Shown here: positions 1 through 54,475 of the stretch, piece by piece | How positions within the stretch are numbered: the stretch's first letter is position 1 | How the letters are laid out: each line of letters starts with the position of its first letter | Origin: an uncultured Hyphomicrobiales bacterium | GTDB taxonomy: Bacteria; Pseudomonadota; Alphaproteobacteria; Rhizobiales; Xanthobacteraceae | Assembly: GCA_903839845.1 (NCBI GenBank) | Contig: CAIMEA010000147.1 | Coordinates: 1 to 54,475 of the forward strand | Length of the DNA: 54,475 nucleotides | Direction: 5' to 3' | The notes under the pieces: generated by a model | Seen by the model: only the letters and a program-made list of their open reading frames with translations | The model's database searches: none | What the model was told of the DNA's origin: nothing | Program-made: the position numbers and the translations under genes

Positions 1-56
1 ACCGCAGGTTTTGCGCCGCTATTATCTCGCCGCCGGCCGGTTGCGCCGGACATGTT

Positions 57-141
57 GCCCCTGTGGCGGAATTGGTAGACGCGCCTGACTCAAAATCAGG
101 TACCGCAAGGTGTGCTGGTTCGAGTCCGGCCAGGGGCACCA
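57..141 (+). tRNA. tRNA-Leu (anticodon CAA)
   Basis: This is a complete cloverleaf with a 7-bp acceptor stem (GCCCCTG at 57-63 pairing CAGGGGC at 131-137). The anticodon loop CTCAAAA is closed by CCTGA/TCAGG and gives anticodon CAA, which reads the UUG leucine codon. The T-loop is GGTTCGAGTCC. A long variable arm typical of class II tRNAs lies between anticodon and T arms, and the 3' ACCA is encoded in the DNA. Confidence 0.96.
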
Positions 142-253
142 CCTTCTCAATCGTTAGGCTTACGTATTTAACCCGACCCGCGGTTTGTTGCGGCTGCCTT
201 CGCGGCGCCCCAATGTCGCGCTTGTTGGCGGGCGGGGGCAGGGGATTTCCGGC

Positions 254-787
254 ATGAACGACGTGATGATCTGGCTGCGCAAGGACGAGGCGGTATCGGC
301 CGCCGCCGTCGTTTTCGCCGTTGGCTTGGCCACCATTGGTGGCTTCTTGTTCTTCGAATATGTGCTCGGCTATCCGCCTTGCCCGCTTTGCCTCGACCAA
401 CGCATGGCCTTCTATGTCAGCGTGCCCCTCGCAGCCTTGCTCTGGCTTGGCGCCGGCCATGGCGCCGCGCGCAAGGTGCTGCTGCTCGGTTTTCTGGTCA
501 TCGCGGCGCTGATGCTGTGGAACACTGGCCTCGCCGTCTTTCACGCCGGCGTCGAATGGAAGCTCTGGCAAGGGCCGACCGATTGCTCCGGTCCGCTGAA
601 TTCGCTCGGCTCGGCCGGCGGCCTGATGCAGAAATTGCAGAGCATCAAAATTGTCCGTTGCGATGAAGCGGCTTGGCGGATGTTCGGCATATCGATGGCC
701 GGCTACGACGTGCTGATATCGCTGTTTCTGGCGATTGCCGCCGGCTTCGGCGCGAAGGTGGCACGCGCACGGCCCGAATCTGAGTGA
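254..787 (+). CDS. Disulfide bond formation protein B family (DsbB-like)
   Basis: The 177-residue inner-membrane protein is predicted to reoxidise a periplasmic thiol oxidase (DsbA type) and pass electrons to quinone. Four hydrophobic segments are visible. The first periplasmic loop carries the redox pair C-P-L-C in 'YPPCPLCLDQR', and the second loop carries separated cysteines in 'TDCSG' and 'IVRCDEA', which is the DsbB arrangement. I chose the ATG at 254 because a purine-rich stretch (GGGGCAGGGG) precedes it; an in-frame start at 185 would only add 23 non-membrane residues. It sits just after tRNA-Leu and has no DsbA partner in view. Confidence 0.9.
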   Translation: MNDVMIWLRKDEAVSAAAVVFAVGLATIGGFLFFEYVLGYPPCPLCLDQRMAFYVSVPLAALLWLGAGHGAARKVLLLGFLVIAALMLWNTGLAVFHAGVEWKLWQGPTDCSGPLNSLGSAGGLMQKLQSIKIVRCDEAAWRMFGISMAGYDVLISLFLAIAAGFGAKVARARPESE

Positions 788-969
788 AAATGATAACGAC
801 CACGAAGGAGAGGCGCGGGTACATCCGCCGTCGCCTGCTTTTCGTGGCCGTCGGCCGCGGTTTCCCGCGGCGTCATTGATGGAACGCAAAGCTTTATTCT
901 GCGCTCGGCATCATTGTTGAAACGCATATAGGAACGAATTTGTTTCCTGCAAGGGCATAAGAGGAAAGC
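788..969. other. Intergenic region with a small hairpin
   Basis: There is no convincing gene between dsbB and the cytochrome. A 7-bp hairpin (GCCGCGG at 854-860, loop TTTC, CCGCGGC at 865-871) could slow or end dsbB transcription, but it lacks a T run. The remainder probably holds the promoter of the cytochrome gene. Confidence 0.35.
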
Positions 970-1506
970 ATGGCACCGACGTCTTCGGGCTACACCGGCA
1001 CCGCCAAAGCACTGCACTGGCTGATCGTGCTTCTGCTCATCGCGCAATTCATTTTCGCCTGGACCATGCCGCATATCGGCCGCAACACGCCGGTGACGAC
1101 GCTCATCAGCCTGCACTTCACCTTCGGAATTATTATCCTGGCCGTCGCCATCGTCCGGCTCGCATGGCGGCTGACACATCGCGAGCCGCCGCCGGAAGAC
1201 GGTCTGCCGCCGTGGCAGAACCTGAGCGCGCACATCGTGCACTGGCTGCTCTACGCGCTGCTGTTCGTCATTCCGATCCTGGGCTGGATCAACGCTTCAT
1301 GGCGCGGCATGCCGATCGTGATGTTCGGGCTTGAACTGCCGCAGTTGATCACGACGCGCGCGGCCGGCTGGGGCTGGACCGGCGACGTGCACGGCCTGAT
1401 GTCAAATTATTTGATGCTGGCGCTGGTCGGCCTGCACGTCGTGGCCGCGCTCTATCATCATTTCGTGCGTCACGACGGCGTGCTGAAGCGGATGCTGCCG
1501 CGCTAA
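970..1506 (+). CDS. Cytochrome b561 family protein
   Basis: The 178-residue inner-membrane di-haem cytochrome (CybB/COG3038 type) is likely to move electrons between the quinone pool and periplasmic or cytoplasmic acceptors. Four membrane helices are visible. Candidate haem-ligand histidines lie in 'ALHWLIV', 'SLHFTFG', 'HIVHWLL' and 'GLHVVAALYHH', the usual spacing for this family. The ATG at 970 follows AAGAGGAAAGC, a good ribosome-binding site. The gene stands alone, with a convergent MacB-like gene ending 22 bp downstream. The physiological electron partner cannot be told from the sequence. Confidence 0.9.
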   Translation: MAPTSSGYTGTAKALHWLIVLLLIAQFIFAWTMPHIGRNTPVTTLISLHFTFGIIILAVAIVRLAWRLTHREPPPEDGLPPWQNLSAHIVHWLLYALLFVIPILGWINASWRGMPIVMFGLELPQLITTRAAGWGWTGDVHGLMSNYLMLALVGLHVVAALYHHFVRHDGVLKRMLPR

Positions 1507-1527
1507 CGGCACGCAACAGGTGCGCAT

Positions 1528-3678
1528 TCACTCGTAACGCAGGGCTTCGATCGGGTCGAGACGCGCGGCTTTGCGCGCCGGATAGTAGCCGAAGAAAATT
1601 CCGACCGCGGCGGAAAACAGAAATCCGCCGGCGATGGCCGTCCCCGAAATCGGCGCCGGCCAGCCGGCGAAGTACGCGATCGCGGCAGAAAACGCCACGC
1701 CCATGACGATGCCGGCGATTCCGCCGGTAACGCTGAGAAACACCGCCTCGGCAAGGAATTGCAGCAGCACATGGATGCGTCGTGCGCCGATCGCCATGCG
1801 CAGGCCGATTTCCCGCGTCCGCTCCGTGACTGACACCAGCAGGATGTTCATGATGCCGATGCCGCCGACCACCAGCGAGATGGATGCGACGGCGGCGAGC
1901 AGCAGCGCCATGATCCGGCTTGAGCTTTCGGCGGCCTCGGCGATCTGACTGAGATTGCGCACGGAGAAATCGTTTTCATCGCCGGGCTGAACGCGGTGGC
2001 GGCGGGCGAGAATCTCGGTGATCTGGCGAATCGCCGGCTGCACGTCCGCCGAATTGGCGGCCTGCACGTAAATCTGGTTGACGTAGCCGGCGAGGTGCGG
2101 CGTCAGGCCATAGGGATTGGGCGGGACCGGATAGATCCAGTTGAGCTGGCTTTGCGCCTGTGACGGCGCGGCCACGCCGAGCACTTTGCGCTCGGCGGTG
2201 GTGAACGGAACCATCACCAGATCGTCCTGATCCTGGCCGAACGATGTCTGCCCCTTGGACTCAAGGACACCGATGACCCGCAACGGCACGCCTTTCACCT
2301 GCACGAATGCGCCGACCGGATTCTGCTGATCGCCGAACAATTGCTTCGACACGGTCTGCCCGATCACGACCACAAGTGCTGCCGAATCATTGTCATCCGC
2401 CGTGATTTCGCGCCCGCCATCGACCCGCCAATTCGTCATCGGCGGATAATTCGGGCTGATGCCCTGGATGTTGGTCGCCCAGTTTTGATTGCCGGCCTGG
2501 ACCTGACCGTTCTGACGGATGAGGTAGCTGACCGCGCTGACCGCGCTGACCGCCGGACTCTCGCGCCGGATCGCTTGCGCGTCGCTGGTGGTGAGCGTGG
2601 AGGCGCTGCCGGACCCGCCGCGCATGCCGCCTGCCGTCCTGGCGCCCGGCAGCACGACGACAAGATTGGTGCCGAGCCGCTCGATCTGCTTGCGCACCGC
2701 GTCATTGGCGCCCTGGCCGACTGCGACCATGGCGATCAAGGCGGCGACGCCGATGAAGACGCCCAGCATCGTCAAGGCGGAACGCATCATGTTGCGCCAG
2801 ATGGCCTGCACGGCGGCCGCCATGATCATCAGGCCAAAGCCCCAGAAGGTGCCGGCGCGTCGCGCGACGGCGGGCATAGATCGCGCCGGCTGTGCCAGCG
2901 ACAAGGGTTCGCCCGGCGCCGCGGCTTCCAGCGTCGCGGCGACCCTGACCGGGTTTGGATTGCGCACGTCCGAAACAATCTGTCCGTCGCGCATCGTCAA
3001 GGTGCGATCGGTGTAGGCGGCGATGTCGGATTCGTGGGTGACAACGATGATCGTGACACCCTGCTCCCGGTTCAGGCGGGTCAACGTCTCCATGATTTCG
3101 TGCGACGTCCGGGTATCGAGATTGCCGGTCGGTTCGTCGGCCAGCAAAAGGCCGGGCTCATTGATCAAGGCCCGCGCGATGGCAACCCGCTGCTGCTGGC
3201 CGCCCGAGAGCTGGCCCGGTGTGTTGCGCTCGCGGTCGCTTAAGCCCAGCAGTTTGAGCGATGCCCGCGCCCGCTCGACCCGCGAGGCAGCATTCGCCGG
3301 CCCCGAGGTGGCGTAGAATAATGGCAACGCCACGTTCTCAAGTGCGCTGGTACGCGACAGAAGATTGAAGCTTTGGAACACGAAGCCCAGCCGCTCGCTG
3401 CGCAACCGCGCCCGTTCGGGCTCTTCGAGGCCGGCGACATCGACGCCGTCGAAAAAATAGCGACCGCTGCTGGGGCGATCGAGGCAACCGACCACCGCCA
3501 TCAGCGTCGACTTGCCCGATCCCGACGACCCCATGATGGCGACAAATTCGCCGGTCTCAATCGTGAGGTTGACATCGCGTAATGCATGCACGTCGACGTC
3601 GCCGACGTGATAGGTCCGTGTGACATGTTCGAGCTTGATGATCGGGCCGCGCGTGCCGCTGGCCATTGGCGGTGTCAC
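1528..3678 (-). CDS. macB: MacB-type ABC transporter ATPase/permease fusion
   Basis: The 716-residue inner-membrane component drives export through a MacA-type adaptor and an outer-membrane channel. The N-terminal ATPase (about residues 12-245) shows Walker A 'GSSGSGKST', the signature 'LSGGQQQRVAIARAL' and Walker B 'LLLADEPTG'. A membrane helix near residue 280 follows, then a large periplasmic MacB_PCD domain. The C-terminal FtsX-like domain (about 590-716) has three more helices and ends 'ARLDPIEALRYE'. Translation probably starts at a GTG overlapping the adaptor stop codon (GTGA), which implies coupling; an ATG four codons in is the alternative. Substrates could be peptides, macrolides or siderophores. 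No TolC-like gene is nearby. Confidence 0.92.
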   Translation of the reverse strand: MTPPMASGTRGPIIKLEHVTRTYHVGDVDVHALRDVNLTIETGEFVAIMGSSGSGKSTLMAVVGCLDRPSSGRYFFDGVDVAGLEEPERARLRSERLGFVFQSFNLLSRTSALENVALPLFYATSGPANAASRVERARASLKLLGLSDRERNTPGQLSGGQQQRVAIARALINEPGLLLADEPTGNLDTRTSHEIMETLTRLNREQGVTIIVVTHESDIAAYTDRTLTMRDGQIVSDVRNPNPVRVAATLEAAAPGEPLSLAQPARSMPAVARRAGTFWGFGLMIMAAAVQAIWRNMMRSALTMLGVFIGVAALIAMVAVGQGANDAVRKQIERLGTNLVVVLPGARTAGGMRGGSGSASTLTTSDAQAIRRESPAVSAVSAVSYLIRQNGQVQAGNQNWATNIQGISPNYPPMTNWRVDGGREITADDNDSAALVVVIGQTVSKQLFGDQQNPVGAFVQVKGVPLRVIGVLESKGQTSFGQDQDDLVMVPFTTAERKVLGVAAPSQAQSQLNWIYPVPPNPYGLTPHLAGYVNQIYVQAANSADVQPAIRQITEILARRHRVQPGDENDFSVRNLSQIAEAAESSSRIMALLLAAVASISLVVGGIGIMNILLVSVTERTREIGLRMAIGARRIHVLLQFLAEAVFLSVTGGIAGIVMGVAFSAAIAYFAGWPAPISGTAIAGGFLFSAAVGIFFGYYPARKAARLDPIEALRYE

Positions 3679-4967
3679 AGTTGCAGGCGCGGCGCCGCCG
3701 CTTTGTTGTTGGTGACGCGTTGCTCGCCGACGATCACCCGGTCGCCGGCTTTCAGGTCGCCTTCGACGATCTCGGTGAAGGCGTCATCGTCGAGGCCCGC
3801 GGTCACCGCGATCCGCACCGGCTTGCCATCGCGCAGCGCCCATACCGCGGCTTGTGGTGCCGTTTGGGTCCCGGCGGATGTGCCACTGCGCCGCGTTGCG
3901 GTTCCGCCGGCGCTTGCTGGTGTGTAACGCAGCGCCTGACTTGGCACCCGCAGGACATCGCGACGTTCGTCGATCACAATGCGGTTGGCCGCCGTCATGC
4001 CCGGCTTGAGCGCCAGATCCGGATTGGCGACGCTGACCACGACGTCGTAGGTCACGACGTTCTGCACGGTCTGCGGCGATTGCCGCACCTGGGTCACCGT
4101 GCCCTCGAAGGTGCGTCTGGGGAAAGCATCGACGGTGAAGTTGGCCTTGTTCTGCTCCTTGATGCCGCCGATATCGCTTTCGCTCACATTGGTATCGACC
4201 TGCATCTTGGTGAGGTCAGTCGCAATCAGAAACAAGGTTGGCGTTTGGAAGCTGGCCGCAACGGTCTGGCCGACGGTGACATTGCGCGACACAACGGTGC
4301 CATCGACCGGAGACACGATGTCGGTGTAGCCGAGATTAACCTGCGCCGCGTCGAGTTGCGCCTGACGCTGGAGAATGGCGGCCTCGTCGACGCCGACCTG
4401 GGCGCGGGCCTGATCGAGCGCATTCCTGGCGATGTCGAGTGTGTCTTTTGAAATCGCGCTTGTCTGCGCCAGTCGCGCGTTGCGATCGTAGTTCAATTGC
4501 GTGTAGTCGAAATTGGCCTTGTCTTTGACAAGCTGCGCCTTCGCCTGCGTCAGATTGGCGGCGTTTTGATCGACGACGCTCTGATACGGACGCGGGTCGA
4601 TCTTGGCGCAAACCTGGCCCTTGGAAACCTTAGTGTTGTAGTCGCAATTTATTTCCTGGATGACGCCCGAGACATACGACCCGACGATGATCGTCAGCAC
4701 CGGATTCACCGTGCCGGTGGCGGTTACTGTGCGCGTCACTTCGCCGCGAGCGACCGCCGCCGTGGTGTAGTTGATCGTTCCGTCGGCGCTTGAAAGCCAC
4801 CAGATCCCGCCGCCAATCCCGAGCAGGGTGACGGTCAGCACAGCGCCGATCGGCCATAGCCGCCGGAATCGTGACAGAGCCGCGGGCAAGGTTGGCGACT
4901 TTGGCATAAGGACGACAGGCGCGGGCTGCTCAACGCGCGGCACGCCGATTCCCACCGGATTGCTCAT
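3675..4967 (-). CDS. macA: MacA-type periplasmic adaptor (HlyD/RND-family membrane fusion protein)
   Basis: The 430-residue adaptor links the MacB-like pump to an outer-membrane channel. An N-terminal anchor ('WPIGAVLTVTLLGIGGGIWWL') is followed by the lipoyl half 'GTVNPVLTIIVGSYVSGVI', an alpha-helical hairpin rich in Ala, Gln and Asp, the second lipoyl half 'NLGYTDIVSPVDGTVVSR', and beta-barrel and membrane-proximal domains. I chose the ATG at 4967 because GTGGAG lies about 10 bases upstream; a start at 5024 would add 19 residues without a Shine-Dalgarno. The gene precedes macB and overlaps it by 4 bp, so the two form an operon. Confidence 0.92.
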   Translation of the reverse strand: MSNPVGIGVPRVEQPAPVVLMPKSPTLPAALSRFRRLWPIGAVLTVTLLGIGGGIWWLSSADGTINYTTAAVARGEVTRTVTATGTVNPVLTIIVGSYVSGVIQEINCDYNTKVSKGQVCAKIDPRPYQSVVDQNAANLTQAKAQLVKDKANFDYTQLNYDRNARLAQTSAISKDTLDIARNALDQARAQVGVDEAAILQRQAQLDAAQVNLGYTDIVSPVDGTVVSRNVTVGQTVAASFQTPTLFLIATDLTKMQVDTNVSESDIGGIKEQNKANFTVDAFPRRTFEGTVTQVRQSPQTVQNVVTYDVVVSVANPDLALKPGMTAANRIVIDERRDVLRVPSQALRYTPASAGGTATRRSGTSAGTQTAPQAAVWALRDGKPVRIAVTAGLDDDAFTEIVEGDLKAGDRVIVGEQRVTNNKAAAPRLQL

Positions 4968-5087
4968 ATATAGCCAGCTCCACTTGCCCCCGGTGACCGG
5001 AAAGCTAGCGGATAAGGGCGGCACGGCCTTTGATGCGCGTCAATTCTCGGGAAATTGAAGAAAGCGCGTTGACCTTGCGCAAGCGGG

Positions 5088-5645
5088 TTACGGATCCAGC
5101 TCGGTATCCCAATAGAGATAATCCAGCCAGCTATCGTGCAGATAATTCGGCGGGAACAGCCGGCCGTTCCTGTGCAAATGATGCACCGTCGGCTGGAACG
5201 GCATCTGCGCCGGATACATGCGCGCTTCCTGCATGGTCAGGCTGCCCTTGCGCAGATTGCACGGCGAGCAGGCGGCCAGCACATTGTCCCAGGTGGTATG
5301 GCCGCCGCGCGAGCGCGGGATCAAATGATCGAAGGTCAGCTCGCTGCGCTCGCCGCAATACTGGCAGCAGAAGCGGTCGCGCAGGAAAACATTGAAGCGG
5401 GTGAAGGCCGGATGGGTCGACGGCTTCACATAGGTCTTGAGCGACACCACGCTCGGCAGCTTCATCTCGAAACTGGGCGAGTGCACCGCGTGGTCGTAAT
5501 TGGCGACGATGTTGACGCGGTCAAGGAAGACGGCCTTGATCGCGTCCTGCCAGGACCATAGCGACAAGGGATAGTAACTCAGCGGCCGGAAGTCCGCGTT
5601 GAGTACCAGGGCCGGAAATCCAGCAGGCGAAACGTGCACATTCAA
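5088..5645 (-). CDS. HNH endonuclease family protein
   Basis: The protein has 185 residues from a TTG start. The HNH fold is visible as 'CQYCGERSELTFDHLIPRSRGG' (split: zinc-type CQYC, then the DH pair) followed by 'TWDNVLAACSPCNLRKG', containing the asparagine and the second CxxC. Such proteins are widely conserved single copies in Rhizobiales; the natural substrate is unknown. I chose TTG at 5645 because GAGGAG lies 7 bases upstream and the product then begins with the conserved-looking 'NVHVSPAGFPALVLN'. An ATG at 5693 would add 16 residues but would place the strong AGGAGG inside the gene. It is not next to a restriction methylase. Confidence 0.85.
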   Translation of the reverse strand: MNVHVSPAGFPALVLNADFRPLSYYPLSLWSWQDAIKAVFLDRVNIVANYDHAVHSPSFEMKLPSVVSLKTYVKPSTHPAFTRFNVFLRDRFCCQYCGERSELTFDHLIPRSRGGHTTWDNVLAACSPCNLRKGSLTMQEARMYPAQMPFQPTVHHLHRNGRLFPPNYLHDSWLDYLYWDTELDP

Positions 5646-5757
5646 AGTGACGCTCCTCAACCTCCTAAGGAACGCTGCCGCCACGCAGCTCACCCTCTAC
5701 TAATAGTGCAGCATGACGGGCTTGTGAAGCCGTGCTGGGGGCAAGTCCGCGGCCCGA

Positions 5758-6441
5758 CTATTTCCGGGTCTTGAACTGCTTGGCGAGAAACTCCCCGCCA
5801 TGGCGCAGGCCTTCCTGGTCGATACCGTGGCCGATCCCTTGCGAGATGTGCCACTGGGTCGGCACTTCCAAGGCTGCCAGCCCTTGCGACGCATGGAATA
5901 CCGCCTGGACCGGAATCATCTCGTCGCCGTCGCCATGCACCAGCAGCACCGGAGGTTTGCTGGTGATCTCGGCGGCAAAGGCCGCCGGGTCCGGGTCTTC
6001 CGGCAGCACCAGCATGCCGGAATAGCCGACGATCGCCGCCGGTGCGACCGCGCGGCGCAGCCCGACATGCAGCGCCATCATTGTGCCCTGGCTGAAGCCG
6101 ACCAAAGCGAGCGCCGACGGTGGCAGATTGCGCCGCTTGAGTTCGGCATCGATGAAGGCATTGAGCGCCGGGGCCGCCGCATTGACCCCGACCCAGCGCT
6201 CGTTCGGATCGCGGAACGTCAGCGGAAACCATTCGCGGCCCATCGGCGATTGCCCGCAGGGGTTCGGTGCATGCGGCGACACGAAGGCGGCATCCGGCAG
6301 CAATCCCTGCCAGGCGCGGCCGATCTCGATCAGGTCGTTGCCGTCGGCGCCATAGCCGTGCAGGAACACGACGAGTTGCTTGGCCGTGCCGGATTTCGGT
6401 TCGAGACGAGGACCGTCAATTTTCTGACCGTCAATTGGCAC
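5758..6441 (-). CDS. Phospholipase/carboxylesterase family alpha/beta hydrolase
   Basis: The 227-residue cytoplasmic serine esterase belongs to the COG0400 group. The catalytic triad is visible: nucleophile Ser117 in 'VGFSQGT', Asp173 in 'HGDGDEMIP' and His205 in 'GIGHGID'. 'VVFLHGYGADG' forms the oxyanion region. It is expected to hydrolyse short-chain esters or lysophospholipids. The start is a GTG at 6441 preceded by AAGGAG at good spacing. It overlaps the end of the upstream glycosylase by 11 bp, so the two are likely co-transcribed and translationally coupled. Confidence 0.9.
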   Translation of the reverse strand: MPIDGQKIDGPRLEPKSGTAKQLVVFLHGYGADGNDLIEIGRAWQGLLPDAAFVSPHAPNPCGQSPMGREWFPLTFRDPNERWVGVNAAAPALNAFIDAELKRRNLPPSALALVGFSQGTMMALHVGLRRAVAPAAIVGYSGMLVLPEDPDPAAFAAEITSKPPVLLVHGDGDEMIPVQAVFHASQGLAALEVPTQWHISQGIGHGIDQEGLRHGGEFLAKQFKTRK

Positions 6442-7216
6442 GGCGTGCTCCTTTTGCTTTCTTCGCCCGCTTGACCGGCGGGGCCGTGCGGGTGGCCTTT
6501 TTGACGCTTTTAGCGGCCTTTGTCTTCTTGATTTGCGGCCAATGCTTCTTGGCGGCGACTTTGGTTTTGGTCTGCAGGCCGATGCCGTCGCGCTTCTTCA
6601 CGACATGATAATAGGCCCACATCAGATGCGCCGCCACGCCGCGCCACGGCCGCCAGGCTTCCGCGATCTTGTTGAGCTGTTTGGCGTCCGGCCGCTTGCG
6701 CAAGGACAGCGCAATCCGCGCCGCTTCCTGCACGGCGAGGTCGCCGGCCGGAAAGGCGTCGGCGTGGCCAAGGCAGAACAGCAAATAGATATCGGCGGTC
6801 CAGGGTCCGACGCCATGCAGTGCGGTCAGCAGCGCATGCGCGGCGTCCGCATCCGTTTCGCCGATGGCGTTGAGGTCGATTGCCCCGGTACCGACCGCCT
6901 TGCCGATTTCCTTGATCGATTTGATCTTGGCATTGGACAGGCCAAGCCGCTTGAGCTTGTCGGCGCGCGCCAGCTTGATGGCGTCGTGGTGGAACGGATC
7001 GAAGGCGGCAAACAGCCGCTCGCGGATCGCCGCCGCGCTCGCCACCGACAATTGCTGGCCGCAGACGATGGCACACAGGCCGGGATAACCACCCTCGCGC
7101 CGGCGCAGGTTGAAGGCCCCGGCGGTTTCCGCGATTGGCCCCAGGCGCGGGTCGAGCTTGATCAACTCGATCAGGCCGGCGTCGAGGTCGCCCTGGGTAT
7201 GAAGGAAATGGGTCAT
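6431..7216 (-). CDS. DNA-3-methyladenine glycosylase II family (AlkA-like) with lysine-rich tail
   Basis: The 261-residue base-excision repair glycosylase is expected to remove alkylated purines. The HhH-GPD core shows the hairpin 'ALHGVGPWTADIYLLF', followed by 'HADAFPAGDLAVQ', whose aspartate matches the catalytic position of AlkA. The enzyme core ends near residue 215. The remaining 45 residues are very basic (repeated KK, AK and KR pairs with Ala and Pro) and resemble a histone-H1-like tail that could raise DNA affinity. The ATG at 7216 opens a two-gene unit with the carboxylesterase. A repeat of family A lies directly upstream. Confidence 0.88.
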   Translation of the reverse strand: MTHFLHTQGDLDAGLIELIKLDPRLGPIAETAGAFNLRRREGGYPGLCAIVCGQQLSVASAAAIRERLFAAFDPFHHDAIKLARADKLKRLGLSNAKIKSIKEIGKAVGTGAIDLNAIGETDADAAHALLTALHGVGPWTADIYLLFCLGHADAFPAGDLAVQEAARIALSLRKRPDAKQLNKIAEAWRPWRGVAAHLMWAYYHVVKKRDGIGLQTKTKVAAKKHWPQIKKTKAAKSVKKATRTAPPVKRAKKAKGARRAN

Positions 7217-7229
7217 ACGTCGTTCTCGC

Positions 7230-7314
7230 TGTCATGCCCGCGAAAGCGGGCATCCAGCCCTTCGCTTAAATGATAGATAGTGCTGGATACCCCGCCTTCG
7301 CGGGGTATGACGAG
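7230..7314. repeat. Palindromic repeat, family A, copy 1
   Basis: Two hairpins are joined by a short linker: TGCCCGCGAAAGCGGGCA (GAAA loop) and TACCCCGCCTTCGCGGGGTA (CTTC loop). They are flanked by the complementary arms ATCCAG and CTGGAT. Related copies lie at 18488, 33528 and 43621. This copy fills almost the whole gap between the divergent glycosylase and gluQ genes, so it would lie in their promoter or leader regions. Confidence 0.85.
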
Positions 7315-7324
7315 TCGAATTTGA

Positions 7325-8194
7325 ATGCCACCCGTTTACCGCTTTGCGCCGTCGCCGAATGGTTATTTGCATTTGGGCCATGCTTTGTCGGCGTTGTTGA
7401 ATGCCGACATGGCCCGCGCGGCCGGTGGACGCCTGTTGCTGCGCATCGAGGACATCGATGCGTCGCGCTGCCGGCCTGAATTCGAGACGGCGATTTATGA
7501 GGATCTCACCTGGCTTGGGCTTACCTGGGAACAGCCGGTGCGGCGGCAATCGGAACATTTCGATCTGTACCGGGACGCGCTTGGCAGGCTCGATGCCATG
7601 GGCCTGATCTATCCGAGTTTCGAGAGCCGGGCCGAGATCGCCGCTTTGGTCGCCGCGCGCGAGGCTCAAGCGCCTTGGCCGCGCGATCCGGATGGCGCGC
7701 CGCTTTATCCGGGCGATGCCAAGACTTTGCTGCCAGCCGAGCGGGCGCGACGGGTCGCGTCTGGCGCGCCTTACGCAATGCGGCTTGATATGGCGGCGGC
7801 CATGACACGCGCCGGCGCGCTGACATGGCTGGAAACCGGCGCCGGCCCACGCGGCGAAACCGGCACTTTTATCGCCGATCCCGCCGCCTGGGGCGACGTC
7901 ATCCTGTCCCGCAAGGACGCGCCGGGGAGCTATCACCTGGCCGTCACACTGGACGACGCCGCCCAAGGCGTCACCGATGTGGTGCGCGGCAGCGACCTGT
8001 TTCACGCGACAAGCGTCCATCGCCTGCTGCAATGCCTGCTGGGTCTGCCGGCGCCGCGCTACCATCATCACCGGCTCATCCTCGGCGCCGACGGTCGCAA
8101 ACTGGGGAAATCGACGCAGGCGACGGCCCTGCGGGAGCGCCGCGCGGCCGGGGCGACGCCGTCGGATATCCGCAAAGCCGTCGGGCTCGATTGA
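7325..8194 (+). CDS. gluQ: Glutamyl-Q tRNA(Asp) synthetase
   Basis: The 289-residue paralogue of glutamyl-tRNA synthetase lacks the anticodon-binding domain. It attaches glutamate to queuosine at position 34 of tRNA-Asp. The nucleotide-binding HIGH motif is 'HLGH' in 'APSPNGYLHLGHALSAL', and the KMSKS-like loop is 'GRKLGKSTQ'. In the Escherichia coli enzyme, cysteines near residues 101-119 bind zinc; here the corresponding segments read 'YPSFESRAEI' and 'LYPGDAKTLL', with no cysteine. The zinc site therefore appears lost. The leader contains repeat A copy 1 and only a weak ribosome-binding site. Confidence 0.93.
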   Translation: MPPVYRFAPSPNGYLHLGHALSALLNADMARAAGGRLLLRIEDIDASRCRPEFETAIYEDLTWLGLTWEQPVRRQSEHFDLYRDALGRLDAMGLIYPSFESRAEIAALVAAREAQAPWPRDPDGAPLYPGDAKTLLPAERARRVASGAPYAMRLDMAAAMTRAGALTWLETGAGPRGETGTFIADPAAWGDVILSRKDAPGSYHLAVTLDDAAQGVTDVVRGSDLFHATSVHRLLQCLLGLPAPRYHHHRLILGADGRKLGKSTQATALRERRAAGATPSDIRKAVGLD

Positions 8195-8236
8195 GCAGGC
8201 CCGCCGTGCCATGGTCTGCGACGGGGCGGGGAATGA

Positions 8237-9481
8237 ATGGCGAAACGCAGCGTCAAAAAGGCCAAACCTGGACAGGCCAAGCTTAAAAAACGCACGGCTG
8301 ACAAGCGCGCGCCGGTCCGTCGGCCGGCAAGCCGCGCCGATGTGCGCGGCGTCGAAGCTGCGCTCGCCGGGATCGCGCATGACATTCGCACGCCATTGAC
8401 CGGCATCGTTGCTTTGGCCGAATTGCTGGCCGCCTCCAATCTGGGTCAACGCGAACGCGATTGGGCGAGCGCGGTCAAAAGCGGCGCCGAGCATCTGGCC
8501 GCCTTGAGTTCGCTGATCGTCGACGCGGTCAAGGCCGATGCGACCGGGCTGGTGCTGCGCAACGAGCCGTTCTCGCCGCGCGCCTTCGCCACCGCGGTCG
8601 GTCAGGCGCTGGCCGCGCGCGCCGGCAACAAGGGCGTCGAGGCCCGCATTGCGATCGCGCCCGATTTGCCGGCGATGGTATCGGGCGATGTGGTGCGCCT
8701 GCGCGCGGCGCTGGAAAATCTCGCCGACAACGCGGTGAAATTCACCAACCAGGGCGCCGTCACCTTCACCGCGAAATGCGAGCCGGCGCCGCGTGGCCGC
8801 CTGCGCCTGGTCTTCAGCATCGCCGACAGCGGCATCGGCATCAGCGTCGCTGAACTCAAGCGGCTGTTCAAGCCGTTCGCGCAGGCGAGCGAACAGATCG
8901 CCCGGCGCTATGGCGGCGCCGGTCTCGGCCTGACATTCGTCAAGCGCATCGCCAAGGTCATGGGCGGCGATCTCACCGTGGTCAGCAAGCCGGGCGAGGG
9001 GTCGACATTCCGCCTCACCGTGCTGGTTGCGCCGGCCGAGGACCGCCGCGCCGGCGATGGACACCGCGCCGCGCCGCCGCGCGCGCTGTCGCTCTTGTGC
9101 GCCGAGGACAATCCGTACGGACGCGTGGTGATGAATACGATTCTGACGCAACTCGGTCATAAAGTGGATTTCGTTGACAGCGGCGAGGCGGTGGTGAAGG
9201 CGGCCGCGCGCGGCGGCTATGACGCGGTGTTGATGGATGTGACTTTGTCGGGGCTCGATGGGCTGGAGGCGACGCGGCGCATCCGCGCGCTGCCGGGCAG
9301 GGCCGGGCAGATCATGATCGCCGGCATTTCCGGGCGTGGCGAGGCCGCGCATCAGACAGCCGCGCTCTCGGCGGGCATGAATTTCTATTTCGTAAAACCG
9401 ATCAGCCCCGGCAAACTGGCGCAGGCGCTGGCGACACTTCCGTCGCCCCGCTTGCGGGGAGAGGGTGGTGAGCCGCGGTAG
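8237..9481 (+). CDS. Soluble hybrid histidine kinase (HisKA-HATPase-receiver)
   Basis: The 414-residue protein has no transmembrane segment and no recognisable sensor domain. A basic N-terminus (Lys/Arg-rich, residues 1-35) leads into a HisKA helix with phospho-accepting His48 in 'IAHDIRTPLTG'. The ATPase domain shows the N box 'NLADNAVKF', 'DSGIGIS' and 'GGAGLGLTFV'. A receiver domain starts near residue 290, with Asp334 in 'AVLMDVTLSG' as the phosphorylation site. The last residues ('LPSPRLRGEGGEPR') and the stop codon come from a family B repeat, so the native end was probably replaced. Partners and signal are unknown; no phosphotransfer protein is adjacent. Confidence 0.9.
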   Translation: MAKRSVKKAKPGQAKLKKRTADKRAPVRRPASRADVRGVEAALAGIAHDIRTPLTGIVALAELLAASNLGQRERDWASAVKSGAEHLAALSSLIVDAVKADATGLVLRNEPFSPRAFATAVGQALAARAGNKGVEARIAIAPDLPAMVSGDVVRLRAALENLADNAVKFTNQGAVTFTAKCEPAPRGRLRLVFSIADSGIGISVAELKRLFKPFAQASEQIARRYGGAGLGLTFVKRIAKVMGGDLTVVSKPGEGSTFRLTVLVAPAEDRRAGDGHRAAPPRALSLLCAEDNPYGRVVMNTILTQLGHKVDFVDSGEAVVKAAARGGYDAVLMDVTLSGLDGLEATRRIRALPGRAGQIMIAGISGRGEAAHQTAALSAGMNFYFVKPISPGKLAQALATLPSPRLRGEGGEPR

Positions 9482-9596
9482 CGGCGAACCGGGTGAGGGG
9501 AGTTCGCAACGGTATGATCAACGATAGCGCCCCTCACCCGACATTCTCGATCCACTCGAATGTCGACCTCTCTCCGTAAACGGGGAGAGGTGAAAG
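9442..9596. repeat. Palindromic repeat, family B, copy 1
   Basis: The outer arms are GCCCCGCTTGCGGGGAGAGG and, at the far end, CCTCTCTCCG..CGGGGAGAGG. The inner arms are GGGTGAGGGG and CCCCTCACCC. The copy begins inside the hybrid kinase gene and ends next to the ecm stop codon, so it spans both convergent gene ends. Related copies are at 31055, 46050, 47514 and 49413. Confidence 0.85.
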
Positions 9597-9600
9597 AAAG

Positions 9601-11583
9601 TCAGACGTTGGTCAGCCCGTTCTTCTGCTCGACGATGCGCACCACATCCGACATGATGCGATTCAATTCGAAATCCTTCGGCGTGTAGACGGCGGCGACG
9701 CCGGATTTTTCCAGCGCCAGCGCGTCCTCCGGCGGAATGATGCCGCCGACGACCAGCGGCATGGTCATGCCAGCGGCTTTCATGCGCGCCACCACATCGG
9801 CGACCAGTGGCAGATGGCTTCCCGACAGCACCGAAAGCCCGATGACATGGGCTTTTTGTTCGCGCGCGGCGTCGACGATTTCCTCCGGCGTCAGGCGGAT
9901 ACCTTCGTAAACCACCTGCATGCCGGCATCGCGCGCCCGCACCGCGATCTGCTCGGCGCCGTTGCTGTGCCCGTCGAGGCCGGGCTTGCCGACAAGAAAC
10001 GTAAGACGGCGGCCGAGCTTGACCGACACGCGGTCGACATCGGCGCGAATATCGTCGAGCCCGTCGACGTCGTTGCGCATGGCGTTGCCGACGCCGGTCG
10101 GCGCGCGGTATTCGCCGAAGGCCTCGCGCAAGGTCCAGCCCCATTCGCCGGTGGTGACACCGGCTTTGGCGCAGGCGATCGACGGCGGCATGATGTTGGT
10201 GCCGCTTGTCGCGGCGCGCTTGAGGTCCGCGAGCGCGTTCGCCACAGCCTTGGGGTCGCGCTGCTCGCGCCAGGACTTGAGACGCTCCAATTGGTCGCGC
10301 TCGGCGTCTTCCGACACCGTCATGATCGAATCGATGCCGCCGGTCAGCGGCGAGGCTTCGGTCTCGAGATATTTGTTGACGCCAACGACGATCTGCTCGC
10401 CGCGCTCGATGGCCTCCAGCCGCGCCGTATTGGACTCGACCAGCCGCTGCTTCATGTAACCGGACTCGACAGCGACGACCGCGCCGCCCATGTCCTCGAT
10501 GCGCTTGAGCTCTTCCATTGCCTCAAGCTTCAACTCGTCGACCTTGCGTTCGATCTCAGCCGAACCGTCGAAGATGTCGCCGTAGTCCAAAAGGTCGGTT
10601 TCGTAAGCGAGAATTTGCTGCATGCGCAGCGACCATTGCTGGTCCCACGGCCGCGGCAGGCCGAGCGCCTCGTTCCAGGCCGGCAACTGCACGGCCCGCG
10701 CGCGCGCGTTCTTCGACAAGGTCACGGCCAGCATCTCGATGAGAATGCGCGCGACGTTGTTTTCCGGCTGCGGCTCGGTCAGGCCCAGCGAGTTCACCTG
10801 CACGCCGTAGCGGAACAGGCGCTGCTTCGGATCGGTGATGCCGTAGCGCGTGCGCGTGATCTCGTCCCACAATTCGGTGAAGGCGCGCATCTTGCAGACT
10901 TCGGTGATGAAACGCATGCCGGCATTGACGAAGAACGATATGCGGCCGACAACGTCGCCGAATTTTTCGTCCGACACTTCGCCGGATTTTTTCACCGTGT
11001 CGAGCACCGCGACCGCCGTCGCCAGCGCGAAGGCCAGTTCCTGCACCGGCGTCGCGCCTGCTTCCTGCAAATGATAGGAGCAGATATTCATCGGGTTCCA
11101 TTTCGGCAGTTCGGTCGTGGTGAAGATCGCCACGTCCTTGATCAGCCGCATGGAGGGCGCCGGCGGAAACACATAAGTGCCGCGCGACAGATATTCCTTG
11201 ATGATGTCGTTCTGGATGGTGCCGGTCAGGCTGTTGCGCGGCGTGCCCTGTTCGTCGGCGACCGCGATATACAGCGCCATCAGCCACGCTGCCGTGGCGT
11301 TGATGGTCATCGACGTGTTCATGGTGCCGAGCGGAATCTGGTCGAACAGCGCGCGCATGTCGCCGAGATGGTTGACCGGCACGCCGACCTTGCCAACCTC
11401 GCCCTTGGCCAGAACGTGATCCGAATCGTAGCCGGTCTGCGTCGGCAGATCGAAGGCGACCGACAGGCCGGTCTGCCCCTTGGCGAGATTCTTTCGGTAC
11501 AGCGCGTTGGAATCGGCCGCCGTCGAATGCCCCGCATAGGTGCGGAAGATCCACGGTTTGTCGCGTTTCGTCTTGTCGCGCAT
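9601..11583 (-). CDS. ecm: Ethylmalonyl-CoA mutase (coenzyme B12-dependent)
   Basis: The 660-residue adenosylcobalamin enzyme converts (2R)-ethylmalonyl-CoA to (2S)-methylsuccinyl-CoA in the ethylmalonyl-CoA pathway. The N-terminal TIM-barrel substrate domain runs to about residue 500 ('GLSVAFDLPTQTGYDSD', 'NTSMTINATAAWLMALYI'). The C-terminal B12 domain carries the DxHxxG signature in 'GLDGHSNGAEQ' near residue 540 and ends with 'LVVGGIIPPEDA'. Methylmalonyl-CoA mutase is the alternative, but the shorter length and the divergent crotonyl-CoA carboxylase/reductase favour ecm. The ATG at 11583 follows TAGGGAAAG. A palindrome likely to be regulatory lies about 40 bp upstream. Confidence 0.88.
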   Translation of the reverse strand: MRDKTKRDKPWIFRTYAGHSTAADSNALYRKNLAKGQTGLSVAFDLPTQTGYDSDHVLAKGEVGKVGVPVNHLGDMRALFDQIPLGTMNTSMTINATAAWLMALYIAVADEQGTPRNSLTGTIQNDIIKEYLSRGTYVFPPAPSMRLIKDVAIFTTTELPKWNPMNICSYHLQEAGATPVQELAFALATAVAVLDTVKKSGEVSDEKFGDVVGRISFFVNAGMRFITEVCKMRAFTELWDEITRTRYGITDPKQRLFRYGVQVNSLGLTEPQPENNVARILIEMLAVTLSKNARARAVQLPAWNEALGLPRPWDQQWSLRMQQILAYETDLLDYGDIFDGSAEIERKVDELKLEAMEELKRIEDMGGAVVAVESGYMKQRLVESNTARLEAIERGEQIVVGVNKYLETEASPLTGGIDSIMTVSEDAERDQLERLKSWREQRDPKAVANALADLKRAATSGTNIMPPSIACAKAGVTTGEWGWTLREAFGEYRAPTGVGNAMRNDVDGLDDIRADVDRVSVKLGRRLTFLVGKPGLDGHSNGAEQIAVRARDAGMQVVYEGIRLTPEEIVDAAREQKAHVIGLSVLSGSHLPLVADVVARMKAAGMTMPLVVGGIIPPEDALALEKSGVAAVYTPKDFELNRIMSDVVRIVEQKNGLTNV

Positions 11584-11619
11584 GGGCTTTCCCTACGCGC
11601 GGAGTTTGGCCGTTCTATT

Positions 11620-11632
11620 GTTGCAATGCAAC
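11620..11632. promoter_or_regulatory. Palindrome between ecm and ccr, candidate operator
   Basis: The perfect inverted repeat GTTGCA-A-TGCAAC sits in the 114-bp divergent promoter region of ecm and ccr. TTGCAA-type sites are known for short-chain acyl-CoA regulators of the ScfR family (RamB, PccR). A related palindrome, GTGCA-C-TGCAC, lies upstream of mcd at 16140. The regulatory role is inferred. Confidence 0.5.
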
Positions 11633-11697
11633 ATAAATTGCGTCAGACTGTTAGAGACTTTCGGCCTCTTTAGCTTGCCTCGTAAGGAGTTCTGCTG

Positions 11698-12978
11698 ATG
11701 CCGGCTGCTGCCCCCGTGCGGAGCGTTGCTCCGTTGAAGGACCTCTATGGCATGGGCGAGATTCCGCCCCTCGGTCATGTGCCTGAGAAGATGCATGCGT
11801 GGGTGATCCGTCAGGATCGGCACGGCCCGCCCGAACAAGCGATGCAGCTTGAAGTCGTGCCGACCTGGCCGATCGGCGAAGAAGACGTGCTGGTCTTCGT
11901 CATGGCCGCCGGCGTCAATTACAACGGAATCTGGGCCGGCCTCGGCCAGCCGATCACGCCGTTCAACGTGCACAAGCAACCGTTCCACATCGCCGGCTCC
12001 GATGCCTCGGGCATCGTCTGGGCGGTCGGCTCCAAGGTGAAGCGCTGGAAAGTCGGCGACGAGGTCATCGTCCATTGTAATCAGGACGACGGCGACGACG
12101 AGGACTGCAACGGCGGCGATCCGCTGCTGTCGCCATCGCAGCGCATCTGGGGCTATGAGACGCCGGACGGGTCCTTCGCGCAGTTCTGCCGCGTGCAGTC
12201 GCGCCAGTTGATGCAGAAGCCGCCCCATCTCTCGTGGGAAGAGTCGGCCTGCTACACGCTGACGCTGGCGACCGCCTATCGCATGCTGTTCGGCCATCCG
12301 CCGCACACGCTGAAACCCGGCGACAACGTTCTGGTCTGGGGCGCCTCCGGCGGCCTCGGCGTGTTCGGCCTGCAACTGGTCGCCGCTTCCGGCGCCAATG
12401 CCATTGCCGTCGTCTCCGATGAATCGAAGATGGAATACGTCTTCAATCTCGGCGCCAAGGGCGCGATCAACCGCAAGGAGTTCAAGTGCTGGGGCCAGCT
12501 GCCGCAGGTGAACTCCGCCGAATATAACGACTGGTCGAAGGAAGCGCGCCGCTTCGGCAAGGCGATCTGGGACATCACCGGCAAGCGCGACGTCGACATC
12601 GTGTTCGAGCATCCGGGCGAGGCGACATTCCCGGTGTCGTCGATGGTGGTCAAGCGCGGCGGCATGGTCGTGTTCTGCGCCGGCACCACCGGCTTTAACA
12701 TCACCTTCGACGCGCGTTATGTGTGGATGCGGCAGAAGCGCATTCAGGGTTCGCACTTCGCGCATTTGAAGCAGGCCTCGCAGGCCAACCGCTTCGTGCT
12801 CGAGCGCCGCATCGATCCGTGCCTGTCGAAGACCTTCCCGTGGGAGGAAATCCCGAAGGCGCACACGATGATGTGGAAGAACCAGCACCCGCCCGGCAAC
12901 ATGGCGGTTCTGGTCTGCGCGCCGCGTCCGGGGCTCAAGACTCTTGAGGATGTGCAAGAAGTCGCGGGCGCTGCTTGA
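11698..12978 (+). CDS. ccr: Crotonyl-CoA carboxylase/reductase
   Basis: The 426-residue enzyme catalyses NADPH-dependent reductive carboxylation of crotonyl-CoA to (2S)-ethylmalonyl-CoA, the key step of the ethylmalonyl-CoA pathway. It is a medium-chain dehydrogenase fold: catalytic lobe 'MAAGVNYNGIWAGLG', cofactor-binding loop 'WGASGGLGVFGLQL' near residue 215, and 'QGSHFAHLKQA' near residue 345, whose histidine fits the CO2-site histidine known from Kitasatospora Ccr. Length and the N-terminal 'LKDLYGMGEIPPLGHVP' match alphaproteobacterial Ccr. The start follows GTAAGGAGTT. It is divergent from ecm with a shared regulatory region. Confidence 0.95.
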   Translation: MPAAAPVRSVAPLKDLYGMGEIPPLGHVPEKMHAWVIRQDRHGPPEQAMQLEVVPTWPIGEEDVLVFVMAAGVNYNGIWAGLGQPITPFNVHKQPFHIAGSDASGIVWAVGSKVKRWKVGDEVIVHCNQDDGDDEDCNGGDPLLSPSQRIWGYETPDGSFAQFCRVQSRQLMQKPPHLSWEESACYTLTLATAYRMLFGHPPHTLKPGDNVLVWGASGGLGVFGLQLVAASGANAIAVVSDESKMEYVFNLGAKGAINRKEFKCWGQLPQVNSAEYNDWSKEARRFGKAIWDITGKRDVDIVFEHPGEATFPVSSMVVKRGGMVVFCAGTTGFNITFDARYVWMRQKRIQGSHFAHLKQASQANRFVLERRIDPCLSKTFPWEEIPKAHTMMWKNQHPPGNMAVLVCAPRPGLKTLEDVQEVAGAA

Positions 12979-12995
12979 ATGGCGGGCGACGCCGC

Positions 12996-13874
12996 CTAAG
13001 GCAGCGTCGCTTTGTCTTCGTCGGCCGCCGGCACCTTGACCTTCGGCCGCGGGCTGATCACCGAATTCAACTCGCCGCCGAAGATGAAGATCGACGCACA
13101 GACATAAAGAAAAATCAGCGCGATCATCGCCGACGCCAAGCCGGCATACATCGACACATAGGCAAAGGCGTATTCGGCGAGATAGCGGCCGAAGGCGGCG
13201 CCGCTCACCAGCCACAGAAACAGCGTGGCGACGATGCCGGGCGCGATTTCAAGCATGGTGCGCCGGCCGGCCGGCAGCCAGAGGTGCAGGATGGTGAGCG
13301 CGATCACGATCACCACCGCCGCCGTCGCGTAGCGTGTGAAGGTGACGATGCCGCTGAGCGGCTCGAGCGTCGGTACGAACTGAATGAGCTTGTACCAGAT
13401 GAAAGGCGCCAGCACGACCAGGAACGCGAAGGCGAGCAGCGCGATCGCGCCGATGATGACGTAGCCGATCGATTCGATGCGCAACAGCCACCAGGGCCGC
13501 TGCTCGATCCGGTCATAGGCGCGATTGAGACCGATGCGCAGGCTCTCGACGCCGCTCGAGGCGAAATACAGCGCGAACAGAACGCCGAAGGTCAAAACGT
13601 CGCCGCGCGTATTGATCAGCACGCCGGTGATGTCGAGGGCGATCGGCTCGGCGACCTGGTTCGGCCATGCCTCCAGCAGAATGTGCGCCGCCTCGTCGGC
13701 GAGCTGTTTCGAGCCAAAGAAAAAGCCGGCCAGCGCGGTGACGACGATGAGGAAGGGGAACATCGCCATCAGCGTCGATAGCGCGATATGGCTGGCGATG
13801 GCCCAGCCGTCGTCGGCGAGAAAATGCCGGGCGGCGCTCGATACGATGCGGAAAAACCACTTAATAAAACGCAA
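12996..13874 (-). CDS. YihY/BrkB family inner-membrane protein
   Basis: The 292-residue polytopic protein has six likely membrane helices, including 'ALSTLMAMFPFLIVVTALAGFF', 'VLTFGVLFALYFASSG', 'VIIGAIALLAFAFLVVLAPFI' and 'LASAMIALIFLYVCASIFIFG'. The family was once named ribonuclease BN in error; its function is unsettled, with a transport role proposed. Translation apparently starts at a TTG (13874), since no ATG is available upstream of the first helix. It converges on ccr with 17 bp between stops. Its position between ethylmalonyl-CoA genes has no obvious functional meaning. Confidence 0.88.
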   Translation of the reverse strand: MRFIKWFFRIVSSAARHFLADDGWAIASHIALSTLMAMFPFLIVVTALAGFFFGSKQLADEAAHILLEAWPNQVAEPIALDITGVLINTRGDVLTFGVLFALYFASSGVESLRIGLNRAYDRIEQRPWWLLRIESIGYVIIGAIALLAFAFLVVLAPFIWYKLIQFVPTLEPLSGIVTFTRYATAAVVIVIALTILHLWLPAGRRTMLEIAPGIVATLFLWLVSGAAFGRYLAEYAFAYVSMYAGLASAMIALIFLYVCASIFIFGGELNSVISPRPKVKVPAADEDKATLP

Positions 13875-13973
13875 TGCGCGAGCCCCACGGCGGAATAATC
13901 TAAGCCTTTATAAAATTGGCCACTGGCCGCGCGTTTACAAGGGTATTGGCTTCGCCCAACGGCCGCCGGAACT

Positions 13974-15992
13974 TCAGGCGGCCTGAACCTCAGCGAGGAA
14001 TTGGCGGACCTCCGCTTCGAGACCCTCGGCCTCGAAAGCGACGGCGTCGGCCAGGTCCTTAACGTCGACAGCGGTGGTGCGGGCCTCGGCGGTGACGCCG
14101 GCAACCCGGATCATGGCTTCGGCGCCGTTGCGCGCCTCGCCGGACGCCCGGCCGACGCCTTCGGCGATCGAAGCGACGGCCGAGTTCTGCTGATCGACGG
14201 TCGCCGCCACGGTAGTGGCGATCGCCGCCATGTCGCGGATGATGATGTTGACCTGTTCGATGGCCTGCGCCGCGTCCGCCGCCGCCGACTGAATCGATCC
14301 GACCTGGCCGGCGATTTCCTCGGTCGCTTTCGCGGTTTGCCCCGCCAGCGATTTGACCTCGGCCGCCACCACGGCAAAGCCGCGGCCGCTCTCGCCGGCG
14401 CGTGCCGCCTCGATGGTGGCGTTGAGCGCCAGCAAATTGGTCTGTCCGGCAATGGCCTGGATCAGGCCGACGACTTCGCCGATGCGGGTCGCGGCGTGTC
14501 CAAGTTCGCTCATGGTGCCGACGGTGCGGTTGGCTTCCGACACGGCCCGTTCGGCAACCTCGGTGGACTTGGCTGCCTGCGACGCGATCTCGCCGATCGA
14601 CGCCGCCAGTTCCTCGACTGAATTGGCGGCCGACGCGACATTGTCGGATGCCGCGGTCACGCGCTGCTCGGCGGTGTGCGCTTCCGACGATACGGTATCG
14701 GCCGATCTGTTCAGGTCGCTGGAACTGGTTTCGAGCTTGAGCGAGGCCGCGCGTAACCGGCCCAGCGCGCCGCCGACCGACTCGTTGAACTGCGCGATCT
14801 TGCGCGCGATCGTGTCGCTGCGCTCTATCTGAGCCCGGCTCGCCTCGGTCTGCGTGCTTGCCAGCTTTTCCCGCTCGACGATCGTGTCGCGGAATACGAT
14901 CACCGTGCGCGCCATGTCGCCAATCTCGTCACGGGCGCGGGTCGCGGGAATGCGCGCCGTGGTGTCGCCGGCGGCGAGACGTTTCATCACGTCGGCCAAT
15001 CCATGCAGCGGCCGCGTGATGCCGCGGGCAATCAGCCAGCTGAAGCCGAGGCCGAGCGCCACCATGCCGAGACCGACAACAATAATGCCGTTGCGTGTCC
15101 GCGATTGCGACAGCGACAGCGCCGACGACGCCTGCTCGGCGGTTTGCCGCGCGCGCTTGATGATTTCATCCGCCTTCGGCTGCACCTGCTTGCTTTCGAT
15201 TTCGATCAGGGCGCGGTTCGAATTGACCTTGTCGAAGTGCTCGATCCATTGGCCGAATGTGTCGGCATAAGTCTTCACCTGCACTTCGAGCGCGTTCTTC
15301 ATCGCCGGTGTGCCGTCGATTTTCGCGAAAATCTCGTTGAACCGCTTGTAGCCAGCGAAGAATTCGATCTTGGCCAGTTCCGCCTGACCAAGCCGGTATT
15401 CGGCTTCCTGGTGCCGCATGACCAACAAGGTCATCATGAGTTTGCCGGCGTCGGCGTCGGCCAGCCAGGTCATGCTTTCATTGATGATGCGTTCGATCGC
15501 AGTGTTGGCAATGCCGAGTTTGCGCCGCAGCCCCGAGGCATCGTCGAAGCCGAGGGTTTCCTGCTCCTGCATTAGATCGGTGAAACGCTCTCGTAGATCC
15601 ATCATCTCCTTGCGCAGGACCGCGATGGTCTCGACGTTGCGGTTGTCCTGCGTGTCGGCGATGGTATCGAGACTGAGCAGCGCGAGGTAATAGGCGCGGT
15701 CGAAGCTTGCCACCAGATTTTCGCTGGACGCCGCGCTGAAATCCTTGACGGCCATGCGCATGCCCGACACCGCGCTCTTGAAATCGCGGCTGGCGTCGGA
15801 AAGTGCGACCGATCGCTGGACGGTCTGGAAAGCGTCGCCGACGTCGCCTTCGCCGGCGATGTAAGTCAGCCCGTTGGCCAGGAAGCCGACGACCGGCACC
15901 AATGTCAGCAGCACGAGCCGGGTGCGAACCGAAAAGGCCCCCAGCAGCCGGCCCGGCCAAGTGGTTGGAATCAAAAATTTCTTAAGGCGCAT
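13974..15992 (-). CDS. Methyl-accepting chemotaxis protein with large periplasmic helical sensor
   Basis: From the first ATG the receptor has 672 residues. It has a membrane helix ('[21 protein letters not shown]'), a long helical periplasmic region of about 250 residues consistent with a helical bimodular (HBM-like) sensor, a second helix ('[21 protein letters not shown]'), a HAMP domain, and a cytoplasmic signalling domain with the hairpin '[22 protein letters not shown]'. A TTG at 16055 and a GTG at 16031 are in-frame alternatives, none with a clear Shine-Dalgarno. A TTAACCAT motif ends only 5 bases upstream of the TTG and favours a later start. No other che genes are present, so it is an orphan receptor. 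Confidence 0.87.
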
Positions 15993-16059
15993 GAGGGCCG
16001 GTTCGATTTTGCCGGTGAAGGGGCGCAGCACAAAATCCGCGGCTTTAACAAACAACTAA

Positions 16060-16067
16060 ATGGTTAA
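16060..16067 (-). promoter_or_regulatory. Candidate CtrA half-site upstream of the chemoreceptor
   Basis: The minus strand reads TTAACCAT, a half-site seen in CtrA-controlled alphaproteobacterial promoters, which often drive motility genes. An 8-base match is weak alone; its position just upstream of a chemoreceptor is what makes it plausible. Confidence 0.3.
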
Positions 16068-16089
16068 TTTTATAGCAATCTAGTTGATA

Positions 16090-16112
16090 GTCGGGCCTTG
16101 GCGCGGCCCGAC
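16090..16112. other. Hairpin between chemoreceptor and mcd
   Basis: GTCGGGCC and GGCCCGAC form a perfect 8-bp stem with a 7-base loop. No T run follows on either strand, so it is not a standard terminator. It could be a leader structure or an insulator between the divergent units. Confidence 0.35.
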
Positions 16113-16139
16113 CGGGGCACCTCGACGCGGTTTGCTTTT

Positions 16140-16150
16140 GTGCACTGCAC
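16140..16150. promoter_or_regulatory. Palindrome upstream of mcd, candidate operator
   Basis: GTGCA-C-TGCAC lies 83 bp before the mcd start and shares the TGCA-N-TGCA core with the ecm/ccr palindrome at 11620. This suggests common control of the ethylmalonyl-CoA genes; the inference rests on two sites. Confidence 0.4.
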
Positions 16151-16232
16151 GCGCGTAATGTAACCGGGTTGCCGGTGCTACATGACCGCCTCGCTTATTG
16201 TTTGAGGCCGCCCAAGGACCCCAGGGGACACC

Positions 16233-17909
16233 ATGCCGACTACCGCACTCCGTTCCGCCACCGAACAAAATCTGGTTGACCTCGCCCGCGAAGCCACATC
16301 GGCGCTCGACGCGCTGCTGGCGGACGCGGTGGTCAAAGTGCGCGAACGGGTGGTGGTGGAAGGGCATGCGGTGGCCAGCCTGTTCGACCGCGAGCAGCGC
16401 GCCACCCATGGCCTGGCCTGGCTGGCCACCTATGTCGAGGCGGTGCGCCAGCTCGCATCCTACGCCGAACGCATGGCCGCCAATGACGCGCTCGGCGAAC
16501 TTGAGGAGCACCTGGTGCGCATCGGGCTCGGCGAATGTCTAGCCCAGGTCGTCGGCGGCATTCCGATGAGCCAGGGCGAACTGGTGCGGCCGAGCGACCT
16601 TGGCCTGAGCCAAGCGCAAGTGAGCGCGCGGATCACCCCGACGGTCGAAAGCCTGATCCTCACTGGAAACACCGCCGAGCGGCGGGCGCGGCTGATGGCC
16701 TTGATGGGCGCCAGTCACGGCGCCACGGTCGGCGCCTGCGGCTTGGATGAGACGCTCGAATCGATCCGCGAGGAAATGCGCCGCTTCGCCGACAATGAAG
16801 TGATCGGCAACGCGCAAGGCTGGCACCGCACCAACAGCTACATTCCGATGGAAGTCATCGCGCAGATGTCCGATCTCGGCGTCTTCGGCCTGACCATTCC
16901 GGAAGATTTCGGCGGCATGGGTCTCGGCAAGGAGTCGATGTGCGTGGTCTCCGAGGAATTGTCGCGCGGCTATATCGGCGTCGGCTCGCTCGGCACGCGC
17001 TCGGAAATCGCCGCCGAACTCATTCTCGGCGGCGGCACCGCCGAGCAAAAAGCGAAATGGCTGCCGAAGCTGGCGTCGGGTGAAGTATTGCCGACCGCGG
17101 TGTTCACCGAGCCCAATACCGGCTCCGATCTCGCTTCGCTGAAGACGCGCGCGGTGCGCGAGGGCAATGTCTATAAAGTTTACGGCAACAAGACCTGGAT
17201 CACGCATCCGGTGCGCGCCGATTTGATGACGCTCTTGGTGCGCACCAATCCGAAGGAGCCCGGCCATCGCGGCCTGTCGATGCTGCTGGCGGAAAAGCCG
17301 CGCGGCACCGATGCCGATCCGTTTCCGGTCAAGGGCATGACCGGCACCGAGATCGAAGTGCTCGGCTATCGCGGCATGAAGGAATACGAGATCGCCTTCG
17401 ACGGTTTTGAAGTGAAGGCGGAGAACCTGCTCGGCGGCGTCGAGGGTCTTGGCTTCAAGCAGTTGATGCAGACCTTCGAATCGGCGCGCATCCAGACCGC
17501 CGCGCGCGCCATCGGCGTGGCGCAGGCGGCGATGGAGCAGGCGATCGGTTACGCCAAGAGCCGCATTCAGTTCGGCCGGCCGATCGCGGAATTCCCGCGC
17601 GTCGCCGACAAGATCGTCATGATGGCGGTCGAGATCATGATCGCCCGACAGTTGACCTATCACGCCGCGCGCGAGAAGGATTCCGGGCGGCGCTGCGATC
17701 TGGAAGCCGGCATGGCCAAGCTCTACGGCGCGCGCGTCGCCTGGGCCAATGCCGACAACGCGCTGCAGATTCACGGCGGCAATGGCTTTGCGCTCGAATT
17801 TCCGGTCTCGCGCATTCTGTGCGACGCCCGCATTCTCAACATCTTCGAGGGCGCTGCCGAGATTCAGGCGCAGGTCATTGCCCGGCGCCTGCTCGACGGC
17901 ACCAACTAA
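16233..17909 (+). CDS. mcd: (2S)-Methylsuccinyl-CoA dehydrogenase
   Basis: The 558-residue FAD-dependent acyl-CoA dehydrogenase oxidises (2S)-methylsuccinyl-CoA to mesaconyl-CoA in the ethylmalonyl-CoA pathway. Ordinary acyl-CoA dehydrogenases are about 380 residues. The extra 165-residue N-terminal helical domain here ('LVDLAREATSALDALLADAV' onward) is typical of Mcd. The dehydrogenase core shows 'FTEPNTGSDLASLKT', 'YAKSRIQFGRPIAEFP', 'HGGNGFALE' and the catalytic-glutamate region 'LNIFEGAAEIQAQ'. The ATG at 16233 follows CCAGGGGACA. It completes a three-enzyme set with ecm and ccr, separated from them by two unrelated genes. Confidence 0.9.
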   Translation: MPTTALRSATEQNLVDLAREATSALDALLADAVVKVRERVVVEGHAVASLFDREQRATHGLAWLATYVEAVRQLASYAERMAANDALGELEEHLVRIGLGECLAQVVGGIPMSQGELVRPSDLGLSQAQVSARITPTVESLILTGNTAERRARLMALMGASHGATVGACGLDETLESIREEMRRFADNEVIGNAQGWHRTNSYIPMEVIAQMSDLGVFGLTIPEDFGGMGLGKESMCVVSEELSRGYIGVGSLGTRSEIAAELILGGGTAEQKAKWLPKLASGEVLPTAVFTEPNTGSDLASLKTRAVREGNVYKVYGNKTWITHPVRADLMTLLVRTNPKEPGHRGLSMLLAEKPRGTDADPFPVKGMTGTEIEVLGYRGMKEYEIAFDGFEVKAENLLGGVEGLGFKQLMQTFESARIQTAARAIGVAQAAMEQAIGYAKSRIQFGRPIAEFPRVADKIVMMAVEIMIARQLTYHAAREKDSGRRCDLEAGMAKLYGARVAWANADNALQIHGGNGFALEFPVSRILCDARILNIFEGAAEIQAQVIARRLLDGTN

Positions 17910-18009
17910 TCATTTAGCAACGAAATCGCCTGTTCGCGCGTTTGATCCAGAGCAATCGGCATTTGCCGTGCCTGCTCTAGAATAAGCGCATCAACGGGAG
18001 GTAATTTTC

Positions 18010-18459
18010 ATGACTGCATTATCGATACAGCCGGGCGAATGGGTCATCGTTTGCGACGGCGCCAAGGCGCTGGTGCTGGAAAACGCCGGCGACGCCAAGT
18101 TTCCCAATTTGAAGACGCGCGACGTCTATGAGCACAAGGCGCTCGCCACCCATGAACTCGGCAGCGATGCGCCGGGCCGCTCGCATAGCTCGCTCGGTCA
18201 CGGCCGCAGCTCGGTGGCGCAGACCGATTGGCACGACCAGGCCGAACAGACCTTTCTGACCGAACTGGCCCACAAGCTCGACGTCGCCGTCAGCACGCAT
18301 CAGGTGAAATCACTGATCGTGGTGGCGCCGCCGCGCGCGCTCGGCATGATTCGCGCGCATTACAGCCACGCCCTGCGCGCCGCGGTGCGCGCTGAGTTGG
18401 ACAAGGACTTCGTCAAGATGCCGGTGCATGAGATCGAAAAGCACCTGACGGCGGCGTGA
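18010..18459 (+). CDS. Host-attachment family protein (PF10116 type)
   Basis: The 149-residue soluble protein resembles the family named after an Agrobacterium protein needed for attachment to host cells. Visible traits are the start 'EWVIVCDGAKALVLEN', the central 'GSDAPGRSHSS' loop and 'SLIVVAPPRALGMIR' near residue 105. This fold is related to release-factor/ribosomal-rescue (eRF1 domain 2-like) proteins, so the attachment name may be misleading. A strong GGGAGGTAATTTTC precedes the ATG. It follows mcd by 100 bp with its own likely promoter. Confidence 0.82.
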   Translation: MTALSIQPGEWVIVCDGAKALVLENAGDAKFPNLKTRDVYEHKALATHELGSDAPGRSHSSLGHGRSSVAQTDWHDQAEQTFLTELAHKLDVAVSTHQVKSLIVVAPPRALGMIRAHYSHALRAAVRAELDKDFVKMPVHEIEKHLTAA

Positions 18460-18487
18460 TTGTTTCGCCCGCCATTTTTCCCGCCGT

Positions 18488-18561
18488 CCGTCATGGTCCG
18501 CGCAGGCGGACCATGAAGCGCTTCGCTAAGGGCTGGATCACCCGCCTTCGCGGGTGACGAC
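18488..18561. repeat. Palindromic repeat, family A, copy 2
   Basis: ATGGTCCGC..GCGGACCAT forms the first hairpin and CACCCGCCTTCGCGGGTG the second. GGCTGGAT and the right-hand end TGACGA match family A, while the left arm has diverged. It separates the attachment-family gene from the solute-binding protein gene. Confidence 0.75.
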
Positions 18562-18613
18562 AATGAGGCGGATCGGGCTGGCCGGCTGCGGCCGGTATGG
18601 CTATGTTCGCCCA

Positions 18614-19513
18614 ATGAAGCGATTCACTCACATCATGGGCGCGTGCGGGCTTGCAGCCGCGATGCTGGCAACCCCGGCGCAGGCGCAGACGCCGCCTTCG
18701 ACGCTGGAGAAACCGGCGGCTACCGCGCCGGACGCCAATCCGGTCAGTAACCCGACGGCGGTGCCGGGCTTCTGGGATCCGCGGCGGCGGCCGGAGCGGC
18801 CCGATCTGTCGCGCATCAGCGTCATCCGGTTTCTCACCGAGACTGATTATCCGCCGTTCAATTATGCCGGGCCGGACGGCGCGCCGGCCGGCTTGAATGT
18901 CGATCTGGCGCGGCTGATCTGCGAGGAAATCAAGGTGCCCTGCACCGTGCAGATGCGGCGCTTCGATACCCTCGTCGATGCCCTCAACACCAATGGCGGC
19001 GACGCGGTGATCGCCTCGATCGCGGCGACGCCGGACATGCGCAAGCGCGTCGACTTCAGCGATCCGTATTACCGCACGCCGGCGCGCTTCGTTGCCCAGC
19101 GCGGCGCGGCGGGCGATGTCACGGTGGCCGCGCTGGAAGGCAAGAAAATCGGCGTCGTCGCCGGCACGGCGCATGAGGCCTATATCAAGGCGCAGTTCAC
19201 CGAGGCGTTGTTGGTGCCTTTCCCCAATGCCGACGCCGCGCGCGCGGCGCTGAAAAAAGGCGAGGTCGATCTCCTGTTCGGCGACGGCGTCTCAATGGCG
19301 TTCTGGCTGAATGGCACCGAGTCCGCCGGCTGCTGCGAATTCCGCGGCGGGCCGTTCATGGAAAGCCGCTACTTCGGCGAAGGTGTCGGCATCGCGGTCC
19401 GGCGCAACAACGATCTGTTGCGGCAGGCGCTCAACTGGGCGCTGTTCCGCCTGTGGGAGAAGGGCCGCTTCACCGATCTGTGGCTGCGCTATTTCCCGAT
19501 CAGCCCGTTCTGA
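18614..19513 (+). CDS. Amino-acid-type ABC transporter solute-binding protein (SBP_bac_3)
   Basis: The 299-residue periplasmic protein begins with the signal peptide 'MKRFTHIMGACGLAAAMLA' ending at an Ala-x-Ala site. A Pro-rich linker follows, then the two-lobed binding domain. 'ETDYPPFNYAGPDG', 'GLNVDLARLICEE' and 'SDPYYRTPARF' match the family. Amino acids or related small solutes are the likely ligands. The ATG at 18614 fits the signal peptide; an earlier start at 18554 would begin in repeat A copy 2. No permease or ATPase gene is adjacent, so it may serve a remote transporter or act as a sensor. Confidence 0.88.
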   Translation: MKRFTHIMGACGLAAAMLATPAQAQTPPSTLEKPAATAPDANPVSNPTAVPGFWDPRRRPERPDLSRISVIRFLTETDYPPFNYAGPDGAPAGLNVDLARLICEEIKVPCTVQMRRFDTLVDALNTNGGDAVIASIAATPDMRKRVDFSDPYYRTPARFVAQRGAAGDVTVAALEGKKIGVVAGTAHEAYIKAQFTEALLVPFPNADAARAALKKGEVDLLFGDGVSMAFWLNGTESAGCCEFRGGPFMESRYFGEGVGIAVRRNNDLLRQALNWALFRLWEKGRFTDLWLRYFPISPF

Positions 19514-20780
19514 CGTCGGGTACCGAATAACGCAGAAACTCTATCGCACCGCGTGCCGCCGCTACGCCGGTGGCAAACGTCGCCTGCAACAGATAGCCAC
19601 CGGTCGGCGCTTCCCAGTCGAGCATTTCGCCGGCGGCGAATATACCCGGATAGCGCTTGAGCATGAAGCCTTCGTCCAGTTCCGGGAAGCGGATGCCGCC
19701 GGCGGTCGAGATCGCTGTCGCCAGCGGTTGAACGCCGTTGAGCTTCACCGGTACGGCCTTGATCAGCGCGGCGGTGTCCTTGCCGTTGAGCGATGCGAGC
19801 GTCAGGCCTTTGATCAGCGCGCCCTCGCGGACCAGCGACAAAGCCGCCGGCGACAGATGCGTCGCCTTGCGCAGAAAATTAGACAGCGATTGCTTGCCGC
19901 GCGGCACCGACAACCGCTCGGAAAGCTTGGCCAGCGCCACGTCGGGCAACAGGTCGATCGTCACCGTGGTTTCGCCGTGCTTGAGAATGGCGTCGCGGAT
20001 CGGCGACGACAGCGCGTAGACCGCGCCGCCTTCAAGGCCGTCGCGCGTGATCATCGCCTCGCCGCGCACGCTGCGCACGCTGCGCACGCCGAAAGTCAGG
20101 CTGATGCGTTTGAGCGGCGTGCCCTCGAAGCGGCGCAGCACATCCGACCAGGCGGCGGTGAAGCCGCAATTGGTCGGCAGCAGGGGCGCGATCCCGATCT
20201 TCTGCGCGGCTAATATCTCGGCCCATTTGCCATCGGAGCCGAGCCTGGCCCAGCTGGCGCCGCCGAGCGCCAGCACGACGACATCCGGCGCGACCGATAC
20301 GTCCTTGCGATCGGCGACGAAGCGCAGATTGCCGTCGGCGTCGAAGCCTTCCCAGCGATGGTGCAGTTTCGTTTTGACGCCGAGATTGCCGAGCCGCAGC
20401 AGCCAGGTGCGCAGCAGCGGCGAGGTCTTCAGCGTCTGCGGAAACACCCGGCCGCTCGAGCCGACGAAAGTCGCCTGGCCCAGACCGTCGCTCCACGCCC
20501 GCAACGCCGACGGCGGGAATTCCTCGATTGCCCGCCGCAACAGCGGAACGATGTCGCCGTAGCGGGCGAGAAACAGCGGCAGTTCCTCGCTATGCGTCAG
20601 GTTGAGCCCGCCGCGTCCGGCCATCAGGAATTTGCGCCCGAGCGACGGCATCTGGTCGTAAACCGTGACGGCGACGCCGGCCCGCGCCAGCACCTCGGCG
20701 GCGATCAGCCCGGCCGGCCCGCCACCGATGATGGCGGCGGTCTTGCCCTCCGGCAGGCGGTCGATATCGGGGAATGTCAC
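19500..20780 (-). CDS. HI0933-like FAD-dependent oxidoreductase (TIGR03862 type)
   Basis: The 426-residue flavoprotein of the YhiN/HI0933 group is visible from the dinucleotide fold 'AAIIGGGPAGLIAAEVLARAG', the second FAD motif 'GRKFLMAGRGGLNLTHSE' and the C-terminal 'FAAGEMLDWEAPTGGYLLQ'. The substrate is unknown. I chose GTG at 20780, just before the conserved fold; the open frame continues to 20882 but would overlap the divergent lysyl-tRNA synthetase. It overlaps the convergent solute-binding gene by 14 bp. Confidence 0.87.
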   Translation of the reverse strand: MTFPDIDRLPEGKTAAIIGGGPAGLIAAEVLARAGVAVTVYDQMPSLGRKFLMAGRGGLNLTHSEELPLFLARYGDIVPLLRRAIEEFPPSALRAWSDGLGQATFVGSSGRVFPQTLKTSPLLRTWLLRLGNLGVKTKLHHRWEGFDADGNLRFVADRKDVSVAPDVVVLALGGASWARLGSDGKWAEILAAQKIGIAPLLPTNCGFTAAWSDVLRRFEGTPLKRISLTFGVRSVRSVRGEAMITRDGLEGGAVYALSSPIRDAILKHGETTVTIDLLPDVALAKLSERLSVPRGKQSLSNFLRKATHLSPAALSLVREGALIKGLTLASLNGKDTAALIKAVPVKLNGVQPLATAISTAGGIRFPELDEGFMLKRYPGIFAAGEMLDWEAPTGGYLLQATFATGVAAARGAIEFLRYSVPDVRTG

Positions 20781-20804
20781 GGTTTGCGCACTTTCAAAGC
20801 TAAT

Positions 20805-20833
20805 TTGACGGGCATCGCCGCCTTGCCTATGTC
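20805..20833 (+). promoter_or_regulatory. Putative sigma-70 type promoter of the lysyl-tRNA synthetase gene
   Basis: TTGACG (20805-20810) and TATGTC (20828-20833) are separated by 17 bases. The expected transcript would start about 12 bases before the ATG at 20852, leaving a very short leader. Confidence 0.5.
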
Positions 20834-20851
20834 TGCCTGCCGGAGAAGACA

Positions 20852-22519
20852 ATGTCGATGACGACCGCCGAAAACCCGCCAACCCCGAATGCTGAAGACC
20901 TCAGCCCGGCCGATTTGCGCGCGGTGGCCGAGACGTCGAACGCCTGGCCGTTCGAGGAGGCGAAGAAGATCGTCGCGCGGCTCAAGAACAAGCCCAAGGA
21001 CGAAGTCATTTTCGAGACCGGCTACGGCCCCTCCGGCCTGCCACACATCGGTACCTTCGGCGAGGTCGCGCGCACGACGATGGTGCGGCATGCCTTCCGC
21101 GTCCTTACCGAGGACAAGATCAAGACCCGGCTGATCGCCTTCTCCGATGACATGGACGGCCTGCGCAAGGTGCCGGACAACGTGCCGAACAAGGAAGCGC
21201 TGGCCCTCGATCTCGGCAAGCCGCTGACCAAGGTGCGCGACCCGTTCGGCACGCATCCCAGCTTTGGCGAGCACAACAATGCGCGGCTGCGCGCCTTTCT
21301 CGATCATTTCGGTTTCGACTACGAATTCATGTCGTCGACCGATTGCTACAAGTCCGGCCGCTTCGACGAGGCGCTCTTGAAGATGCTGTCGCGGCTCGAC
21401 AAGGTGATGGCGATCATGCTGCCGTCGCTGCGCGAGGAGCGCGCCGCGACCTATTCGCCGTTTTTACCGATCGATCCGCGCAGCGGCGTGGTGTTGCAGG
21501 TGCCGGTTATCGCGCATGACGCCAAGCGCGGCATGATCACGTTCGAGGACCCGGCGACGCAGGAACGCTTCACCGTGCCGGTCACCGGCGGCGCCTGCAA
21601 GCTGCAATGGAAGCCGGACTGGGCGATGCGCTGGGTCGCGCTCGGCGTCGACTACGAAATGGCCGGCAAGGATCTCATCGACTCGGTCAAATTGTCCGGC
21701 GAGATATGCAAGGCGCTCGACGGCAAGCCGCCGGAGGGATTCAACTACGAACTGTTCCTCGACGAGAACGGCCAGAAGATTTCCAAGTCGAAGGGCAACG
21801 GCCTGACCATCGACGAATGGCTGCGCTATGCCTCGCCGGAAAGCCTCTCCTGCTTCATGTACCGCGAGCCGAAGGCGGCCAAGCGCCTGCACTTCGACGT
21901 GATCCCGCGTACGGTCGACGAATACCAGCAGTTTCTCGACGGCTACAAGCGGCAGGAGCCGAAGCAGCAATTGTCGAACCCGGTCTGGCACATCCACGAA
22001 GGCCATCCGCCGAGCGTGGAAATGCCGGTGACGTTCCAGATGCTGCTGACTTTGGTGTCGTCGTCGAATGCGGAAAACGCCGAGACGTTGTGGGGCTTCA
22101 TCGGCCGCTATCGTCCCGGCGTGACGCCTGCGACGCATCCGAAACTCAATGCGCAGGTCGAATACGCCATCCATTACTTCCGCGACTTCGTGCAGCCGAC
22201 CAAGACATTCCGCCAGCCGAGCGAGCAGGAGCGCATCGCGCTGACCGATCTGCGCGACGCGCTATCGCAATTGCCGGCCGATACCGATGCCGGCGCGATC
22301 CAGGATGTCGTCTATGAGATCGGCCGGCGCGAGCCGTTCCTCGATCAAAAGAAGAAGGCCAAGGATGGCAAGCCGGGCGTTTCGCTCGACTGGTTCAACA
22401 TGCTGTACCAGGTGCTGCTCGGCCAGGAGAAAGGCCCGCGCTTCGGCTCTTTCGTCGCGGTCTATGGCCTGCGCAATACGGTCGACATGATCGACGGCGC
22501 GCTGGCGCGCTCGGCCTAA
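20852..22519 (+). CDS. lysK: Lysyl-tRNA synthetase, class I
   Basis: The 555-residue class I enzyme charges tRNA-Lys. This class is common in archaea and found in alphaproteobacteria and spirochaetes. The HIGH motif is in '[16 protein letters not shown]' near residue 60 and the KMSKS loop in '[17 protein letters not shown]' near residue 310. The C-terminal helical bundle binds the anticodon. A start two codons downstream (MTTAEN) is possible. It has its own likely promoter and is followed by a strong intrinsic terminator. Confidence 0.95.
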
Positions 22520-22527
22520 ACCAATCG

Positions 22528-22580
22528 CCTCATGGTTCGAGACGCGCGGCTTCGCCGCGCTCCTCACCATGAGGTTTTTT
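22528..22580 (+). terminator. Intrinsic terminator of lysK formed by repeat family C
   Basis: CCTCATGGT (22528-22536) pairs with ACCATGAGG (22566-22574). An inner GCGCGGC-TTC-GCCGCGC hairpin lies between them, and six Ts (22575-22580) follow directly. This is the clearest intrinsic terminator in the window. Confidence 0.8.
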
Positions 22581-22589
22581 CCTTATCCC

Positions 22590-22647
22590 GGAAAAGAAAG
22601 AGCCCTCATCCTGAGGAGGCGCGACGCGCCGTCTCGAAGGATGAGGG
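22590..22647 (-). terminator. Intrinsic terminator of the carbonic anhydrase gene formed by repeat family C
   Basis: CCCTCATCC and GGATGAGGG (22603-22611 and 22639-22647) form the stem, with inner complementary arms GGCGCG/CGCGCC. On the minus strand the stem is followed by CTCTTTCTTTTC. Together with the lysK hairpin it makes back-to-back terminators. Confidence 0.65.
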
Positions 22648-22665
22648 CGCGAGAAGCGCGCTTCG

Positions 22666-23415
22666 TCACGAACTCGGCACGAACCGCCGATTGTCTTTCT
22701 GCGCCGGCCGCGCATTCATCGGAAACAGCTTGCCGAAGGCGTCGATGTCGGCTTTCGCCACCTGAATGGGTTCGCGAAGCAAAAGCCAATTGACCACTTC
22801 GCTGCACGGCGGTGTCGTCAAGGACCCGGAGTAGCGATAGTAACCGCGATTCGCCGGCAGCATCTGGTTCGGATCGGCCGCAGCCATCTTGACCGGCGGG
22901 CCTTCCTTGGCCGGCATCGCCGCGACGATCTTGCTGAACGCCGGGTTGGGCTTGCCCGCCGTCATCAGCGCGCCAACTACGGCGAGAGTGCCGGCGGCAT
23001 TGCGATGAACGAAATGGACCTCCATCGGGAAATTCTTGCCGCCGATGAGATGCTCGCTGGGGTGGTGGAAATGGTACTGAAGGAGGTCGTATTTGTCGGC
23101 GCCGACGGTGAGCGTATTGCCCGCCTCGGCATTGAGCTGGATCGTGTGGCCGTTGTTGACGATCATGTCCGGCTTTTTCGGCCAGGCGATCTGCAGCGGC
23201 GGCAGCTTCGCAGCGATGCTGCTCTGGATATCGATCGGCGACTGCTGCGAACCGATCGAGCAGACCTTGCTGGCGGCATCCACATCGCCCCAATGGGCCG
23301 GACCGTGCTCGCCTTCATATCCCCAATGTGGCGCGTCGGCGGCAAAGCCAGCCGGCGCACAGAGTGGACACAGCACTAAACCAGCGAGTGTTTTCAAGGC
23401 ATGACGACGATTCAT
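22666..23415 (-). CDS. Alpha-class carbonic anhydrase, exported
   Basis: The 249-residue enzyme interconverts CO2 and bicarbonate in the periplasm. Zinc ligands are visible as His-x-His in 'LLQYHFHHPSEH' and a third His in 'MEVHFVHRN'; 'SGSLTTPPCSE' holds the conserved Thr of the active site. The signal peptide begins 'MNRRHALKTLAGLVLC', with twin arginines that may indicate Tat export, and ends near 'GFAADAP'. The ATG at 23415 has GGGGGAG 5 bases upstream. A bicarbonate supply could assist the carboxylating Ccr, but that link is speculative. Confidence 0.92.
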   Translation of the reverse strand: MNRRHALKTLAGLVLCPLCAPAGFAADAPHWGYEGEHGPAHWGDVDAASKVCSIGSQQSPIDIQSSIAAKLPPLQIAWPKKPDMIVNNGHTIQLNAEAGNTLTVGADKYDLLQYHFHHPSEHLIGGKNFPMEVHFVHRNAAGTLAVVGALMTAGKPNPAFSKIVAAMPAKEGPPVKMAAADPNQMLPANRGYYRYSGSLTTPPCSEVVNWLLLREPIQVAKADIDAFGKLFPMNARPAQKDNRRFVPSS

Positions 23416-23541
23416 TTTAACTCCCCCGTTCCACAGAATCGATGTCGCCAATATAGCCCAATCGGAGCGCCGCGCGCGGGGCCTGAAAGCCACGCGCGCG
23501 TTTACCCTCGAAATTCACAACCAGCCTGATTTACCCAGTGT

Positions 23542-24171
23542 TTACTGGCTCGCCCAGACGATGCGGGCGATCCAGACCACGTCGGACATCTGCAAGGTGC
23601 GGTCGCGATGTTCGGCATTGAGCGATTTGAGTTCGACGCTCTTGGTGGTCTTTTTCTTGAGTTCCTTGACCATGACCTCGTCGTTCTTGGTCTTGACCAC
23701 GACGCGGTCGCCTTTGCGCACGGGCGCCGCCGGCGACACAATGATGACGTCGCCGTCGCGATAGGCCGGCTTCATCGAATCGCCGGAAATCTCCAGCGCG
23801 TAGGCATGTTCGTCGGTGACCTGCGGGAAAGCGGTTTCTTCCCAGCCTTTGCCGACCGGAAAGCCGCCATCGTCGAAGTAACCGCCGGAGCCGGCTTCGG
23901 CGAAGCCGATCAGCGGCACATTCTGCACCGGCGTCTTGCCGCCGTCGGTGATCAGGCTGACGAACGTGTCGACCTTGGTGTTGGTCGCCGCCAGCGCCTT
24001 GGCGACCGATTCGGTGGACGGCCAGCGCGGCCGGCCTTCCGGCGTGATCCGCTTCGACTTGTTGAATGTGGTCGGGTCGAGGCCGGACTTTTTGGCGAGG
24101 CCCGAGGCGGTCAGCTTGGCGCGCGCCGCCAGTCGGTCGATGGCCGTCCAGATTTGATTGTGTGTCAGCAT
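23542..24171 (-). CDS. LexA-like S24 family transcriptional regulator
   Basis: The 209-residue protein has an N-terminal helix-turn-helix (about residues 5-60, 'SGLAKKSGLDPTTFNKSKR') and a C-terminal S24 self-cleavage domain. The predicted cleavage bond is Ala93-Gly94 in 'FAEAGSGG', the nucleophile is Ser132 in 'SGDSMKPAY', and the general base is Lys169 in 'EVMVKELKKK'. This arrangement matches LexA and CI-type repressors that are inactivated by RecA. An ATG at 24183 is an alternative start, but AGGGA then sits too close. It is divergent from pyrD; canonical LexA may be elsewhere in the genome. Confidence 0.85.
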   Translation of the reverse strand: MLTHNQIWTAIDRLAARAKLTASGLAKKSGLDPTTFNKSKRITPEGRPRWPSTESVAKALAATNTKVDTFVSLITDGGKTPVQNVPLIGFAEAGSGGYFDDGGFPVGKGWEETAFPQVTDEHAYALEISGDSMKPAYRDGDVIIVSPAAPVRKGDRVVVKTKNDEVMVKELKKKTTKSVELKSLNAEHRDRTLQMSDVVWIARIVWASQ

Positions 24172-24413
24172 GGCAAACCACATTCCCTTATCGTCGATAC
24201 GGCCAGGACAGGCCCAAATCGGATGAGCGCAACTTCTATAGGAATTATAGCCGCGAATCGGGCGTTTGTCACACCCGATTATTGCCAATCTTCGCCGAAT
24301 GGGTTTTTGGCCGGCTTTTTCGACAGGTTTTTGGCCAACGGTCCGGACTTGCTTTTGGACTTGGCCCGGCCCGGCCGATAGGGTCGGCCCATGCAGCACC
24401 GGAGCAGCCTGTC
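24172..24413. promoter_or_regulatory. Divergent promoter region of the S24 regulator and pyrD
   Basis: The 242-bp region contains an inverted repeat AATCGGG (24256-24262) and CCCGATT (24274-24280) separated by 11 bases. It also has two direct copies of GGTTTTTGGCC (24302-24312 and 24326-24336). Either could be a binding site for the adjacent regulator. I do not see a confident -35/-10 pair. Confidence 0.4.
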
Positions 24414-25508
24414 GTGATCGGCTTTTTTGACCGCCTGTCCCGGCCCCTGATGCGGGCCCTCGACCCAGAGGACGCGCACGCCTTGACCCTGAAAGCATTG
24501 CGGTTTTTGCCGCGCTTCACACCGGAGCCGGACCCGCCGGAATTGCGGGTGCGGGCCTTCGGCCTGAATTTCCCCAATCCGGTCGGACTGGCCGCCGGCT
24601 TCGACAAGGACGCGGTGGCGCCCGACGCGCTGCTGCGGCTCGGCTTCGGTTTTGTCGAGATCGGTTCGATTACGCCGCGGCCGCAGGCCGGCAACCCGAA
24701 GCCGCGAATCTTTCGTCTGGTGGCCGACGAGGCGGTGATCAACCGGCTCGGCTTCAACAATGGCGGCGCGGCGCTGGCTTTGGCGCGGCTGGCCGCGCGC
24801 GCCAACGAGGGCGGCATTGTCGGCGTCAATATCGGCGCCAACCGCGATTCGGCCGACCGCGCCGAGGACTACGTCCGGCTGATCGAGACCTTCGCCGCCG
24901 TCGCCAGCTATTTCACCGTCAACGTGTCGTCGCCGAATACGCCGGGCCTGCGCGATCTGCAGCAGGCCGCCGCGCTGGACGATCTGCTCGGCCGGGTCAT
25001 CGACGCCCGCGACCGCGTCCGCCTGCGCGCCGGGCCGACGCCGGTGCTCTTGAAGATCGCGCCCGACCTGACCTTGGCCGACCTCGACGATGTCGTCGGC
25101 ATCGCCCGCAAGCATCGCGTCGATGGCATGATCGTTTCCAACACCACGATATCGCGCCCCGGTTCGCTGCGCGCACGCGAATTGGCGGGCGAGGCCGGCG
25201 GCCTGTCCGGGCGGCCGGTGTTCAAACTGTCGACGCGCATACTGGCGGAAACCTTCGTGCGCGCCGAGGGCCAGTTCCCGCTGATCGGCGTCGGCGGCAT
25301 CGATTCAAGCGCGACGGCGATCGCCAAGATCAAGGCCGGCGCCACTTTGCTGCAGCTCTACACCGGGCTGATCTATCATGGCATCGGGCTGGTGGCGGAA
25401 ATGAAAGCCGGCATATCGGCGGCGATCAAACGGGGCAATCGCGACTCGCTCGCCGCCATGGTCGGCACCGACGCTGCCGAAATCACCGCGGATAGCTGGC
25501 CGAGTTAA
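24414..25508 (+). CDS. pyrD: Dihydroorotate dehydrogenase (quinone), class 2
   Basis: The 364-residue membrane-associated flavoenzyme oxidises dihydroorotate to orotate in pyrimidine synthesis. The N-terminal amphipathic helix ('MIGFFDRLSRPLMRALDPE') marks the class 2, quinone-using type. FMN-domain motifs include 'NPVGLAAGFDKDA', 'IGSITPRPQAGNPKPR', 'NRLGFNNGG', the catalytic serine in 'NVSSPNTPGLRDLQ', and 'LIGVGGI'. The start is a GTG at 24414 with GGAG nine bases upstream. The usual companion, a DUF952 gene, is not visible next to it. Confidence 0.95.
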   Translation: MIGFFDRLSRPLMRALDPEDAHALTLKALRFLPRFTPEPDPPELRVRAFGLNFPNPVGLAAGFDKDAVAPDALLRLGFGFVEIGSITPRPQAGNPKPRIFRLVADEAVINRLGFNNGGAALALARLAARANEGGIVGVNIGANRDSADRAEDYVRLIETFAAVASYFTVNVSSPNTPGLRDLQQAAALDDLLGRVIDARDRVRLRAGPTPVLLKIAPDLTLADLDDVVGIARKHRVDGMIVSNTTISRPGSLRARELAGEAGGLSGRPVFKLSTRILAETFVRAEGQFPLIGVGGIDSSATAIAKIKAGATLLQLYTGLIYHGIGLVAEMKAGISAAIKRGNRDSLAAMVGTDAAEITADSWPS

Positions 25509-25511
25509 ATC

Positions 25512-26825
25512 TTAATTGAAGGGCCGCTTCGCCAGCGCCGGGTAACGCGCCGCCTGCAAAACGCCGCGGGCGATAAAGAACGCCAGGATGGCGATCCATA
25601 GTCCGGCATTGCCGAGCGGCAATGTTGCGCCCCACACCGCCAGATAAATCACGAACGACGCCAGCATCAGGTTGCGCATGTCACGCGCCCAGGTCGCGCC
25701 GATATAGACGCCGTCGAAGACGAACGCCATGACGCCGCAGACCGGCGTCAGAGCGGCGAGCCATAGATATTGATTGGCCACGCGCCGCACTTCGGCATTC
25801 GCCGTCATCAGTTCGATGAACGGCGCGCCGAACAGGAAGAACAGTGCGCTGGCGGCCGCGCCGAACACGAAGCCCCAGATGACGATGAGTTTCACGGCGC
25901 GGCCGAAGCCGTCGCGGTCGCGCGCGCCATAGGCGCGGCCGCACAATTGCTCGGCGGCATTGGCGAGGCCATCGAGAAAGAAAGCCCCGACCAGAGTGAA
26001 GTTGTGCAGCACCGCATTGGCGGCGAGCGCGACGTCGCCTGAGCGCGCGCCTTGCGCGGTGAAGAACAGATAGACCGCGATCAGCGCCGCGGTGCGGATC
26101 ATGATGTCGCGGTTGATCGCCAGAAGACGCATCAACTGGTCGCGGTCGAACAGCTTCGCCTGCCGCCAATCGAAACGCCCGCCGAGGACGCGCCAGGCCA
26201 TGCCCAGTCCGATCATCAGGCCGGTCGTCTCGGCGATGACGGACGCCAAAGCCGCGCCGGATATGCCCCAGTCGAGTTGCAACACCAGCAGCACCGTGAG
26301 CGCCATATTGATGACGTTGACGGCAATCTGGATCGACAAAGCCAGCATCGGCCGCGCCAGTCCGACCAGCCAGCCGAGCATGACGTAATTGCCGAGCGCG
26401 AAGGGCGCCGACCACAGCCGGATGAAGAAGTAATGTTCGGCGGCGCCGCGCACCGTGTCGCTGCCGCCGATGCTGCCGAAAATGAGCGCGGCCAGCGGCA
26501 CCTGCAGCGCGATCAGGCTAATGCCGATCGCCGCCGCCGTCATCAGCCCGCGCGTCAGCACCGCCAGGCGCTCGCTCGTGTCGCCGGCGCCATAGGCCTG
26601 CGCGGTCAGCGCGATCGTGCCCATGCGCAAAAAGGCGAACAGCCAGAACATGCAGTCGAAGACCAAAGCGGCCATCGCCACGCCGCCGAGCACGGCGGAA
26701 TCGCCGAGGCGGCCGATCGCCGCGGTGGCGACGACGCCGAGCAAAGGCGTCGTGACATTCGCCAGCATCGCCGGGCCGGCAATGGCGAAGACGCCGCGGT
26801 TGGTGACGGTAAAGGCGGGCGGCAA
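25512..26825 (-). CDS. MATE family efflux transporter
   Basis: The 437-residue inner-membrane antiporter has about twelve helices in two related halves ('GPAMLANVTTPLLGVVATA', 'NAVLHNFTLVGAFFLDGLANAAEQLCG'). The second phrase is characteristic of the DinF-like branch of MATE transporters. Substrates are probably cationic drugs or metabolites in exchange for sodium or protons. Translation probably starts at a TTG (26825) with GAGG six bases upstream. The gene ends 3 bp from the convergent pyrD stop. Confidence 0.9.
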   Translation of the reverse strand: MPPAFTVTNRGVFAIAGPAMLANVTTPLLGVVATAAIGRLGDSAVLGGVAMAALVFDCMFWLFAFLRMGTIALTAQAYGAGDTSERLAVLTRGLMTAAAIGISLIALQVPLAALIFGSIGGSDTVRGAAEHYFFIRLWSAPFALGNYVMLGWLVGLARPMLALSIQIAVNVINMALTVLLVLQLDWGISGAALASVIAETTGLMIGLGMAWRVLGGRFDWRQAKLFDRDQLMRLLAINRDIMIRTAALIAVYLFFTAQGARSGDVALAANAVLHNFTLVGAFFLDGLANAAEQLCGRAYGARDRDGFGRAVKLIVIWGFVFGAAASALFFLFGAPFIELMTANAEVRRVANQYLWLAALTPVCGVMAFVFDGVYIGATWARDMRNLMLASFVIYLAVWGATLPLGNAGLWIAILAFFIARGVLQAARYPALAKRPFN

Positions 26826-26838
26826 GATGCGCCTCGCG

Positions 26839-27147
26839 CTAGCGCCCTCTTGGCGCGTTGACGAGGCGCATGATCAGCCAGATCGGGATGACGATGACCG
26901 CGCCGAGCAGGAAGTAGCGCCACAGCCAGCGGAAGGCGTCGAAACCCATGTTCCAGATCGAACGCGCGAGGCGCTCAAGGCTGTGCAGGATATCAAACGG
27001 ATCGAGGCCGAGCACCGACAGGATGACGCCGACCAGGATCGACACCAGCAGCAGGCGGCCCAGCACCGCCAGCGGCGACCCGCCGAAAAACCGGGTGACG
27101 GGATCGGCTTTCACGGGTGGCTCCATCGGCTCAAGTTCGTTTGGCAT
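26839..27147 (-). CDS. DUF6460-type small membrane protein
   Basis: The 102-residue protein has two predicted membrane helices ('LGRLLLVSILVGVILSVLGL' and 'YFLLGAVIVIPIWLIMRLV') around a conserved amphipathic block 'SIWNMGFDAFRWLWRYFL'. I recognise it as the DUF6460 type found in Rhizobiales; the function is unknown. It lies 13 bp upstream of the MATE gene in the same direction and is probably co-transcribed with it. Confidence 0.8.
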   Translation of the reverse strand: MPNELEPMEPPVKADPVTRFFGGSPLAVLGRLLLVSILVGVILSVLGLDPFDILHSLERLARSIWNMGFDAFRWLWRYFLLGAVIVIPIWLIMRLVNAPRGR

Positions 27148-27178
27148 GGCAGTACCTGACGCAATGTTGCGGGCCGGG

Positions 27179-28825
27179 TCAAGCCGGGACTTTTTCGCCG
27201 CCCTTGTCGAGCATCTTCTCCAGCGTTTCCAGGCGGTCGGCGTCGCGGGGCGGCTTGTCCCAGCGCAGCCGGCTTATCCTCGGGAAACGCATGGCGACAC
27301 CGGACTTGTGCCGGGTCGAGCGTTGCAGGCCCTCGAAGGCCACTTCCAGCACCAGCCCGGCCTCGGCCTCGTGCGTCACTTCGCGCACCGGACCGAACTT
27401 GTTGACGGTGTTGCGGCGGACGAAGCGGTCGATCTCTTTCAGTTCGTCATCGGTAAAGCCGAAATAGGCCTTGCCGACCGGCACCAGTTGATCCTGGCCG
27501 TTCCAGACGCCGAAGGTGTAGTCGGAGTAAAACGACGAGCGCTTGCCGTGCCCGCGCTGCGCATACATCAGCACCGCGTCGATAACCATCGGGTCGCGCT
27601 TCCATTTCCACCACGGGCCTTTCGGCCGGCCCGGCAGATAGGCAGCGTCGCGGCGCTTGAGCATGACGCCTTCGACCGCCTCGGCATCGGGACCGGCGCC
27701 GCCTAGCGCCGGATCGGCGCGCGCCGCGATCAATTCCTTCCAGGTGTCGAACGGCACCAGTGGCGAAATATCGATGCGCGGATCGTTCAGTGTGGCGATG
27801 AAGTCTTCAAGCCGCGCGCGACGCTCGGCGAATGGCAGGTCGCGCAAATCGGCGCTGTCCTGCGACAGCAGATCGTAGGCGCGTAGATGGATGGGATACT
27901 CGGCGATGAGCTTCGCCGTCACCGTCTTGCGATTGAGCCGCTGCTGCAAGACGTTGAACGATTGCACGCGGCCGTCGCGCAGAATCAAGAGTTCGCCGTC
28001 GATCGCCGCGGGCAGGCGTAGCGACGGCAGCAGGTCGGGAAAGCTCTTGGAAATGTCCTCGCCGGTGCGCGAGTAGAGCCGCGTCACCGCGCCGCCCTTC
28101 TCATCCTTGCCGGAGACGGCCTGCACGCGGATGCCGTCCCACTTCCATTCCGCCATGAAGTCGGTGGCGTCGAGCGTGTCGAGATCGCCATCCTCGATCG
28201 CGTGCGCCAGCATGGCCGGCCGGAACGGCGCCGGATCGATATTGAGCGGTTTGTCGCCACGGCCTTCCAGCCAGGCGAATAGTTCGCGATAGGGCGGCGC
28301 AAGCCCCGGCCAGATAATCTCGACCTCGTCGGGCGTCTTGTCGCCGAGCGCGGCTGCCGCGGTTTTCGCCAGGCGCGCCGAGACGCCGATGCGCAGGCCG
28401 CCGGTGACCAGCTTGAGCAGGGCCCAGCGGCCGTTCTCGTCAAGCGCGTCGAGCCAGCGCGCCAGTTGCGCGGGAAGCTGCGTCTTGCCGAGCGTGGATA
28501 ATGTTTCGACGACGTCGGTGAGCGATGGCGTCTTGTTCGGGCGCGCTGCCGTATCGGCCGGCCACATCAGCGCCACCGTCTCCGACAGGTCGCCGACGTA
28601 ATCGTAGGACAGCGCGAACAGCGCCGGATCGACGCGTTCGGCAATGAGCGCGCGGATCATGCCCGCCTTGGCGTGCTTGAACGACAGCGCGCCGGTCAAC
28701 GCCGCCAGCGCGTAGCCGCGATCGGGGTCTTCGACCTTGCGCAGGTAGTCGGCGATCAGACGAATCTTGTTGTTGCGGCCGGGCTCATAGGCGAGGCGAT
28801 CGAGCAGTTCGGCGAAGCGGTTCAT
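27179..28825 (-). CDS. ATP-dependent DNA ligase of the helicase/exonuclease-associated type
   Basis: The 548-residue ligase seals nicks using ATP. The adenylated lysine is Lys228 in 'AEWKWDGIRVQ'. Other nucleotidyltransferase motifs are 'YSRTGEDISKSFPDL', 'IDGELLI' and 'EGVMLKRRDA', followed by an OB domain with 'WWKWKRDPMVIDAVLMY'. The N-terminal DNA-binding domain spans about residues 1-200. Linked genes are those of the TIGR04120-04123 set (ligase, helicase, exonuclease, phosphoesterase) studied in Pseudomonas putida. Its ATG overlaps the exonuclease stop codon (ATGA), showing translational coupling. Confidence 0.93.
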   Translation of the reverse strand: MNRFAELLDRLAYEPGRNNKIRLIADYLRKVEDPDRGYALAALTGALSFKHAKAGMIRALIAERVDPALFALSYDYVGDLSETVALMWPADTAARPNKTPSLTDVVETLSTLGKTQLPAQLARWLDALDENGRWALLKLVTGGLRIGVSARLAKTAAAALGDKTPDEVEIIWPGLAPPYRELFAWLEGRGDKPLNIDPAPFRPAMLAHAIEDGDLDTLDATDFMAEWKWDGIRVQAVSGKDEKGGAVTRLYSRTGEDISKSFPDLLPSLRLPAAIDGELLILRDGRVQSFNVLQQRLNRKTVTAKLIAEYPIHLRAYDLLSQDSADLRDLPFAERRARLEDFIATLNDPRIDISPLVPFDTWKELIAARADPALGGAGPDAEAVEGVMLKRRDAAYLPGRPKGPWWKWKRDPMVIDAVLMYAQRGHGKRSSFYSDYTFGVWNGQDQLVPVGKAYFGFTDDELKEIDRFVRRNTVNKFGPVREVTHEAEAGLVLEVAFEGLQRSTRHKSGVAMRFPRISRLRWDKPPRDADRLETLEKMLDKGGEKVPA

Positions 28826-29859
28826 GCTTCACCGTCCGCCGGCGCGGGGTTTTCGGTCTCTTCCTCATCACCATATCCGACAATATCGAGCGGCCGCGCC
28901 TTCAAGCCGCGCATATGCGCCCAGTGCACCAGCGCATCTTCCTGGCCGTGCGTCACCCACAGCTCCGAGCAGCCGGTGGCGGCAATGGTCGCGGTCAGGC
29001 CGTCCCAATCGGCGTGATCGGAAATCACCAGCGGCAACGACACCCCACGTTGTCTCGCGCGCGCCCGCACGCGCATCCAGCCCGACGCGAAAGCCGCGAC
29101 CGGATCGGGAAAGCGCCGCGACCACAGATCGGTCATCGCGCTCGGCGGACAGATGGTAATGGTGCCGGCCAGCTCGGACTTCTTGGCGCCCGCTACCCGC
29201 TCGACCGCGCCGAGATCGATGCCGCGGTTCTGGTAATAGGCGGTGATCTTCTCCATCGCGCCGTGCAGATAAATCGTCTTGTCGTAACCGGCCTGGCGCA
29301 GCATGGCGATGACGCGCTGCGCCTTGCCGAGCGAATAGGCGCCGACGAGATGCGCGCGCTCGGGAAACAGTTCGACCGAGCGCAACAGTTTGGCGATTTC
29401 GCCCGGTGCGTCGTGATGGCGGAATACCGGCAGCCCGAAGGTCGCTTCGGAAATAAAAACGTCGCACGGCACCAGTTCGAACGGCGCGCAGGTCGGGTCC
29501 GGCAAATCCTTGTAGTCGCCGGAAGCGACGATGCGCATGCCTTTGCGCTCGACCTTGATCTGGGCCGAGCCGAGCACATGCCCGGCCGGATGAAAGCTCA
29601 CCGCCGTATCGCCGAGCTTGATCGTCTCGCCGTAGCTCACGGCCTGCGTCGAGCCGGCGAAATCGTCGCCGTAGCGCAACCGCATGATGTCGAGCGTTTC
29701 CTGCGTCGCCAGAACCGCGCCATGCCCGGGCCGGGCGTGGTCGGAGTGGCCATGCGTGATCAGGGCCTTGTCGACCGGGCGGGTCGGATCGATATGAAAG
29801 CCGCCGGGCTTGCAACAAACACCCGACGGCGTCGGAACCAGGATATCTTCTGCGCGCAT
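28822..29859 (-). CDS. Ligase-associated metallo-beta-lactamase-fold exonuclease
   Basis: The 345-residue putative nuclease is of the beta-CASP/MBL type. The metal-binding motif is 'ITHGHSDHARPGH' near residue 40, with further histidines in 'PAGHVLGSAQI', 'ASGDYKD' and 'ISDHADWDGL'. The Pseudomonas homologue is a manganese-dependent DNA nuclease. I placed the start at the ATG at 29859; the frame stays open far upstream (to 30744) only because it is antisense to the methyltransferase. It forms an operon with the ligase. Confidence 0.92.
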   Translation of the reverse strand: MRAEDILVPTPSGVCCKPGGFHIDPTRPVDKALITHGHSDHARPGHGAVLATQETLDIMRLRYGDDFAGSTQAVSYGETIKLGDTAVSFHPAGHVLGSAQIKVERKGMRIVASGDYKDLPDPTCAPFELVPCDVFISEATFGLPVFRHHDAPGEIAKLLRSVELFPERAHLVGAYSLGKAQRVIAMLRQAGYDKTIYLHGAMEKITAYYQNRGIDLGAVERVAGAKKSELAGTITICPPSAMTDLWSRRFPDPVAAFASGWMRVRARARQRGVSLPLVISDHADWDGLTATIAATGCSELWVTHGQEDALVHWAHMRGLKARPLDIVGYGDEEETENPAPADGEA

Positions 29860-29913
29860 TGTGCTTAGATAGGGGCGAGGCCATCGAAGGTCGAGACGAC
29901 GAGGGCCAAGTCC

Positions 29914-30834
29914 ATGGATGCCATTTTTCTCACCTCCGGCGACGTCATCATCGATCGCCGCTTCGAGTGGGCGCGCGATCTGGAGGCCAAAGGCGACCTC
30001 GCCGGCGCCGCCGACCTGTTGACGCAGACGGTGGAACTCTGCCCGGGCTATGCCGCGGCCTGGTTCGCGCTCGGCCATCTGCGCGAGTGCCAGGGTGAAG
30101 CCGCCAGCGCCATCATCGCCTTTGAGCATGCCAAGGCGATCGACCCGGAAGACCGGCATGGCGCCAGCCTGCGGCTGACACGGCTCGGCGCGGCGCAAAG
30201 TGCGATGTCGGACGGTTATGTGCGCACTTTGTTCGACGGCTATGCGCTGACCTTCGACGCCGCGCTGCGCACCGGCCTTGGATACAAAGCGCCGGAACTC
30301 ATCCTCGAAGCGGTCCAGGCGGCGCGGCCGACGATGCAGTTTGGCGCGGCGCTCGATCTCGGTTGCGGCACCGGCCTCGGCGGCGCCGCGTTCCGGCCGT
30401 TCTGCCAAACGCTCACCGGCGTCGACCTGTCGCCCGCCATGGTGGCGCAGGCGCAGGGCAAAAATATTTACGACAGGCTGGAAACCGGCGAAGCCGTCTC
30501 CTTCCTGCGAACGGCGGCCGCCGACACCGCGCGCTACGATCTCGTCCTCGCCGCCGACGTCTTGATCTATATCCAGGACATCGCGGAACTCTTCGCTCAG
30601 TCGGCCCGGGTGCTGACGGCCGATGGATTGATCGCCTTCAGTGTCGAAACCCACGATGGCGAAGGCGTCCTTTTGCGCGACACCTTGCGCTACGCGCATG
30701 CGCCAGCACATGTGCGCGAGGCGATCGGCATCGCCGGTCTTCATCTCGTCAGCCTCGTGCCCGCCGCGGTTCGCAGCGAGAAAGGCGCGCCGGTGAGAGG
30801 GCTCGTTGGCGTGGCGCGGAAGAACAGAGACTGA
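29914..30834 (+). CDS. TPR-containing SAM-dependent methyltransferase
   Basis: The 306-residue protein has a short N-terminal TPR segment ('LAGAADLLTQTVELCPGYAAAWFALGHLRE', split at residue 33) and a class I methyltransferase domain. Motif I is 'ALDLGCGTGLGG' near residue 150 and a later acidic strand is 'DLVLAADVLIYI'. The substrate is unknown. It lies 54 bp from, and divergent to, the exonuclease, and only 3 bp upstream of the Lhr-type helicase, so it is probably the first gene of the helicase-phosphoesterase operon. Some related proteins are annotated as TPR-methyltransferases next to the same repair genes. Confidence 0.88.
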   Translation: MDAIFLTSGDVIIDRRFEWARDLEAKGDLAGAADLLTQTVELCPGYAAAWFALGHLRECQGEAASAIIAFEHAKAIDPEDRHGASLRLTRLGAAQSAMSDGYVRTLFDGYALTFDAALRTGLGYKAPELILEAVQAARPTMQFGAALDLGCGTGLGGAAFRPFCQTLTGVDLSPAMVAQAQGKNIYDRLETGEAVSFLRTAAADTARYDLVLAADVLIYIQDIAELFAQSARVLTADGLIAFSVETHDGEGVLLRDTLRYAHAPAHVREAIGIAGLHLVSLVPAAVRSEKGAPVRGLVGVARKNRD

Positions 30835-30837
30835 TCC

Positions 30838-33516
30838 TTGTCATTGTCCGATCGCATCGAAGCGCCGCCGCTCCTGCCCGATGTTTTCTCGCAATGGTTC
30901 GCCAGGCGTGGCTGGACGCCGCGCACGCATCAGCTGGAATTGCTGGCCAAGGCGAAAGCCGGGCGCTCGGCGCTGCTGATCGCGCCGACCGGCGGCGGCA
31001 AGACGTTGGCGGGGTTTTTGCCGACATTGGTCGAACTCAGCGAGAAGGCAACTCTTCACCTCTCGCCGCGTGCGGGGAGAGGTCGACCGAGCGAAGCTCG
31101 GTCGGATGAGGGGGCGTCGAAGGTTGAGAATGACGGCGAGGCCCCCTCATCCGGCGCAATCTCGCCACGCTCGATTGCGCCACCCTCTCCCCGCGCGCGG
31201 GGAGAAGGAAGAAGCAGCGGCATTCGCCGCGAGGGCGGCCTGCACACGCTTTATATATCACCATTGAAGGCGCTCGCCGTCGACATCGCGCGCAATCTGG
31301 AAATGCCGGTGCGCGAGATGAATTTGCCGATCCGGCTGGAGACGCGCACCGGCGACACGCCGGCCTCGAAGCGGCAGCGTCAGCGCCGCGATCCGCCCGA
31401 CATTTTGCTCACCACGCCGGAGCAACTGGCGCTGCTGCTGGCTTCCGCCGATGCGCCGTACATGTTCGGCTCGCTGCGCCGCGTCGTGCTCGACGAATTG
31501 CATTCGCTGGTCACGTCCAAACGCGGCGATCTGCTGTCGCTTGGCTTGGCGCGGCTGTTCAAGCTGGCGCCGGCGATGACGACGGTCGGCCTGTCCGCCA
31601 CCGTCGCCGAGCCGGACGAGTTATGCCGCTTTCTGGCGCCGCAGCCGCTCGATGGCGAAGCGAAGGCCGATCTGGTCATCGCGCATGCCGGCGCGCAGCC
31701 GATGGTGACCATGCTCGACACCAAAGAACGATTGCCTTGGGCCGGGCATTCGGCGCGGCATGCGCTGCACGAAATCTACGCGCTCATCAAGCAGCACAAG
31801 ACCACGTTGATTTTCGTCAACACCCGCAGCCAGGCCGAATTCACTTTCCAGTCGCTGTGGGGCATCAACGACGATAACCTCGCCATCGCGCTGCATCACG
31901 GTTCGCTCGATGTCGCGCAGCGCCGCAAGGTCGAGGACGCGATGAGCGCCGGCAAATTGCGCGCTGTTGTGTGTACCTCGTCGCTCGACCTCGGCGTCGA
32001 TTGGGGCGACGTCGATCTGGTCGTCAACATCGGCGCGCCGAAAGGTTCGTCGCGGTTGATGCAACGCGTCGGCCGTTCCAACCACCGCTACGACGAACCG
32101 TCGAAAGCGGTGCTGGTGCCGTCCAATCGCTTCGAGGTGCTGGAATGCCGCGCCGCCATCGACGCGGTGGCCGCCAACGCACAGGACACGCCGCCTTTGC
32201 GGCTAGGGGCGCTCGACGTGTTGTGCCAGCATATTCTCGGCCGCGCCGTCGGCGAGCCGTTTCTGTCTGATGAGTTGTTCGCCGAAGTGCGCTCCGCCGC
32301 GCCTTACGCGACGCTATTGCGTACCGATTTCGACGACGCCGTCGATTTCGTCGCCACCGGCGGCTACGCGCTGAAGGCCTATGAGCGCTTTGCCAAAATT
32401 CGTCAGACGAAGGATGGCAAATGGCGCGTCGCCCATCCACGCGTGGCTCAGCGCTATCGCATGAACATCGGCACCATCGTCGAAGCCGATATGCTTAAAG
32501 TGAGGCTCATGCGGTCACGCCGGGGCGGCGCTGCGATGATCCCGCGCGGCGGCCGCGTGCTCGGCCAGGTCGAGGAGTATTTCATCGAAGGCCTGACGCA
32601 GGGCGACACCTTCGTCTTCGCCGGCGAGATCTTGAAATATGAAGCTTTGGTCGAGAACGAAGTCTATGTCTCGCGTTCGACGGCGACCGATCCGAAAGTG
32701 CCGGCCTATGAGGGCGGCAAGTTCCCGCTGTCGACTTATCTGGCGGCGCGCGTGCGCGGCATTCTCGCCGATCCGAAAGCCTGGCGCGCGCTGCCGGATC
32801 AGGTGCGCGAATGGCTGGAGATCCAGGAGTGGCGTTCGCTGCTGCCGCCGGCCGGCGACCTCTTGGTCGAAACCTTCCCGCGCGGCAACAAGAATTATCT
32901 GGTCTGCTATCCATTCGAGGGCCGCCTCGCGCATCAGACGCTGGGCATGCTGCTGACGCGGCGGCTTGAGCGCGCCGGCATGAAGCCGCTCGGCTTCGTC
33001 GCCAATGAATACGCGCTGGCGGTGTGGGGCCTCAGCGACCTCGGCGCTTGCATGGCGCGCGGCGAACTCTCGCTCGGCGCGCTGTTCGCAGAGGACATGC
33101 TCGGCGACGATCTGGAAGAGTGGCTGGCCGAATCGGCTTTGATGAAGCGAACGTTTCGCAGTTGCGCGATCATCGCCGGCCTGATCGAGCGCCGGTTCCC
33201 GGGCGAGGAGAAATCCCGCCGTCAGGTCACTATGTCGACCGATCTCGTTTACGACGTGCTGCGCAAGCACCAGCCGGACCACATTCTATTGCGCGCGGCG
33301 CGCGCCGACGCCGCCACCGGCCTCCTCGACATCAAGCGGCTGGCTGAAATGCTCTCGCGCATCCAGGGCCGAATCGTCCATAAATCGCTCGATCGCGTGT
33401 CGCCGCTGGCGGTTCCGGTTATGCTGGAGATCGGCCGCGAGACGGTCTATGGCGAGGCGGCGGATACGTTGCTGGCGGAAGCCGCCGGCGAGTTAATTAA
33501 GGAAGCGATGCATTGA
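30838..33516 (+). CDS. Ligase-associated Lhr-type DEXH helicase with in-frame repeat insertion
   Basis: The 892-residue ATP-dependent 3'-5' DNA helicase is of the Lhr-Core type. Motif I is 'APTGGGKTLAGF' (about residues 49-60), the DEXH motif 'VVLDELHSLV' lies near 218, 'GLSATVAEPDEL' follows, and domain 2 shows 'VCTSSLDLGVDWGDVDLV' and 'QRVGRSNHRYDEP'. A winged-helix and Lhr-specific domain follow. Residues about 72-134 are unlike the family: they are Arg/Ser/Pro/Gly-rich and translated from a family B repeat that lies between motifs I and Ia without breaking the frame. Translation starts at a TTG just after the methyltransferase stop, suggesting coupling. Confidence 0.92.
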   Translation: MSLSDRIEAPPLLPDVFSQWFARRGWTPRTHQLELLAKAKAGRSALLIAPTGGGKTLAGFLPTLVELSEKATLHLSPRAGRGRPSEARSDEGASKVENDGEAPSSGAISPRSIAPPSPRARGEGRSSGIRREGGLHTLYISPLKALAVDIARNLEMPVREMNLPIRLETRTGDTPASKRQRQRRDPPDILLTTPEQLALLLASADAPYMFGSLRRVVLDELHSLVTSKRGDLLSLGLARLFKLAPAMTTVGLSATVAEPDELCRFLAPQPLDGEAKADLVIAHAGAQPMVTMLDTKERLPWAGHSARHALHEIYALIKQHKTTLIFVNTRSQAEFTFQSLWGINDDNLAIALHHGSLDVAQRRKVEDAMSAGKLRAVVCTSSLDLGVDWGDVDLVVNIGAPKGSSRLMQRVGRSNHRYDEPSKAVLVPSNRFEVLECRAAIDAVAANAQDTPPLRLGALDVLCQHILGRAVGEPFLSDELFAEVRSAAPYATLLRTDFDDAVDFVATGGYALKAYERFAKIRQTKDGKWRVAHPRVAQRYRMNIGTIVEADMLKVRLMRSRRGGAAMIPRGGRVLGQVEEYFIEGLTQGDTFVFAGEILKYEALVENEVYVSRSTATDPKVPAYEGGKFPLSTYLAARVRGILADPKAWRALPDQVREWLEIQEWRSLLPPAGDLLVETFPRGNKNYLVCYPFEGRLAHQTLGMLLTRRLERAGMKPLGFVANEYALAVWGLSDLGACMARGELSLGALFAEDMLGDDLEEWLAESALMKRTFRSCAIIAGLIERRFPGEEKSRRQVTMSTDLVYDVLRKHQPDHILLRAARADAATGLLDIKRLAEMLSRIQGRIVHKSLDRVSPLAVPVMLEIGRETVYGEAADTLLAEAAGELIKEAMH
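31055..31206. repeat. Palindromic repeat, family B, copy 2 (inside the helicase gene)
   Basis: The outer arms CCTCTCGCCGCG..GGGGAGAGG and CCCTCTCCCCGCG..GGGGAG match the other B copies. The middle holds GATGAGGGGGCG and its partner GCCCCCTCATC, plus a local hairpin GACCGAGCGAAGCTCGGTC. It is translated in frame as an Arg/Pro/Ser-rich segment that includes 'LSPRAGRGR'. Confidence 0.85.
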
Positions 33517-33527
33517 CGGCACTCCCC

Positions 33528-33590
33528 GCTCATTCCCGCGAAAGCGGAAATCCAGAAGAGACTGGGTCCCCGCCTTCGCGGGGACGAGCG
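33528..33590. repeat. Palindromic repeat, family A, copy 3
   Basis: CATTCCCGCGAAAGCGGAAA and GTCCCCGCCTTCGCGGGGAC form the two hairpins, with the ATCCAG arm between them. It lies between the helicase stop codon and the likely start of the phosphoesterase gene, within one operon. Confidence 0.85.
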
Positions 33591-33599
33591 GAACATTTT

Positions 33600-34262
33600 G
33601 TGGCGCTTTCGTCGATATCGTTGATCGCCGACCCGTCCGGCGCTTTGTATTGGCCGGAACACGGTCTGCTCGCCGTCAGCGACCTGCATCTCGAAAAAGG
33701 CTCGAGCTACGCGGCGCGCGGCCAGTTGCTGCCGCCTTACGATACGGCGGCGACCCTGGCGCGGCTGACGCGGCTGATCGCGCATTATGCGCCGCGCGTC
33801 GTTGTCTCGCTCGGCGACAGTTTCCACGACGGCGGCGGCCCGGCGCGGCTTGGCATCGCGGATCGCGACAACCTCGCGGTCCTGCAGCGCGGCCGCGACT
33901 GGATCTGGATTACCGGCAATCACGATCCGGAGCCGGCGCAAAATATCGGCGGCGCGTTCCACGAATCGCTGACGCTCGGCGCGCTCACCTTCCGCCATCT
34001 GCCGACGGGAGTGGCCGGCGAAATCTGCGGTCATCTGCATCCGGTCGCGCGCATTTCACAGCGCGGCCGATCGATGCGCCGCCGCTGCTTCGCCGCCGAT
34101 GCGACGCGGCTGGTGATGCCGGCCTTCGGCGCTTTCACCGGCGGGTTGAATGTACGCGACGCGGCGTTTGCCGATCTGTTCGGCACCTTGGCTTTCACCG
34201 CGCATATGCTGGGCGCCACGCAGGTGTATGCCTTTGCCGCCACGCGGTGCCTGCGCGACTAG
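33600..34262 (+). CDS. Ligase-associated metallophosphoesterase (PdeM-like)
   Basis: The protein has 220 residues from the GTG at 33600. Metal-binding motifs of the calcineurin-like fold are visible: 'AVSDLHLEKG', 'SLGDSFHD', 'ITGNHDPEP' and 'EICGHLHPV'. It belongs to the four-protein DNA repair set and is expected to act on DNA ends or small phosphodiesters. The frame is open back to a TTG at 33513 that overlaps the helicase stop and has AAGGA upstream. That start would add 29 residues ('SRESGNPEETGSPPSRGR' among them) encoded by repeat A copy 3. The family length favours the GTG, the coupling favours the TTG. Confidence 0.88.
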   Translation: MALSSISLIADPSGALYWPEHGLLAVSDLHLEKGSSYAARGQLLPPYDTAATLARLTRLIAHYAPRVVVSLGDSFHDGGGPARLGIADRDNLAVLQRGRDWIWITGNHDPEPAQNIGGAFHESLTLGALTFRHLPTGVAGEICGHLHPVARISQRGRSMRRRCFAADATRLVMPAFGAFTGGLNVRDAAFADLFGTLAFTAHMLGATQVYAFAATRCLRD

Positions 34263-35035
34263 TCCCGCCGAAACACCACGCTGCCGAACCAGCCGATCGC
34301 CAGCGCCATCAGCGAGGCGAACAGGCCGTAGAGCAGGCCGTGATCGCGCGCCGCGTCGGCGACGAACTGCTCGAAGCCGGCCTTGATCACTTCGAGCGCC
34401 GAATTGGTCCGCGCCACCGGCACGCCGCCGGCGAACAACTGCACATCGATGCTGTAACTGCCGGTCGGCGCATTGGACGGGATCGGAATGGCGACACGGA
34501 AAACGGTCGGCGTCAGGAACGTCACCGCGGTCGGCGATTCACGATACAGGTTGTCCTGCGTTTGCAGGTCGACAAAAGCGACGCGGAACGGATCGTCGCG
34601 CACGGTGTCGGCGGTGTCGGGACCGATGCGTTGCGGCAGCAGGAAGTTGTTGAGGCCGAGTTGCAGGCGGCGCGCGGTCTCCGCGTTGGTAATCTCGCCG
34701 ACCGCGCGGTTGCTGAGGATGCCGAGATAGGACGGCACACGGACGAATTCGCGGGAATCGACATTGACCCAGATGCCGAGCATGCGGTCCTTGCGGCGCG
34801 TGCGTAAGGTTTGGCGCGGGCCGGTCACGGTAACCACCAGATCATAGGCGCTGCGCAACGCCGCCTGCGGCCGGTCCGGCTCGATAGTGCCGAACAACAC
34901 TAGATTCTCGCCAACGAAACTCGAAGTGACCGCGACGCGGTGGTTCGACAGCGACACCACCAATCGCTCGGCCGAGGCCGGCGCGGCGCCGAGCGCCATC
35001 AGCAGCATCGCGGCGATGAGGGCGCGGCGGGCCAT
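34259..35035 (-). CDS. TIGR02186 family transmembrane protein
   Basis: The 258-residue protein has a cleavable-looking signal peptide ('MARRALIAAMLLMALGAAPASA'), a beta-rich extracytoplasmic domain and one C-terminal membrane helix ('GLLYGLFASLMALAIGWFGSVVF'). I recognise the TIGR02186 type ('RLVVSLSNHRVAVTSSFVGENLVLFGTIE'), whose gene often follows a TauE-type exporter; function is unknown. The ATG overlaps the TauE stop by one base (TGATG), so the two are coupled. It ends 4 bp inside the convergent phosphoesterase gene. Confidence 0.85.
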   Translation of the reverse strand: MARRALIAAMLLMALGAAPASAERLVVSLSNHRVAVTSSFVGENLVLFGTIEPDRPQAALRSAYDLVVTVTGPRQTLRTRRKDRMLGIWVNVDSREFVRVPSYLGILSNRAVGEITNAETARRLQLGLNNFLLPQRIGPDTADTVRDDPFRVAFVDLQTQDNLYRESPTAVTFLTPTVFRVAIPIPSNAPTGSYSIDVQLFAGGVPVARTNSALEVIKAGFEQFVADAARDHGLLYGLFASLMALAIGWFGSVVFRRD

Positions 35036-35958
35036 CACTCGCTCCTCACGAAGCGCAACGAAAACAGTTCGTCGGGCCGCACCACCAGTTCGTAGGCGAA
35101 GCGCAAGCCCACGGCGAAGACCAAAAGCCCGAGCAGCAGGCGCAGCCGCTCGCCGCGCATCTTCTGCCCGGTGCGCGCGCCGAACTGCGCGCCGATGACG
35201 CCGCCGACAATGAGAATGAGCGCCAGCACCGCGTCGACCAGATGATTGGTGGCGGCGTGCATCACGGTCGCCGACGCCATGGTGACCAAAGTCAGCACCA
35301 TCGATGTGCCGATCACCGTCGCAGTCGGCACGCGCAGGAAATAGATCAGCATCGGCACCAGCAGGAAGCCGCCGCCGATGCCGAGAATGGCGCCGATGAA
35401 GCCGATGGTGAAGCCGATGGCCCACACGGGAATCGCCGACACATAAATCTTCGAGCGCTTGAAGCGCAGCTTGAACGGCAGGCCGTGGATCCAGTTGTGG
35501 CTGCCGGGCCGCCGCAATGTCGCAGGCTGGCCTTTGCGCGCCCGCAGTTCGGCCTGCACGCTTTCATTGATCATCAGCGCGCCGACGGCGGTCAGCAGCG
35601 TGACATAGGAAAGGCCGATGACGAGATCGAGCTGATCCAGTTCGCGCAGCAGCGTGAACAGCCAGACGCCGGTGGCGGTGCCGAGAATGCCGGACGACAA
35701 CAGCATCATCGCCAGCGCGACGTCGATGGCGCGCTTGCGCCAATAGGTGATGGCGCCGGTGAACGACGACGCGGCGATGTGGCTGGTGACGCTGGCGACC
35801 GCGACCGCCGGCGAAATGCCGATGAAGATCAAGAGCGGCGTCATCAGGAAGCCGCCGCCAATGCCGAACATGCCGGAGATGAATCCGACCGCCAGCCCCA
35901 TCCCCAGAACAAGGAAGATGTTGACGGGCAGGTCGGCGATAGGGAGATAGATCTGCAA
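35035..35958 (-). CDS. Sulfite exporter TauE/SafE family protein
   Basis: The 307-residue inner-membrane protein has about eight helices and two copies of the family motif: 'GFISGMFGIGGGFLMTPLLIF' and 'GFIGAILGIGGGFLLVPMLIY' (each split here as one repeat). Family members export sulfite, sulfoacetate or other organosulfonates. Its partner is the downstream TIGR02186 protein. A region of 112 bp separates it from the PodJ-like gene, which faces the same way. Confidence 0.9.
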   Translation of the reverse strand: MQIYLPIADLPVNIFLVLGMGLAVGFISGMFGIGGGFLMTPLLIFIGISPAVAVASVTSHIAASSFTGAITYWRKRAIDVALAMMLLSSGILGTATGVWLFTLLRELDQLDLVIGLSYVTLLTAVGALMINESVQAELRARKGQPATLRRPGSHNWIHGLPFKLRFKRSKIYVSAIPVWAIGFTIGFIGAILGIGGGFLLVPMLIYFLRVPTATVIGTSMVLTLVTMASATVMHAATNHLVDAVLALILIVGGVIGAQFGARTGQKMRGERLRLLLGLLVFAVGLRFAYELVVRPDELFSLRFVRSE

Positions 35959-36070
35959 GCGGCGTCGTCCGGCGTGCGGGGCTCAACATCGAGTGTAACG
36001 GCGAATGCGGGCTTAATCACGTTTTTGCGCGATTTGACAGCGCTTGGCCACCGCTTTCGCGATCTTTACC

Positions 36071-39000
36071 TTACCGTCGCGCGGCGTCGAACGTGGTCGC
36101 CGGCAGCGACGACAGGCGGGGGATGTCGGCCGAGATCGCCCGGGCGCCGCGCGGCTTTGCCACTTGCGGCGCGGCGGTCGCGGCATCGTCCCAGCCGCCC
36201 TGCGGAACCGGCACGCTGATCGCCTGTGGCGGCTGCGGTTCGGGCACGAAGCTCTTGACGCTGTCGCGGGCGCCGGCCAGTTCGTCGGCGTCGAGATGGG
36301 CGGTCACGTCGTCGCGCTTCTTGGCCGAGTCGCGGTCGCCCTGCGCCGCGGCCAGCGCGAACCACTTGAAGGCTTCCGCCAGGTTTTTGTCGGTGCCGAG
36401 GCCACGGGCGCACAGAACGCCGAGATTGTATTGGCTGTCGGCAATGCCGTGCAGCGCCGCCTTGCGGAACCACAGCGCCGCGGTCGCATAGTCCGGCTTG
36501 CCGTCGATGCCCTCGGCATAGAGCACCGCGAGATTGTGCATCGCCTTGGCGTGGCCCTGGCCGGCGGCGGCGAGGTAAAGCTTGCGCGCCTGGCCGAGAT
36601 TCTTTTTCACGCCGACGCCTTTTTCCAGCAGGCTGGCATAACGGAACTGCGCCGGCGCCAGACCCTTGCTGGCGGCGCGCTCGTACCAGCGCGCGGCTTC
36701 TTCCGCATCGACCGCCACGCCGCGCCCTTCGGCGAAACGAAGCGCGACTTCGTATGCGGCGGCGGCGTCGCCACCGGCGGCGGCGCTGCGCAGTCGCGTG
36801 CCGCCGAGCGCGATCGGCAATTTGTCGGCTTCCGGCTTGGCCGGCGCCGACGCTGCCGCGACCGGCGGCTTAGCCGGATTTTGCTTGAGCGTATTGCGGC
36901 CGATCGACCCGGTCACGTCGGCATTCGCGGCCGGCGCTGGCGGGCTCAGCAGCGACGGCTGCTGCGGCGGAGCGGCGGTCGGCGCGGTGTCGAGCGATGG
37001 CGGCGTCACGCTGGGCAAAGTCGGCGGACTGAGCGGCACCGGCGGACGATTGGGCGAGGCCAGCGGCTCGTCGCCCGCCGCGGATTTATCGTCGCCGTCC
37101 ATATCGCCAACCGGCGCGGGACCTTGCGTGCTCTGCTCCCTGGGAGGCCCGCCGATATTGAACACATTGCCGGTGATCTGCACGAGGCCGATCACGATCG
37201 CGACGATGCTGGCGGCGATGAACAGCGACTTGACCCGCTTCATCACCGAATTGCGCAAGGTCGGCCGTGCGCTATCGTCGAATCCCAATTCCACCGCTTC
37301 CGGATGCGGCGCGCGCGGCTTGGCGGTGTCGATGGCGGCCTGCGCGGCGCGGCGGGCGGCGGCGATAAATCCGGATTTGCCGGCAGGCCCGGTGGGCTGC
37401 GCGCGCGCGCCGCCAAGCGCGGCTTCGGATGCGGCGAGGCGCGCGGCATTGGCCTGCAGGCGCGGCGCGGCCGAGCCGGGCTCCAGCGGCTGGTCGGGCG
37501 GCAAATCGGGATTGATCGGAAGGCGGGCGGCTTGCGGCAGCCGCTGCGGCTTCGCCGACTGCTGCTGCACGGCCTGTTGCGCCGGCGGTGAATAGCGTTG
37601 CGGCGGCGGCGGCTCAGGCGTCGAAGGCTGCACAACCGGCTGCATGACCGGCTGTATGACCGGCTGCGGCACCGGAGCTGGCGCCGGCCTTGCGGCCTGA
37701 ACCGGCGGCGGCACCTGCGCAGGCGGCGGTTCGATACTGACCGCGCGCGCCGCGATCTTGCCGACCGGGAACGGGATGTCCGCCAGCTCGTGGTCGTCGG
37801 CGCTGCGTCCGCCGCGCACGCCGCGCTCGATGGTGGCGAGGCGGTCGACGACAAGGCCGAGCGTGCCATGCACGGCGTCGAGCGCATTTTGCGTACGGGC
37901 GATATCGTTCTTGAGTTCGATGACGCCAGGCGAACTGTCCTCGCGCAGGCCGCTGCTGCCTTTGTTCGCGCGCATCTCCTCGATATTGACCAGGAGATCG
38001 CCGAGGCCGCGTTCGATCGCTTCCAAATGGCCGAGCCGCGAATCCGAGGCGTCCAGCCGCTTTACCAATGTGACGATGTGATCTTCGAGATGGCCGACCG
38101 AGCCGTCGCCACGCGTCTGCTGGATTTTTTCGATCTTGTCGGCCAGCGACTCGACCAAGGCTTCCAGCCGCGGCGGCACGGTGGCGCCGTTCTGCGCCCG
38201 TTCGGCCAGCGCGTCTGACAACGCGGCGATGCGATGCTCGAGACTGTTGAGCGCGTCGCCGGCGCCGGAGCCGACGCCGTAATGCTCGACGCGCTCGGCC
38301 AGTTGCTGAACCTGCGCGGCCAGCCGGCCGACGGCTTCGTTGGAGGCGACATGGCCGGCCATGTCGCGCAAGGAGGTGATGGCGTGTTCAAGCTGGCCGA
38401 TCGCCGCGGGGTCCTTCTGCGCGACGATCTGGTCGATCTTGTGCGCGAGGCCGTCGACCGCTTCGTTGAAGCCGACCAGGTTTTCCGCCGGCGTCAGGGC
38501 GCGCAGCGCGTCGCGCACTTCGGCCAGACCATGCTCGATGCCCGACAGCGCGTTGCCATCGACGCCGCCAATATTGCCGGACTGGCGGCCTTCGGCGATG
38601 CGCTGGGTCAGGCCTTGAATCTGCCGCTCGATGGCGTCGATCGCCTGGCGCGGCATCGCCTCGTTGAGCGCCTGGCCGATGTCGCCGAGTTCGGCGCGCA
38701 GGGCATTGATGGCGTCCTCGACGCCGGGGCGGCGCAAGGTCTCGATCTGGTCGGTGATCTGGCGCAGGTGTTCTTCGAGGCCGGACAGGTCCTGACTCGG
38801 CGCCGGCATCATCACCGGCGGCGGGACGTAGACCTGCGCATGCGGCGGCGCATAGGCCTGCACCTGGGGCGGCACCGGCTGTTGCGGCGCGCCGCCATTG
38901 AGCGCGCGCTGACGCGCGGCGATTTCGGCCACCGCGCGGTCAAGGCCTGGCGGCGGCATGACCGGCGCCATTTGTGGCGCCATCGGCGGCATCATCGCCG

Positions 39001-39409
39001 GCGCCATCGGCGGTGCCGCCACCAGGCGCGGAATCGTGGCGATCTGCTCGATGCGCTGATCCAGCCGCGCGATCAGTTGCGCCAGTTGCGCGGTTTCGCG
39101 GCTTTGCGCCTCGCGGGCCGGCGCGGGCCGGGTTGCCTTGGGCGCTTGGGCCGCTGTGCTGCGCGTGAACTGTTCGATGCGGCGGGTAATGTCGTCCAGC
39201 CGCTGATGCACGCCGGCCAGTTCGTCGCCATAGGAATCGTCATCGTCGCGATAGGACGAGCCGTGCGCGCCGTCTTCTTCGGCCTGCTGCAGGATCACGG
39301 AATTCAGCCATTCGCCCAAAGGCATGCCGGAGCGGCGCGCCGCTTCCTTTGCAGTCTCGCGGGCTTCCGGCCTTATGCCTTTCACACTCCACGGGACGGC
39401 AAATTTCAT
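36071..39409 (-). CDS. PodJ-like polar organiser: coiled coil, membrane helix and Sel1 repeats
   Basis: The 1112-residue protein starts with the conserved Rhizobiales-type 'MKFAVPWSVKGIRPEARETA' and a short ribbon-helix-like segment ('SGMPLGEWLNSVILQQ'). Long coiled coils with recurring 'IEQIxG/LxHxIxxL' heptads span about residues 55-570. A Pro/Ala/Gln-rich linker follows, then one membrane helix ('SLFIAASIVAIVIGLVQITG', about 710-730), a Pro-rich stretch and four Sel1 repeats ('AARWYERAASKGLAPAQFRY' onward, about 900-1050). Caulobacter PodJ has this order and recruits pole proteins. No peptidoglycan-binding domain ends this protein. A possible CtrA box lies about 130 bp upstream. A start at 39478 is possible but lacks support. 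Confidence 0.85.
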   Translation of the reverse strand: MKFAVPWSVKGIRPEARETAKEAARRSGMPLGEWLNSVILQQAEEDGAHGSSYRDDDDSYGDELAGVHQRLDDITRRIEQFTRSTAAQAPKATRPAPAREAQSRETAQLAQLIARLDQRIEQIATIPRLVAAPPMAPAMMPPMAPQMAPVMPPPGLDRAVAEIAARQRALNGGAPQQPVPPQVQAYAPPHAQVYVPPPVMMPAPSQDLSGLEEHLRQITDQIETLRRPGVEDAINALRAELGDIGQALNEAMPRQAIDAIERQIQGLTQRIAEGRQSGNIGGVDGNALSGIEHGLAEVRDALRALTPAENLVGFNEAVDGLAHKIDQIVAQKDPAAIGQLEHAITSLRDMAGHVASNEAVGRLAAQVQQLAERVEHYGVGSGAGDALNSLEHRIAALSDALAERAQNGATVPPRLEALVESLADKIEKIQQTRGDGSVGHLEDHIVTLVKRLDASDSRLGHLEAIERGLGDLLVNIEEMRANKGSSGLREDSSPGVIELKNDIARTQNALDAVHGTLGLVVDRLATIERGVRGGRSADDHELADIPFPVGKIAARAVSIEPPPAQVPPPVQAARPAPAPVPQPVIQPVMQPVVQPSTPEPPPPQRYSPPAQQAVQQQSAKPQRLPQAARLPINPDLPPDQPLEPGSAAPRLQANAARLAASEAALGGARAQPTGPAGKSGFIAAARRAAQAAIDTAKPRAPHPEAVELGFDDSARPTLRNSVMKRVKSLFIAASIVAIVIGLVQITGNVFNIGGPPREQSTQGPAPVGDMDGDDKSAAGDEPLASPNRPPVPLSPPTLPSVTPPSLDTAPTAAPPQQPSLLSPPAPAANADVTGSIGRNTLKQNPAKPPVAAASAPAKPEADKLPIALGGTRLRSAAAGGDAAAAYEVALRFAEGRGVAVDAEEAARWYERAASKGLAPAQFRYASLLEKGVGVKKNLGQARKLYLAAAGQGHAKAMHNLAVLYAEGIDGKPDYATAALWFRKAALHGIADSQYNLGVLCARGLGTDKNLAEAFKWFALAAAQGDRDSAKKRDDVTAHLDADELAGARDSVKSFVPEPQPPQAISVPVPQGGWDDAATAAPQVAKPRGARAISADIPRLSSLPATTFDAARR

Positions 39410-39800
39410 TCTCACACCCACAGTCGAGGTGGAGGCGCGGAGAGCCTGGATCGACTCTCGTGGAACCGGCGCGCGCATACGGGACGCAAGGCGGGCCGGT
39501 CCTCAGTCCACCGACCGACTTTTTGCCGTTCTCGGTAAACAGGCGGTTAACGTTTGCCGGAAGTATCGGACTTTCCGTGCGAATTCGCGTCTTTCGCGCT
39601 ATACGGACCGGAACCGCGGGGCGTCCGCCCCGCCATCCGGCGCGGCGTCGTGGCAGAGCCGGAAGCAACCGCGTACCTTTGAATTTAAGACGGGCGTAAA
39701 CCGGCGCCGTCATACTAGGGTTGCGGCAATCGATTCTCGTTCCGACATATTTGCCAGGCAAGGCCAAAGGGAACCGATCGACCGGCTGGGGAGAGAGACA
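39410..39800. other. 391-bp divergent intergenic region
   Basis: It lies between the PodJ-like gene and an acyl-CoA dehydrogenase gene. It contains a candidate CtrA box (39536-39551) and a tight GC hairpin (GCGGGGCG at 39616-39623 and CGCCCCGC at 39626-39633). No coding region is supported in the rest. Confidence 0.5.
39536..39551 (+). promoter_or_regulatory. Candidate CtrA box upstream of the PodJ-like gene
   Basis: TAAA-N7-TTAAC differs by one base from the CtrA consensus TTAA-N7-TTAAC. Cell-cycle control of a polarity gene would make sense, but the match is short and unverified. Confidence 0.35.
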
Positions 39801-41594
39801 ATGCCGACCTACAAAGCACCTGTCGACGATGCGCTGTTTCTGCTCAAGGACGTCTTTCACATCGAACGCTACGGCAATCTGCCGGGCTTTGCCGATGCGA
39901 CCCCCGACATGATCGAGGCGATCCTGCGCGAGGCGGCCAAGCTGTCCGAGGACGTGCTCACCCCGCTCAACCGCGTCGGCGACACCGAGGGCTGCACCCG
40001 CCATCCGGACGGCAGCGTCACCACGCCGAAAGGTTTCAAGGAAGCCTTCCAGCAGATCGTCGATGGCGGCTGGATCGGCATTTCGGTGCCGGAGGAATTC
40101 GGCGGCCAGGGCCTGCCGGCGACCCTGACCGAGACGGTCAACGAATTCATGTGCTCGGCCAATATGGCCTTCTCGATGTATCAGGGCCTGACGCAGGGCG
40201 CGATCGCGGCCATGCTGGTGCACGCCTCGCAGGAGCTGAAAGAAAAATATTTGCCGAAAATGGTGAGCGGTGTGTGGACCGGTACCATGAACCTGACCGA
40301 GCCGCATTGCGGCACCGATCTCGGCCTGCTGCGCACCAAGGCCGTCAAGCAGGGCGACGGCAGTTACAAGATTTCCGGCACAAAGATTTTCATCTCCGCC
40401 GGCGAACACGATTTGTCGGAGAACATCGTCCATCTGGTGCTGGCGCGCATCGAAGGCGCGCCCGCCGGCACCAAGGGCATCTCGCTGTTCGTCGTGCCGA
40501 AGATCAAGGTCAATGACGACGGTTCGCTCGGCGAGCGCAACGGCGTCACCTGCGGCTCGCTCGAAGAGAAGATGGGCATTCACGGCAACTCGACCTGCGT
40601 GATGAATTATGACAGCGCCACCGGCTGGCTGATCGGCGAGGAAAATCGCGGCCTCAACGCCATGTTCGTGATGATGAACGAGGCCCGCTTGGGCGTCGGC
40701 ATTCAGGGTCTGGCACAGTCCGAGGTCGCCTATCAGAACGCGGTGATCTACACCAAGGAACGATTGCAGGGCCGCGCGCTGACCGGCACGAAATATCCCG
40801 ACAAGGCCGCCGATCCGATCATCGTGCACCCGGACGTGCGCCGCACGCTGATGACGATCAAGGCGTTCAACGAAGCGGCGCGCGCCTTGGTCGTGTGGGC
40901 GGGCCTCAAGAGCGATGTCGCGCATCGCTCCGGCGATGACAAGGAACGCCAAAGCGCCGACGACGCGCTCGGCCTGCTGACGCCGGTGATCAAGGGCGTG
41001 CTGACCGACCTGGGCTTCGCCAACGCGGTGTCGGCGCAGCAATTGTGGGGCGGCCACGGCTATATCGCCGAGAACGGCATGGAGCAGTTCGTGCGCGACG
41101 CGCGCATCGCGCAGATCTACGAAGGCGCCAACGGCATCCAGGCGCTCGATCTGGTCGGCCGCAAGCTCGGCAAGGATGGCGGCCGCGCGCTGATGGCCTT
41201 CCTCGGCGAACTCGGCGCCTTCGTGAAGGAAAAGGAAGCCGACGAGAAGATGAAGCCCTTCGTCGCGCCGCTCGGCGCTGCCGCCGGCCATTTGCAACAG
41301 GCGTCGATGTGGTTCATGCAGAACGCCATGGCCAAGCCGGACAATGCCGGCGCCGGCGCCACCGACTACATGCATCTATTCGGGCTGGTCGCGCTCGGCT
41401 TCATGTGGTGCAAGATCGTCGAGGCCTCGCTGGCGAAGTTGCCGGACGCCAACGGCGCGGCGGCCTATTACAACGGCAAGCTGACCACCGCACGCTTTTT
41501 CATGGACCGCATGTTGCCGGAAACCGCGACGCGCCTCGCCCGCATTCAGGCGGGTAGCGCCAGCACCATGGAATTGCCGGACGAGGCGTTCTAG
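39801..41594 (+). CDS. Acyl-CoA dehydrogenase with C-terminal extension (DmdC/FadE-like)
   Basis: The 597-residue flavoenzyme introduces a double bond into an acyl-CoA. The core shows 'SVPEEFGGQGLPATLTE', 'NLTEPHCGTDLGLLRTK', 'GGHGYIAENGMEQ' and 'IAQIYEGANGIQALD' with the catalytic glutamate. A C-terminal helical domain of about 130 residues matches the PF12806 type seen in DmdC-like enzymes. Fatty acyl-CoA or methylmercaptopropionyl-CoA could be the substrate. The ATG at 39801 follows GGGGAGAGAGACA. It overlaps the convergent PAS gene by 4 bp. Confidence 0.9.
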   Translation: MPTYKAPVDDALFLLKDVFHIERYGNLPGFADATPDMIEAILREAAKLSEDVLTPLNRVGDTEGCTRHPDGSVTTPKGFKEAFQQIVDGGWIGISVPEEFGGQGLPATLTETVNEFMCSANMAFSMYQGLTQGAIAAMLVHASQELKEKYLPKMVSGVWTGTMNLTEPHCGTDLGLLRTKAVKQGDGSYKISGTKIFISAGEHDLSENIVHLVLARIEGAPAGTKGISLFVVPKIKVNDDGSLGERNGVTCGSLEEKMGIHGNSTCVMNYDSATGWLIGEENRGLNAMFVMMNEARLGVGIQGLAQSEVAYQNAVIYTKERLQGRALTGTKYPDKAADPIIVHPDVRRTLMTIKAFNEAARALVVWAGLKSDVAHRSGDDKERQSADDALGLLTPVIKGVLTDLGFANAVSAQQLWGGHGYIAENGMEQFVRDARIAQIYEGANGIQALDLVGRKLGKDGGRALMAFLGELGAFVKEKEADEKMKPFVAPLGAAAGHLQQASMWFMQNAMAKPDNAGAGATDYMHLFGLVALGFMWCKIVEASLAKLPDANGAAAYYNGKLTTARFFMDRMLPETATRLARIQAGSASTMELPDEAF

Positions 41595-42217
41595 GGCGCC
41601 ACAGTCGTCTGCTGCGCTTGGATCATCGCGCACAGGCGCAGGTTTGGCGCGCCGTGTTGCAGCCCCACCAGCGACGTGGCGTCGTACGAACCGTCCTCGC
41701 AGATGAATTCGAACGAGGACATTATGCGGCCGACCGCCGAACCACCGTTGCTGAATGGCAATATCAGCCGCTCGAACAAAATGTGCCGGCCGTCTTTGTC
41801 GGTGACGTCGCAGATCGTGTAAACCGGTGTGCCGGCACTGAAGGCCTTGTAGTACGGCATCAGGCCGGTTGGATGCCGCGGGCGCGGAATGATCTCGTCG
41901 AGATACCGGCCGCTGCAATCCGGCGCGCCGTAAACCTTTGCCACGCCGCGCCCGTGCTGGCGGACCTGAAAGCGCTTGACGTCGCTTTCGCCCGTCACTT
42001 CCAGATAACTCAGGTTATCCGCGACCCGGCTGAGGTTCTCGGCTTCGACGGTCTGCCAAGACGGCAGCGCCTGGTCCTTCAGGCCCCGCTTCCAGAATTT
42101 GAGCAGCCAGCGCTGACTGATGGCCCGGACCATGTCCGGGCGTCCGACCGAAAATTGCATCGACGAGATAGCCCCGCTCTTTTCCGGCCCGACAGATTTT
42201 TCGCTTTGGCCGATCAT
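41591..42217 (-). CDS. PAS domain protein (PAS_5 type)
   Basis: The 208-residue protein resembles the PF07310 PAS family of alphaproteobacteria: 'QRWLLKFWKRGLKDQALPSW', then 'FQVRQHGRGVAKVYGAPDCSGRYLDEI' (split at residue 90) and a C-terminal 'SSFEFICEDG'. These stand-alone proteins are thought to sense small ligands; several affect stress or cell-cycle behaviour, but the function is unknown. An ATG at 42217 is the first; TTG codons lie just upstream and no Shine-Dalgarno is obvious. The region upstream (42218-42322) is AT-rich and probably holds its promoter. Confidence 0.78.
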   Translation of the reverse strand: MIGQSEKSVGPEKSGAISSMQFSVGRPDMVRAISQRWLLKFWKRGLKDQALPSWQTVEAENLSRVADNLSYLEVTGESDVKRFQVRQHGRGVAKVYGAPDCSGRYLDEIIPRPRHPTGLMPYYKAFSAGTPVYTICDVTDKDGRHILFERLILPFSNGGSAVGRIMSSFEFICEDGSYDATSLVGLQHGAPNLRLCAMIQAQQTTVAP

Positions 42218-42322
42218 TGTCAATAACAACAAACAGTTCTCACTATGTATTATTCCTCACATATAGGCCAGACGCGTATCGCGGGCCATTCGTTGGCCGT
42301 TTCGCGCAATGAAACTGTTTCC

Positions 42323-43555
42323 TCAGGCCAGAGCCAGGCGTTGCCGCGAGCGAATCAGCAGCCAGGCCATGATCGAGACATTGACCAGATTCCAGCCCAG
42401 GCCGTTGAGGAAGGCGATCTGGTACGAGCCGGTCAGATCGAAGATCATGCCCGACAGCCAGCCGCCCAAAGCCATGCCGAGAATGGTCGCCATGATCACG
42501 AGGCCGACGCGCGTCGATGCCTGCCGCGGCGGGAAATATTCGCGCACGATGATGGCATAGCAGGGCACGATGCCGCCCTGGAACAGGCCGAACAAGGCGG
42601 AGATGACGTAGAGCGAATAAAGCCCGTCGAACATCAGATATAAAAACACCGCGACGCCCTGCAGCACCGAGTCGATCAGCAAGGTGCCGACGCCGCCGAT
42701 GCGATCGGCGATGAAGCCCGACGCGACGCGGCTGATGATACCGAAGCCGAGCATCAGCGACAGCATGTCGGCGCCGCGCGCCACGCCATAACCGAGATCG
42801 CCGCAATAGGCCACGATGTGAACCTGCGGCATCGACATCGCCACGCAGCAGCCGACGCCGGCGATGCACAGCAGCACCTGCAGCGTCATCGGCGAAAACG
42901 GCAGCGCCGCCTGCTTGGCCGCCGCCGCTGCGCCAGTGGCGACGCTGTGATGGCTTTCGATGCGCCGCCGCAGCAGCAGCGCCAGAGGCAGCATGGTGAT
43001 CAGGCAGAAAATACCGATGTACGTATAAGTATCGCGCCAGCCGATGCTGGCGGTGAAATGCTGCACGATCGGCGGCCAGATCGTGCCGGCGAGGTAATTG
43101 CCGGCGGCGGCGACCGCGACGGCGATGCCGCGCCGGCGCACGAACCAGTGCGAGATGTCGGCCATCAACGGCGCGAAGGTCGCCGAGGTGCCGACGCCGA
43201 TCAACAGGCCATGCGCGATGGCGACCTGCCACAGGCTGGTCGAATGACCGACGGCGACATAGCCGGCGCTGAGCGCCAGCGTGCTGAGCACGGCGGGCAC
43301 GGTCACGCCGTAACGGTCGGCGAGCTGCCCGAGCAGGACGCCGCCGCCGGCGAAACCGAACATGGTCAGTGTGTAAGGCAGCGACGCCGCGGCGCGATCG
43401 ACGCCGAAGTCGGCCTGCATCGCCGGCAGCACGACGACTACCGACCACATGCCGACGCCGCCGATGGTCGACAGCAGCACCGATACGGCAAGCCGCCACC
43501 ACGAATAAGACGAGTCGGTCAGCTCCGGCGCCGATCCGCCTGCTGTTGCGTTCAT
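42323..43555 (-). CDS. Major facilitator superfamily transporter
   Basis: The 410-residue permease has twelve predicted helices. The loop 2-3 signature 'GQLADRYGV' and the loop 8-9 'GFIADRIGG' mark the MFS fold; the general type resembles oxalate/formate or monocarboxylate carriers ('WSVVVVLPAMQADFGVDRAAASLPYTL', residues about 36-62). The ATG at 43555 follows CCGGGA; an upstream in-frame start at 43627 would begin in the flanking repeat. Substrate unknown. Confidence 0.85.
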   Translation of the reverse strand: MNATAGGSAPELTDSSYSWWRLAVSVLLSTIGGVGMWSVVVVLPAMQADFGVDRAAASLPYTLTMFGFAGGGVLLGQLADRYGVTVPAVLSTLALSAGYVAVGHSTSLWQVAIAHGLLIGVGTSATFAPLMADISHWFVRRRGIAVAVAAAGNYLAGTIWPPIVQHFTASIGWRDTYTYIGIFCLITMLPLALLLRRRIESHHSVATGAAAAAKQAALPFSPMTLQVLLCIAGVGCCVAMSMPQVHIVAYCGDLGYGVARGADMLSLMLGFGIISRVASGFIADRIGGVGTLLIDSVLQGVAVFLYLMFDGLYSLYVISALFGLFQGGIVPCYAIIVREYFPPRQASTRVGLVIMATILGMALGGWLSGMIFDLTGSYQIAFLNGLGWNLVNVSIMAWLLIRSRQRLALA

Positions 43556-43620
43556 GGTTGTTTGTCCCGGCCTGGCGAGACCGGTGGTAGCACATTCACT
43601 CGGTCCGTGACCACACACTC

Positions 43621-43736
43621 CGCTCATTCCCGCGTAGGCGGGAATCCAGTTCTTGCTTTTCTCAGTAAGGCTGGGTCCCCACCATAGGCGTTCGCAGAAC
43701 GCCGTCCTTTGGACGGCTACGCGCGGGGACGAGCGG
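43621..43736. repeat. Palindromic repeat, family A, copy 4, with nested palindromes
   Basis: The left arm CATTCCCGCGTAGGCGGGAA is normal for family A. The right hairpin, usually GTCCCCGCCTTCGCGGGGAC, is interrupted: between GTCCCC and GGGGAC lie about 45 bp holding GGCGTTC-GCA-GAACGCC and CCGTCC-TTT-GGACGG. It lies between an MFS gene start and the end of the luciferase-like gene. Confidence 0.82.
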
Positions 43737-43741
43737 TTGAA

Positions 43742-44755
43742 CTACTTAAACTCCCGCATCACTTCCTCGCCGAACAACTTTATCGAATGCGTTGCATCAG
43801 TAAAATTCATGTCGCCGAATACCATCTGGCACAGCACGTAATTGACGCCGGCCTCGCGCTCGAGCCGCGCGATGTAATCACGCACGGTCGCCGGCGAGCC
43901 GGCGATGCCGTGGCCGATGGCCTGCAAGGCGTCGAAGTCCATCGGGTAGATTTCCTTGAGCAGGAAATCCTGGCCCGATCGCTTCCATAAATATTCCATC
44001 GCCGCGCGCCAGCGCGGATAGGCGTCGCGCGCGATTTTTTCGGCCTGCGCATCGGTGTCGGCGACGACAACATGGCGGGTGATGCCGATGCGCGGCAATT
44101 CAGACTCGGCGCGGCCAAGCTCCCGCCAGTCCTTGCGATAGCGATCCGAGATTGCCTTGGCGCGCACCGCAGGCCCGAGCGACACGACGTTGATTGCCTT
44201 CGGCACCGCCCAGGCGATCGCGTCGGGCGAGGGCGCGCCATACCAGATCGGCGGGTGCGGCAATTGATAGGGCTTGGTCTGGATGACGAAGTCCTTGAAG
44301 GTGAAAAACTTGCCCTCGAAATTCAGCACGTCGGTCTCGAAAGCGCGCATCAGCACCGCGAAAGCCTCTTGGTAGATCGCCGAGGCGTTGGTGGGCTCGA
44401 TCCCATAACGCTGATGCTCGACCAGCGCGCCGCCACGGCCCACGCCGAGCATGAAGCGGCCCTTGCTGAGGTGGTCCAGCATGCAGACCTCTTCATAGAG
44501 GCGCAGCGGGTGATACAGCGGCAGCACATAAACCAGCGGCCCCAGTTTGATCGTGCTGGTGCGCTGGATCGCGGCGCTGAGAAACACGCTGGGGCTGGAC
44601 GCCATGCCGAGCGGGCTCGAATGATGTTCCGCCACATGATACGCGGCGAAACCGGCCTGCTCGATCGTCTCGACCAGCCGCAGCCGCTCGTCGAAAAAGC
44701 TGCCCAACGGCGAACCGTTGGTGTCGAGATGATCGAAGACGGCGAATTCCAACAC
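43742..44755 (-). CDS. Luciferase-like (LLM class) flavin-dependent monooxygenase
   Basis: The 337-residue TIM-barrel enzyme is visible from 'AGFAAYHVAEHHSSPLGMASSPSVF', 'KLGPLVYVLPLYHPLRLYEE' and 'GVGRGGALVEHQRYGI' (each a separate segment). Such proteins use reduced FMN or F420 and oxygen to oxidise organic substrates; the substrate is not predictable. The GTG at 44755 has GGAG eight bases upstream; an ATG at 44806 is a less likely alternative. It is divergent from the solute-binding protein, suggesting a possible joint substrate. Confidence 0.88.
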   Translation of the reverse strand: MLEFAVFDHLDTNGSPLGSFFDERLRLVETIEQAGFAAYHVAEHHSSPLGMASSPSVFLSAAIQRTSTIKLGPLVYVLPLYHPLRLYEEVCMLDHLSKGRFMLGVGRGGALVEHQRYGIEPTNASAIYQEAFAVLMRAFETDVLNFEGKFFTFKDFVIQTKPYQLPHPPIWYGAPSPDAIAWAVPKAINVVSLGPAVRAKAISDRYRKDWRELGRAESELPRIGITRHVVVADTDAQAEKIARDAYPRWRAAMEYLWKRSGQDFLLKEIYPMDFDALQAIGHGIAGSPATVRDYIARLEREAGVNYVLCQMVFGDMNFTDATHSIKLFGEEVMREFK

Positions 44756-44843
44756 GCGAGCTTCTCCGGTGACGAAGGGATGAATTGGCGCTAGCCTGAT
44801 GGGCAAGCCGTCGGCTGATCGAGCGGCTATCGGGAGGAATTAC

Positions 44844-46022
44844 ATGCGAAACTCAGTTGTCGTCTTGTCGGCGATTCTGGCGGCGAGTTCAGCGGGTGCG
44901 CTGACGCTATCCTCGGCTCAGGCACAGGACACCGTCAAGATCGGTTTGATCATGGCCTACTCGGGCCAGTTCGCCGACACCGCCGCGCAGATGGATAACT
45001 CCATCAAGTTGTACATCAAGCAGCACGGCGACACGGTCGCCGGCCGCAAGATCGAAATCATCCGCAAGGACACCGGCGGTCCGAACCCGGATGTCGCCAA
45101 GCGTCTGGCGCAGGAAATGATCGTGCGCGACAAGGTCGATATTCTCGCCGGCTTCACGCTGACGCCGGAAGCCTTCGGCGCCGCCGACGTCTCGGCCGAA
45201 GCCAAGAAGTTCATGGTCGTGATGAACGCGGCCACCTCCGCCATCACCACCAAGTCGCCTTATGTCGCGCGCACTTCGCTGACCATCCCGCAACTTGAAA
45301 ATACGTTCGGCGGCTGGGCGGCCAAGAGCGGCGTCAAGCGCGCCTACACCATGGTGTCGGATTACGGCCCCGGCATCGACGCCGAAACCTGGTTCCAGAA
45401 AGGCTTCAAGGCCGCCGGCGGCGACATCGTCGGCGGCGTGCGCATGCCGGTCGCCAATCCGGATTTCTCCGCCTTCGTGCAACGCGCCAAGGATCTCAAC
45501 CCGGAAGCGATTTTCGTTTTCATTCCGGGCGGCGCGCAGCCGCCGGCTTTCATGAAGGCGCTGGCCGAGCGCGGCATGGATTCCAAAACCGTCAAGGTGA
45601 TGGGCCAGGGTGAGATCACCATGGACGATGTCGCGCTCAGGAACATGGGCGACGCGGCCTTGGGGATCATCACCGTGTTTCACTACGGCTGGGAGCACAA
45701 GTCGAAGGCGAACGACGACTTCGTCAAAGCCTACAATGCCGAGTTCAAGCGGAACCCCGATGTGTTCTCGATCGGCGGCTGGGACGGCATGCACCTGATC
45801 TACGAAGCCTTGAAGAAAACCGGCGGCAAGGCCGACGGCGATAGTCTGATCGCGGCGGCCAAGGGCATGAAATGGGAAAGCCCGCGCGGCCCCATCTCAA
45901 TCGACCCGGACACCCGCGACATCGTCCAGACGGTCTATATCCGCAAGGTCGAAAAGGTCGGCGCCACGGTGCAGAACGTCGAATTCGACAAGGTCGAGAA
46001 CGTGAAGGACCCGGCGAAGTAG
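44844..46022 (+). CDS. ABC transporter substrate-binding protein (Leu/Ile/Val type)
   Basis: The 392-residue periplasmic protein has a signal peptide ('MRNSVVVLSAILAASSAGAL', cleaved after 'SSAQA') and the type I binding fold with 'KIGLIMAYSGQFADTAAQMDN' and 'GGWDGMHLIYEALKKTGG'. It resembles binders for branched-chain amino acids or aromatic and organic acids. GGGAGGAATTAC gives a strong ribosome-binding site. No permease genes are adjacent. Its divergent partner is the luciferase-like monooxygenase. Confidence 0.9.
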   Translation: MRNSVVVLSAILAASSAGALTLSSAQAQDTVKIGLIMAYSGQFADTAAQMDNSIKLYIKQHGDTVAGRKIEIIRKDTGGPNPDVAKRLAQEMIVRDKVDILAGFTLTPEAFGAADVSAEAKKFMVVMNAATSAITTKSPYVARTSLTIPQLENTFGGWAAKSGVKRAYTMVSDYGPGIDAETWFQKGFKAAGGDIVGGVRMPVANPDFSAFVQRAKDLNPEAIFVFIPGGAQPPAFMKALAERGMDSKTVKVMGQGEITMDDVALRNMGDAALGIITVFHYGWEHKSKANDDFVKAYNAEFKRNPDVFSIGGWDGMHLIYEALKKTGGKADGDSLIAAAKGMKWESPRGPISIDPDTRDIVQTVYIRKVEKVGATVQNVEFDKVENVKDPAK

Positions 46023-46349
46023 CGAACTTCGCCGCGAATGCAGGTGGGCTCCCTCTCCCAACCCAACTCGGGTTTACCCGAGTTGGGCATCTAAAATGCC
46101 AAAGTCGGATATATCCGACTTTGGATTGGGGAGGGGGTTGGGGTGAGGGGGCCTAAGTCTCTCGATAGACAGTTACCCCTCACCCGCCCGCCTTCGCGAT
46201 GCTTCGGCGGGCGACCTCTCCCATTGGGAGAGGTGAAAGGAAGCGTATTCGCCCTCTCGCCCCCGCCGCCCACTGGCCCTATGTTGGGGCCTCACGATTC
46301 GCCAAAAGGCGCACCGACAAGACGCCCGAGCTTAAAGAACGCCCCGCCG
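46023..46349. other. 327-bp intergenic region largely filled by a repeat
   Basis: The region from 46050 to 46234 is family B copy 3. The remaining 115 bp before the acyl-CoA dehydrogenase gene hold no supported gene. An open frame reaching back to 46143 is only repeat sequence and leader. Confidence 0.7.
46050..46234. repeat. Palindromic repeat, family B, copy 3, with two nested palindromes
   Basis: The outer arms CCCTCTCCCA and CCTCTCCCATTGGGAGAGG and the inner GGGTGAGGGG/CCCCTCACCC match family B. Inside are CCCAACTCGGGT-TT-ACCCGAGTTGGG (46062-46087) and CCAAAGTCGGATA with its exact complement TATCCGACTTTGG (46099-46124). These are absent from other B copies. Confidence 0.85.
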
Positions 46350-47507
46350 ATGGAAGCGCTCAATCTGCCGCGTCCCCCATGGATGACCGAAGACCTCGTC
46401 ATGCTCGAGGAGCAGTCGCGCCGCTATGTCGCGGCCGAATTCACCCCGCATGTCGATCGCTGGCACGAAGCCGGTATTTACGACCGCGATGTGTGGACCA
46501 AGGCCGGCGAGGCCGGTCTGCTGTGCGCCTCGATGCCGGAGGAATATGGCGGCTCCGGCGGCAGCTTCGCGCATGAGGCGGTGATCAACCGCGAGTTTTC
46601 GCTCGGCGGCTTCGATTCATTTGGCGCGCCGCTGCATTCCGGCATCGTTGCGCCCTACATTTTACATTACGGCACCGAGGAACAGAAAAAGCGCTGGCTG
46701 CCCAAGCTCGCCACCGGCGAACTGGTCGGCGCCATCGCCATGACCGAGCCGGGCACCGGCTCCGATTTGCAGGGCGTGCGCACCAAGGCGGAGAAATCCG
46801 GCAACGGTTACGTGCTCAACGGCGCCAAGACATTCATCACCAACGGCCAGCACGCCAACCTGATCATCGTCGTCGCCAAGACCGACCCGAAGGCCGGCTC
46901 CAAGGGCGTCTCCTTGATGGTGGTCGAAACTGACGACGCGCCCGGCTTCCGCCGCGGCCGCAAACTGAAAAAGCTCGGCCTCGATAGTGCCGACACGTCG
47001 GAATTATTTTTCGACGACGTCAAGCTGCCGGCCGAGGCGCTGCTTGGCCCTGAGGAGGGCCAGGGCTTCTATCAGTTGATGAAGGAATTGCCGCAGGAGC
47101 GGCTGATCGTCGCGGTGCACGCGGTCGCCATGATGGAGCGGGCGCTGGCGCTGACGATTGACTACGTCAAACAGCGCCAGGCCTTCGGCAAGAAGATCAT
47201 CGAATTCCAGAACACCCAGTTCGAGCTGGCGGAATGCAAGACCGAGGTCACCATCGCCAAGGTGTTCCTCGATTATTGCATCGGCCAGCACGTCGAGGGC
47301 AAGCTCGATACCGTTACCGCCTCGATGGCCAAATACAAGCTCACCGACACCCAAGCGAAGGTCATCGACCGCTGCCTGCAGCTGTTTGGCGGCTACGGTT
47401 TTATGGACGAATATCCGATCTCGCGCCTCTACCGCGACGCCCGCGTCTTGCGTATATATGCGGGAACGAACGAGATCATGAAGCTTTTGATTGCGCGGAG
47501 TTTGTAG
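46350..47507 (+). CDS. Long-chain type acyl-CoA dehydrogenase
   Basis: The 385-residue FAD enzyme is of normal length for its family. 'MPEEYGGSGGSF', 'AMTEPGTGSDLQGVRTKA', 'VKQRQAFGKKIIEFQNTQF' and the end 'YAGTNEIMKLLIARSL' match. The terminal 'YAGTNEI' lacks the glutamate used in medium-chain enzymes; instead the glutamate in 'ELPQERLIVAVHA' fits the catalytic position of long-chain and isovaleryl types. The ATG at 46350 is the first before the conserved 'PRPPWMTEDL'. It starts a run of beta-oxidation genes with the thiolase and FadB/J-like enzyme. Confidence 0.9.
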   Translation: MEALNLPRPPWMTEDLVMLEEQSRRYVAAEFTPHVDRWHEAGIYDRDVWTKAGEAGLLCASMPEEYGGSGGSFAHEAVINREFSLGGFDSFGAPLHSGIVAPYILHYGTEEQKKRWLPKLATGELVGAIAMTEPGTGSDLQGVRTKAEKSGNGYVLNGAKTFITNGQHANLIIVVAKTDPKAGSKGVSLMVVETDDAPGFRRGRKLKKLGLDSADTSELFFDDVKLPAEALLGPEEGQGFYQLMKELPQERLIVAVHAVAMMERALALTIDYVKQRQAFGKKIIEFQNTQFELAECKTEVTIAKVFLDYCIGQHVEGKLDTVTASMAKYKLTDTQAKVIDRCLQLFGGYGFMDEYPISRLYRDARVLRIYAGTNEIMKLLIARSL

Positions 47508-47513
47508 CTTTCT

Positions 47514-47654
47514 TCCCTCTCCCATAGGGAGAGGGTGCCTGAGCGCAGCGAGGGCGGGTGAGGGGTTATGGCCCTTCGATAGTCCGTAACCCCTCACCCG
47601 GTTCGTTGCTCGCTTCACTCGCAACTCACCACCCTCTCCCTATGGGAGAGGGAA
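47514..47654. repeat. Palindromic repeat, family B, copy 4
   Basis: CCCTCTCCCATAGGGAGAGGG and CCCTCTCCCTATGGGAGAGGG (each split as arms around ATAG/TATG) bracket GGTGAGGGGTTA and TAACCCCTCACC. The right arm supplies a purine-rich GGGAGAGGGAAGGAG directly before the thiolase start, so it probably contributes to the ribosome-binding site. Confidence 0.85.
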
Positions 47655-47666
47655 GGAGAAGTAAAA

Positions 47667-48875
47667 ATGCCCGACGCATTCATTTACGACACCGTCCGCA
47701 CGCCGCGCGGCCGCGGCAAGGCCGACGGATCGCTGCACGAAGTGACCGCGCTCAATCTGGCGGCGCAGGCATTAGGCGCCATCAAGGACCGCAACAAACT
47801 CGACCCGGCGCAGATCGACGATGTCGTCATGGGCTGCGTCGATCCGGTCGGCGAGGCCGGTGGCGACATCGCCCGCGCCGCGGCTCTGGTCGCCGGCTTC
47901 GGCGACAGCGTGCCGGGCATCCAGATCAACCGCTTCTGCGCCTCGGGGTTGGACGCGGTGAACTTCGCCGCGGCCGAGATCATGTCCGGCCAGCACGACA
48001 TGACCATCGGCGGCGGCGTCGAATCGATGAGCCGCGTCGGCATCGGCGCCTCCGGCGGCGCCTGGCCGGCCGACCCGACCATCGCGGTCAAGACGTACTT
48101 CCTGCCGCAGGGCATTTCCGCCGATCTGATCGCCACAAAATACGGCTTCTCGCGCGACGACGTCGATGCCTACGCGGTTGAGAGCCAGCAGCGCGCCGCC
48201 AAATCCTGGGAGGCCGGCCTGTTCAAGAAGTCGGTGATGACGGTCAAGGACGTCAACGGCCTGACCATTCTCGATCATGACGAGCACATGCGGCCATCGA
48301 CCACAATGCAGTCGCTCGCCGCGTTGCAGCCGTCGTTCATCCAGATGGGCGAGATGGCCGGCTTCGACGCCGTCGCCGTGCAGCGCTATCCGGCCATCGA
48401 ATCGATCAACCACGTTCATCACGCCGGCAATTCGTCCGGCATCGTCGATGGCGCCGCCGCCGTTCTGCTCGGCAGCAAGGAAGCCGGCGTTCGCAACAAT
48501 CTGAAGCCGCGCGCGCGCATCAAGGCCTTCGCCAATATCGGCTCGGAGCCGGCGATCATGCTGACCGGTCCGGTCGACGTGACGCACAAGGTTCTGCAAA
48601 AGGCCGGCATGTCGATCGGCGATATCGACCTGTTCGAACTGAACGAGGCCTTCGCCTCGGTGGTGCTGCGCTACATGCAGGCCTTCGACATTCCGCGCGA
48701 CAAGATCAACGTCAATGGCGGCGCCATCGCCATGGGCCATCCGTTAGGGGCCACCGGCGCGATGATCCTCGGTACCGTGCTGGACGAGCTGGAGCGCACC
48801 GGCAAGTCGACGGCTTTGATCACGCTCTGCATCGGCGCCGGCATGGGCACGGCGACGATCATCGAGCGCGTCTAA
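47667..48875 (+). CDS. Acetyl-CoA acyltransferase (thiolase)
   Basis: The 402-residue thiolase cleaves 3-ketoacyl-CoA or condenses acetyl-CoA. The nucleophile is Cys91 in '[11 protein letters not shown]', the catalytic histidines and second cysteine lie in 'ELNEAFASV', '[15 protein letters not shown]' and '[11 protein letters not shown]'. The length and sequence suit a FadA-type beta-oxidation thiolase; PhaA-like synthesis cannot be excluded. It lies downstream of an acyl-CoA dehydrogenase and upstream of a FadB/J-like enzyme, with which it probably forms the trifunctional pathway. Confidence 0.93.
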
Positions 48876-48922
48876 AAAAATTCGCAGGGGATGGCGAGAG
48901 GAATAAGCGGGACTGCAAGGGA

Positions 48923-49381
48923 ATGCCGAAGATCGATATAGCCAGCATCAAGCTCGACACCGCGACCAATTATCCGCCGCCGCACAACAAAGCGGTCGAG
49001 GGCCGGTCGCGCAAAAGGCTCGCCCGCGCCGCCGGGCTGACGCAGTTCGGCGTCAATGTCTGCACGCTCAAGCCCGGCGCCGCGTCGTCGCAGCGTCACT
49101 GGCACGAGAACGAAGACGAGTTCGTCTATGTGCTCGCCGGCGAAGTGACCTTGTGCGAGGACGATGGCGAGACGGTCCTCACGGCGGGAGACGCGGCCGC
49201 CTGGAAGGCCGGCGTCGCCAACGGCCACTGCCTGATCAACCGCTCGGGCGGCGACGCGGTCTTTATCGAGGTCGGCACCCGCGCGCCGACCGAGCACGCG
49301 CATTATTCCGACATCGACATGAAGGTCGTGCGCGACGACAAGGGCTTTCGTTACACGAAGAAGAACGGCGATCCGATTTGA
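48923..49381 (+). CDS. Cupin domain protein
   Basis: The 152-residue single-domain cupin shows the first metal motif in 'RHWHENEDEFVYVLAGEVTL' and the second near 'GVANGHCLINRSGG'. The role could be sugar isomerase-like, dioxygenase or a non-enzymatic binding protein; nothing in the sequence decides. The ATG follows GCAAGGGA. It lies between the thiolase and the FadB/J-like gene without an obvious part in beta-oxidation. Confidence 0.85.
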   Translation: MPKIDIASIKLDTATNYPPPHNKAVEGRSRKRLARAAGLTQFGVNVCTLKPGAASSQRHWHENEDEFVYVLAGEVTLCEDDGETVLTAGDAAAWKAGVANGHCLINRSGGDAVFIEVGTRAPTEHAHYSDIDMKVVRDDKGFRYTKKNGDPI

Positions 49382-49412
49382 GCTAAGGCGGCAACTGCGA
49401 ATACAAGCGCGC

Positions 49413-49522
49413 TCCCTCTCCCCGTCGGGGAGAGGGTTGGGGTGAGGGGGTCTAGTACTCTCGATGCGCTGTAACCCCTCACCCGGCGCACTTCGTGCGC
49501 CGACCTCTCCCCACGGGAGAGG
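49413..49522. repeat. Palindromic repeat, family B, copy 5
   Basis: CCCTCTCCCCGTCGGGGAGAGGG at the left (arms around GT) and CCTCTCCCCACGGGAGAGG at the right bracket GGTGAGGGGG and CCCCTCACCC, with a local GCGCACTTCGTGCGC hairpin. It fills most of the gap between the cupin gene and the FadB/J-like gene. Confidence 0.85.
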
Positions 49523-49546
49523 TAATGAAAGAACGAGGACACGACC

Positions 49547-51790
49547 ATGGCCAATTTCAAACTCGACGTCGACGCCGACGGCATCGCGCTGATCACCTGG
49601 GACATGCCCGACCGCTCGATGAACGTCATCACCCTCGACGCCATCGAGGAGCTTTCCGGCCTCGTCGACAAGGTGACGAACGACGCCGCGATCAAGGGTG
49701 CGGTCATCACCTCCGGCAAGGAAGCCTTCTGCGGCGGCGCCGACCTGACCATGCTGGAGCGCATGGGCGCGCTCTATGCCGGCATGATGAAGAACGAAGG
49801 CGAGCACGCCGCGGCGAAATTCATCTACGAGGAAAGCGCCAAGCTGTCGCAGCTTTATCGCCGCATCGAAAAGGGCGGCAAGGAGACGACGTCCAAGGAT
49901 AAAGGCCACACGCCCGGCAAGCCGTGGGTCTGCGCGCTCAACGGCACGGCGATGGGCGGCGGTTTCGAACTGGCGCTCGCCTGTCATCATCGCGTCGCCG
50001 CCGACAATCCGAAGACGCGGCTCGGCCTGCCGGAAATCAAGATCGGCCTGTTCCCCGGCGCCGGCGGCACGCAACGCGTCGCGCGCATGATGCAGCCGGC
50101 CGACGCGCTGCAATTCCTGCTCAAGGGCGACCAACTGAAAACCGACCGCGCCAAGGCGATGAAGCTGATCGACAATGTCGTGCCGCAGGCCGACCTGATC
50201 AAGACGGCGAAGGACTGGATCAAGGCCGGCGGCAAGGCGGAGGCGCCGTGGGACGTGAAGGGCTTCAAGCTGCCCGGCGGTCCGGTCTATTCCAAGGCCG
50301 GCATGATGACCTTCCCGCCGGCGAACGCGATCTATCGCCGCGAGACCTACGACAATTATCCCGCCGCCCGCGCCATTCTGCAGGTCGTCTATGAAGGCCT
50401 GCAATTGCCGATGGATGTGGCGCTGCGCGTCGAGTCGCGCTGGTTCGCCAAGATCCTGCGCTCGCCGGAAGCGGCGTCGATGATCCGCACGTTGTTCGTC
50501 AACATGCAGGACTTGAACAAAGGCGCGCGCCGCCCGGCCAACGAGCCGGCGGTGTCGATCAAGAAAGTCGGCGTCGTCGGCGCCGGCTTCATGGGCGCCG
50601 GCATCGCCCAGGTGAGCGCCGCAGCCGGCTTGCAGGTGGTGCTGGTCGACCGCGATCAGGAAACCGCCGACAAGGGCAAGGCCGCCTTGCACAAGGCGAT
50701 GAGCGACCGCGTCATGAAAGGCCGCATGAAAGGCGCCGACCGCGATTCGCTGTTGGAAAAGATCACGCCGTCGGCCGATTACGCCGCCTTGAAGGATTGC
50801 GACCTGATCATCGAAGCGGTGTTCGAGGATCGCAAGGTGAAGTCCGACGTGATTGCGAAAATCCAGGCGGTGATCGGCGACAAGGCGATCTTTGCCTCCA
50901 ACACCTCGACATTGCCGATCTCCTCGCTCGCGTCCGAGTTCAAGGAGCCGGCGCGCTTCATCGGCATCCACTTCTTCTCGCCGGTCGACCGCATGATGCT
51001 GGTCGAGTTGATCCTCGGCAAGGAGACCGGCGACCGCGCGCTCGCCGCCGCGCTCGATTATGTCCGCGCCATCCGCAAGACTCCTATTGTTGTGAATGAC
51101 TCGCGCGGCTTCTACACCTCGCGCGTCGTCGGCACTTACATCCGCGAGGGCCACCTGATGCTGGCCGAAGGCGTGCCGGCGGCGATGATCGAGAATGTCG
51201 GCCGCATGGCCGGCATGCCGGTCGGGCCCTTGTCGCTCAACGACGAAGTCGCGGTCGATCTCGCCTGGAAAATCCTCAAGGCGACCGAAGCCGATCTCGG
51301 CGCCGCCGCCATCGATCCGCGCCAGAAATCGTTGCTGGAAGACATGGTCGAGAAGCGCCAGCGCTTCGGCCGCAAGAACGGCAAGGGCTTTTACGATTAT
51401 CCGGCCGCCGGTCCGAAAAAACTCTGGCCCGGTCTGGCCGATTTGCAGACGGTGAAGCTCGATCCCGACAAAATCGATGTGCAGGAATTGAAGGACCGGC
51501 TTTTGGCGATGCAGGCCTTGGAAACCGCGCGCTGCTTCGAGGAAAAGGTGCTCACCGACGTGCGCGAGGCCGATGTCGGTTCGATCCTCGGTTTCGGTTT
51601 TGCGCCGTTCTCCGGCGGCACGCTGTCCTATATCGACATGATGGGAACGAAGAAGTTCGTCGCGCTGTGCAAGAAGCTGGAGGCCAAGTACGGCGGCCGC
51701 TTCGCGCCGAACAAGCTTCTCATCGACATGGCCGAGCACGACCAGAGCTTCTATTCGCGCTTCGCGCCGGAGAAGAAGAAAGCAGCGTAA
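49547..51790 (+). CDS. Bifunctional enoyl-CoA hydratase/3-hydroxyacyl-CoA dehydrogenase (FadB/FadJ type)
   Basis: The 747-residue beta-oxidation enzyme has an N-terminal crotonase domain (about 1-220) with the oxyanion segment 'GGADLTMLERMG' and the glutamates in 'GTAMGGGFELALACHH' and 'RLGLPEIKIGLFPGAGGTQR'. The dehydrogenase part starts with the NAD fold 'VGVVGAGFMGAGIAQVSAAAG' near residue 343 and has the catalytic His in 'FIGIHFFSPVDRM'. Two C-terminal helical domains complete the FadB/J length. It hydrates trans-enoyl-CoA and oxidises the product. It teams with the upstream thiolase. Confidence 0.93.
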   Translation: MANFKLDVDADGIALITWDMPDRSMNVITLDAIEELSGLVDKVTNDAAIKGAVITSGKEAFCGGADLTMLERMGALYAGMMKNEGEHAAAKFIYEESAKLSQLYRRIEKGGKETTSKDKGHTPGKPWVCALNGTAMGGGFELALACHHRVAADNPKTRLGLPEIKIGLFPGAGGTQRVARMMQPADALQFLLKGDQLKTDRAKAMKLIDNVVPQADLIKTAKDWIKAGGKAEAPWDVKGFKLPGGPVYSKAGMMTFPPANAIYRRETYDNYPAARAILQVVYEGLQLPMDVALRVESRWFAKILRSPEAASMIRTLFVNMQDLNKGARRPANEPAVSIKKVGVVGAGFMGAGIAQVSAAAGLQVVLVDRDQETADKGKAALHKAMSDRVMKGRMKGADRDSLLEKITPSADYAALKDCDLIIEAVFEDRKVKSDVIAKIQAVIGDKAIFASNTSTLPISSLASEFKEPARFIGIHFFSPVDRMMLVELILGKETGDRALAAALDYVRAIRKTPIVVNDSRGFYTSRVVGTYIREGHLMLAEGVPAAMIENVGRMAGMPVGPLSLNDEVAVDLAWKILKATEADLGAAAIDPRQKSLLEDMVEKRQRFGRKNGKGFYDYPAAGPKKLWPGLADLQTVKLDPDKIDVQELKDRLLAMQALETARCFEEKVLTDVREADVGSILGFGFAPFSGGTLSYIDMMGTKKFVALCKKLEAKYGGRFAPNKLLIDMAEHDQSFYSRFAPEKKKAA

Positions 51791-51829
51791 GCTTCCAGCC
51801 TCTGTAAGCCGGCGTAAAAGCGAGGTGTG

Positions 51830-53068
51830 ATGCCCGAACAACCCCGCTCACTTCTGCGGTGGCGCGAAATTCCAGGCAGTGTCTGGGCGCTCGGCTTGGT
51901 ATCGATGTTCATGGATGTCTCGTCCGAGATGATCCATGCCCTGCTGCCGCTGTATCTGGTCACGGTTCTCGGCACCTCGACCTTGACCGTCGGCATTATC
52001 GAGGGCATCGCCGAGGCCACCGCCTCGATCACGAAAATATTCTCCGGCGCGCTGAGCGATTATCTCGGCAAGCGTAAAATGCTGGCCGCGCTCGGTTACG
52101 GCCTGGCGGCGATTACTAAGCCGATATTTCCGATGGCATCGGGTATTGGCTGGCTGGTGGCGGCGCGTTTCATCGACCGCACCGGCAAAGGCATTCGCGG
52201 CGCACCGCGCGACGCGCTGATCGCCGATCTCACGCCGGCCGGATTGCGCGGCAGCGCCTATGGTCTGCGGCAATCGCTGGATACGATCGGCGCGGTACTC
52301 GGCCCCTTGCTGGCCATTGTATTTATGGCCGCCTTCGCCAGCAATTTTACCGCCGTGTTCTGGATCGCGGTTATTCCGGCATTTATTTCGGTGACCATCA
52401 TCGTTTTCGGCGTGCGCGAGCCGGAACGGCCGCCCGGCCTGCGCACCGTACGCGCGCCGCTCTCACGCCGGGAGCTGGGGCGACTGAGCCGGACCTATTG
52501 GATGATCGTCGCTGTCGCCGCCATCTTTACGATGGCGCGGTTCAGCGAGGCCTTCCTGTTGCTGCGCGCGCAGTCGGTCGGCATGCCGGTCTCGATCGTG
52601 CCGCTGGTGATGGTCGTCATGAACATCGTCTATACGTTCACGGCCTGGCCGGCCGGCGCGCTATCCGACCGCATCGGCCGTTACGGCGTCGTCACCGTCG
52701 GCTTCGCGTTGCTGATTCTTGCCGACCTCGTGCTGGCCATTGCCGACGGCGCCACCGCCGTGATGATCGGCGTGGCGCTCTGGGGCCTTCACATGGGTCT
52801 GACGCAAGGGCCGCTCGCCGCGCTGGTCGCCGATGCGGGGCCCGAGGAACTGCGCGGCACCGCCTTCGGCGTCTTCAATCTCGTTAGCGGCGTTGCGATG
52901 CTGGCTGCCAGCATCGTCGCCGGAGCACTGTGGGATGTCACCGGGCCGGCCGGCACATTTCTCGCCGGCGCGGCGTTCACCGCAGTGGCGCTTGCGGCGC
53001 TGCCCTTCGTCCGATGGCGGACGCGGAAACTTACATCACAATCGTCAATCTTTTCGCCGCGCGGGTGA
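51830..53068 (+). CDS. Major facilitator superfamily transporter
   Basis: The 412-residue permease has twelve predicted helices. Typical loops are 'GALSDYLGKRKMLAALGYGLAA', 'RFIDRTGKGIRGAPRDALIAD' and 'GALSDRIGRYGVV'. It resembles the branch with 'MFMDVSSEMIHALLPLYL' near the N-terminus found in metal-resistance or sugar-like exporters; the substrate is unknown. GTG at 51827 and ATG at 51830 both follow GAGG; I chose the ATG. The end overlaps the convergent helicase gene by 38 bp. Confidence 0.85.
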   Translation: MPEQPRSLLRWREIPGSVWALGLVSMFMDVSSEMIHALLPLYLVTVLGTSTLTVGIIEGIAEATASITKIFSGALSDYLGKRKMLAALGYGLAAITKPIFPMASGIGWLVAARFIDRTGKGIRGAPRDALIADLTPAGLRGSAYGLRQSLDTIGAVLGPLLAIVFMAAFASNFTAVFWIAVIPAFISVTIIVFGVREPERPPGLRTVRAPLSRRELGRLSRTYWMIVAVAAIFTMARFSEAFLLLRAQSVGMPVSIVPLVMVVMNIVYTFTAWPAGALSDRIGRYGVVTVGFALLILADLVLAIADGATAVMIGVALWGLHMGLTQGPLAALVADAGPEELRGTAFGVFNLVSGVAMLAASIVAGALWDVTGPAGTFLAGAAFTAVALAALPFVRWRTRKLTSQSSIFSPRG

Positions 53069-54137
53069 CGCCGGTATAAAGCCAGCGCTCGCGGCTTTCC
53101 GAAAATGCAAACGACTCATCGAACAACACGACGTCGTCCCATTGCGAGCCTTGCGATTTGTGCACGGTCAACACATAGCCGTAGTCGAATTCGTCGTAGG
53201 GTTTGCGACGCTGCCAGTCGAGCTGCTCGAGTCCGCCGACGAAGCATTCCGGCCGCACCGACACCTTGACGCCGCGCGTCGCGGTCTCGTCGTCAGGCAG
53301 AAGCCGCATGGTCATGATGCCCTTCTTGGCGCCGCGCTCCTTCACGCTCCAAAGGCCGCCATTGAACAGGCCCTTCTTGCGGTTGTTGCGCAGGCACACC
53401 AGCTTGTCGCCGGCCTCCGGCATCGTGTCGGTGAAGCCGCGGCGCTGCCGCATGCGCTGGTTATAGGCACGGCGCGTATTGTTGCGGCCGACCAGCACCT
53501 GGTCGGCCTCCAGCACGCGCTGCGGATCGAGGTCGGCCTTCAGCACCACCTGGCTTTCGCCGTATTGCCCCGGCTCGAGATAATCGCCGGCGCGAATGTC
53601 CATCGACAGCCGCACGATCGGATTGTCGCGTGCCTGCCGGTGCACTTCCGTGAGCATCGCGTCCGGTTCGTGCTCGGTGAAAAACCCGCCGCCCTGGATC
53701 GGCGGCAATTGCGCCGGATCGCCGATCACCAGCAGCGGCACGCCGAACGACAGCAGATCGCGGCCGAGTTCGGCATCGACCATCGAGCATTCGTCGATGA
53801 TGATCAGTTCAGCCTTGGAGGCGGGCGCTTCGTCCCACAGGTCGAAGCTCGGCACTTCCTCGCCGCTTTCGCGGGCGCGGTAGATCAGCGAATGGATGGT
53901 GGTGGCGCCGCGGCAGCCTTTGCCGCGCATCACCGAGGCCGCCTTGCCGGTGAAGGCGGCGAACTTCACCTCGCCGTCGACCGCGTCGGCGATGTGGGTG
54001 GCGAGCGTGGTCTTGCCGGTGCCGGCATAGCCGAACAGGCGGAACACCTGCGGCGTGTTGCCGGTGCCGGGCTTGGCCTTGAGCCAGTCGGCGACGGCTT
54101 TCAGGGCGTCGTCCTGGTGCGGGGTGAACTGCGTCAT
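53031..54137 (-). CDS. RecD-like ATP-dependent DNA helicase (superfamily 1)
   Basis: The 368-residue protein is a compact SF1B helicase. Walker A is 'FGYAGTGKTTLATHI' near residue 40, Walker B 'LIIIDECSMVD', motif III 'VIGDPAQLPPI', and the C-terminal UvrD_C_2 segment 'VLTVHKSQGSQWDDVVLFDE' with 'YTGVTRAAKRL' at the end. It lacks RecB/RecC-type partners and is likely to act alone in repair or recombination. I chose the ATG at 54137; upstream frame to 54218 overlaps a promoter-like region on the other strand. Confidence 0.9.
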   Translation of the reverse strand: MTQFTPHQDDALKAVADWLKAKPGTGNTPQVFRLFGYAGTGKTTLATHIADAVDGEVKFAAFTGKAASVMRGKGCRGATTIHSLIYRARESGEEVPSFDLWDEAPASKAELIIIDECSMVDAELGRDLLSFGVPLLVIGDPAQLPPIQGGGFFTEHEPDAMLTEVHRQARDNPIVRLSMDIRAGDYLEPGQYGESQVVLKADLDPQRVLEADQVLVGRNNTRRAYNQRMRQRRGFTDTMPEAGDKLVCLRNNRKKGLFNGGLWSVKERGAKKGIMTMRLLPDDETATRGVKVSVRPECFVGGLEQLDWQRRKPYDEFDYGYVLTVHKSQGSQWDDVVLFDESFAFSESRERWLYTGVTRAAKRLTIVM

Positions 54138-54294
54138 CGAGAAAACCCATTCATGCCGCGAAGCAATAAAGCATCCGGCGGCCCTGCCAAAGAACAAAAT
54201 ATGAACTGTGGCATGCAACAGGGGCTTTTATTGCCCTGTCCACAGCGCAGGGATGGCGTTCCCCTGTCCCGGACGGAGCGGCCGAAAACGGCAC

Positions 54295-54323
54295 TTGACT
54301 GTCTATAATCCTAGGACTATATG
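54295..54323 (+). promoter_or_regulatory. Strong-looking sigma-70 promoter
   Basis: TTGACT (54295-54300) and TATATG (54318-54323) are separated by exactly 17 bases. The AT-rich spacer stands out from the GC-rich surroundings. It points rightward, toward the structured region at 54333-54381. Confidence 0.6.
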
Positions 54324-54328
54324 CAACG

Positions 54329-54381
54329 GCATCCCGCCCCAATGAGGGGTGTCTGTACAGCATCTTCAGATGCGGGGCGGG
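54329..54381 (+). ncRNA. Candidate structured leader or small RNA
   Basis: Just downstream of the promoter, CCCGCCCC (54333-54340) pairs with GGGGCGGG (54374-54381). Between them sits a GCATC-TTCA-GATGC hairpin (54360-54373). The alternative hairpin CCCC-AATGA-GGGG (54337-54349) shares bases with the long stem, so the two exclude each other. I do not recognise an Rfam family. Confidence 0.4.
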
Positions 54382-54475
54382 GAGCGGTGGCCGGTCGGGG
54401 GCGTCGGAGATGCGGCGCCAGATCCCGAAACCGGCGGTCCAAGCCGCTTTCGTCCCGGCGCGCCAGCCGCGCGCC

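Follow-up and report, generated by a model that had tools for sequence, protein, structure and literature searches.

The gene for an Lhr-type helicase in an uncultured Hyphomicrobiales bacterium carries a 159-nt palindromic element between the codons for motif I and motif Ia, and the same loop of the enzyme is repeatedly occupied by elements of this kind in related bacteria. With high confidence, we regard the element as a mobile palindrome that is translated as a disordered passenger of the helicase loop, where its insertion is tolerated. The stretch of DNA analysed, hereafter the window, comprises 54,475 nucleotides. Alignment with other inserts placed the element at 31054–31212 on the forward strand (53 codons), so that the repeat of the initial annotation is present, within slightly wider limits than the 31055–31206 given there. 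The covariance model R1, built from 13 helicase inserts including this same copy, matched positions 31053–31212 with 87 bits. The segment 31030–31240 had a predicted RNA folding energy of −141.7 kcal/mol, against a mean of −93.4 for shuffled sequences (z −9.2), and folding as a DNA strand gave a z of −8.8. Sequence and fold together delineate two palindromic arms, of the type CTCTCCCCGC..GCGGGGAGAG, and inner hairpins. The terminal arms pair with each other in the predicted folds, as the terminal inverted repeats of a MITE do, whereas the ends CTTCACC and GGAAGA, with CGTC solely in the interior, differ from those of GTAG/CGTC REPs. In four pairs of related sites we found by eye no target-site duplication, older linker bases being replaced in most of them. 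At the gathering level of Rfam, a tRNA was the sole match in the window, and the sub-threshold matches on the element were mostly to miRNA-type hairpins.

The reading frame of the helicase (30838–33516, forward strand; 892 aa, TTG start) is open throughout, confirming the earlier statement that the repeat is in frame and contains no stop codon. The protein scored 1122 bits against TIGR04121, the ligase-associated DEXH helicase family with a curated cut-off of 850, and comprises DEAD, Helicase_C, WH_Lhr and DEAD_assoc domains, its best solved structural match being the Mycobacterium smegmatis Lhr bound to single-stranded DNA and AMP-PNP (5v9x). The gene lies in a repair cluster, with the ligase-associated endonuclease PdeM (TIGR04123; 33513–34262, forward strand; 225.6 bits, cut-off 150) directly 3′ and the ATP-dependent DNA ligase (TIGR04120; 27179–28825, reverse strand; 820 bits) close by on the other strand. 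A second, shorter repeat with ATTCCCGCG inside occurs at 33514–33555, overlapping the helicase stop codon and the PdeM start, and at 43608–43649; it resembles a CGTC-type REP. An explanation by a LexA box gained no support from the one direct-repeat pattern searched, which gave three matches in the window and none near the helicase, and 20 of 100 shuffles had as many.

Downstream of the linker, dN/dS was 0.081 between the window helicase (L009) and L063, 0.081 between the window helicase and L013, and 0.038 between L011 and L022. These low ratios indicate purifying selection on the helicase gene in those comparisons, which may include time before the insertion. An annotation or assembly artefact, in which a broken or chimeric gene would be open by accident, could be entertained since the window stems from a draft assembly of 240 contigs and long spurious open reading frames are common in this genome. 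We consider it scarcely credible, given the low dN/dS, the TIGR04121 score far above the cut-off, the alignment of both flanks to one orthologue and the occurrence of the same arrangement in independent genomes, including the two-contig assembly G019. The frameshift that had been named as a possible refutation is likewise not seen in the assembled sequence, where the frame is open and dN/dS against the sister is about 0.08.

To describe the linker in relatives, we used a helicase search over 120 genomes including the window's own, all of which gave some match, many of them partial or to other helicases; the linker was readable in 116 non-redundant loci. Within the genus of the window it could be read in 29 of 43 genomes, of which seven contain a full element, one a fragment (L028) and 21 none; in one further genome, G015, the contig breaks off within the linker, where it shows an element-type peptide. 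The four nearest relatives by score or identity (G031, G024, G014 and G012; 91–94% identity in the aligned part) lack an insert, so that the refuting case of a non-repeat insert of the same length in all close relatives does not apply. Their linker is short and ends in K-LVSTG/LISTG..IRRxGG. In element-free members of the genus, LHTLYISPLKAL follows the GKT of motif I after 33–38 residues, more than the 15–25 given in the initial annotation. The linker measures 72 residues in the window and 27–32 (mean 28.1) in element-free relatives. As compared to its nearest relatives, the window helicase has gained the element and lost about 36 nt (about 12 codons) of older linker, and therefore the net gain is about 44 residues instead of the 53 encoded, both below the previously estimated 60 or so. 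This replacement, as opposed to a mere addition, is a point against the insertion of a mobile palindrome, as is the lack of a visible target-site duplication. Two loci stood out otherwise: the helicase of G018 (L064) is distributed between two different frames, of 266 and 802 aa, which may be due to a frameshift or an assembly error, and that of G062 (L061) has the longest linker, with 128 aa from motif I to Ia, which looks like a composite of several elements.

Elements in the linkers of relatives rule out a lone event of the window strain, and instead of being unique to one strain or clade, as had been surmised, the insert marks a site that has repeatedly taken up different elements within the family. 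In a tree of 69 helicases calculated without the linker, labels assigned from linker peptides and folds gave a recognisable element in 20 rows, a fragment in five and none in 44; among the 20, L026, L034 and L099 showed weaker folds (z −0.9, −2.9 and −1.5). The distribution requires 16 changes, at least 13 of them forced by starred branches, a count that does not distinguish gain from loss and comes from a tree in which L111 and L060 are joined by long branches and the outgroup does not form one side of a branch. The clustering of element presence did not exceed that of shuffled labels (the count was as low in 92 of 500 shuffles), and the sisters L011, with an element, and L022, without, differ by just 0.042 changes per site. 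By eye the inserts fall into four classes of orientation and frame, namely forward LSPRAGRGR, forward PSPxxGEG, reverse PRLRGRV and reverse PSPLxGEG. Because orientation and frame do not drift, we infer from these sequences that the linker was filled in at least four separate insertions in related soil bacteria.

We compared the helicase inserts with 138 genomic copies from four genomes and found that 11 of the 20 match a genomic copy better than any other helicase insert, most clearly L014 (152 versus 84) and L106 (173 versus 89). The remaining nine have another helicase insert as best match, which would also fit shared insertions within a class. The inserts of the window and of L010 are mutual best matches (188, versus 112 and 122 for the best genomic copies; 80.5% identity), and may go back to a shared event or to a common source subfamily; an exchange of the insert by recombination between the two lineages was rejected, as the identity of the flanks is not raised. 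Such matches above any of the 138 copies, together with the tree neighbours L034, L035 and L036, which all carry the LSPxAGRGR or LAPLAGRGR type, could alternatively point to a single old insertion in the ancestor of the family that was inherited vertically and lost many times, the differing elements being decayed or gene-converted versions. We judge this improbable. Simple decay does not alter orientation and frame, in which the four classes differ, the 11 inserts named above are nearer to genomic copies, and element-free relatives in the genus mostly keep the KLVSTG..IRR-type segment, all or part of which is lacking in the insert bearers of the genus.

The insert was modelled for disorder, as had been proposed. 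The AlphaFold2 model, based on 62 sequences, had a mean pLDDT of 82.2 and a pTM of 0.82, with residues 76–130 below 50 between the helix 55–74 and the strand 137–140, so that the insert is predicted to be disordered in an otherwise well-folded enzyme. For the element itself we counted 2.14 open frames out of six, versus 1.98 in shuffles; its openness thus mostly follows from its composition, with no sign of evolution toward being translated, and an adaptation for coding is unsupported. A domesticated insert, where the mRNA hairpin or the basic loop would be under selection for adjusting translation, DNA binding or protein contacts, is in line with the strong hairpin within the coding mRNA, the basic and Pro-rich character of the loop and the repeated use of the site. 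It appears very unlikely to us nonetheless, considering that 21 of the 29 readable linkers of the genus have no element and one more just a fragment, that the classes have no peptide in common, that the elements are hardly more open than expected from composition and that the model predicts no structure for the loop.

Beyond the helicase, R1 matched four more copies in the window, all of which had been described as intergenic. This holds for the copy at 47510–47656 (forward strand; 47.1 bits), between the acyl-CoA dehydrogenase and thiolase genes, and for that at 49413–49528 (reverse strand; 69.4 bits), upstream of a FadJ-type gene (49547–51790, forward strand); a 989-aa minus-strand ORF across the latter copy has no Pfam match and is antisense to the FadJ-type gene. 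It needs qualifying for the other two. The full-length copy at 9436–9596 (reverse strand; 72.5 bits, 70% BLAST identity) ends before the methylmalonyl-CoA mutase gene and overlaps the final 46 nt of a hybrid histidine-kinase/response-regulator ORF (8237–9481, forward strand), providing its final codons and stop beyond the last domain. The copy at 46109–46239 (reverse strand; 46.9 bits), between a substrate-binding protein gene and the acyl-CoA dehydrogenase gene, overlaps the first codons of the longest ORF (46143–47507), where the family match begins only at residue 82. In the whole genome of the window (G000) we detected at least 56 distinct places with strands merged, five in the window and 55 beyond the helicase copy; this is a lower bound, as 150 of 2123 first-look candidates were scored, and the weakest place counted had an E near 0.01. 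Plain BLAST of the element gave 15 matches, including itself and both strands. The suggested search for further copies within coding regions was successful, with in-frame elements found, for example, three times in dnaE2 and in uvrD/pcrA of this genome.

The resemblance to Rickettsia palindromic elements (RPE) noted initially holds by analogy, in that both may work as selfish repeats tolerated in permissive loops. RPE are summarised as palindromes of 105–146 bp that occur between genes and, as in-frame fusions, within genes for conserved proteins (Ogata et al. 2000, via PMC2229807), and at least one tested RPE-bearing protein, gmk, is described there as keeping its activity (PMC2229807). Likewise, the 159-bp palindrome is found both intergenic and in frame inside conserved genes, a likeness of arrangement. 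In contrast to the obligate intracellular host of RPE, the present host is a relative of Pseudolabrys, and elements differing in orientation and frame have repeatedly filled a single loop of one protein. Repair genes containing GTAG/CGTC REPs were already described by Di Nocera et al. 2013 (PMC3733652), among them recB, which in two Xanthomonas species bears a REP at roughly the same position. The units are characterised there as 20–40 bp long and tagged with GTAG or CGTC at one of their ends (PMC3733652). In contrast, the present element is about 110–165 bp long, with two palindromic arms, inner hairpins and untagged ends. The Rhizobium-specific intergenic mosaic elements (RIME) resemble it in being large palindromic repeats of Hyphomicrobiales genomes. 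RIME are described as intergenic (Osteras et al. 1995, as cited in PMC2573895), whereas our element is also located in genes. Searches of the open-licence literature yielded no report of in-gene copies of this element type, nor of a recurrent filling of the helicase loop.

To assess how often elements reside inside genes, we ran R1 also on three more genomes of the genus (G023, G033 and G019), scoring 150 first-look candidates out of 2123 (G000), 3523 (G023), 3090 (G033) and 2506 (G019). Places examined with their sequence numbered 56 of 56, 64 of 76, 56 of 56 and 40 of 40 for G000, G023, G033 and G019, respectively, 216 in total. For 112 of these, a spanning ORF extends at least 25 codons to both sides (157 ORFs), and 28 lie clearly within genes for which Pfam, NCBIfam or an orthologue gives support. 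Most of such a bacterial genome is coding, and the low number of 28 therefore indicates that within genes the element survives mainly in loops and linkers. The internal places comprise the helicase in all four genomes; dnaE2 (three), mutS (weak, 26 bits) and uvrD/pcrA in G000; dnaE2 (two), uvrD/pcrA, the ligase, hrpB, hydantoinase A, prmA and a PP-loop (tilS-like) gene in G023; polA, uvrC, uvrD/pcrA (two), uvrB and PDH E2 in G033; and uvrB (three, two overlapping), uvrD/pcrA and rlmN in G019. Since the coding-score filter had missed the G033 helicase, the remaining 105 spanning ORFs were scanned without it; the families found were all downstream of the element and added none to the internal count. 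Nine doubtful cases were excluded: ureF, three DUF559 ORFs, an HdeA ORF, truB, queG and a terminase, in all of which the domain is found solely downstream of the element, and the G023 uvrB, where a run of N in the element masks the frame.

DNA repair and replication account for 22 of the 28 internal places and, once the helicase is set aside, for 18 of 24; by gene family they account for 8 of 14. With all nine doubtful cases counted, the proportion of places becomes 23 of 37. Assuming that such genes make up 5% of the coding sequence, the chance of the first three proportions would be 7e-24, 4e-19 and 9e-8, respectively. The helicase matches are found by construction, R1 being built from helicase inserts, and places in one gene or in the same gene of related genomes are not independent, which makes the family count the safest. 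One tentative reading, to which we assign a low probability, is that palindromes accumulate preferentially in DNA repair genes through a coupling of insertion and repair, by either of two routes. Palindromes might insert when repair genes induced by damage are accessible and undergoing transcription. Alternatively, repair alleles of slightly reduced function might let hairpin elements move more often, so that the elements would spread by occupying the very enzymes that could eliminate them. Confinement of in-gene copies to repair genes is refuted by leuS and by the hydantoinase, prmA, PP-loop, rlmN, hrpB and PDH-E2 genes. LeuS is in general essential, and 5 of the 33 full-length copies in the genus (L420–L424) contain element-type peptides, all at one site immediately preceding PVAQRQVNYRLRDWG; the leuS element of G023 is absent from the R1 list, and thus the census misses some. 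Match spans revealed no inserts in 30 full-length rows of aconitase and 29 of SecA. None lay within the model core in 26 full-length rows of UvrB, the UvrB inserts of G019 and G033 being located in terminal extensions. The PolA match lengths vary among the rows of the family search, and their cause was examined in G033.

Several of these genes showed further features. The dnaE2 gene of G000, encoding an error-prone polymerase (L239:1224-5096, contig C206), contains three closely similar in-frame elements, two of them 98% identical, all absent from G031, and in the dnaE2 of relatives elements of several types are found at four or more sites. In G023 the cluster ligase (L400:171-1958) has its own in-frame element, as does the helicase. 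The mutS gene of G000 (L212:1277-4066) probably carries an in-frame element, judging from a Pro-rich partial match just before Walker A that is weak at 26 bits. In truB of G033 (L303:521-1831), an element seems to follow directly on the initial codons, which has a reported parallel in the truB of other bacteria.

For the favoured reading of a tolerated mobile palindrome, we propose that a non-autonomous, MITE/REP-like element inserted in frame into a loop of the first RecA-like domain, the one leading from helix α1, after motif I, to the strand of motif Ia. Being GC-rich, the element would often have open frames and be translated where length and phase fit, yielding a disordered loop rich in Arg, Ser, Pro and Gly. 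In RecA-like folds this loop is found at the sheet edge that is remote from the nucleotide site. With the loop distant from the ATP and DNA sites, the enzyme would keep working and the insertion persist.

Two points are new, the element type and the recurrent occupation of a single loop across a family of free-living bacteria. The several separate fillings provide natural pairs of the same enzyme with and without an element, and the seeming preference for repair genes, here in an element type distinct from that reported in 2013, renders a so far unexplained association testable. Thus, in-frame palindromic insertions, best known from Rickettsia, also appear to shape core repair proteins in non-rickettsial Hyphomicrobiales.
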